Shown here: positions 1 to 36,987 of the stretch, one piece after another
Numbering within the stretch: the first letter of the stretch is position 1
Layout: each line of letters begins with the position of its first letter
Assembly (NCBI GenBank): GCA_003697045.1
Contig: RFGK01000187.1
Coordinates: 1 to 36,987 of the forward strand
From: Planctomycetota bacterium
Lineage (GTDB): Bacteria > Planctomycetota > Phycisphaerae > Phycisphaerales > UBA1924
DNA length: 36,987 bases
Reading direction: 5' to 3'
Program-made: the position numbers and the translations under genes
Notes under the pieces: generated by a model
The model's input: the letters and a program-made list of their open reading frames with translations, nothing else
What the model was told of the DNA's origin: nothing
The model's database searches: none

Positions 1-115
1 GGCCGAGGATCGGTCGCAATCGTCGCAAGCCCCAGCCATCCCGGCATATTCATCGCCGACTCTGCCCCCAAGTTGTCTCCGATTGCCTGCACTCCGAACC
101 GCGTGCACCCCGCGG

Positions 116-1786
116 TCAAACGACCAGCAGCGAGCGTCCTGTCATCGCATCCGGTTTTTCCAGTCCAAGCATGTCAAGGGCAGTGGGGAATATGTCGGCC
201 AGTCGTCCCCGCCTTGAGCGAACACCAGCGTCAAACCAGCCCGCCGGGTCGGAGTCGCCGCGAAGTCTTGCGCCTTTGAACGTGTTGCCGACGACGATAA
301 GCGGAACGTCGTAGGTGGTGTGTGCAGTGTGCGGAGAGTCGGCTTGAGGATCCCACATCTGCTCGGCATTCCCGTGGTCGGCTGTGATGATCAGCGACCC
401 GCCCCGATCCAGCGTCTTGTCCACGATTTCACCGACGCACGCATCAACGAACGCGCACGCCTTGGTCGCCGCATCGAGGTTGCCCGTGTGCCCGACCATG
501 TCGCCGTTGGCAAAGTTGACGACGATCAGGTCTTCGCAGTCGTCGGCATTGAGTCTGGCGAGGACGGCATCGCACACGCCACGGGCTGACATTTCCGGCT
601 TCAGGTCGTAGGTGGCAACCTTCGGGCTCTGGATGATCTCCCGGTGCTCGCCTGCGAAAGGCTCGTCCCGATAGTCGTTGAAGAAGAACGTCACATGCGG
701 AAACTTCTCCGTCTCGGCACAACGAAACTGCGTTCGTCCCAGTCGGCTGAAGAACTCTCCGGCGATATCGATCATCTTCGGCGGCTTGGCGAACGCAACC
801 TTGGCCAGCTCGGCCAGCCGTTCTGAATACGGCGTCATGAGAACGAAGTCGAGCTCGAGCTTCGGCCCGCGGTCAAACCCACGCTCGCCGCTGTCCGGGC
901 TGGGCTTGATTTCGTCACTCCCGTAGAAGTGGGGCAGGAGAAAAGCGCTGCACAGCTCGCGAGGGCGATCGCCGCGGTAGTTGTAGAAAATGACGGTGTC
1001 ACCGGTTGTGATACGGCTTTGCTCGGCGTTTCCGACCGTTCGAGGTGATACGAACTCATCCCCGGCAAGTGTTTCACCCTCGGGCGTGTCGTAATACGCC
1101 TGGATTGCCTCAGGAGCACTTGCGAAGTTGGGCGCGACCTCGCCCCGTCCGGTCAGCAGGTTGTACGCGCGTTCGACGCGCTCCCAGCGGTTGTCGCGAT
1201 CCATCGCCCAATAGCGCCCGACGACGCTTGCCACGCGCCCGATGCCGATCTGTTCGCACGTGCGCTCGACCTGCTCGGCAAAGCCCTTGCCTGTAAACGG
1301 GCCGGTATCGCGGCCGTCGGTGAACAGGTGTATGAACACGCGCCTGACGCGGCGGAGTTTGCACAGCCTCAAAACCGCGTACAGGTGTTCAAGTTGTCCA
1401 TGAACACCCGCATCAGAGCAGATTCCCATGAGGTGCACAGCCCGGTTCTCAGCAGCAGCACGCGACACCGCTGCGTCGAGCACTGGGTTCGATTCAAGCC
1501 CGGCACGGCACGCCTTGGTGATGCGCACCGCGTCCTGGTCGACGATGCGGCCTGCGCCGATGTTCTGATGTCCGACTTCCGAGTTGCCCATGGTTCCTTC
1601 GGTCAGTCCGACATCTTCGCCGCTCGTCTTGATCAGCGTATTCGGCCACTCACGCATCAGCCGATCGGCGACCGGCGTTTGTGCGAGTTTGATCGCGTTG
1701 AACGCATCGTGTTCCGGGTGAGGGTTGGTTCCCCACCCGTCGCGAATGATCAGAACGAGCGGGCTGTTCGTGAGTTTGGCGGGCAC
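116..1786 (-). CDS. gpmI: 2,3-bisphosphoglycerate-independent phosphoglycerate mutase
   Basis: 556-aa ORF with family motifs: N-terminal 'LVLIIRDGWG', 'TSGEDVGLTEGTMGNSEVGHQNIGAGRIV', 'HLFTDGRDT', 'GRYWAMDRDNRWERVERAYN', 'VVNFANGDMVGHTGN', 'IITADHGNAEQM'. GTG start with a GAGGAG-like RBS just upstream. Confidence 0.97.
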   Translation of the reverse strand: MPAKLTNSPLVLIIRDGWGTNPHPEHDAFNAIKLAQTPVADRLMREWPNTLIKTSGEDVGLTEGTMGNSEVGHQNIGAGRIVDQDAVRITKACRAGLESNPVLDAAVSRAAAENRAVHLMGICSDAGVHGQLEHLYAVLRLCKLRRVRRVFIHLFTDGRDTGPFTGKGFAEQVERTCEQIGIGRVASVVGRYWAMDRDNRWERVERAYNLLTGRGEVAPNFASAPEAIQAYYDTPEGETLAGDEFVSPRTVGNAEQSRITTGDTVIFYNYRGDRPRELCSAFLLPHFYGSDEIKPSPDSGERGFDRGPKLELDFVLMTPYSERLAELAKVAFAKPPKMIDIAGEFFSRLGRTQFRCAETEKFPHVTFFFNDYRDEPFAGEHREIIQSPKVATYDLKPEMSARGVCDAVLARLNADDCEDLIVVNFANGDMVGHTGNLDAATKACAFVDACVGEIVDKTLDRGGSLIITADHGNAEQMWDPQADSPHTAHTTYDVPLIVVGNTFKGARLRGDSDPAGWFDAGVRSRRGRLADIFPTALDMLGLEKPDAMTGRSLLVV

Positions 1787-1804
1787 ACAGACTCCTCGGT
1801 CGTT

Positions 1805-2293
1805 TCAAAGTCCGGCGTAGGACAGCACGCTCTGCCAGTCCATCGCTTCAGCAGGCTCGCGTGATTCTGACCAGCGCACCTTTGGTCCCGAATCGCCCTT
1901 TTCCACGATGACTGTGCCTCGCTTCGTTGTGTTCATCTCTTCCCAGTAGAGGCCGTAAGCCTTGCACACCTCGCGGTGCTGATCGGACAGGAGCGTGTGC
2001 TTGAAGCCCATCTGGTCGGCAAATGCCTTGAGCGCTGCAAAGCTGTCGCAGGAGATTCCCACGACACCGAGCCCCTGGTCTGAGCACCGGTCAAGTTCGG
2101 CGCTGAGGCACTCCATCTCCTTGGTGCAAACGCCGGTAAAGGCGAATGGAAAGAAGCACAGCACGATGCCTCGATCTCCGATGTTGTCCGACAGTCGCCA
2201 TTCGGCGCGGTTTTGATCAGTCAGCGTAAAGTCGGGTGCAGGTTCGCCCGGCTGGATGATCGAGTCGCGCGGCGTCAAGTGTGAGTTCCTCAT
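1805..2293 (-). CDS. Peroxiredoxin (AhpC/TSA, Bcp-like)
   Basis: 162-aa ORF with 'GEPAPDFTLTDQNRAEWRLSD', peroxidatic Cys context 'FPFAFTGVCTKEM', and 'GISCDSFAALKAFADQMGF'. Confidence 0.93.
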   Translation of the reverse strand: MRNSHLTPRDSIIQPGEPAPDFTLTDQNRAEWRLSDNIGDRGIVLCFFPFAFTGVCTKEMECLSAELDRCSDQGLGVVGISCDSFAALKAFADQMGFKHTLLSDQHREVCKAYGLYWEEMNTTKRGTVIVEKGDSGPKVRWSESREPAEAMDWQSVLSYAGL

Positions 2294-2389
2294 CGGGATG
2301 TGCCTTTCAGCTCTGGGTTTGCATGCGGTAAGAAACGGCGTATTCTACACCGGCAGCGGATCAACGCCGATACCATTGAGTCGAACTGT

Positions 2390-3265
2390 ATGGACGCCAA
2401 GCAGACTCTGATCGAGAGATACACCGAGGTCAAGCGACGGGTGGCCGAAGCGGCCGTTCGCTCGCGCCGACGCCCTGAGGACATTATCCTCGTCGCGGTC
2501 ACCAAAAACGCAGAGCCTGAGCAGATTCGCACATTGCTCGAACTCGGGCACCGTGATTTCGGCGAAAACCGGGTGCAACGCCTCACTCAGCGGGCTTCGC
2601 TTGTTCGAGAGTGGTTTGAGCGCGTGCGCGTGCTCGAGCGCACGGGTGACAAGCCGGAAGGTGCGAAGGCAGGTCGCATTCTCGCCTCGGGCACCCCGAC
2701 AGGCCCGGGCACGCTGGCCGGACCGGCTCGCTGGCATCTGATCGGCCATCTCCAGCGCAACAAGGTGCGCAAAGCCGTCGAGCACGCCCGGCTCATCCAC
2801 TCGATCGACAGCCTGCGACTCGTCGAAGACCTCCAGGCTCAGGCCGACCGTCGAGATTCACCCATTGACGTACTCATTCAGGTCAACTGTTCAGGGGAGA
2901 GCAGCAAGTTCGGCTGCCCCGTTCCGGCAGCCCTGCCGCTCGCAGAACAGATCGACACCATGCTCAATGTCCGTGTGCGCGGCCTGATGACCATGGCGCC
3001 CTACTGCGAAGACCCCGAACAGGCTCGCCCCGTGTTTGCACGTTGCTTTGATCTGTTCGAGGAGATCCGCACCAGCGGCGTCGTGCAGGGGCGATTCAAC
3101 CTGCTCAGCATGGGGATGACCAACGACTTTGAGGTCGCCATTGAAGAGGGCGCCAATGTTGTGCGCATCGGCACGGCGATCTTCGGACAACCCCAGGATG
3201 AAAGCCCCGACGCGAGCTCCAGTCAGGATTCCAGTGGCTCACAGACGGAACAGGTTTCAGCCTGA
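2390..3265 (+). CDS. YggS/PROSC-family pyridoxal phosphate-binding protein
   Basis: ATG at 2390 inside the longer ORF 2300..3265. Motifs 'ILVAVTKNAEPEQIRTLLELGHRDFGENRVQ', 'WHLIGHLQRNKVRKAVEHARLIHSIDSLRL', 'IDVLIQVNCSGESSKFGC', 'LLSMGMTNDFEVAIEEGANVVRIGTAIFG'. Confidence 0.95.
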   Translation: MDAKQTLIERYTEVKRRVAEAAVRSRRRPEDIILVAVTKNAEPEQIRTLLELGHRDFGENRVQRLTQRASLVREWFERVRVLERTGDKPEGAKAGRILASGTPTGPGTLAGPARWHLIGHLQRNKVRKAVEHARLIHSIDSLRLVEDLQAQADRRDSPIDVLIQVNCSGESSKFGCPVPAALPLAEQIDTMLNVRVRGLMTMAPYCEDPEQARPVFARCFDLFEEIRTSGVVQGRFNLLSMGMTNDFEVAIEEGANVVRIGTAIFGQPQDESPDASSSQDSSGSQTEQVSA

Positions 3266-3270
3266 ATGGG

Positions 3271-4038
3271 TCATGCAGAGGCCAGGTTGCCTCCACGCGC
3301 ACGCGTCCAGTCCATGTACCGCTGCAGATTGCGACCCGGGCAGGCCGTCGGTGCAAGCTCCTGATGAGTCAGCACGCGGCTGAGCGGGATGCCGTACTGG
3401 CGCATCTGAGCAGCGACGAATCGATCGAGGGCATGCATCGCTTGGGGCGTCGGCTGCTGCCTTTCAAAGTTCCCCAAAACCAGAATCCCCAAGTTGTGGG
3501 GGTTGTGCTCCTTGACGTGGGCGCCCTGGAGGCTGATGGGCCGACCTTCCCAGATTCGGCCTTCCGGATCAATGATGTAGTGATACCCGATGTCGGCCCA
3601 GCCGTTGTTTCGGTGTCCCCGCCGGATGATCTCGATCTGCCGTGCACACTGGTCCATGCCCCGCAGGTTCTGTGGCGGCATGCCGTCATGGTGGATGGTG
3701 ATCTTGTCAATCCCCCGCATCGGGTCAGCCAACGAGACATCGGGGCCGAATCGCGCCCATCGGCTCCGTGCGATGACGCCCGAAGGAAGTCCGGTCGGAG
3801 CGTTCGTGGCTGCCGGCTTGGTGATTGGCACACGCGGGCCACTGAACCTCGGTACGCTGGGATTGTCCGGGATCGGCGTCCCGACCAGCCCCTGGGTTCG
3901 CTTCTGATTGCTTCCGCACGCGCCCAGCACGCCCGACAGCGCAGCCGTCGAGCCGAGCGCGAGCACACGATTCAGCCATTCGCGTCGATTGAGTTCTGTC
4001 ACGGTGCAGATGGTATCGGCAATTCTCCCGCGATTCAT
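3271..4038 (-). CDS. N-acetylmuramoyl-L-alanine amidase / peptidoglycan-recognition (Amidase_2) protein with Tat-like and lipobox signal
   Basis: 'ITIHHDGMPPQNLRG...GWADIGYHYIIDPEGRIWEGRPISLQGAHVKEHNPHNLGILVLGNFE...LTHQELAPTACPGRNLQRYM' is Amidase_2-like. N-terminus 'NRREWLNRVLALGSTAALSGVLGAC' has twin Arg and a lipobox. Start taken at ATG 4038; GTG 4002 is an alternative. Confidence 0.9.
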   Translation of the reverse strand: MNRGRIADTICTVTELNRREWLNRVLALGSTAALSGVLGACGSNQKRTQGLVGTPIPDNPSVPRFSGPRVPITKPAATNAPTGLPSGVIARSRWARFGPDVSLADPMRGIDKITIHHDGMPPQNLRGMDQCARQIEIIRRGHRNNGWADIGYHYIIDPEGRIWEGRPISLQGAHVKEHNPHNLGILVLGNFERQQPTPQAMHALDRFVAAQMRQYGIPLSRVLTHQELAPTACPGRNLQRYMDWTRARGGNLASA

Positions 4039-4182
4039 GCACCCTCCGCTTGCACACGGGCGTTGCTCGTCGTATCTTCCGTGGATTCTTGGACCTATGG
4101 CCCAACTGGATGTTGGATCCGCGCGTGTGGGGCATCGGTGGACGGGCCGCCTCAGACCCACTGTGACCGCCGAAGGGGGATC

Positions 4183-5076
4183 GTGTTGAACAGAATCGCA
4201 ATGGCAGCCGCGGTCGTGCTTGTAGCAGGGATCGCATGCGGTCAGAACGCCGACGATGTGGCGGCCAGGGCGCAGCAGGCCCGGGAGCAGGTCGCCGCGC
4301 TTGAAGCTGAGCTCGAAGCGGCAAAGGCCCGCCTTGCCGCGGCCGAGTCTGAGCTGGCGGCCGTGTCCGGAGTTTCCACGCCCGACCCCGCCGCCGAGCA
4401 GGTCTATACGCCGAGTTGGCTGGAAGGCTGGGAAGGCTCGGTCGAAGCAGGCATCAACGGCTCAGACGGCAATTCCGAGCAGTTCAGCGCCCGGGCGGCC
4501 GTGGGCGCCAAACGCAAGACAGAGCGTACGGAGACTTCGGTCGGCGCCGCCTACCAGTACGCGACCAATGACGGCAATGAAACTTCCAATCGCTTCGAAG
4601 CATTCGTTCGCAATGACTGGTTGCTCAAGGACTCACGCTGGCGATTCTTCGCCACCGGAAAGTATGAAACTGACCAGTTCCAGGACTGGGACCATCGCCT
4701 CTCCGGCTTTGCTGGCGCGGGGTACGAGTTCATCGACCACGAGCGGACGACGCTGCTCGGTCGTGCGGGGTTGGGCGGTGCGTACAGGATCGGAGGTTCC
4801 GACGAATCGTTCGACCCCGAAGCCTTGCTCGGGCTTGATCTGACGCACCAGCTCACCGAGCGACAGCGGATCGTCGCCGGCACTGAGTTCTTCCCAAATC
4901 TGGAACAGACCGGTGAGTTTCGCTGGCACAATCGAGCAGCGTGGGAAATCGATGTCGATCCCGAGGTCAACATGTTCCTGCGCATCGGAGCCGAGCACCG
5001 CCACGACAGCGATCCCGGCCCGGGATTCAAACCCAACGACCTCGATTACTTCCTCACGCTCGGGTGGACATTTTGA
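4183..5076 (+). CDS. DUF481-like outer-membrane beta-barrel protein with N-terminal coiled coil
   Basis: Signal peptide 'LNRIAMAAAVVLVAGIACGQN' (GTG 4183 or ATG 4201), heptad-rich 'VAARAQQAREQVAALEAELEAAKARLAAAESELAAV', then a DUF481/YdiY-like barrel 'WEGSVEAGINGSDGNSEQFSARAAVGAKRKTERTETSVGAAYQY...' ending in aromatic 'LGWTF'. The longer ORF from 3364 is antisense read-through of the amidase gene. Confidence 0.8.
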   Translation: MLNRIAMAAAVVLVAGIACGQNADDVAARAQQAREQVAALEAELEAAKARLAAAESELAAVSGVSTPDPAAEQVYTPSWLEGWEGSVEAGINGSDGNSEQFSARAAVGAKRKTERTETSVGAAYQYATNDGNETSNRFEAFVRNDWLLKDSRWRFFATGKYETDQFQDWDHRLSGFAGAGYEFIDHERTTLLGRAGLGGAYRIGGSDESFDPEALLGLDLTHQLTERQRIVAGTEFFPNLEQTGEFRWHNRAAWEIDVDPEVNMFLRIGAEHRHDSDPGPGFKPNDLDYFLTLGWTF

Positions 5077-5101
5077 AGAACCTTCTTGAGGAGAAGCTCC
5101 C

Positions 5102-6019
5102 ATGAGTGCAACAGTTCCTCCAAACGCCAGTCCAGCTGCCGAGGTCGGGAATCAGGAACTGCCCGCGCGAACGCAAGAAGTCTGGCAGGCACTCACCGAT
5201 GGCGACATCAGCCGCGCCGACTTGCTCCAGCTGTGGGCCGACATCGGGATTCCGATCCTCAAAGCGATCATTCTCATCGTCGTGGTGGTGATCGTCTCAC
5301 GCTGGTTCGCGCGTTTGACGACCAGAATCGCCCAAAGGGCCCGCATCGAAGTCACACTCGCCAAGTTCTTTGGCAATCTCGTGCGATATGCCGTGCTGGT
5401 GCTTGGGGCACTTGCAATCCTCGATACGTTCGGGATCAAGACGACGAGCTTTGCAGCGGTGATCGCGGCAGTGGGCTTTGCCCTCGGTATGGCCGTCTCC
5501 GGTACGCTCGGGAATGTCGCTGCCGGCGTGTTGCTGCTTGTGTTTCGCCCGTTCAAGGTCGGCGATGTGGTCTCCGCCGGGGGCGTGACCGGAAAGGTCG
5601 AAGAGATTGGGCTTTTTGCCACCGTCTTTGATACTCCAGACAACCGGAGGATCATCGTTCCCAACAACTCGATCTTCGGCGGGACGATCGAAAATGTCAC
5701 TTTCCATCCCAAGCGGCGCGTCGACGTCAGTGTCGGTACGGACTACTCTGCCGATCTGGATCAGACACGGGCCGTGCTGGCCAGGGCCGCTGCTCAAGTC
5801 GAAGGACGACTGCCGGACGAGGATCCGGTCGTCTATCTTGTCGAACTGGGAAACTCGTCGATTGCGTGGTCGGTTCGGGTCTGGGCGCCCACTTCTGATT
5901 ATGCGGCCGTGCGCGAACGGCTGACACGCGATATCAAGGTCGCGCTCGACGAGGCCGGGATCGGCATCCCGTTCCCACAAATGGATGTTCATGTCATCAA
6001 ATCAGATCCCTCGGCGTAG
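5102..6019 (+). CDS. MscS-family small-conductance mechanosensitive ion channel
   Basis: 'FGIKTTSFAAVIAAVGFALGMAVSGTLGNVAAGVLLLVFRPFKVGDVVSAGGVTGKVEEIGLFATVFDTPDNRRIIVPNNSIFGGTIENVT' is the MscS pore helix and beta domain. RBS AGGAGAAG precedes ATG 5102. Confidence 0.96.
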   Translation: MSATVPPNASPAAEVGNQELPARTQEVWQALTDGDISRADLLQLWADIGIPILKAIILIVVVVIVSRWFARLTTRIAQRARIEVTLAKFFGNLVRYAVLVLGALAILDTFGIKTTSFAAVIAAVGFALGMAVSGTLGNVAAGVLLLVFRPFKVGDVVSAGGVTGKVEEIGLFATVFDTPDNRRIIVPNNSIFGGTIENVTFHPKRRVDVSVGTDYSADLDQTRAVLARAAAQVEGRLPDEDPVVYLVELGNSSIAWSVRVWAPTSDYAAVRERLTRDIKVALDEAGIGIPFPQMDVHVIKSDPSA

Positions 6020-6022
6020 ACT

Positions 6023-6052
6023 GCAGCCGTCTGGATCGTCTCAGACGTCTGC
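6023..6052. repeat. Imperfect inverted repeat after the mscS stop codon
   Basis: GCAGCCGTCTG-GATCGTCT-CAGACGTCTGC: 11-nt arms with one mismatch and an 8-nt loop; no T-tract follows. Confidence 0.5.
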
Positions 6053-6096
6053 ACAGGCATGTTCTTGCGACGGTCGGGATTGACCAGCCCGCGGAA

Positions 6097-8625
6097 ATGA
6101 TCACAATGGATACCGCCAATGAGCGAGGGGTAGCCGTGCGCGCAGCCGTTGCTTTGATCTTCGTGATTCTCTTTTCTTTCGCAGGCGTTTCTCCTGCGCG
6201 GGCGGCCGTCTCCGCCGAGACTCCCGATGCCGTCATAGCGTTGTCGCCCAAGGTCTTTCAGTCCAGTCGATTGCTCGGCGACTTTTCCGTTCTCATCTGG
6301 ATTCGGCCCGATGAGCAGACCAGCGACGCCCGGAACATCTTTGAGATTCCAGGCGTGCTCACCCTCGGCACCAGTGATACGGGAAGTGTCTCGGCTGCAC
6401 TTGTTGTTCAAGATTCCGCTGGAAGCCCTTCCACTCTGACCGTTGATACCGGCCGCCCGTTGCTCGGCGGGCAATGGCAGGTCGTCTGTGTGAGTTTTCG
6501 CAAGGCACTTGGGTATCTGGACGTATTCCACTCCGACTCCACCGGCGCCTGGTCAGACACCGAGTCTGCGGGATTCGAGTCCCGGGCCATTGAGGTGGAC
6601 GGCCCCGGGGTACGTCTTGGACAGGCATCCGACGGTACGCCCGCCGTTGTCGGCGCCTACGGGCTGCTGGCGATTCGCACGCACTCGGTCAAACTCAGCG
6701 ACGTGGCAACTCTGCGCCAGACCCGGCGCTACTTCTCTCTTTATGACTACGCCCAAATCGGAAGCTCCATGAACGGCCCGTCCGGTGCCATGTGGATGCT
6801 CAATCACGCCATGACCACGTTGCCCGTTGATTACGACGCGGGGGGATCACGCCCGCAGCGTGCGGCGGTTGTCGGACAGCCCGTCGGATTGCACAACGTT
6901 CACGTGTGGGATTCGTCGATCGAAGTCGATGATCCCTTCGAGCGGTTCAACATGGTTCGTCAGGCCGATGAAGTGCGCGGGTTTCGTTATGTGAGCACGC
7001 GGGAGCCCCCTCTAGACGGGTGGTTTCTTGTTGATCCCGGGTTTGCAGCGATCGTCTACGACAGCGTGCCCGGAGAATCGGCCCTGGCCCACCAGCTCGC
7101 GACCGAGCCTCGAAGGCCGATCCGTATCTTCGTCAGCTCAAACAGCCGGGCGGTGTTTCGAGACGACGGCACCGGCGTGTCGCCGGGAAACTACGCGCAG
7201 GGTTTTTTTGACTACAAGCGTGCGCACGTTTCCGGCGTTTTGTTCCGCCCGGTTGTGCGTGGCTCGACCAATCCGTGGTTCGGTTTCAACGCGGTTGATC
7301 CTCCGGCTGCAGAGCTGACCTCTCTCATCGACAGCACGGGAGGGGCATACGCCACGTTTGCGCGCTTTTGGACCGGCTCGGCCCGCGCACCGGCCGAGGG
7401 ACCTGGTGCGGGGCTGTTCATTCAGCGCTGGGGGCGCTATGAACTGCGATGTCGACCGGAACCGGGCAGCCTGCTCGTTGCCGATGCGCCGCTTGTGGTC
7501 CAGGCGCACGTTATGGCCTTTCCCGGCGCTTCTCCCTTGCAATGGCGACCACGACGCGGACTGAGCCAGAGCGAAGTCGGCGTCGACCATGATCGATCAA
7601 ACTTCATTGATCTTGATACCACACGCGTGACGCACGTCTTCAGCGGCGACGATCTGGTCTACAACTCCAGCGCCATCAGCATCAAGGGCCAGTTCGAAGG
7701 ACTGATCTTCCCCGGCGATGCCATGTATATCGCTTCGGGGCCGGGCCGCGGGCAGATCAATGTGATTCGATCAGTCACGCACACGCAGACGCGAGCCGTC
7801 ATCGAGTTCGATTCGCCCATGATTCGCTGGCCCGAGCCGGATGTCACGCTTCGCTTCGGTCCGTGGCGCTTTGAGACTCTTGAGTACACCTTTCCCCCTG
7901 TTGCAGACGGCGACGCGCACGAATGGCGCGGGCTCGAGCTGCGCCCCGTCGACTCCGGCGAGGGTGTGCCCGTCTTTGCGTACAGTGCCTTTCGTCCGGA
8001 TGTCAATGGATACCAGTTCGGTGTGGCCGGCTGGGGCGGAAACGGGTACTACCCGCAGATCATCTTCAGCGAGCCGGCTGCGATTTCCGAGTGGATGCGC
8101 ATCGCCGCTCCGGACCTCTGGATTCAGGTGCCCGCTCAGCAGAACTCACTGCCCGAGCATATGAGCGACTACACCGCGCTGATACGTCAGGCTGCGCCCG
8201 AGTGTGAGATCGTCTGGGCTGCCGAAGCGGCGCACCCCTCCGGCGTCCAGCTCGGATGGGTGGACTACATCGTTGATCATGCCGAAAGTGAAGGAGTCAT
8301 CGGCATCGTCGCCCTGAATCGGCCTCAGATCGGAACCGAGCTTGAGCAACTCGCAGACGGCCATCGCTCCAACCTTCCGCACATCAGTGCCCGCGGCAAC
8401 GTGAAGCTCGCAGAGCTCTGGTGCCAGCTCCTGCTGGATGCAGCCATCGACCCGTGTCCGGCCGACTTCGCTCCTCCCTGGCACTTCTACGACTTCTTCG
8501 ATGTGCAGGTCTATCTGGCCGAGTTCGTCAGCCAAACATCGCTGGCCGATCTGACCGGCGATGGCATCATCGACTTCTTTGATCTGGTGGCGTATCTCGA
8601 CGCATTCGCAGCCGGGTGTGGCTGA
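6097..8625 (+). CDS. Large secreted protein with N-terminal LamG/concanavalin-like region and C-terminal dockerin/EF-hand-like 'DFFD' tail
   Basis: Signal peptide 'VRAAVALIFVILFSFAGVSPARAA' (GTG 6136 with GAGGGG upstream is a likely start), LamG-like 'FSVLIWIRPDEQ...', C-terminal 'CPADFAPPWHFYDFFDVQVYLAEFVSQTSLADLTGDGIIDFFDLVAYLDAFAAGCG'. Function unknown. Confidence 0.75.
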   Translation: MITMDTANERGVAVRAAVALIFVILFSFAGVSPARAAVSAETPDAVIALSPKVFQSSRLLGDFSVLIWIRPDEQTSDARNIFEIPGVLTLGTSDTGSVSAALVVQDSAGSPSTLTVDTGRPLLGGQWQVVCVSFRKALGYLDVFHSDSTGAWSDTESAGFESRAIEVDGPGVRLGQASDGTPAVVGAYGLLAIRTHSVKLSDVATLRQTRRYFSLYDYAQIGSSMNGPSGAMWMLNHAMTTLPVDYDAGGSRPQRAAVVGQPVGLHNVHVWDSSIEVDDPFERFNMVRQADEVRGFRYVSTREPPLDGWFLVDPGFAAIVYDSVPGESALAHQLATEPRRPIRIFVSSNSRAVFRDDGTGVSPGNYAQGFFDYKRAHVSGVLFRPVVRGSTNPWFGFNAVDPPAAELTSLIDSTGGAYATFARFWTGSARAPAEGPGAGLFIQRWGRYELRCRPEPGSLLVADAPLVVQAHVMAFPGASPLQWRPRRGLSQSEVGVDHDRSNFIDLDTTRVTHVFSGDDLVYNSSAISIKGQFEGLIFPGDAMYIASGPGRGQINVIRSVTHTQTRAVIEFDSPMIRWPEPDVTLRFGPWRFETLEYTFPPVADGDAHEWRGLELRPVDSGEGVPVFAYSAFRPDVNGYQFGVAGWGGNGYYPQIIFSEPAAISEWMRIAAPDLWIQVPAQQNSLPEHMSDYTALIRQAAPECEIVWAAEAAHPSGVQLGWVDYIVDHAESEGVIGIVALNRPQIGTELEQLADGHRSNLPHISARGNVKLAELWCQLLLDAAIDPCPADFAPPWHFYDFFDVQVYLAEFVSQTSLADLTGDGIIDFFDLVAYLDAFAAGCG

Positions 8626-8626
8626 T

Positions 8627-10183
8627 TTATCCCTGATTGTCGTCGTGTGCGCGAAAGCCGCTCGCTCGATCGCCCACACGCAGAAGTGCCAGCAGATCCT
8701 GTGCTCGCACTCCCCCGAGCGGCTTGCCGGCAATGAGGATGGCGATGTCGCCGTCGCCGGCAAGTTCTCTTGCCCGCAAGTCGCGCTCAACCACATCGGT
8801 CCATTCCGACAGCGTGCCCGAAGTGGGGGGTGCCGTCACGATCGGATAGACGTTTGCGAGCAGCGTCATGCGTCTGGCTGCGACGGTGCTGCTCGTATAT
8901 GCGAGGATCGGGATGCGGAAGTCATTCCGACTCAGATAGCGTGCCATGCCACCGTTTTGCGACCATACGACGACAACTTTCGCATGTGCCTCCCTGGCGA
9001 TATGCCACGCGCCGCTGGCCAGCGCGGCCGAGCGGTATGGAAGCTCTTCCAGCTTGGGAAGTGTTCCAGGACCGGGGGGTGCTTCGCGCACTCCTTCCTC
9101 GGTCACCGCGATGATCCGCCGCATGGTTTCCACGACGAGTGCCGGGTGCTTGCCGACGGCCGTTTCGCCCGACAGCATCACCGCGTCGGCGCCTTGCAAG
9201 ACGGCACCGGCCACGTCGCTCGCTTCGGCCCGTGTCGGAGACGCGCTGGTGATCATGCTCTCAAGCATCTGCGTGGCAACGACCACGGGCTTTCCGTGTT
9301 CGACACACTTGGCGATGATCATCCGCTGGGCGGTGGGCACGGCTGCGACGTCCATCTCGACGCCCAGATCGCCGCGGGCGACCATGATCGCGTCGGCTTC
9401 CTGCACGATCGCGTCGATGTTCTTCACCGCCTGGGGCTTTTCGATCTTTGCCATGACAGGAATGTGGGCGCCCATGCCGCGCTCGGGTGAGCTGCTGCCC
9501 GCTGGAACCAGCTCTTCGAGGCGGTCCTTGAGCTGGCGGATCTCCTCGGCTGTGCGCACAAACGACAACGCCAGGTAGTCGATCCCGTGTTCAGCAGCCC
9601 ATTGCACACAGGTCCAGTCCTTTTCAGTAATGGCCGGCACACTCAGAGTTGATTCAGGCAGATTGATCCCCTTTCCAGAGGTAATCTGCCCGCCGAACGT
9701 CACCCGGCAGCGGAGCTGTTCGCCGGGAATGCAATCGACCGCGAGCATGCGCACCGCCCCGTCGTTGATCAGCACGCGCTGGCCGGGCTCCACATCGGTA
9801 AACAAGGGATCAAACGTCGAGCCCAACACGGGAGCGCCTTCCCGCTCGTCGAGGAATGCCTCTTCCACTCCCCGGCGAAAGATCACGTCCGAGCCCGTCT
9901 CGACGATGATGCCGCCCTGCTCGGACAGATCGGGCACGCGCGTTACACGGAGTTTCGGCCCCTGGAGGTCGCCCAACACGGCAACAGGTGTTTGCAGCTG
10001 ACCGGCTGCCTGACGAATGCGCCGCAGGCGCTCGGCGTGCTCTTCAAACCGCCCGTGGGAGAAGTTCAGGCGAAAGACTGACACCCCGGCTTCGATCAGC
10101 CGCGCAAGCATCTCCGGCGAATCGCTCGCAGGCCCGATCGTCGCCACGATCTTCGTGTACGCCGGGCGTTGGGCCTCTCCCAT
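8627..10183 (-). CDS. pyk: Pyruvate kinase
   Basis: 'YTKIVATIGPASDSPEMLARLIEAGVSVFRLNFSHG', 'LGDLQGPKLRV', 'MAKIEKPQAVKNIDAIVQEADAIMVARGDLGVEM', 'VATQMLESMITSASPTRAEASDVAGAVLQGADAVMLSGETAVGKHP'. Start set at ATG 10183; the ORF is open to 10486. Confidence 0.97.
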   Translation of the reverse strand: MGEAQRPAYTKIVATIGPASDSPEMLARLIEAGVSVFRLNFSHGRFEEHAERLRRIRQAAGQLQTPVAVLGDLQGPKLRVTRVPDLSEQGGIIVETGSDVIFRRGVEEAFLDEREGAPVLGSTFDPLFTDVEPGQRVLINDGAVRMLAVDCIPGEQLRCRVTFGGQITSGKGINLPESTLSVPAITEKDWTCVQWAAEHGIDYLALSFVRTAEEIRQLKDRLEELVPAGSSSPERGMGAHIPVMAKIEKPQAVKNIDAIVQEADAIMVARGDLGVEMDVAAVPTAQRMIIAKCVEHGKPVVVATQMLESMITSASPTRAEASDVAGAVLQGADAVMLSGETAVGKHPALVVETMRRIIAVTEEGVREAPPGPGTLPKLEELPYRSAALASGAWHIAREAHAKVVVVWSQNGGMARYLSRNDFRIPILAYTSSTVAARRMTLLANVYPIVTAPPTSGTLSEWTDVVERDLRARELAGDGDIAILIAGKPLGGVRAQDLLALLRVGDRASGFRAHDDNQG

Positions 10184-10224
10184 GTTTGAGCTGTTGTGCA
10201 CAGGCTGCTCCGGCCCCGATGCGC

Positions 10225-11919
10225 TCAGGGGGCGTTCTTCTCGTACAAATCGACGATTCGCCCAAACTGCTCGCGAAAAAAGCGCACATATTCGATCTCT
10301 GCACGCTTGGCAGCAGCCGCATCGCGCCACACATTGCGCACGGCCCGATAGTTCTGCTCTGTAAACGCCAAGGTCGAACCATCCGCGACAACCTGGTCCG
10401 GAAATGCGTAGAACATTGCCTCCATCTCGTCGAGCACGTCGCGTGGAAAGGTCGGGTCGGATCGAGCCTGGTTCAGCGCCCGCCACGCCCGCTTGAGTTC
10501 CGCCCCGGCATCAATGGCAAAGGCCCCCATCATCATCTGCACGCCCGTGCGCCAGCCGGGGTTGGATGTCTGCGATGCAAGCTCGAACGGATTGACCGGA
10601 TCGATGAAGTAGGAGAGATACTTCTCGTACATGACGCGACGAACGGGCATGCGCCGAAGCTCATATTGACGCGGGCCCATCGGCTTGCCGTTCGGGCCAA
10701 GCGGATTGTCGGCCCCTTTGCCCGAGGTGGCGTGGAACTGCCACATCGCCTGCCCCTCCTCACTCAACACAAACGCGATGAACCGCTTGGCAAGATCACG
10801 GTGAGCCGCACCGTTGATCAGCGAGATCGGATCGGCGTCGATGTATACCGCTCCCGTGGGTTCGGAGTAGCCCACGCGATCGTCTCCGACGGCCTGGGCC
10901 TGTCCCCGCCCGTAAAAGTCAATCGCCAGACCGGCAGCCGCTTCGCCCTGACTGACGTCAGTTGGTGGCTTGGTCGAGCTGTTGGTAAACGAGCGAGCAT
11001 TGGCCGACATCTCACGCAAGATACGCCAGCCCCTCTCCCACCCGTAGTACCCGAGGATGGAATCAAAGGTCGTGGTAATCGAACCAGACTGACGCGGATC
11101 GGCAAGGGCAATCTCTCCGATGAATCTCGGATCGGTCAGGTCTTCAAAGGAAGTCGGGATTCCCACGCCGAGCCGCTCGCACAGAATCCGGTTATACACG
11201 ATCCCGAAGCTCGAAAGGGCGGTACCGATCCAGTACTGCTCGGGGTCGTAGAGCGTCTGCACGCCGATGGAGTTCTCGCCGAACCATTCGTCGAGCTGAG
11301 ATTGCTCAAAACCGGCCGGCGCAGAAATGCTCACGTTGACCACCAGCTCGGGCCCACTCTGGGGGTCTTCGTGGTTGATCGAAACTCCTGCAGGCAGTGC
11401 GTGGCCGAGAGCCGCCTCCACGCGCGCACGATCAATCAGTTCGCCGTTCTGCGCGGTGATGGACAACCCGTCAAGTCCCAGCGCGCGTGCCAGCGGCGTT
11501 GGTTCGAACAATCCCTGAACCACGCGCACACCTCTCGAAAGCTGGGTATGGTCATAGCTTCCCCCGCCGAACATGAGGTCATACGCTGCCGCCCCGGGCT
11601 CCAGGACGATCTGCCCGTTTTGGACGCGCACGCGCCCGTTCTTGATCTCTGCCCGAAACTGGGCATCGAGCTGAGTGCGGATCTCGCTTGTTCCCCCCGG
11701 CGTGCGCATATCCACGCGCACTCGTTCGCCGAAAGTGCGTTCGTGCCAGCGCTCGAAGGCCTCTGCAAACTCCTGCCGTATCTGCGGGATGTGCGGGGTG
11801 ACGATCAGCAGGGTCCGCGCGTCGCTCGGAGGCGCGGGCGGACGGTTGGCGTAGCTCATCACGAAGGGCACGCCCAGGATGATCAGCAGCAAACCGAATA
11901 TGGAGATTCGCGATACCAT
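10225..11919 (-). CDS. ABC transporter extracellular solute-binding protein (iron/spermidine-type fold)
   Basis: Signal-anchor 'MVSRISIFGLLLIILGVPFVMSYA', then 'LLIVTPHIPQIRQEFAEAFERWHERTFGERVRVDMRTPGGTSEI', 'FGIVYNRILCERLGVGIPTSFEDLTDPRFIGEIALADPRQSGSI', 'INGAAHRDLAKRFIAFVLSEEGQAMW'. Start set at ATG 11919. Confidence 0.8.
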   Translation of the reverse strand: MVSRISIFGLLLIILGVPFVMSYANRPPAPPSDARTLLIVTPHIPQIRQEFAEAFERWHERTFGERVRVDMRTPGGTSEIRTQLDAQFRAEIKNGRVRVQNGQIVLEPGAAAYDLMFGGGSYDHTQLSRGVRVVQGLFEPTPLARALGLDGLSITAQNGELIDRARVEAALGHALPAGVSINHEDPQSGPELVVNVSISAPAGFEQSQLDEWFGENSIGVQTLYDPEQYWIGTALSSFGIVYNRILCERLGVGIPTSFEDLTDPRFIGEIALADPRQSGSITTTFDSILGYYGWERGWRILREMSANARSFTNSSTKPPTDVSQGEAAAGLAIDFYGRGQAQAVGDDRVGYSEPTGAVYIDADPISLINGAAHRDLAKRFIAFVLSEEGQAMWQFHATSGKGADNPLGPNGKPMGPRQYELRRMPVRRVMYEKYLSYFIDPVNPFELASQTSNPGWRTGVQMMMGAFAIDAGAELKRAWRALNQARSDPTFPRDVLDEMEAMFYAFPDQVVADGSTLAFTEQNYRAVRNVWRDAAAAKRAEIEYVRFFREQFGRIVDLYEKNAP

Positions 11920-11995
11920 GACCCGGCAGTGTATCGCCGTTTGTCCAACTCGGGAGACGAGCACGACTTGACCAGAGTATGACGCGAGGGTTGGT

Positions 11996-12706
11996 GTGGA
12001 GCAGCAGAAGAGCAAGGTGGCCATTATCACAGGGGCAGGGTCCGGCATCGGGCGTGCGTGTGCGCTCAAGCTCGGCGCTCTTGGGTGGAACTGCACGCTT
12101 GTTGGGCGCACCAGACAGACGCTCGACGCGACGGCCGAAGCGTGCGGGAAGGAGAAGACCTGTGTGGTTCAGGCCGATCTGACGGATCCGGTTGCACCTG
12201 GTCAGATTGTCGAACGCACGCGCAGCGTGTTCGGCCGCGTCGATGCGGTGATCAACAACGCCGGGTACGCGTCGTTCAAGCCGTTCCATGAGTTCACGGA
12301 GGAGGACCTGAGGCGAACTTTCGAAGTCAATACACTTGGGCCGATTCGGCTGATGATCCAGGCGTGGGATGATCTGGCAGCGTCGGGCGCAGGACGGATC
12401 GTCAACGTGTCGAGTTACGCCACGCTTGATCCGTTCTCCGGGCTTGGGGTCTACGGGGCTGCCAAGGCAGCGCTCAACCTCATGGGCAAAGTTGCCATGC
12501 GCGAACGCGGCAAGGCAAACGTGATGGTCTTTACGGTCGCACCGGGAGCGGTCGAAACCGGCATGTTGCGTCAGTTTTTTTCCGAAGATGTGGTGCCACG
12601 ATCGAAGGCACTCGATCCGGCGGAGGTTGCGTCGGTCATCGTCGCCTGCGCCACGGGCATGCGCGATTATGAATCGGGCGGGCTCATTCCGCTGGCGAGT
12701 CCGTAA
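11996..12706 (+). CDS. Short-chain dehydrogenase/reductase (SDR) family protein
   Basis: 'VAIITGAGSGIGRACALKLGALG' (TGxxxGxG), 'AVINNAGYASF', 'RIVNVSSYATLDPFSGLGVYGAAKAALNLM' (S...YxxxK). GTG start at 11996. Confidence 0.94.
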   Translation: MEQQKSKVAIITGAGSGIGRACALKLGALGWNCTLVGRTRQTLDATAEACGKEKTCVVQADLTDPVAPGQIVERTRSVFGRVDAVINNAGYASFKPFHEFTEEDLRRTFEVNTLGPIRLMIQAWDDLAASGAGRIVNVSSYATLDPFSGLGVYGAAKAALNLMGKVAMRERGKANVMVFTVAPGAVETGMLRQFFSEDVVPRSKALDPAEVASVIVACATGMRDYESGGLIPLASP

Positions 12707-14327
12707 CCGCACGGCGTCCACGCAGTGCAAGGAACATCGGGATCTCACGCCGCGCCCGGTCCTCCTCACGCGCACGCGGCCCGGGTTCGCTGCGCCGCGG
12801 ACTTGCCCATTCCTCCAGGGCGTCGATGACCAGCCCTGCCCGGGTCATCGCCGATACGTAGTGCTCGATCGGCCGCACATAGGTCGTGGTCGTGATCGGC
12901 TCGGCGCCCGCTGCGACCTGGCCTGGGTTCATCACGATGTCAACCGATTCGCGCGAGAGGTACGCATCGACGCGGCGATACTGGCGTTGTGATGCCGCTT
13001 CGCGTCCATGCCACCCCCAGCTCGTGCGACCGGGCGACCGAAATGCCGGGTGCAGCAGGACGAGAACCACCCGGCCGTCGGGCCCGAGCAGGCGTGCTAC
13101 ACCCTGCAATACGGGTTCGATCGGATCGATATTCATCAGCGCGAGCACGCACGAAGCCGCATCAACCGGCCCCAGATCATCGAGCTGCTCAAGCCGGCGT
13201 GCATCGGCAACGCGGAACTGCACATCAGGCAGTGCCATCTCACGTGCGCGCGCAATGAGCCGTTCACTCGCGTCGATGCCGATCACGCGTGCCCCGGCAT
13301 GGGCCAGATCTCTGGCCAGCGTTCCCTCGCCGCAGGCAACGTCGAGCACCGTCTCGCCCGGCCGGACTGCCAGCAGCCGCTGCACGCCCGGCCTGACAAG
13401 CTCATCAATCAGGTCGCTGCGTGCCGACGCAACGTATTCGGCATACCAGTCGGCAACGCGATCCCACCCGGATTCTTCCGCCGTCTGTTCGGCAATCGCG
13501 CTGGCAGGCACTTCGACTCCGGCCTGTTCGTACATCCATGCAGGTGCCGGCGAGTGGACCCGGACCCGCTCGTGTGTTTGCGGATGGGTGAACACAACCT
13601 CGGCCAGGTGCAGCCCGAGCCGGCCCCTCGGACCGTACACCGGCTGCGCGCCCAGTTGTCGCAGGTGCGCAGCGATCTGTCCCTGTCCGTCCGTGCGCGG
13701 GCGCAGGCGCAACAACGCCCTTCCATCCAGAACCCCCAGGCGCTGATAATGCGTAACAAGTTGATGCATCTCGCCCGGGTTTCGTCCTTTCTTTTCACTC
13801 GAGATCGTGCCATTTGCGGGGGCATCCAGTTCGGCTGGAGCACCCTCACACAACGCCAGGTAGAACCGCTCGGTCCGCCGCGACTTGAGCAGCTCATCCC
13901 TCGCTGCCGGCGTTCGTGCCAGCACGCACACGCCCGTGGCATTGGTCTCAACCTGATGGATCGTCCAGGGACCACGATCGGCACGTCGCACGCGCAGCTG
14001 CCGACGCACTGCTTCAACCACGCTCATTTCGCCTGGCTTTCCGCGCAGTTCCATCCCCGATGGCTTCTCGACTGCCACCACCCGATCATCTTCATAGAGA
14101 ACGGGAAGCCTGAATCTCAACCCTCTGGCGCCACCCCCGTCACGCCGGCCCGGGGCATGTGATGAATACGGCTTGCCTTTGCGGAGACCCGGCCCCTTCG
14201 AGGCTCTGATGGCGCCAGAGCGAGGCTTTGGGGTAGGCCCCGCGGGGTTCGGTTTGCCCCCGCGCAGACGCGTGCGCCTGATTTTCGGCGTCTCTTCTCC
14301 GCCTTGGTGCGCGCTCGGCTCAGGCAT
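12684..14327 (-). CDS. Fusion protein: RluA-like pseudouridine synthase domain (degenerate catalytic motif) plus class I SAM-dependent methyltransferase
   Basis: N-part: 'VLYEDDRVVAVEKPSGMEL', 'WTIHQVETNATGVCVLARTPAARDELLKSRRTERFYLALCEG', 'GQIAAHLRQLGAQPVYG', 'LGLHLAEVVFTHPQTHERVRVHSPAP' matches the RluA family. C-part: 'ETVLDVACGEGTLARDLAHAGARVIGIDASERLIARARE' is MTase motif I. Start ATG 14327 overlaps the upstream stop (ATGCCTGA). Confidence 0.88.
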   Translation of the reverse strand: MPEPSAHQGGEETPKIRRTRLRGGKPNPAGPTPKPRSGAIRASKGPGLRKGKPYSSHAPGRRDGGGARGLRFRLPVLYEDDRVVAVEKPSGMELRGKPGEMSVVEAVRRQLRVRRADRGPWTIHQVETNATGVCVLARTPAARDELLKSRRTERFYLALCEGAPAELDAPANGTISSEKKGRNPGEMHQLVTHYQRLGVLDGRALLRLRPRTDGQGQIAAHLRQLGAQPVYGPRGRLGLHLAEVVFTHPQTHERVRVHSPAPAWMYEQAGVEVPASAIAEQTAEESGWDRVADWYAEYVASARSDLIDELVRPGVQRLLAVRPGETVLDVACGEGTLARDLAHAGARVIGIDASERLIARAREMALPDVQFRVADARRLEQLDDLGPVDAASCVLALMNIDPIEPVLQGVARLLGPDGRVVLVLLHPAFRSPGRTSWGWHGREAASQRQYRRVDAYLSRESVDIVMNPGQVAAGAEPITTTTYVRPIEHYVSAMTRAGLVIDALEEWASPRRSEPGPRAREEDRARREIPMFLALRGRRAVTDSPAE

Positions 14328-15036
14328 CGGCCATCTCCGAGACCGACGAAGCAGCGAGCTGTTCGATCGCCTCAAGCAGCCACGACGCAAACGCACGTTT
14401 TGTCATCGGGCCCGGGGTTGGCTTTGGATTCTTGAATGGGGTGTGCGGTGCGGCGATGAGCACGGCCTCGATCGTTTCAGAATCCATCGTTTCCAATGGA
14501 TTGGCAACCACCAGATCGATGCCTTTGCGCTCAAGCTTTGATTGTGCCGAGGCGATCAGCTGCTCTCGCGGCTCAAGGGCAAAGCCGACAAAGACCTGGC
14601 CCGGACGCCGAAGCCGTTGGCACCCGGCCAGGAGGTCCGGCGTGGGCTCGAGCTCGAGGACCATCTTTGCGTCGGTGCGTCGGTGCTTGCCGTTGAGCTG
14701 CCCGGGCTTGAGAATCGGGCGATAGTCGGCAACCGCGGCTGCCATGATCAGGACGTCAGTTTGCGGCACCAGCTCGGCCAGGAGAGACTCAAGCTCGGCT
14801 GTGGTTCGAAAGCCCCGGATTGTCACGCTCGGATCGCTCGGACGGCGGGAGTCACACCCTGCCAGCAGCGTCACATGCCAGCCGGCCTGGACGGCCGCAT
14901 CTGCAAGCGCCGCTCCGAGGCGTCCTGAGGATCGATTGCCGATAAACCGGACCGCATCAATGGGCTCCTGTGTCGGCCCGGAAGTAATCAACAGCCGACG
15001 GGTGGAAGCGCAATGTTCGGATGTGGCATCTGTCAT
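14320..15036 (-). CDS. Phosphopantothenate-cysteine ligase-like protein (CoaB domain, stand-alone)
   Basis: 'RRLLITSGPTQEPIDAVRFIGNRSSGRLGAALADAAVQAGWHVTLLAG', 'DVLIMAAAVADYRP', 'LVVANPLETMDSETIEAVLIA' match the CoaB domain. Start at ATG 15036. No CoaC decarboxylase domain in the ORF. Confidence 0.9.
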   Translation of the reverse strand: MTDATSEHCASTRRLLITSGPTQEPIDAVRFIGNRSSGRLGAALADAAVQAGWHVTLLAGCDSRRPSDPSVTIRGFRTTAELESLLAELVPQTDVLIMAAAVADYRPILKPGQLNGKHRRTDAKMVLELEPTPDLLAGCQRLRRPGQVFVGFALEPREQLIASAQSKLERKGIDLVVANPLETMDSETIEAVLIAAPHTPFKNPKPTPGPMTKRAFASWLLEAIEQLAASSVSEMADA

Positions 15037-15234
15037 GGCTCGGACTCCTTCGGATGGTAGACGAACCAACCCCGGAACCGGACTGGCCGGCATACGGAAG
15101 ATGGGCATAGCCGGAGTGGATGCGCGGCCTTGTGCAGCCCTGCGTCCTACAGTCTCCGACGAGCCGCACCTACGAAGCGGGTGGTTTGTGCCTGCGCATA
15201 CCTGCAGGACACCGAACAGGGGACGACACGACCA

Positions 15235-16953
15235 ATGGCACGATCGCGGAAGAAACTCGGGGACATCCTCGTCGGATGGGGTGTTCTAAGCAAAGAGGAC
15301 CTGGCAAGCGCGATCAAGGCTGCAAAGGCGACTGGACGCAGGCTCGGCGAAACCCTCGTCGAAGGCGGGTTCTGCTCTGAGGAACACGTCGCAAAGGCGC
15401 TTGCGGACCAGTTTGGCATGCAGTACGTCGATCTTTCAGCAAGCGAAGTCGCCAGTCAGATCGACATGAAGGCAATCGATGAGTCGCTGGTGAAGCGATA
15501 CCACGTCCTGCCGATGGGGAAAGCCTCGGGCAAGCTTCAACTCATCATCCACGATCCGCTTGATCTCGATCTGCTCGAAAACCTCCGCTTCAGGCTCAAC
15601 TCGCAGATCGAGCCGCGGATCGCCAGCAAGACCCAGATCAAGGCATTTATTGAGGGAAGACGCCCGGAACGCCAGGTGGCACCGGACGAATCACTCGTGA
15701 CTGAATCGATCGACCGAACCATCGACCGCTCGGTGGATCGGTCCATGGACAAGTCCATCGATGTCACTTCCGAAGACGCCCCGATTGTGCGTCTGTGCAA
15801 CCGGATTCTCTCTGAAGCGGTACGAATGCGCGCCTCAGATATTCACATCGAACCCATGGGCGATCGGGTTCGCCTGCGTTATCGCATCGATGGCGTGTGC
15901 ATGGAACGCGACAACCTTCCCAAGCGCATGCAAAACGCCCTGCTCAGTCGCGTCAAGCTCATGGCCGGGATGAACATCGCTGAAAAGAGAGTCCCGCAGG
16001 ACGGCCGCATCAAGATCCCCGTCGACGATACGCTCATCGATTACCGCGTCTCGGCGTGCCCTGCTTACCACGGCGAGAGCGTCGTGCTTCGTATTCTCCG
16101 TCCCGAGTCCGTGCGCATCGGATTGGCAAACCTTGGGTTTGAGCCGGACAATCTCGAGGTTTTCAACCGCATCATCCGGCGCCCGAACGGCATCTTCCTC
16201 GTCACCGGCCCGACCGGCTCAGGCAAGACCACCACGCTCTATTCGGCCCTTGACGTGCTCAACCGTCCCGACCGCAAGATCATCACCGCCGAAGATCCAG
16301 TCGAATACAACTTCGAAGGCATCAACCAGTGCCAGGTGCGGGAAAGCATCGGGCTGACATTCCAGGCGATCCTCCGATCCATGCTCCGCCAGGCGCCAAA
16401 CATCATTCTCGTTGGTGAGATTCGCGACCGCGAAGTGGGGGAGATTGCCATTCAGGCTGCCCTGACCGGGCACCTCGTCTTCAGCACGCTGCACACCAAC
16501 GACGCGCCCAGCGCCATCACCCGCCTGATCGATATGGGCATCAAGCCCTTCCTCGTGGCAAGTTCGATCCAGGCGATCATGGCCCAACGACTTGTCCGCG
16601 TCCTGTACGATGGCTCAAAACAGCTCGCAGAGAAGGAAGACCTCGATCCGAAGTACCTCCAGCTCATCGGGCTGAGCATGGAAGAGGCGCTTGGCAGAGT
16701 CTACAAGCCGGTTCCCTGCCCCGAGGCGGAGACTGGGTACAAGGGACGTCAGGGCATTTTTGAGCTGTTGCAGATGAACGCGGAGCTGCGCGATTTGGCA
16801 TTCAAGCTGGCGACAGTGAGCGAGCTTCGCCAGGCGGCACTCAACGCCGGCATGCGCCCGCTTGTCGCAGACGGGCGCATCAAGGTGCTCAACGGCGTGA
16901 CGACGCCCGCAGAAGTCGCGCGCGTCAGCCAGGTGGATGAATCAGGGACGTGA
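15235..16953 (+). CDS. GspE/PilB-family type II secretion / type IV pilus assembly ATPase (copy 1)
   Basis: N-terminal T2SSE_N-like 'LGDILVGWGVLSKEDLASAIKAAKATGRRLGETLVEGG', 'ASDIHIEPMGDRVRLRYRIDG', Walker A 'LVTGPTGSGKTTTLYSAL', Asp box 'ITAEDPVEYNFEGINQCQV', Walker B 'NIILVGEIRDREVGEIAIQAALTGHLVFSTLHTNDAPSAITRLIDMG'. Start at ATG 15235. Confidence 0.95.
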   Translation: MARSRKKLGDILVGWGVLSKEDLASAIKAAKATGRRLGETLVEGGFCSEEHVAKALADQFGMQYVDLSASEVASQIDMKAIDESLVKRYHVLPMGKASGKLQLIIHDPLDLDLLENLRFRLNSQIEPRIASKTQIKAFIEGRRPERQVAPDESLVTESIDRTIDRSVDRSMDKSIDVTSEDAPIVRLCNRILSEAVRMRASDIHIEPMGDRVRLRYRIDGVCMERDNLPKRMQNALLSRVKLMAGMNIAEKRVPQDGRIKIPVDDTLIDYRVSACPAYHGESVVLRILRPESVRIGLANLGFEPDNLEVFNRIIRRPNGIFLVTGPTGSGKTTTLYSALDVLNRPDRKIITAEDPVEYNFEGINQCQVRESIGLTFQAILRSMLRQAPNIILVGEIRDREVGEIAIQAALTGHLVFSTLHTNDAPSAITRLIDMGIKPFLVASSIQAIMAQRLVRVLYDGSKQLAEKEDLDPKYLQLIGLSMEEALGRVYKPVPCPEAETGYKGRQGIFELLQMNAELRDLAFKLATVSELRQAALNAGMRPLVADGRIKVLNGVTTPAEVARVSQVDESGT

Positions 16954-16996
16954 ATAAGGCAGGCGCAAAGCGTCTGAATGGGTTCAGGAGCAGATC

Positions 16997-18121
16997 ATGT
17001 CAACCATGCAAATCGACCGCCTGCTGGATACGGTGGTCAAGACCGGCGCGAGCGATCTTCACCTTACTGTCGGAAGGCCGCCCACCATTCGACTGCACGG
17101 CGGGCTGCGCAATCTTCAAACCAAGACCATCGACTCGGACGACATGGTTGGGCTCATGAAGTCCATCACCCCCGAGCGGAATCAGCAGGAGCTGCAGGAA
17201 GAAGGAGGCACCGACTTCGGGTTTGCCTACGGCGATGCCGCCCGCTTTCGCGTGTCGGTCTTTCGCCAGCGCGGGGATATTGCCATCGTTCTTCGCCAGA
17301 TTCCCAACCAGCTCCTCTCGTTTGAACAAATCGGCCTGCCGGATATGTGCAAGGATCTGATCCGTCGCCCCCGAGGTCTTTTCCTCGTGACCGGTCCGAC
17401 CGGTTCCGGCAAGACGACTTCGCTTGCGACGATGATCGACTACATCAACACCTACATGGACCGTCACATCGTCACCATGGAAGATCCGATCGAGTATTAC
17501 CACTATCACAAGAAGTCGATCGTCAATCAGCGCGAAGTCGGCAACGATGTTCCGAGCTTTGCCGAGGCGCTGCGTCGGGCGCTGCGCCAGGACCCCGATG
17601 TCATTCTCGTCGGCGAGATGCGTGACCTGGAGACGATCGAAGCCGCGGTGCGGGCTGCGGAAACCGGCCACCTCGTGTTTGGGACTTTGCATACCACCGG
17701 GGCTGCCAAGACCATCGACCGCCTTGTGGATGCGTTCCCGGTGGATCAGCAGAACCAGATCCGGGTGCAGCTGTCCACGGCTCTGATCTGCATCCTCAGC
17801 CAGGTACTCATGAAGCGGCAGGATATCCCCGGGCGCGTTGCTGCCTACGAGTTCCTTGTGGTGACGCCGGCCATTGCCAACCTGATTCGCGACAACAAGA
17901 GCTTCCGCATCGATTCGATGATCCAGACCGGCAAGAAGTACGGGATGCAGCTACTGGATGACCACCTGTGGTCACTGTACCGCCGGGGCTGGATCTCCGC
18001 AGAAGAGATGATTGACAAGTGCAAGAATCAAGCTGACCTTACGAACAAGGTCCATGCTGCGGGCGGGACAATCGGTCGAGTGGAGCTTGACGATGTGATC
18101 GAGCACGGAACTGAGGAGTGA
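16997..18121 (+). CDS. pilT: Type IV pilus twitching motility / retraction ATPase PilT
   Basis: 'DTVVKTGASDLHLTVGRPPTIRLHGGL', Walker A 'LVTGPTGSGKTTSLATMIDYIN', 'VILVGEMRDLETIEAAVRAAETGHLVFGTLHTTGAAKTIDRLVDAFPVDQQNQIRVQLS', PilT C-terminal box 'AIANLIRD' (canonical AIRNLIRE). RBS-like AGGAGC upstream of ATG 16997. Confidence 0.95.
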   Translation: MSTMQIDRLLDTVVKTGASDLHLTVGRPPTIRLHGGLRNLQTKTIDSDDMVGLMKSITPERNQQELQEEGGTDFGFAYGDAARFRVSVFRQRGDIAIVLRQIPNQLLSFEQIGLPDMCKDLIRRPRGLFLVTGPTGSGKTTSLATMIDYINTYMDRHIVTMEDPIEYYHYHKKSIVNQREVGNDVPSFAEALRRALRQDPDVILVGEMRDLETIEAAVRAAETGHLVFGTLHTTGAAKTIDRLVDAFPVDQQNQIRVQLSTALICILSQVLMKRQDIPGRVAAYEFLVVTPAIANLIRDNKSFRIDSMIQTGKKYGMQLLDDHLWSLYRRGWISAEEMIDKCKNQADLTNKVHAAGGTIGRVELDDVIEHGTEE

Positions 18122-18263
18122 GTTTCGGCTTGCAATGTTCGTATTCTGGGCGGCATGAATCGGATTCGGTGCCGCTCGAAAAGGCAATTTCAAAGTGTCT
18201 CAACGAAAAGCCTTGCCATGTTCGGGTGTTCGGCCTTGAACAGGGAAGGCATTTGTGTCGAAT

Positions 18264-18294
18264 GGGGAAGTAAGGCGCTCTGTGCCTTTTCCCC
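18264..18294 (+). promoter_or_regulatory. Strong RNA hairpin in the leader of the second PilB gene
   Basis: GGGGAAgtAAGGCGC-TCT-GTGCCTTTTCCCC: 13 paired positions (one G-T wobble) with a 2-nt bulge, about 10 nt upstream of the GGGAG Shine-Dalgarno of ATG 18316. Regulatory role is not shown. Confidence 0.45.
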
Positions 18295-18315
18295 GGGCGA
18301 TCCTGGGAGTCGATC

Positions 18316-20049
18316 ATGCCGATGCCAGACCCATCAGAACTGAAAGGACGCAAGCTCGGGCGCGTGCTCACCAAAATGGGTGTCGTGACGCGCGAGCAGG
18401 TGCACGAAGCGCTGGGCATCCAGAAGACGCGTCGCATTCCGATCGGCCAGCTTCTGGTCGAGCTGGGGTATTGCACTCAGAAGGATGTGGATGCGGCGCT
18501 TGCCGGGCAGGCGGGCATGGCATATGTCGATCTCTCCGATCTCGAGTTATCAGACGAAGTGCGCGATTCGATCCCGGCGGAGAATGCGCGGGCCTATCAG
18601 GTCATCCCGCTTGAGTACAACCAGAAGGCTCGCAAGATCAAGATCGCGATGAAGAGTCCGGACAATTTCCGGGCGGTGGACGATCTTCGTCTGCTGATGA
18701 GTTTCGACGTTGAGGCCGTCGTCGCGGACCCGGAACGCATCGACCAGTTGCTCGAAAAGTACTACGCCAAAGAGGAGTCGATGGTCGATGTGGTCTCGGC
18801 TCTGGCGTCGGATTCGAAGTTCCAGGGGCTTGCCGAGCGAGGCACGTCCATTGATCTCGACGCGGTTGCCGAGGCTGCGGGGGACAATCAGGTCATCAAG
18901 CTGCTGAATTTGGTGCTTTTGCAGGCCATTCGCGATCGGGCTTCGGATATTCACCTGGAGCCGTTCGAGAATGAGTTCAAGATCCGCTATCGCATCGATG
19001 GTGTGCTTTACGAGATGGTGCCTCCGCCCAAGCACCTCGGCCCGGCGATCACCAGTCGTGTGAAGGTCATGGCCAATCTTGACATTGCCGAGCGGCGTCT
19101 GCCGCAGGACGGTCGCATTGAGCTGACCGTGGGGGGCAATCCGATTGACCTGCGTGTGGCGGTGCTGCCGACGATTTATGGTGAGAGTGTCGTGCTTCGC
19201 GTGCTTGACCGATCCAACGTGCAGCTTCGGCTGGACAAGATCGGGTTCCGTGAGGATGACCTGGAGCGATTTCGTCATTTGATTCACAAGCCGAACGGGA
19301 TTGTGGTCGTGACCGGGCCGACGGGTTCGGGTAAGACGACGACGCTCTATGCGGCGCTGGCAGAGTTGAATGACGTCGAGACGAAGATTCTCACAGCAGA
19401 GGATCCGGTCGAGTATGACATTGACGGGCTGTGCCAGGTGCAGATGAATGAGGAAGTGGGGCTGACGTTTGCCCGTGCGCTGCGATCGTTTCTGCGCCAG
19501 GACCCGGACGTGATTCTCGTGGGGGAGATACGCGACCTTGAGACGGCGCAGATTGCGGTGCAGGCGTCGCTGACCGGCCACCTCGTGTTGAGCACGTTGC
19601 ACACGAATGACGCGCCCAGTTCGATCATTCGTCTTGTTGATCTCGGGATGGAGCCGTTTCTTCTCACCGCGACGATCGAGGGGATCGTTGCTCAGCGTCT
19701 GGTGCGCACGCTTGATCCGAAGGTCAAGGAGGAGTATCAGCCGACGGCCGAGGAGTTGCTCGAGCTTGCGCTCACGCCGGAGGATGTTCGTGGTCGCACG
19801 TTTTTCCGCCCGGGACATACCGATGAGATCGGTGGCGGCTTCAAGGGCCGCATGGCGTTGTTTGAGATCATGGAAATGGATGACCAGCTGCGTGAGCTCG
19901 TGATGAAAGAGGCCAGCACAGCGGTTCTGCGCGAGCAAGCCCGTCGTCGGGGGATGCGTTCGCTTCGTGAGAGCGGACTGATGGCGATCTACGAGGGGTT
20001 GACGACGATTGACGAAGTTGTCCGTGAGACGATCGCGGAGGATTCATAA
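18316..20049 (+). CDS. GspE/PilB-family type II secretion / type IV pilus assembly ATPase (copy 2)
   Basis: 'LGRVLTKMGVVTREQVHEALGIQ', 'RASDIHLEPFENEFKIRYRIDGVLYEM', Walker A 'VVTGPTGSGKTTTLYAAL', 'LTAEDPVEYDIDGLCQVQMNEEVGLTFARALRSFLRQDPDVILVGEIRDLETAQIAVQASLTGHLVLSTLHTNDAPSSIIRLVDLG'. Confidence 0.96.
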   Translation: MPMPDPSELKGRKLGRVLTKMGVVTREQVHEALGIQKTRRIPIGQLLVELGYCTQKDVDAALAGQAGMAYVDLSDLELSDEVRDSIPAENARAYQVIPLEYNQKARKIKIAMKSPDNFRAVDDLRLLMSFDVEAVVADPERIDQLLEKYYAKEESMVDVVSALASDSKFQGLAERGTSIDLDAVAEAAGDNQVIKLLNLVLLQAIRDRASDIHLEPFENEFKIRYRIDGVLYEMVPPPKHLGPAITSRVKVMANLDIAERRLPQDGRIELTVGGNPIDLRVAVLPTIYGESVVLRVLDRSNVQLRLDKIGFREDDLERFRHLIHKPNGIVVVTGPTGSGKTTTLYAALAELNDVETKILTAEDPVEYDIDGLCQVQMNEEVGLTFARALRSFLRQDPDVILVGEIRDLETAQIAVQASLTGHLVLSTLHTNDAPSSIIRLVDLGMEPFLLTATIEGIVAQRLVRTLDPKVKEEYQPTAEELLELALTPEDVRGRTFFRPGHTDEIGGGFKGRMALFEIMEMDDQLRELVMKEASTAVLREQARRRGMRSLRESGLMAIYEGLTTIDEVVRETIAEDS

Positions 20050-20127
20050 GAACGTCGCCGGTGTGCCATTGGGCGCTCGGCAAGGTGACACGAGGGGCCG
20101 ACACATCGGCCTGTGGAGAAACGCGAG

Positions 20128-21420
20128 ATGACGACGTTTGCCTACGAAGCGATTGACGCGGCGGGCAAGACTCAAAAAGGCACCATCGAGGCTGCCAACA
20201 GCGAGGAAGCGATCCGGGCCATCAAGAACAAGGGCTACTTCCCGCAATCGGTCAAGCCGGCAAAGGCGAAGAAGAGCGCCAAGCCAGCGGATGGGGCAGC
20301 GCCGGTCAAGAAGAAGAAGCGGAGGGGCGGAACCACGTTTGCCATCGGCGGCGTTTCGGCCAAGAAGCTCACGACGTTTACTCGTCAGCTTTCGACGCTT
20401 CAGGACGCCGGTTTGCCGCTCTTGCGTTCTCTGCAGATTCTCGAAAGTCAGCAGCGTCCGGGGCTGATGAAGAACATCCTCGCGGGCGTATGTGAAGAGG
20501 TAGAGGGCGGGACAAGCCTTTCGGAGAGCATGGCCAAGTTCCCCAAGGCATTTGACCGTTTGTATGTGAAGATGGTCAATGCCGGCGAAGTGGGCGGCGT
20601 GCTCGACATCATCCTCCAGCGCCTGGCCGAGTTCATGGAAAAGAGTCAGCGTCTGAAGAGGAAGATCAAGGGCGCGATGGTCTATCCGATCGTCGTCGTG
20701 TCGATCGCGCTGATCATTCTGACGGCGATCATGGTGTTCATCATTCCGAAGTTTGAAGCGATCTTCAATGACTTCGGCGTTGATCTCCCGTTGCTGACCG
20801 TGTGGCTGATCAACACCAGCCGCTGGTTCGGCGGGGCAAACCCGGGGCAGAAGATTCCGGGCGGTGCGATTGTGTTCATCGGGCTGGTTGTCGGGTTCAT
20901 TCTCATCAAGCTGTCGCGCAAGACCCCTCCGGGCAAGGCGCTGACCGACATCCTGATTCTCTGGCTTCCGATTTTCGGCGGCCTGGTGCGCAAGACGGTC
21001 ATCGCGCGATTCACGCGGACGCTCGGAACGCTGATTTCCGCGGGCGTGCCGATTCTCGAAGCGGTGACGATCACCAAGGAAACTTCCGGCAACTACGTGT
21101 TCGAAAAGGCCCTGGGCAAGGTGCACGATTCGATCCGCGAGGGTGAGACGTTTGCCGGGCCTTTGCGTGAGAGCAAGACGTGCGATCCGATCGTGGTGAA
21201 CATGATCGACGTGGGCGAGGAGACGGGCGAGCTGGACGTGATGCTCTTGAAGATCGCGGACAACTACGACGAAGAAGTCGACGTGGCGGTCGCTTCGCTC
21301 GTCTCGCTGCTTGAGCCTCTCATGGTCGTCCTGCTGGGCGGCATGGTCGGCACGATCGTGGTGGCGATGTTCCTTCCGCTGGTGGCGATGATCGAGTCGC
21401 TGCAGGGCGGCGGGCTCTAA
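20128..21420 (+). CDS. pilC: Type II secretion system F family / PilC inner-membrane platform protein
   Basis: 'TFAYEAIDAAGKTQKGTIEAANSEEAIRAIKNKGYFPQSV', 'KLTTFTRQLSTLQDAGLPLLRSLQILESQQ', two T2SSF-like repeats, C-terminal 'LLEPLMVVLLGGMVGTIVVAMFLPL'. ATG 20128 with GGAGAA RBS. Confidence 0.95.
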   Translation: MTTFAYEAIDAAGKTQKGTIEAANSEEAIRAIKNKGYFPQSVKPAKAKKSAKPADGAAPVKKKKRRGGTTFAIGGVSAKKLTTFTRQLSTLQDAGLPLLRSLQILESQQRPGLMKNILAGVCEEVEGGTSLSESMAKFPKAFDRLYVKMVNAGEVGGVLDIILQRLAEFMEKSQRLKRKIKGAMVYPIVVVSIALIILTAIMVFIIPKFEAIFNDFGVDLPLLTVWLINTSRWFGGANPGQKIPGGAIVFIGLVVGFILIKLSRKTPPGKALTDILILWLPIFGGLVRKTVIARFTRTLGTLISAGVPILEAVTITKETSGNYVFEKALGKVHDSIREGETFAGPLRESKTCDPIVVNMIDVGEETGELDVMLLKIADNYDEEVDVAVASLVSLLEPLMVVLLGGMVGTIVVAMFLPLVAMIESLQGGGL

Positions 21421-21468
21421 GTTCGGTGTGACGGAGTTGGCATGCCGGGCTTGGCAAGGAGTGATGCG

Positions 21469-22470
21469 ATGACATGTTCTGCGCAAGACCGCCGACGCGC
21501 TCGTGCGTTCACGCTGATGGAGTTGCTCGTCGCCATCGTGGTCATCGGCGTGCTGATTGCGCTGCTCATCACCGGGCTCAATGCAGCGGGCAAGTTTGCG
21601 AGAAAGGCAGCGGCGCAACAGACCATCAGTGCGCTCCAGGCCGCGACCAACCAGTTCAAGGACCAGTTCCGGTTCCTTCCTCCGCTTGTCCATGACGGCG
21701 CGGACATGGGGATCGCCGATCCGGTGGCCAGGGGCGCGTTCGATGACACCGGCCCGGTCTATCAGGATCGATACGGGCGGTCGCTTGTCAATGTCTACAA
21801 GCTGGGCGAGCAGGCGGGGCGTGATTTTCTCAAAGGCTCAACCCTGCCGCCGAACCAGCCCTACCAGGACGCACGCTACAGCAAGTTTTCGCTGCCGTTC
21901 TATCTGATGGGCGCGCTGGACGCATCGGTCGACGGCGTCGATGGGCTGGGCATGGTGACACCGGCAGCCGATGGTTCGTGGGTGGGCGTGGGTGATGCCA
22001 TGTCCACCGCGAACAAGCGGTTCGATCCATTGATGGAAGGCGGGCAGCGTTCGGCACGCATCCAGCCGAACTACGTCGATGCGGCGGAGATCGCCGAGCT
22101 CAACGGCTCAAACCCCACGGATCTGACCAACCGTTCTGCGCTGGTCGATGCGTCGGGACGGGCGTATCGCTACTACCGCTGGCTGCACGAAGACACGGTG
22201 CAGAACACGGCCGATTTGAATATTCCCGCGATTCTGCTTGATCCGATCACGGTCCAGGATGCGCAAGGCAACCCGACGATCGACGTGACCGACGGCAACG
22301 CCGAGCTGCGGTCGGCGACGTGGGCAATCGTGGGGGCAGGGCCCAACGGTCTGTTCGGGACGGAGGAGATCGGCTATCTGAGAAGCAAGATGTCGCTTCC
22401 GGGCAGCATGAGCGAGGTCAGAGTCAGACAGGAGGCTGCGAGCGACAACCTGGTGGGGGTGGGGCAATGA
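21469..22470 (+). CDS. Prepilin-type N-terminal cleavage/methylation domain protein (GspG-like pseudopilin, enlarged)
   Basis: Class III signal 'RRRARAFTLMELLVAIVVIGVLIALLITGL' with Glu at +5, C-terminal 'ATWAIVGAGPNGLFGTEEI'. RBS AAGGAG 8 nt upstream of ATG 21469. Confidence 0.85.
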   Translation: MTCSAQDRRRARAFTLMELLVAIVVIGVLIALLITGLNAAGKFARKAAAQQTISALQAATNQFKDQFRFLPPLVHDGADMGIADPVARGAFDDTGPVYQDRYGRSLVNVYKLGEQAGRDFLKGSTLPPNQPYQDARYSKFSLPFYLMGALDASVDGVDGLGMVTPAADGSWVGVGDAMSTANKRFDPLMEGGQRSARIQPNYVDAAEIAELNGSNPTDLTNRSALVDASGRAYRYYRWLHEDTVQNTADLNIPAILLDPITVQDAQGNPTIDVTDGNAELRSATWAIVGAGPNGLFGTEEIGYLRSKMSLPGSMSEVRVRQEAASDNLVGVGQ

Positions 22471-23723
22471 TGCGCACGCACCCATCCCGCGGCTTCACGA
22501 TCGTCGAGCTCTTCGTCGTCATTGCCGTCGCGTTGATTGCCATTGCGGTGGCGTTGCCGGCTTTTTCGGCGATGTCGTACTCTTCAAACCGTTCGCTGGC
22601 GGAGAACACGCTGAAGATTGCCGTGACGGTTGCGCGTGACGCTGCGATGCGATCGGCCCGGGGAGGAGACGGCGCCGCGGTGTTTTTGTACGACGCGCAG
22701 GCCGGGCGCATGCGCATCGTTGCGGCTGAGCAGGTCGGCACCATCACTGACATTGTCGACGGTGATACGCGGTTGACTATCGAACGCGACGTGTTCGCAC
22801 CTGTGGTTGTCGGGGAAACGACTGAGCTGCCTGCGTACTGGATGGTTCGCGGATATGCCCCGGCCCGGTTTACCAGCAGCACCGGCGGCGGGCCGGGCAT
22901 CGGCTTTCAGAACCGCGACGACTGGTACGATTCGGACCTGTACGCCGATCGGAACGCCTGGCAACGCGGGCACTGGATATTCCCCGAAGACGGGTTTTAC
23001 GACCTTCAGCGAGAGACCACGCCTCCGGGCAACAACTATCGCACGCCCAGGCAGGCGTTCATGGTTCGATTTGATGCCCGATCGGGCCAGCTTCGTCGGG
23101 ATGGGCGCGAAGCGCTTCTGATCGACCCGAGGCCGTCGTCACAAGGGCGCAGCTATTCGGACAATCGCACCGATCCACAGTCATGGAAGCGGGTCGATCT
23201 GGCGGATGACTTGTTCAGCTGGGCGCTGCGCGTCGTGACCGAAGCCGACCTTGACGGGGACGGCAATCCCTATCAACCGAGCGATACGCGAGAGCGTCAG
23301 AAGCTCGTCGGCAACCAGTCGCACGATACGGTGCTCCTGCGCGACGTGTCGCGTTTGGCGTTGTACGACGAGCGCGAGCTGGCCCGGGCTCTTGGCGCCA
23401 GAGAGCTCTCCCGTCGTCGTGGAACCGAGCAGACCGGCTCGCTCTACGCAACCTTTGAAGACGGGGGCGGGCGCATCTCGATCGACTTCGAGGGGCTGTT
23501 TGAAGACGGGTCGCCTTTTGACGACTCGCCCGCCGGGCTGCGACGCTTCCGCGAGAGCGTTGATCGCTGGATTGATGGCGACACAAACGTGAACAACGAC
23601 GGCACCATTGGCAACGGCATTCTCTTTGAAGACGGGCAGACACCACAGGAACGCGACGAGCCCAAGGCTGTTCGTTACCTCGTTGATCCTTACTCTGCCG
23701 AGTTGAGGGAGGTGACACGATGA
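22467..23723 (+). CDS. Prepilin-type protein (GspH-like minor pseudopilin, enlarged)
   Basis: 'MMRTHPSRGFTIVELFVVIAVALIAIAVALPAFSAM' class III signal; ATG overlaps previous stop (ATGA at 22467). Contains 'DLDGDGNPY'. Confidence 0.82.
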   Translation: MMRTHPSRGFTIVELFVVIAVALIAIAVALPAFSAMSYSSNRSLAENTLKIAVTVARDAAMRSARGGDGAAVFLYDAQAGRMRIVAAEQVGTITDIVDGDTRLTIERDVFAPVVVGETTELPAYWMVRGYAPARFTSSTGGGPGIGFQNRDDWYDSDLYADRNAWQRGHWIFPEDGFYDLQRETTPPGNNYRTPRQAFMVRFDARSGQLRRDGREALLIDPRPSSQGRSYSDNRTDPQSWKRVDLADDLFSWALRVVTEADLDGDGNPYQPSDTRERQKLVGNQSHDTVLLRDVSRLALYDERELARALGARELSRRRGTEQTGSLYATFEDGGGRISIDFEGLFEDGSPFDDSPAGLRRFRESVDRWIDGDTNVNNDGTIGNGILFEDGQTPQERDEPKAVRYLVDPYSAELREVTR

Positions 23724-24817
23724 ATGCTCCGTTGTCCAGCCTTGCGTCGCGTGCAGCACGGGCGTTTTCGCTTATCGAGGTGCTCATTGCGGTGCTTGTG
23801 CTCTCGCTCGGTTTGCTGGGTCTGGCGGCCGTCTTCCCCGTGGTGATTGCCCAACAGCGGGATGCCGTCGATCGCACACGCGGTGCCGTGGTTGCCGAGA
23901 CGGTTCAAAAGTTGCTTGAAAGTTCGGAAAACCTCGTGTCGTTCCGTGGGCTTCGGCGCGACTTCTGGTTCTCCGCAGCGGATGAGCTGGAAGAGGGCTC
24001 CGGCTACGACTTGGATGCGGAGAACATGAGCTTCTTGTGGGAGCCGACGTGGATGTGGGGGCCTCCAAGCCACTGGGCCGCCGACCCGCTTTCGGCGTAC
24101 CTCGATGTTGGTTCCATTCTGGTGGGATTCGGCAAGACGCTCAATCTTAATGGCGGCAGTGAAGACCCAGACCCGGAGCTTCAGTACGAGTTGCCGGTGA
24201 CTGCAAGGCTGTTCCCTCAGCCGTATACCGGAGAACAGCCGCAATACGTCTGGGACATTGTGCCGCGGCGTGTGCGCATCGGCAGCGATACCACGGGGCT
24301 TGAACTTGCGGTGTTCATCCGTCGCATCGACCCGGGCATTCGCGTGCCTCGCGGGAACACGCTGTCGGACGTGCTCACGGGACATCGCGTTGCGGCCAGC
24401 GAGGTCCGTCTGCCCGTGGGCATGGACCCGCTCACGCAGCTTCCGACTGGCAATGGCGCCGACATCGTGCCGGGGGGCACGGCGTATTCGGTGCCCTTGA
24501 CGTTGCCTGTGGTCGTGCGATCTGGAGCACTCAACATCATCGAGCTGGATTCGAGCAACCAGACCGAGCGCGATGTATGGTCGCGATCGGTTGCGGCTCC
24601 GGGTCAGATTCTGGTCGACAATCTGGGGCACGTGCTCAACGTGGTGCGAGTGCCCGAGTCGGACGATGGAGTGTTTCGTCTGGAAGTCGATCACACATAC
24701 GCGCGGTCCGAAGCCGACTACACGCCGGGCGTCGATCCGCGTGGCGTCAAGGTCGAGCAGATTCTCTTTACGCTGCAAAAGCCGGTGCGGGTGTTTACGT
24801 ACCGGGCCGATTGGTAA
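23720..24817 (+). CDS. Prepilin-type protein (GspI/PilV-like minor pseudopilin, enlarged)
   Basis: 'AARAFSLIEVLIAVLVLSLGLLGLAAVFPVVIAQQRDAVDRTRGAVVAE' is GspI/PilV-like; ATGA overlap with previous stop at 23720. Confidence 0.85.
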   Translation: MNAPLSSLASRAARAFSLIEVLIAVLVLSLGLLGLAAVFPVVIAQQRDAVDRTRGAVVAETVQKLLESSENLVSFRGLRRDFWFSAADELEEGSGYDLDAENMSFLWEPTWMWGPPSHWAADPLSAYLDVGSILVGFGKTLNLNGGSEDPDPELQYELPVTARLFPQPYTGEQPQYVWDIVPRRVRIGSDTTGLELAVFIRRIDPGIRVPRGNTLSDVLTGHRVAASEVRLPVGMDPLTQLPTGNGADIVPGGTAYSVPLTLPVVVRSGALNIIELDSSNQTERDVWSRSVAAPGQILVDNLGHVLNVVRVPESDDGVFRLEVDHTYARSEADYTPGVDPRGVKVEQILFTLQKPVRVFTYRADW

Positions 24818-24834
24818 TGGGCGGAGGTCATACG

Positions 24835-26601
24835 ATGATGCAGTCACCCAGGACACATTCGGCCGGGTTTACGCTGATGGAGACGCTGATCGTCGTCGGT
24901 CTGGTGGCGTTGCTGGCACTCGGCATCGCCGGCGTGTTCGACACCGTGGGCGACACGATCGACCGCGGCAAGCGTGTCAGCGAGCTCAACCGCACCGCAG
25001 CGCAGATCGAGCGCATCATGCGCCGCGATTTTGAGCAGATGACGCGCGAAGCGCCGCTCATCATTCGCAATGAGTACGCCAACGAGGGTCAGGATGTTTC
25101 GCTCTTTGATCCGGCGAGATTCGAAGGCGAGCCGAACGAGCGCCCACGGCGCATTGATGAGATTGTCTTCTTTGCCCACTCCGAGCACGGGGAGTTTCAA
25201 ACGGCGCGGCGTGCCATGCACCCCGACCTGATTGCAACTTCTGATTCGGCCCGGATCTACTACGGGCACGGGCGCCGACAGATCCGCCCCCTCTATCAGG
25301 TTGCCAATGCCACGGCTCGCAACGATCCGTACTACCACCCCCGTCTTGAAGACCCCAACTATGACCCCGATTCGGCGTTCGGCGTTCCGTCCAGTCAGCC
25401 CGGACTGACCAATCCCAATCAATACGCCTCCGACTGGGGACTGCTTCGACATGTCCTGCTGCTCAGCTCACCCAACAAGGCGGAGACCACGATCCCGCAG
25501 GCGATGATTGACATCGTGGGCAACAGAGCCTTGCTCGAAGACAATCGCGTGCAGGTGGCCATGCAGCCGGCGGTCCAAAGCGCGTTTCGGAAGATTTCGC
25601 GCTACGTGCCGCGCGTGCCGGGCATGTTCGGCCAGCCGACCGGATATCGGCTCGATTCGCGGCAGACTCCGCCGTGGCTCAGCTCCGGGCTGGTCGATAT
25701 CGCGGTGACTGATTTCGGCGAGATTCGATCCATCGTGCACCACATGACCATTGACCCGGCTGATTTTCAGCCCCGCAACGGCCCTCCGTTTGAGTCATTC
25801 TTCGACCCGTTGGTTGTTGCAGATCGCCGAAGGATGCAGCTGTGGATGCTCGAACTGCTGCCCGGCAACGCGAGGGAGGAAATTCCGGGCAACGCGCTTC
25901 GGCGCACACGCATGCGATTTGAGTATGAGCCGCCGCTGCTGGCGATCATGGACCAGGACCTGGCCTCGGGCAGCGCCGAGTTTCGTGAGCTTGAGCGGGC
26001 GTATCGCCAGATCGACCAGGAGATGTTGACCAGCTCGGTGTTTGTCCCGGCGTGCACGGAGTTCATCGTGGAATGGTCATACGGACTGATTGACGATGTG
26101 CCCGGTTCGCCGACGTTTGGACAGCTCGTCTGGTACGGCCTGCCGCGCTACGAAGACATCAATGGCAACGGGCAGTATGACGTCGGCACCGACGTGATCG
26201 TTGCCCAGCCGTTCACGGGCGTTCCCGCAGAGGATGTGTTGCCGAGGCTGACCGGGCGCCCGGCATCGGAGTACGCCGGCAATTTCTATCCAACGCGAGA
26301 CTTGATCAACATGGGTTTGCCGCCGGCACCTTTGCAACCCGACGGCCAGACAGAAGTGTCGCTTTTCGGGTACTTCGATCCGGGTCCTTTGACACCAAAC
26401 GGCGACCCCGATGATTCGAGCTGGCAAAACGACCCGTTTACGACCGATCCGCCTGTTGACAACCCGGCCGACGATCGACCGTGGCTGTGGCCGACCATGA
26501 TCCGGATCACCATGACCATCGCGGACAGGACCGACCCCACGGTCGAGCAGACGTACCAGGTGGTCTTTGACGTACCCAATGGCGGACTGGACAACGAGTA
26601 A
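24835..26601 (+). CDS. Prepilin-type protein (GspJ-like minor pseudopilin, enlarged)
   Basis: 'MMQSPRTHSAGFTLMETLIVVGLVALLALGIAGVFDTVGDTIDRGKRVSELNRTAAQIERIMRRDFEQM' is GspJ-like; RBS GGAGG 7 nt upstream of ATG 24835; 588 aa. Confidence 0.83.
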   Translation: MMQSPRTHSAGFTLMETLIVVGLVALLALGIAGVFDTVGDTIDRGKRVSELNRTAAQIERIMRRDFEQMTREAPLIIRNEYANEGQDVSLFDPARFEGEPNERPRRIDEIVFFAHSEHGEFQTARRAMHPDLIATSDSARIYYGHGRRQIRPLYQVANATARNDPYYHPRLEDPNYDPDSAFGVPSSQPGLTNPNQYASDWGLLRHVLLLSSPNKAETTIPQAMIDIVGNRALLEDNRVQVAMQPAVQSAFRKISRYVPRVPGMFGQPTGYRLDSRQTPPWLSSGLVDIAVTDFGEIRSIVHHMTIDPADFQPRNGPPFESFFDPLVVADRRRMQLWMLELLPGNAREEIPGNALRRTRMRFEYEPPLLAIMDQDLASGSAEFRELERAYRQIDQEMLTSSVFVPACTEFIVEWSYGLIDDVPGSPTFGQLVWYGLPRYEDINGNGQYDVGTDVIVAQPFTGVPAEDVLPRLTGRPASEYAGNFYPTRDLINMGLPPAPLQPDGQTEVSLFGYFDPGPLTPNGDPDDSSWQNDPFTTDPPVDNPADDRPWLWPTMIRITMTIADRTDPTVEQTYQVVFDVPNGGLDNE

Positions 26602-26663
26602 GTGTCGAGGCGTCTGCTGGCAAGTCGTGCCGGGGACGCTTCAGGACAAGAAGGCAGGCTTTC

Positions 26664-29600
26664 GTGCTGCTGATGAACAGGACAGGCACCATGCTGCTCC
26701 ACGAGAATGAACAAGACAGAGGATGCAACGTTCGCCGACGCGGGTCCATCCTCGTGCTGGTGCTCGGCGTGCTCGCGTTGATGGCGGTGTTTGCCGCGGT
26801 GTACATGACCATCGGGCTGGGCGATCAGCGTGCTGCCAGCGCCGTCGAAGCGCGCCAGCAGCGTGATGAGCTTGCGCCACAAATCGGCGATTACATTGCG
26901 GACGTGATTGCGCGCGACCGGCTGGCGATCGAATGGCGGACCTCAGGGACCGACGGCGGCCTGGCCCAGCTCCCTTATCGCGAGACGACTGACTATTCCT
27001 ATACCGACTATGAGTTGCTGAGCATCCCCACCCTCGGCGACAACAGCGGACGACGCATTCCACCAAACCAGATCGACCTCTTTCGCTTCCGACCCGAGGG
27101 CAGCATCCCCGAGCCGTTCCTCGGCAATCCGCTCAACGATCAGCGAACCTCCAGCGACCCGTGGCTGGCGTCGACCGAGCCCACCTATCTCGGCTCGCCG
27201 GCCGAACGTGCGTTTCCGAATGATCCGACCAAGTGGTGGCTCGACAACCGCGACTGGCTCCAGATTTCCAACGTGGCGCCGGACGGGCTTTTTGTGAACC
27301 TCTACGCGCTGCGCAACAACTTCGACGCCGAGCGGGGCTATCGCAATGACAGCCAGATGAGCTACTGGTTGTCGCTGATCGAGGGCGCTCCGGGCGCGAG
27401 GCTCCAGGCCACGCTCGACCTTCCCTGGGGAGGAACGGCCGATCCAAACCGTCCATTCCACTGGACGATGTATCAGCGAAACATGTTTTTCCCAATCGGC
27501 CAGCCGTTTCTTTTCAATGATCGTTTTGGGAATGTTGCCGGCTGGGACAGCCCCGATTTTCCGCTCTACCAGTACGCGGACGCCGATGGCGACGGCTTTG
27601 CCGACAGCCGCTGGTTTGAACTGCGCGATTCGACGATTCCCGATGAAGAGCTCAATCTGCTTGCCAACTCCGGCGACTATCGGGTCTTTGCTGCGGTGCG
27701 CATCGTCGATCTGTCAGCCGCGGTCAATGTGAACACTGCAACGGACGGTCTGATCGCACCGACGGTCGAAGTTCCCGCGGGTTCGAGCCCGGCGGAGATC
27801 GATCTTCGCCGCCTGCTGACGCTGGAAGATGCTGCCCTGGACATGCGGGCGACGATCCCGGAGATTCTGGACGAGCCGTTGTCGTATCAGAGCATCCCGC
27901 GTCCGCGTCAGTGGGGCTCGGCCGAGGTGGAAGACGCTGCGTCTGACTATTCGCTGTACGAGTTTGCCCAGTCGGCCGGAACCGTGCCTGACGCCTCGCT
28001 CAAGATCGGCTGGTTCGGATACGACGCGCTCGTGCGGACGATGCAGGCCGATCTGCTCGATTCGCCTTACGACGTGCGTGGGTCGGCCGTGGCGCCGCCG
28101 GATCTGAGCGCCTACGACCCGACGATCGAGCTGTTGCCGGTCAGCCCGTTTGAGTATCTGTTCCTTTCCCGGGACCCGGGCAATCCCGGCGGACCGGGAG
28201 AGCACTTCGGCGTCCTGCGTGACATGGACCGTCGAGCGATGAATCGGCTCGAGCGATACCAGCGTGTGGGTCGTCTTGATCCGCTGGATCTGAGTCGCCG
28301 CGCGAGCGATCGTGAAGAACCTGAATCGCGATTTGGCGCAGAGATCTTCGGCATCGCCGATCTGAGTGAGCTGCTGACCTATCGCGGGCTCAACGATCCT
28401 GCGGCACTGTCTCGCCTTGAAGCGGCAGTTGATGGTCGACTCGATGACGCTGTGCCCGAGCCGTGGCTTACGACGCGTCGCTTTGGTCCGATGCGATCCA
28501 ATCGCGCCCTCAATTATGAGCGGTACGGGCATGACGATCGCGAGGCAGGGCAGGAGTTCCGTGATACCGATGCGCAGCCCGACGGGCTTATTGATGATGA
28601 TGCTCTGGCGCTGGCATTCATGTCTCCCCGCTCGCGGCTGACGACGATCAGTGGGGGGGCCGAGCTGAATGGGGCCCTTTCGCTTTCGGGCACTCAGTCA
28701 CGATTTGGTCTGCGGCTGCAAGCCCAGGAAAGCAAGACGCTGCTGAGATCGGCCGTCCAAAGCCAGCAGAGCCTCTTTGCGCTCTATCGCCGGGCGCTTG
28801 CCCCCCACGCCAGCATCGATCAGTCATGGCAACCGTTTGGTGCCGGGTACGACAGGTATCGAACACTGTTTTACGGCTATCAGGGTCCTGAGCTTGCCGT
28901 GCGTGCTGCGGCGCACCTGGCTTTGAACATGAAGGATCAATACGACTCGGATTCTGATCCATCCGTCGCGACGCTGATCAACACGTTGACGAACCCCAAT
29001 GTCAATGTTGATCCGCTTGTGCGTGCCGTCGCGAGCGACCCGATGCGCTATCCCGGCGGCGATACCGCCCAGCGGCTCGTGCTTCCGTTCACCCATGCAA
29101 ATACGAACCCGGGCAATGTCGAGTCGGAGGCGCTCAACATTTTCGGCATCGAACCCCAGCCGTTCATCGTGCAGGCGATGACTATTACGGTGCTTACTGA
29201 TGCTCCGCGCACCAACGTGCCTGCGGGCGAGCCCAACGGGGATGTCGACTGGCAATCAGGTTCGTGCGATCCGCCGACTCCGGGCCAGAGACAGCCGGCC
29301 CAGATTCCCATCACCATCGGCAGCAAGCTGACTTCGGGTGATTGGGCCAGCGGCGAATCGGTGTGGGACAAGAACGCAGACTTTGCGATGCAGGTCTTTG
29401 CCGTCAAGTTGCATAATCCGTTCAATGAGCCGATTACGCTGGGACGCAATGCCGCCGATCGGCGCAGCTTCGACTACTACATCGAGTACGGCGGACGGTA
29501 TTACAAGCTCGCGCAATACACCCCGCCGAATGATCTCGACGCGCCGCCCCGGTATGGACTCAGTCCCGTGACGATCCAGCCCGGCGCGACGCGCGTGTTC

Positions 29601-32243
29601 TTTGCCTTGTCGCAGGAAGATGAGCAGCGCATCGTCGATCGCTGGCAGAGGTATGTCAATGCCTACGGCGGCCCGGGGGTTCAACTCGAGTTTGACACCG
29701 TGCTCAACTGGCTGTATGCGCAGTTCCAGCTTGAAGAACTCGACGCCAACAACACCCCTGTATGGATGCGTCGGTTCGACCCGGAAACCGGGCTGCTGCT
29801 CAATGTGGCCGATGAGAACGACGACGACCCCGACGATGGCGGCGGATCGTTCGACACGTTCGACGACCTTTTCGAGTTTCCGCAGGTCCAGTTCCCGTCC
29901 AACGAGACCGCGCGTGAACCTGAATGGCAGACCGTGCGGCTCTGGAAGAAGGTCATCAATGACTCCGGACTCCAGCGAGAGACCGACTGGCGCGGAAGCC
30001 CCGACAACACAGACAACTGGATTCAGAACGATCTGCTTGTCGATCGCTTGCGCGAGCCCGACCCGGACCCCAATTATGTGACCCCGGACGGAATCACCTA
30101 TCCGGATCCGTCGCGTCGCGTGGCTCATCTTGACTCGCGCCCGGCGTTTGCGGGTGGGTATGACGTCGGCACTGCGGGCGGGCCTCGCGTTACGGGAACC
30201 AGATCCTGCGACCAGAACCTGGCACCGCTCGTCAATGGATTCCAGAACGACAACACCGGGTGGACGATCGCATCGCACTCGTTCATTCGTCGGCGGGGAT
30301 TCAACGACAACTCCTCTGCCAGGCAGTCCTCCGGGTCCGAATCGCTTCGTCGCGGGGTGCTGCCCCAATGGTGCATCGAGACGATTCAGAATCGCGCGAG
30401 CCCCGGCGGAGCCGACTATCAGGGCGAGGGCGAGCCACAGAACATCAAGGGCGGCGAACACCCCGGTTCCTCGCTGAGCGATGCAGATTTCGACTTCAAC
30501 GAGCCCTGGGCGTTCCGGCGATTCTCTCAGTTCATGGGCGAGAACGACCCGGTCGAGGACACGTTCAATCAGACGCCCAACGAGTGGAACGGGCCACAGT
30601 ATGCATTCAACATGCTGCGTGATGTCCTGTACGGCCCGTCACTGCCGCCCAACGGCGCACGCCCGCGCGATACCGAGTTCATCGTTCCCGAGCTTCACGT
30701 TCGCAACGACAAGCTCGAATACACACCCGCAGGCAGCGGCGATCCGATCGACATCTCGCGCCTGACCGACATCCTCGCGCCTTACGCGATCGGGCCGGAG
30801 TATGACCCGCGGGCAGCCTCTGACCTCGATAACGACCCCACGCTGCCGGGTCGGTGGCTGACGTTGAGCGAGGCGATGGGCCTGGCGCTTGCCTATGACC
30901 GCGCGCCCGACGGGGTCTACAGCCGATACATCTATTTCGATCCGCACAAGCGTCTGGTGACGGATCGCCCCGGCACACCTCCATCCGGAGATGCCGAGTA
31001 TGTCTTTGATCGCTGTCAGTTGTGGCTGACCAAGTTCGTTCCCTTTGTCAATCAGGATTCCGACCCCGACGGAGCGTTCAACCCGCAGTCGGACAGGGTG
31101 CTTGGCACCGGCGTGCCCCCGGCACTGGTGCTGCTGGATTCCATCCGCGCTGGCGATGATGATCTGACGGCCAATGAGGTTCTTCAGACGGCCCTTCCAG
31201 GCAAGATCAACATCAACACCGCTCCGCTCAGCGTGTTACGCACCATCGGAATGCTCAGTCCGAGCACGTCGTGGGATATCTTCGGCGTGCCCGAAAACTG
31301 GGCCTGGCGTGTTGCGTCGGAATACGGCGGGCTCGGGCCGAGCGGCTCGTTCGATCCTGCGCCCTACATCGATTGGGCCAAAACGAATCTCGGCCTTCCC
31401 GATCTCTCGTTTGTCGATGCTGCTTCCACGCTGATTGCCTATCGCGATCGACTCCGGTATATCCCGTTCCGCGTGGCCTCATTCCCGCCGTCTCTGCTGC
31501 CCAAGGCTGGTCTGATTGATTCGGGATTTGTGCCTGATGACGGCTCCGGGGCGCTCTTCCATGTCACAAACCCCGAGCTGGCACTGGTTGAGGACAATCG
31601 CATCAATGACGTCGGCCGAAGCATGCTCACGGGCATCATCGGCCTGCGTGAACGCCCGGGATTTGCGTCGCTTGGGGAAATATTCGCAGCGAGGATACGC
31701 CCGGATCTGGAAGACACTTTCGATGCGCGCACGCTTCCCTATCGCATCAATGAGGTCGAGACCTGCCAGGTCGACGCACTCTCGAGCGATCGATCCGACG
31801 GAGCAAACCCGCAGGAGCTCAAGGCCTACGAGCATACCGGCGGCGGCGCAAACTTCCGCATCAGGCTCGAGCCGGCTCCCTATACCGACTTCGATCCGTT
31901 TGAGGACACGAGCTTCCCGCAAAACAAGCAGTTTGTCGGCGATGAGCTGGGCAATGACTACGACGAACAGCTTGCCATTGCGTCTCAGGTTCTCAATCTT
32001 GTCACGACGCGGAGCGACTACTTTGCCGTCTGGTTCGTCGTTCAAGGCTACACCCGTGAAGACGTGAGCAATCTTGGTGAAAACGATCCGATGATCCCCA
32101 GCTTTGCCCGACGGTATCTGATGGTGGTCGACCGTACCCGGGTGGGGACCTGGGTTGACCGCAACGGCGACGGCATCGAGCAGGAGGAGTCGGAAATCAT
32201 TACGCAGCCTCGCATTGTGCTTTTCCGCGAGGTGCCGATGTAG
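26664..32243 (+). CDS. Giant GspK-like general secretion pathway protein (1859 aa)
   Basis: N-terminal 'RRRGSILVLVLGVLALMAVFAAVYMTIGLGDQRAAS' (GspK-type TM without Glu at +5); 'VDLSAAVNVNTATDG' and 'LPGKININTAPLSVLRTIGMLSP' match the two GspK NxNTA positions; an uninterrupted ORF of 5.58 kb. Confidence 0.82.
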   Translation: MLLMNRTGTMLLHENEQDRGCNVRRRGSILVLVLGVLALMAVFAAVYMTIGLGDQRAASAVEARQQRDELAPQIGDYIADVIARDRLAIEWRTSGTDGGLAQLPYRETTDYSYTDYELLSIPTLGDNSGRRIPPNQIDLFRFRPEGSIPEPFLGNPLNDQRTSSDPWLASTEPTYLGSPAERAFPNDPTKWWLDNRDWLQISNVAPDGLFVNLYALRNNFDAERGYRNDSQMSYWLSLIEGAPGARLQATLDLPWGGTADPNRPFHWTMYQRNMFFPIGQPFLFNDRFGNVAGWDSPDFPLYQYADADGDGFADSRWFELRDSTIPDEELNLLANSGDYRVFAAVRIVDLSAAVNVNTATDGLIAPTVEVPAGSSPAEIDLRRLLTLEDAALDMRATIPEILDEPLSYQSIPRPRQWGSAEVEDAASDYSLYEFAQSAGTVPDASLKIGWFGYDALVRTMQADLLDSPYDVRGSAVAPPDLSAYDPTIELLPVSPFEYLFLSRDPGNPGGPGEHFGVLRDMDRRAMNRLERYQRVGRLDPLDLSRRASDREEPESRFGAEIFGIADLSELLTYRGLNDPAALSRLEAAVDGRLDDAVPEPWLTTRRFGPMRSNRALNYERYGHDDREAGQEFRDTDAQPDGLIDDDALALAFMSPRSRLTTISGGAELNGALSLSGTQSRFGLRLQAQESKTLLRSAVQSQQSLFALYRRALAPHASIDQSWQPFGAGYDRYRTLFYGYQGPELAVRAAAHLALNMKDQYDSDSDPSVATLINTLTNPNVNVDPLVRAVASDPMRYPGGDTAQRLVLPFTHANTNPGNVESEALNIFGIEPQPFIVQAMTITVLTDAPRTNVPAGEPNGDVDWQSGSCDPPTPGQRQPAQIPITIGSKLTSGDWASGESVWDKNADFAMQVFAVKLHNPFNEPITLGRNAADRRSFDYYIEYGGRYYKLAQYTPPNDLDAPPRYGLSPVTIQPGATRVFFALSQEDEQRIVDRWQRYVNAYGGPGVQLEFDTVLNWLYAQFQLEELDANNTPVWMRRFDPETGLLLNVADENDDDPDDGGGSFDTFDDLFEFPQVQFPSNETAREPEWQTVRLWKKVINDSGLQRETDWRGSPDNTDNWIQNDLLVDRLREPDPDPNYVTPDGITYPDPSRRVAHLDSRPAFAGGYDVGTAGGPRVTGTRSCDQNLAPLVNGFQNDNTGWTIASHSFIRRRGFNDNSSARQSSGSESLRRGVLPQWCIETIQNRASPGGADYQGEGEPQNIKGGEHPGSSLSDADFDFNEPWAFRRFSQFMGENDPVEDTFNQTPNEWNGPQYAFNMLRDVLYGPSLPPNGARPRDTEFIVPELHVRNDKLEYTPAGSGDPIDISRLTDILAPYAIGPEYDPRAASDLDNDPTLPGRWLTLSEAMGLALAYDRAPDGVYSRYIYFDPHKRLVTDRPGTPPSGDAEYVFDRCQLWLTKFVPFVNQDSDPDGAFNPQSDRVLGTGVPPALVLLDSIRAGDDDLTANEVLQTALPGKININTAPLSVLRTIGMLSPSTSWDIFGVPENWAWRVASEYGGLGPSGSFDPAPYIDWAKTNLGLPDLSFVDAASTLIAYRDRLRYIPFRVASFPPSLLPKAGLIDSGFVPDDGSGALFHVTNPELALVEDNRINDVGRSMLTGIIGLRERPGFASLGEIFAARIRPDLEDTFDARTLPYRINEVETCQVDALSSDRSDGANPQELKAYEHTGGGANFRIRLEPAPYTDFDPFEDTSFPQNKQFVGDELGNDYDEQLAIASQVLNLVTTRSDYFAVWFVVQGYTREDVSNLGENDPMIPSFARRYLMVVDRTRVGTWVDRNGDGIEQEESEIITQPRIVLFREVPM

Positions 32244-32269
32244 CACGACTTTGAGCACATGTCAGCACG

Positions 32270-32309
32270 CGCCGGTCCGTCATCGACCCGAGGCGGGCCG
32301 GCGTTTTTT
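32270..32309 (+). terminator. Rho-independent terminator after the giant GspK-like gene
   Basis: CGCCGGTCCG - 14 nt loop - CGGGCCGGCG followed by TTTTTT (10-bp stem with one G-T wobble). Confidence 0.85.
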
Positions 32310-32343
32310 CCAAGGGCGTCGGCGCGGCGTATCCTTTGCGCGA

Positions 32344-32417
32344 CAGGGTGTAGCTCAGCTTGGTAGAGCGCGTGGTTTGGGTCCACGAGGTCGCCGGTTC
32401 GAATCCGGCCACCCTGA
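32344..32417 (+). tRNA. tRNA-Pro (anticodon TGG)
   Basis: Cloverleaf read by eye: acceptor CAGGGTG/CACCCTG, D-arm GCTCAGCTTGGTAGAGC, anticodon stem-loop CGTGG-TTTGGGT-CCACG (TGG at 32378-32380), T-arm GCCGG-TTCGAAT-CCGGC, discriminator A. CCA is not encoded. Confidence 0.96.
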
Positions 32418-32420
32418 CTT

Positions 32421-32993
32421 TCACTTTATGCCTGCTCGCCACTGGTCCAAGAGCGTAAAGGCCGCGACCACGATCGAGTGATGGATCTGCCCGCTCGCGA
32501 TCATCTCTCGCGCACGACTCAATGGCACGCACATCACCCTGATCTGCTCGTGCTCGTCCAGTGCCTGGGCCGATGTTCGCTGTGCGTCCGTAATCACGTA
32601 GGTATGGACCCGATTGTTCAGGATCGCTGCATTGGCGGAGATCGATCCGAGACTGATTGGTTCTGAACCGGCAAATCCTGTTTCCTCCAGCAGTTCGCGA
32701 GCGGCGGTCGTCGCCGGGTCTTCACCGTCATCAACGATTCCACCCGGAATCTCGATCGACATGGCGCCGATGCCGAAACGAAACTGCTCGATGAGCACCA
32801 ACTCGTCGTCGGGTGTGATCGCAAAGACGTTGACCCAGTCCGGTGAGTCAATAACTGCGAACGTGCCCGAACGGGCCCCGTCCGTCGGGCACGTCCACTG
32901 CTGCTCTTCGAGTGCAAAAATGCGTGTCTGCGCGACAACACGCCTTTTTTGCAGCGTCCAGGGGATAAGAGAATCATCTTCAGGCCTGCTCAT
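32421..32993 (-). CDS. NUDIX hydrolase (ADP-ribose pyrophosphatase-like)
   Basis: Nudix box 'GIVDDGEDPATTAARELLEETGF' fits GX5EX7REUXEEXGU; upstream 'VVAQTRIFALEEQQWTCPTDGARSGTFAVIDSPDWVNVFAITPDDELVLIEQFRFG'. Confidence 0.95.
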   Translation of the reverse strand: MSRPEDDSLIPWTLQKRRVVAQTRIFALEEQQWTCPTDGARSGTFAVIDSPDWVNVFAITPDDELVLIEQFRFGIGAMSIEIPGGIVDDGEDPATTAARELLEETGFAGSEPISLGSISANAAILNNRVHTYVITDAQRTSAQALDEHEQIRVMCVPLSRAREMIASGQIHHSIVVAAFTLLDQWRAGIK

Positions 32994-33104
32994 GGGCCGA
33001 GTGTAGGTCTATGCTCGCACAGAACGAAAATGCCAACGATCAGCGACGGGCAGGCAACCTGGACCCATCCTGACAGGAACCCAAAGCAGGAGCAGGAGAT
33101 ACCG

Positions 33105-36100
33105 ATGAGAATGACCAAGCAGTTGGCCTGTGCGATCGGGCTTGCCATCGCGAGCACTGCCACGGCCCAGCACCAGCCGCAAGCCGGGATGCTTCGCTAT
33201 CCCGATGTCAGCCAGACCCACATAGTCTTCAGTTACGCCAATGATCTCTGGCTTGTCCCGAAGAGTGGCGGCACAGCGACGAGGCTTTCCAGTCCTGCCG
33301 GCAATGAATCGCTGGCGAAGTTCAGCCCGGACGGTCAGACCATTGCTTTCAATGCCAACTATGACGGCGGCCGTGACCTCTACACCATGTCTGTCGCCGG
33401 GGGCGTGCCCAACCGCGTGACCCACCATCCCGCCTTTGAGTGGCTCACCGACTGGACGGCCGACGGCCGACTCCTGTTCTTCCAGAACGGCTTGGCCGGG
33501 TTGCCCAGACAGACCCAGATTTTCACAGTCTCGCCCGAAGGCGGGCTGCCGGAGCGGCTGCCGGTTCCTTACGGCGCCAATGGCTCCATCTCGCCCGACG
33601 GTCAGTGGCTCGCCTATACCCCGCACTCCCGCGACACGCGCACCTGGAAACGCTACCGCGGCGGGATGGCAACCGACATCTGGCTGTTCAATCTCGAGAC
33701 CCATGAAAGCCGCAAGATCACCGACTGGGAAGGCACCGATTCCATCCCCATGTGGCATGGCGCCAAGGTCTACTACCTTTCAGATAACGGCCCGGAGCAT
33801 CGTCTCAACATCTGGAGCTACGACCCTGCCGACGGAGAGCGATCGCAGATCACCCACTTTGCCGACTATGACTGCAAGTTTCCCTCCATCGGGCCCGGCG
33901 ATGATGGAGAGGGCGAAATCGTCTTCCAGAACGGCTCGGCTCTGTACCTGCTCGATCTCGGCTCCGGCCAGTCAAGACAGATCAGTGTGACGATTCCGGG
34001 TGAACGAGTCAAGGTGCGTCCACAAACCATCGACGCAGCGGAGTTTCTCGCTGCCGGCGGGATTTCATCGACCGGCAAGCGCGCTGTGGTCGAAGCGCGC
34101 GGGGACATCTGGACCATCCCGGCCGAGCACGGTGCGCCAAGGCAGCTCACCGACACTTCCGGTGTCGCCGAGAGAACTCCTGCCTGGAGTCCAGATGGAA
34201 AGTGGATTGCTTACTTTTCTGATGAGTCGGGTGAGTATGAGCTGTATCTCACGCAGTCTGACGGCAAGGGTGAAACCCGCCAGCTCACCAGCGGCAACAA
34301 GACGTACTTCTTCTCGATCTCCTGGGCACCGGACTCCGAGAAGCTGGTCATCACCGACAAGGCCGGCAACATCATTCTCGTCGATGTGGAGACCGGCGAG
34401 CAAAGCGTGCTGGATCGTGACGAGTGGGCCAATCAGCCGCGCGTCGAGTGGTCGAAGGATTCGCGTTGGCTGACGTATGCCAAGACTGGCCCGAAGAGCA
34501 TGTCTTCGGCAATCTGGATTTACGACATCGAGAACGGCGAGGCGCACCAGGTCACGAGCGGGTTCTTCAATGACACGAGCCCGACGTTCAGCCGCAAGGG
34601 CGATTTCCTGTTTTATACGTCCAACCGCGACTTTGTTGATCCCAGCTACGAGGACGTGGGGCTTTCGTTCATTTATGACGACACGGGCAAGCTGATTGCT
34701 GTGCCGCTCAATGAAGACGTTGAGTATCCCTGGTCGATTGAAGCCGACGAAGAGTCGTGGTCCGAAGAAGCAGACGAACAGACCGAAGACCAGGCGGACG
34801 AGTCTGACGGGGCTGCCGATGAGGAGCAGGATGCCGCCCCCGGCGAGCAGGCCGATGAGCCCAGGAGCCCGATCCACGGCGTGTGGGCAGGCAAGGTCAA
34901 GGGGCTCAGCCAGATTCCCGGCATGACCCAGGACGAGATGGAGTTCAAGATGACCATCATCGCCCGCGACGACGGCTCGTTCGTCGGCTCAAGCGAGGCG
35001 ATGGGTGAGTCTGCGCAGTTTGACTCGGTCAGCTTTGATGAGGCCACGGGCAAGTTCACCGCGACACTCTCCCAGGGACCGATCACACAGAAGATGGAAG
35101 GCACGCTCAGCGGAGACACCATCACCGGAACGTGGACGATCGTCGAGATGGATCTCTCCGGCCAGTTCGAAGTGACACGCACCGATGAAGAACCGGATGA
35201 GTCTGAGTTCGAAGACGAGGCCGGAGACGATGAACCGATCGAGATTGATTTTGAAGGCTTTGAATCACGTGGTCTTGAGCTTCCCGTTGAATCAGGCAAC
35301 TTTGCGAGTCTGGTCACCAACGACAAGGGCCATCTGATCTACATGCGCATGGACGGTCCCGTGCCGGCGGTCAAGATCATTGACATCACTGATGATGAAC
35401 CGAGCGAGAAGACCGTCATCGCGGGTGCCGGGCTTGCCGGCATCTCGGGAGACGGAAAGAAGCTGCTCGTTGCACAGGGCCCGACCCGTTTTGGCATCAT
35501 CAACGCTGCTGCGGGGCAGAGCCTCAGCAAGCCGCTTTCGACCGATGGGCTCGACAAGGTCGTCGATCCGCGTGCCGAGTGGGAGCAGATCTTCACCGAC
35601 GCGTGGCGTCGGCATCGTGATTTCTTCTATGTGAAGAACATGCACGGCGTCGACTGGGAGGCCGTCTACGAGCAATACCACGCCATGCTGAATGACGCCG
35701 CCAGCCGCGAAGACGTCAGCTTCATCATCGGCGAAATGATCGCCGAGCTCAACGTCGGACACGCGTACTACTGGGGTGGCGACGGTGAGACCGAGTCGAC
35801 CCGAAACGTGGGCATGCTCGGTGCCGATTTCGTGCTTGCCAGCGAAACCGATGACGATGGCAACATGCACACGGCTTACAAGATCGCCAAGGTCTATCAC
35901 GGCGCACCGTGGGATTCTGATGCCCGAGGCCCGCTCAGCACTCACGGCATCGATGCCGGCGAAGGTGACTACATTCTCGCGGTCAATGGACGCAAGATAA
36001 ACACCGCCCTGGATCCGTGGGCGGCGTTCATCGGAACCGCCGGCAAGGAGACGACCATCACCTTCGCCGACGCGCTCGTGGGTGATGACGAAACGCGCAA

Positions 36101-36830
36101 CGAACGCGACATCACACTCAAGCCTCTGGCCTCAGAGAGCAACCTGCGCTATCGCGCATGGATCGAAAAGAACCGCAGCTATGTTGAACAGGCCACCGAC
36201 GGCAAGGTCGGGTACATCTACGTGCCGGATACCGGCATCAACGGACAGAATGATCTCTTCCGTCAGTTCTACGGGCAGATCGGCAAGGACGCGCTGATCA
36301 TTGACGAACGCTGGAACGGCGGCGGCCAGATCCCCACGCGCTTTATCGAGTTGCTCAATCGCCCGCGTACCAACTACTGGGCACGCCGTGACGGAAAGGA
36401 CTGGCCCTGGCCGCCCGACTCTCACCAGGGGCCCAAGTGCATGCTCATCAACGGACTGGCCGGGTCCGGCGGCGACATGTTCCCGTGGCTGTTCAAGTTC
36501 AACAATCTTGGCAAACTCATCGGCATGCGCACATGGGGCGGGCTCGTTGGGATCTCTGGCGTCCCGGGACTCATCGACGGCGGCTACACCGCGGTCCCAA
36601 CGTTTGGCTTCTACGAAACTAACGGAACCTGGGGCATCGAAGGACACGGGGTCGATCCTGATATCGAGGTGGTCGATGATCCTGCCAAGATGGTCGACGG
36701 CGGCGACCCGCAGCTTGACGCGGCAATCAAACACATGCTCGAGGAAATCGAGCGGAACCCGTATCGTCCGGTCAAGCGTCCGCCCGATCCCGATCGCTCA
36801 GGCATGGGCGTGACGGAGGAAGACAAGTAA
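33105..36830 (+). CDS. Tricorn-like S41 family peptidase (secreted, beta-propeller + PDZ + protease core) with inserted acidic/lipocalin-like region
   Basis: Signal peptide 'MRMTKQLACAIGLAIASTATAQ', propeller repeats ('YPDVSQTHIVFSYANDLWLVPKSGGTATRLSS', 'WSPDGKWIAYFSDESGEYELYL'), tricorn core 'WRRHRDFFYVKNMHGVDWEAVYEQYHAML', catalytic region 'INGLAGSGGDMFPWLFKFNNLGKLIGMRTWGGLVG'. ATG 33105 with AGGAG upstream. Confidence 0.93.
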   Translation: MRMTKQLACAIGLAIASTATAQHQPQAGMLRYPDVSQTHIVFSYANDLWLVPKSGGTATRLSSPAGNESLAKFSPDGQTIAFNANYDGGRDLYTMSVAGGVPNRVTHHPAFEWLTDWTADGRLLFFQNGLAGLPRQTQIFTVSPEGGLPERLPVPYGANGSISPDGQWLAYTPHSRDTRTWKRYRGGMATDIWLFNLETHESRKITDWEGTDSIPMWHGAKVYYLSDNGPEHRLNIWSYDPADGERSQITHFADYDCKFPSIGPGDDGEGEIVFQNGSALYLLDLGSGQSRQISVTIPGERVKVRPQTIDAAEFLAAGGISSTGKRAVVEARGDIWTIPAEHGAPRQLTDTSGVAERTPAWSPDGKWIAYFSDESGEYELYLTQSDGKGETRQLTSGNKTYFFSISWAPDSEKLVITDKAGNIILVDVETGEQSVLDRDEWANQPRVEWSKDSRWLTYAKTGPKSMSSAIWIYDIENGEAHQVTSGFFNDTSPTFSRKGDFLFYTSNRDFVDPSYEDVGLSFIYDDTGKLIAVPLNEDVEYPWSIEADEESWSEEADEQTEDQADESDGAADEEQDAAPGEQADEPRSPIHGVWAGKVKGLSQIPGMTQDEMEFKMTIIARDDGSFVGSSEAMGESAQFDSVSFDEATGKFTATLSQGPITQKMEGTLSGDTITGTWTIVEMDLSGQFEVTRTDEEPDESEFEDEAGDDEPIEIDFEGFESRGLELPVESGNFASLVTNDKGHLIYMRMDGPVPAVKIIDITDDEPSEKTVIAGAGLAGISGDGKKLLVAQGPTRFGIINAAAGQSLSKPLSTDGLDKVVDPRAEWEQIFTDAWRRHRDFFYVKNMHGVDWEAVYEQYHAMLNDAASREDVSFIIGEMIAELNVGHAYYWGGDGETESTRNVGMLGADFVLASETDDDGNMHTAYKIAKVYHGAPWDSDARGPLSTHGIDAGEGDYILAVNGRKINTALDPWAAFIGTAGKETTITFADALVGDDETRNERDITLKPLASESNLRYRAWIEKNRSYVEQATDGKVGYIYVPDTGINGQNDLFRQFYGQIGKDALIIDERWNGGGQIPTRFIELLNRPRTNYWARRDGKDWPWPPDSHQGPKCMLINGLAGSGGDMFPWLFKFNNLGKLIGMRTWGGLVGISGVPGLIDGGYTAVPTFGFYETNGTWGIEGHGVDPDIEVVDDPAKMVDGGDPQLDAAIKHMLEEIERNPYRPVKRPPDPDRSGMGVTEEDK

Positions 36831-36855
36831 GTACGTCATCGCACGCACCGCTGAA

Positions 36856-36889
36856 AAGGGGCACGCTGGATTCGTCCGGCGTGCCCTTT
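36856..36889 (+). terminator. Hairpin terminator with TTCG tetraloop downstream of the tricorn-like gene
   Basis: AAGGGGCACGCTGGA-TTCG-TCCGGCGTGCCCTTT: 12-bp core stem (one G-T wobble), TTCG loop; only a short T-run follows. Confidence 0.7.
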
Positions 36890-36907
36890 CCTGTCAAGGA
36901 TGATCGC

Positions 36908-36987
36908 ATGCACTCACCCGTGACCGGAATCCTCGGGGCCATGCCCGAAGAGATCGAGGCAGTCCTCCATCTCATGGGATCCGACAC
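36908..36987 (+). CDS. 5'-methylthioadenosine/S-adenosylhomocysteine nucleosidase-like protein, N-terminal fragment cut by the window end
   Basis: Translation from ATG 36908: 'MHSPVTGILGAMPEEIEAVLHLMGSD' matches the 'IGIIGAMPEEVE' N-terminus of MTA/SAH nucleosidases. Confidence 0.7.
   Translation, partial: MHSPVTGILGAMPEEIEAVLHLMGSD

Follow-up and report, generated by a model that had tools for sequence, protein, structure and literature searches.

A giant pilin, about six times the usual size, is encoded at the end of a planctomycete pilus operon in the window analysed here, a stretch of DNA of 36,987 nucleotides. We interpret it as a K-type pilin of a type IV filament with a probable location at the tip, and put the probability of this reading at about 0.7. 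The protein is probably a minor pilin of the GspK/PilK/PilX class, belonging to a PilT-bearing filament that is probably retractile. No literature on a giant pilin of Phycisphaerae was found.

The gene (26664..32243, forward strand, as are all features given below) is a single open frame of 5.58 kb with zero internal stops, encoding 1859 aa. Translation starts at the GTG at 26664 or at either of two in-frame ATGs, and the prepilin leader (26664..26744), ending in RRRG at the predicted cleavage site, is accordingly 27 residues long at most, or 24 or 18. The N-terminal pilin helix (26745..26921; mature S1 I2 L3 V4 L5) begins RRRG|SILVLVLGVLALMAVFAAV and carries Leu instead of Glu at position +5; hhalign aligns it with the GspK helix (P 1.4e-5). 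The motif NVNTA is located at residue 355 (27726-27740) and NINTA at residue 1516 (31209-31223), leaving a gap of 1161 codons. Frame, Glu+5-less helix, motif positions and gap had all been given in the initial annotation, and translation and motif search reproduced them exactly. Just ahead of motif 1 sits a near-invariant DxDGDGxxD loop (27579..27605), in which D282, G285, D286 and D290 (numbering from residue 25) are invariant; the loop is a candidate Ca2+ site. When the whole protein was compared with its own genome, the sole match was the protein itself.

A frame of this size in a draft genome of 292 contigs might be a chimera or a frameshift product of the assembly, an objection that the initial annotation had itself raised. 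This explanation can be discarded for all practical purposes, since many independent assemblies carry the same long frame and coding constraint extends through the insert: compared with the two nearest relatives, third codon positions hold most of the differences in every part of the gene. Conservation across independently assembled genomes also places the frame beyond chance.

The operon upstream of the giant encodes two PilB/GspE-like assembly ATPases (15130..16953 and 18316..20049), a PilT/PilU-family retraction ATPase between them (16997..18121) and a PilC/GspF platform protein (20113..21420), followed by four pilins. The first assembly ATPase scores 577.7 bits, which is below the PilB equivalog cut-off, whereas PilT reaches 451.5 bits against a cut-off of 319.1; the second assembly ATPase and the platform protein were assigned by profile matches. 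Both assembly ATPases (15130-20049), with PilT between them, have N-terminal MshE-type c-di-GMP-binding motifs. The pilins are GspG-like (pilin 1, 21442..22470), GspH-like (pilin 2, 22467..23723), PilV/GspI-like (pilin 3, 23720..24817) and GspJ-like (pilin 4, 24835..26601). All four of these upstream prepilins have Glu+5, in contrast to the giant. Their mature lengths of 320, 409, 350 and 577 aa are all oversized, thus the whole pilin set is enlarged and not K alone. In relatives the order assembly ATPase 1, PilT, assembly ATPase 2, platform protein, pilins 1 to 4 and giant is kept, with the giant as the terminal gene. The tricorn-like protease gene downstream is kept in three near relatives only.

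The PilB and GspF matches, strong but below the equivalog cut-offs, do not separate a type IV pilus from a type II secretion system. Since the platform protein and the ATPases score about equally on models of both, and the companion pilins are GspG/H/J-like, the giant might serve a type II-like secretion system as K pseudopilin, the body of the giant recognising or pushing periplasmic substrates. We regard this as rather improbable, because a PilT above its cut-off lies within the operon in a conserved arrangement and because another pilin operon of the same genome, on contig C231, has a K candidate of its own, a 562-aa protein with weak K-type matches and a helix-hairpin-helix (HhH) match of ComEA type; the gene after it is PilM-like. 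Four secretin matches, PilM homologues on other contigs and other pilin operons were also found in this genome. In addition, a frame of 989 aa (L214:4818-7787), prepilin-like at its N-terminus, adjoins a short prepilin and represents another oversized pilin-like protein. It is the PilT in the operon that makes retraction of the filament probable; together with HIJ-like pilins it accompanies the giant as expected for a K/PilX subunit of type IVa pili.

No match to a prepilin peptidase was obtained in this draft genome, the lone exception among 41 genomes, of which the other 40 gave one, so that the missing match is likely due to draft incompleteness or divergence. Most of the PF01478 matches in relatives (G001-G052) are partial, and the frames containing them, about 370-650 aa long, exceed the 200-290 residues usual for prepilin peptidases.

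The profile search proposed in the initial annotation left the giant far below the curated GspK cut-offs (NF037980, 11.9 vs 130 bits; PF03934, 13.5 vs 24.2 bits). Sliding windows of a profile of the giant family, compared with shorter planctomycete GspK-like sequences, revealed similarity in four segments. Residues 25-87 of the giant correspond to GspK 10-72 (P 1.4e-5) and residues ~1495-1600 (31146..31463), a SAM2/helix-hairpin-helix-like module with the second NxNTA, to GspK 213-259 (P 2.8e-7 to 5e-8; 93% probability). Two matches are weak: residues 340-387 (27681..27824), the first NxNTA region, with GspK 102-146, colinear with the first NxN region there (P 0.014-0.016 in two overlapping windows), and residues ~1773-1830 with GspK 282-333 (P 0.055). 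The latter overlaps a C-terminal part (residues 1786-1857; 32019..32234), in which the model of the C-part predicts three strands, the putative, colinear counterparts of the last GspK strands. Half of these matches are weak when taken singly, and the likeness is argued from the colinearity of all four. Profile windows wholly within residues 475-1375 gave zero GspK similarity.

The assignment of the two NxNTA motifs to the SAM/HhH halves of GspK, as originally proposed, therefore stands for motif 2 (93% probability, P 5e-8), while for the colinear motif 1 (P ~0.015) a SAM1-type identity is weakly supported by sequence. The idea of one very large insertion into a GspK-type protein was correct insofar as the large body has no equivalent in GspK, but a single insertion is too simple, since the extra sequence occupies three intervals: about 220 residues separate the helix from motif 1, about 1050 separate motif 1 from motif 2, and about 150 separate the motif-2 module from the last strands.

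NxNTA alone is not diagnostic of GspK because ComEA-type helix-hairpin-helix proteins have the same motif. With the curated cut-offs missed as well, one could ask whether the likeness is superficial and the giant is a prepilin-like membrane anchor joined to an exoprotein of unrelated origin whose helix-hairpin-helix motifs are generic. This appears very unlikely in view of the four colinear GspK-like segments, the operon position, and the shorter GspK-like ORFs that the C-terminal profile of the giant also picks up in the phylum sample. The K-type identity is supported by the helix without Glu+5, the position at the end of a pilin operon of G-H-I-J-K-like order and the GspK-like motif-2 module and C-terminal strands, as the initial annotation had anticipated for the protein as a whole. 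In its mode of action the giant would resemble the GspK/PilX pilins, from which it probably descends, although it falls short of the curated scores of the family and lies outside its usual size.

With GspK/T2SSK (NF037980, PF03934) the giant thus shares, in colinear order, the Glu5-less helix, the motif-2 module and the C-terminal strands, as well as the last pilin position in the operon; it differs in its 1859 aa against the roughly 300-360 usual, its three extra intervals, its scores far below the cut-offs and the PilT in its operon. Compared with PilX/PilK of type IVa pili, it takes the K place in a FimU-PilV-PilW-PilX-like set beside PilB, PilT and PilC, and pilin 3 resembles PilV; unlike the combination of PilX/PilK with a PilC/PilY1 tip protein, its body is inside the pilin itself. 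Modular pilins likewise bear a large extra module, and GspK itself is one of them (Raynaud et al. 2021, PMC8179133), whereas the extra sequence of the giant lies inside the pilin and contains no known domain. The Verru_Chthon cassette protein A (TIGR02600) is also large with a prepilin-like N-terminus, and 2 of 31 members match weakly, but its match to ORFs of the phylum is limited to the N-terminal ~60-80 positions; above the cut-off there was no TIGR02600 match in any of 61 phylum genomes, nor in the giant's own genome.

Between the motif regions, the body (residues 388-1494; 27825..31145) was assigned to no known family by family, sequence and structure searches: no known domain was found in Pfam, NCBIfam or the sequences of solved structures, and a PDB sequence search with the whole giant or a profile of its C-part returned nothing. 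Stray EF-hand or calcium-motif matches in the body searches were single, in one member each. AlphaFold models of the giant, built as two overlapping parts, were fairly confident (pLDDT 82 and 77, pTM 0.72 and 0.85), and Foldseek with these parts found no solved structure at E <= 0.001, GspK and other pilins not being matched. The best PDB structure match of the N-part, below threshold, was lamin A/C with its lamin-tail Ig fold (E 0.09, prob 0.85-0.89). Judging from the strand pattern, a beta-sandwich that is possibly lamin-tail/Ig-like may be placed at residues ~907-982 (29382..29609). Going by the models, the body of about 1100 residues probably forms a single folded unit that includes an Ig-like sandwich.

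The initial annotation had described this one protein; the giant is no oddity but belongs to a lineage-wide family. Homologues are present in 51 of the 61 genomes searched, its own included, in open frames of mostly 1000-2700 aa (1060-1150 aa in L067-L069), and the C-terminal profile, run against 150 genomes sampled from the phylum, matched every one of the 16 Phycisphaerae listed. In genomes outside the class this profile matches only weakly, and most of the inspected matches correspond to the motif-2 module in shorter ORFs resembling GspK. A second collection comprises 73 loci, titled nearly all as Phycisphaerales/Planctomycetota MAGs. Three public MAGs titled Cyanobacteria, Leptolyngbya and Isosphaera (L083, L117, L149) carry the Phycisphaerae giant gene, and these titles are probably wrong. 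A pattern search in the homologues detected both NxNTA motifs in many and at least one in nearly all. Based on aligned motif positions, the motif spacing among 67 near relatives is 906-1473 residues, a range with alignment-defined tails since some sequences have eroded motifs or truncated ends; by pattern, the spacing in more distant members extends from ~640 (L068, L229) up to ~1780 (L064). Other Planctomycetota lineages (L219-L226, L230) have a different type of giant GspK-like ORF in other prepilin operons, with NxNTA motifs, where both are seen, ~90-400 residues apart near the N-terminus and then a C-terminal extension of >1000 residues.

Segments of the body are conserved to a similar degree as the helix, with mean pairwise identities of 46% (residues 736-775) and 35% (816-1000) against 43% for the helix. 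At the level of sequence, this points to a common function or architecture, and a shared structural module would fit better than a fast-evolving adhesin. It would also suit the giant being a type IV pilus minor pilin with no effector role, its body scaffolding the base or tip complex of this clade's filament, and the mature companion pilins, all four above the usual pilin size with 320-577 aa, would suit such a role. A body of >1000 residues would, however, be hard to place inside the filament shaft, and the reported location of K subunits is the tip (PMC10191384); we therefore consider the scaffold role possible but on balance unlikely.

For a K-type tip pilin, the following mechanism can be proposed. 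The prepilin peptidase would cut the giant at RRRG|S, and the mature protein, which has no Glu5, would be positioned together with the I- and J-like pilins at the extreme end of the filament, priming assembly as K does elsewhere. HIJK minor pilins form a tip complex capped by the subunit that does not have Glu5, and type IVa pili are capped by PilY1 (review, PMC10191384). The ~1100-residue body might then project from the tip as an effector that makes contact, adheres or recognises substrates, as PilC/PilY1 does in other diderm type IVa pili, and possibly takes PilY1's place. Taken alone, the role of the body as tip effector has, in our analysis, slightly less than an even chance, and surface exposure as well as an adhesin, receptor or recognition function, as suggested initially, are only inferred. 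The PF05567 beta-propeller of PilC/PilY1 was not found in the giant, in which no Pfam family was detected up to E 1. Searches for PilY1 in the order and phylum samples gave no match, but no control genome matched either, so that replacement of PilY1 by the giant is put forward as a hypothesis. Only tentatively, and as something that may well turn out otherwise, do we propose for the Phycisphaerae in general that the type IV pilus tip effector is built into the K pilin, its inter-motif body of ~640-1780 residues with an undescribed fold replacing PilY1 and forming the filament's main device for contact or recognition.

Since giants occupy the same operon place in nearly every sampled member of the class, the tips of Phycisphaerae pili probably carry an uncharacterised structure of very large size. 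If this is true, a whole bacterial class builds its pili around a pilin well above the most extreme multi-domain pilin of the modular-pilin survey, which has 860 residues (Raynaud et al. 2021, PMC8179133). The giant would offer a test of the tip role of the K subunit and of a pilin taking over the work of PilY1, and its unmatched body would be a promising place to look for a new fold.
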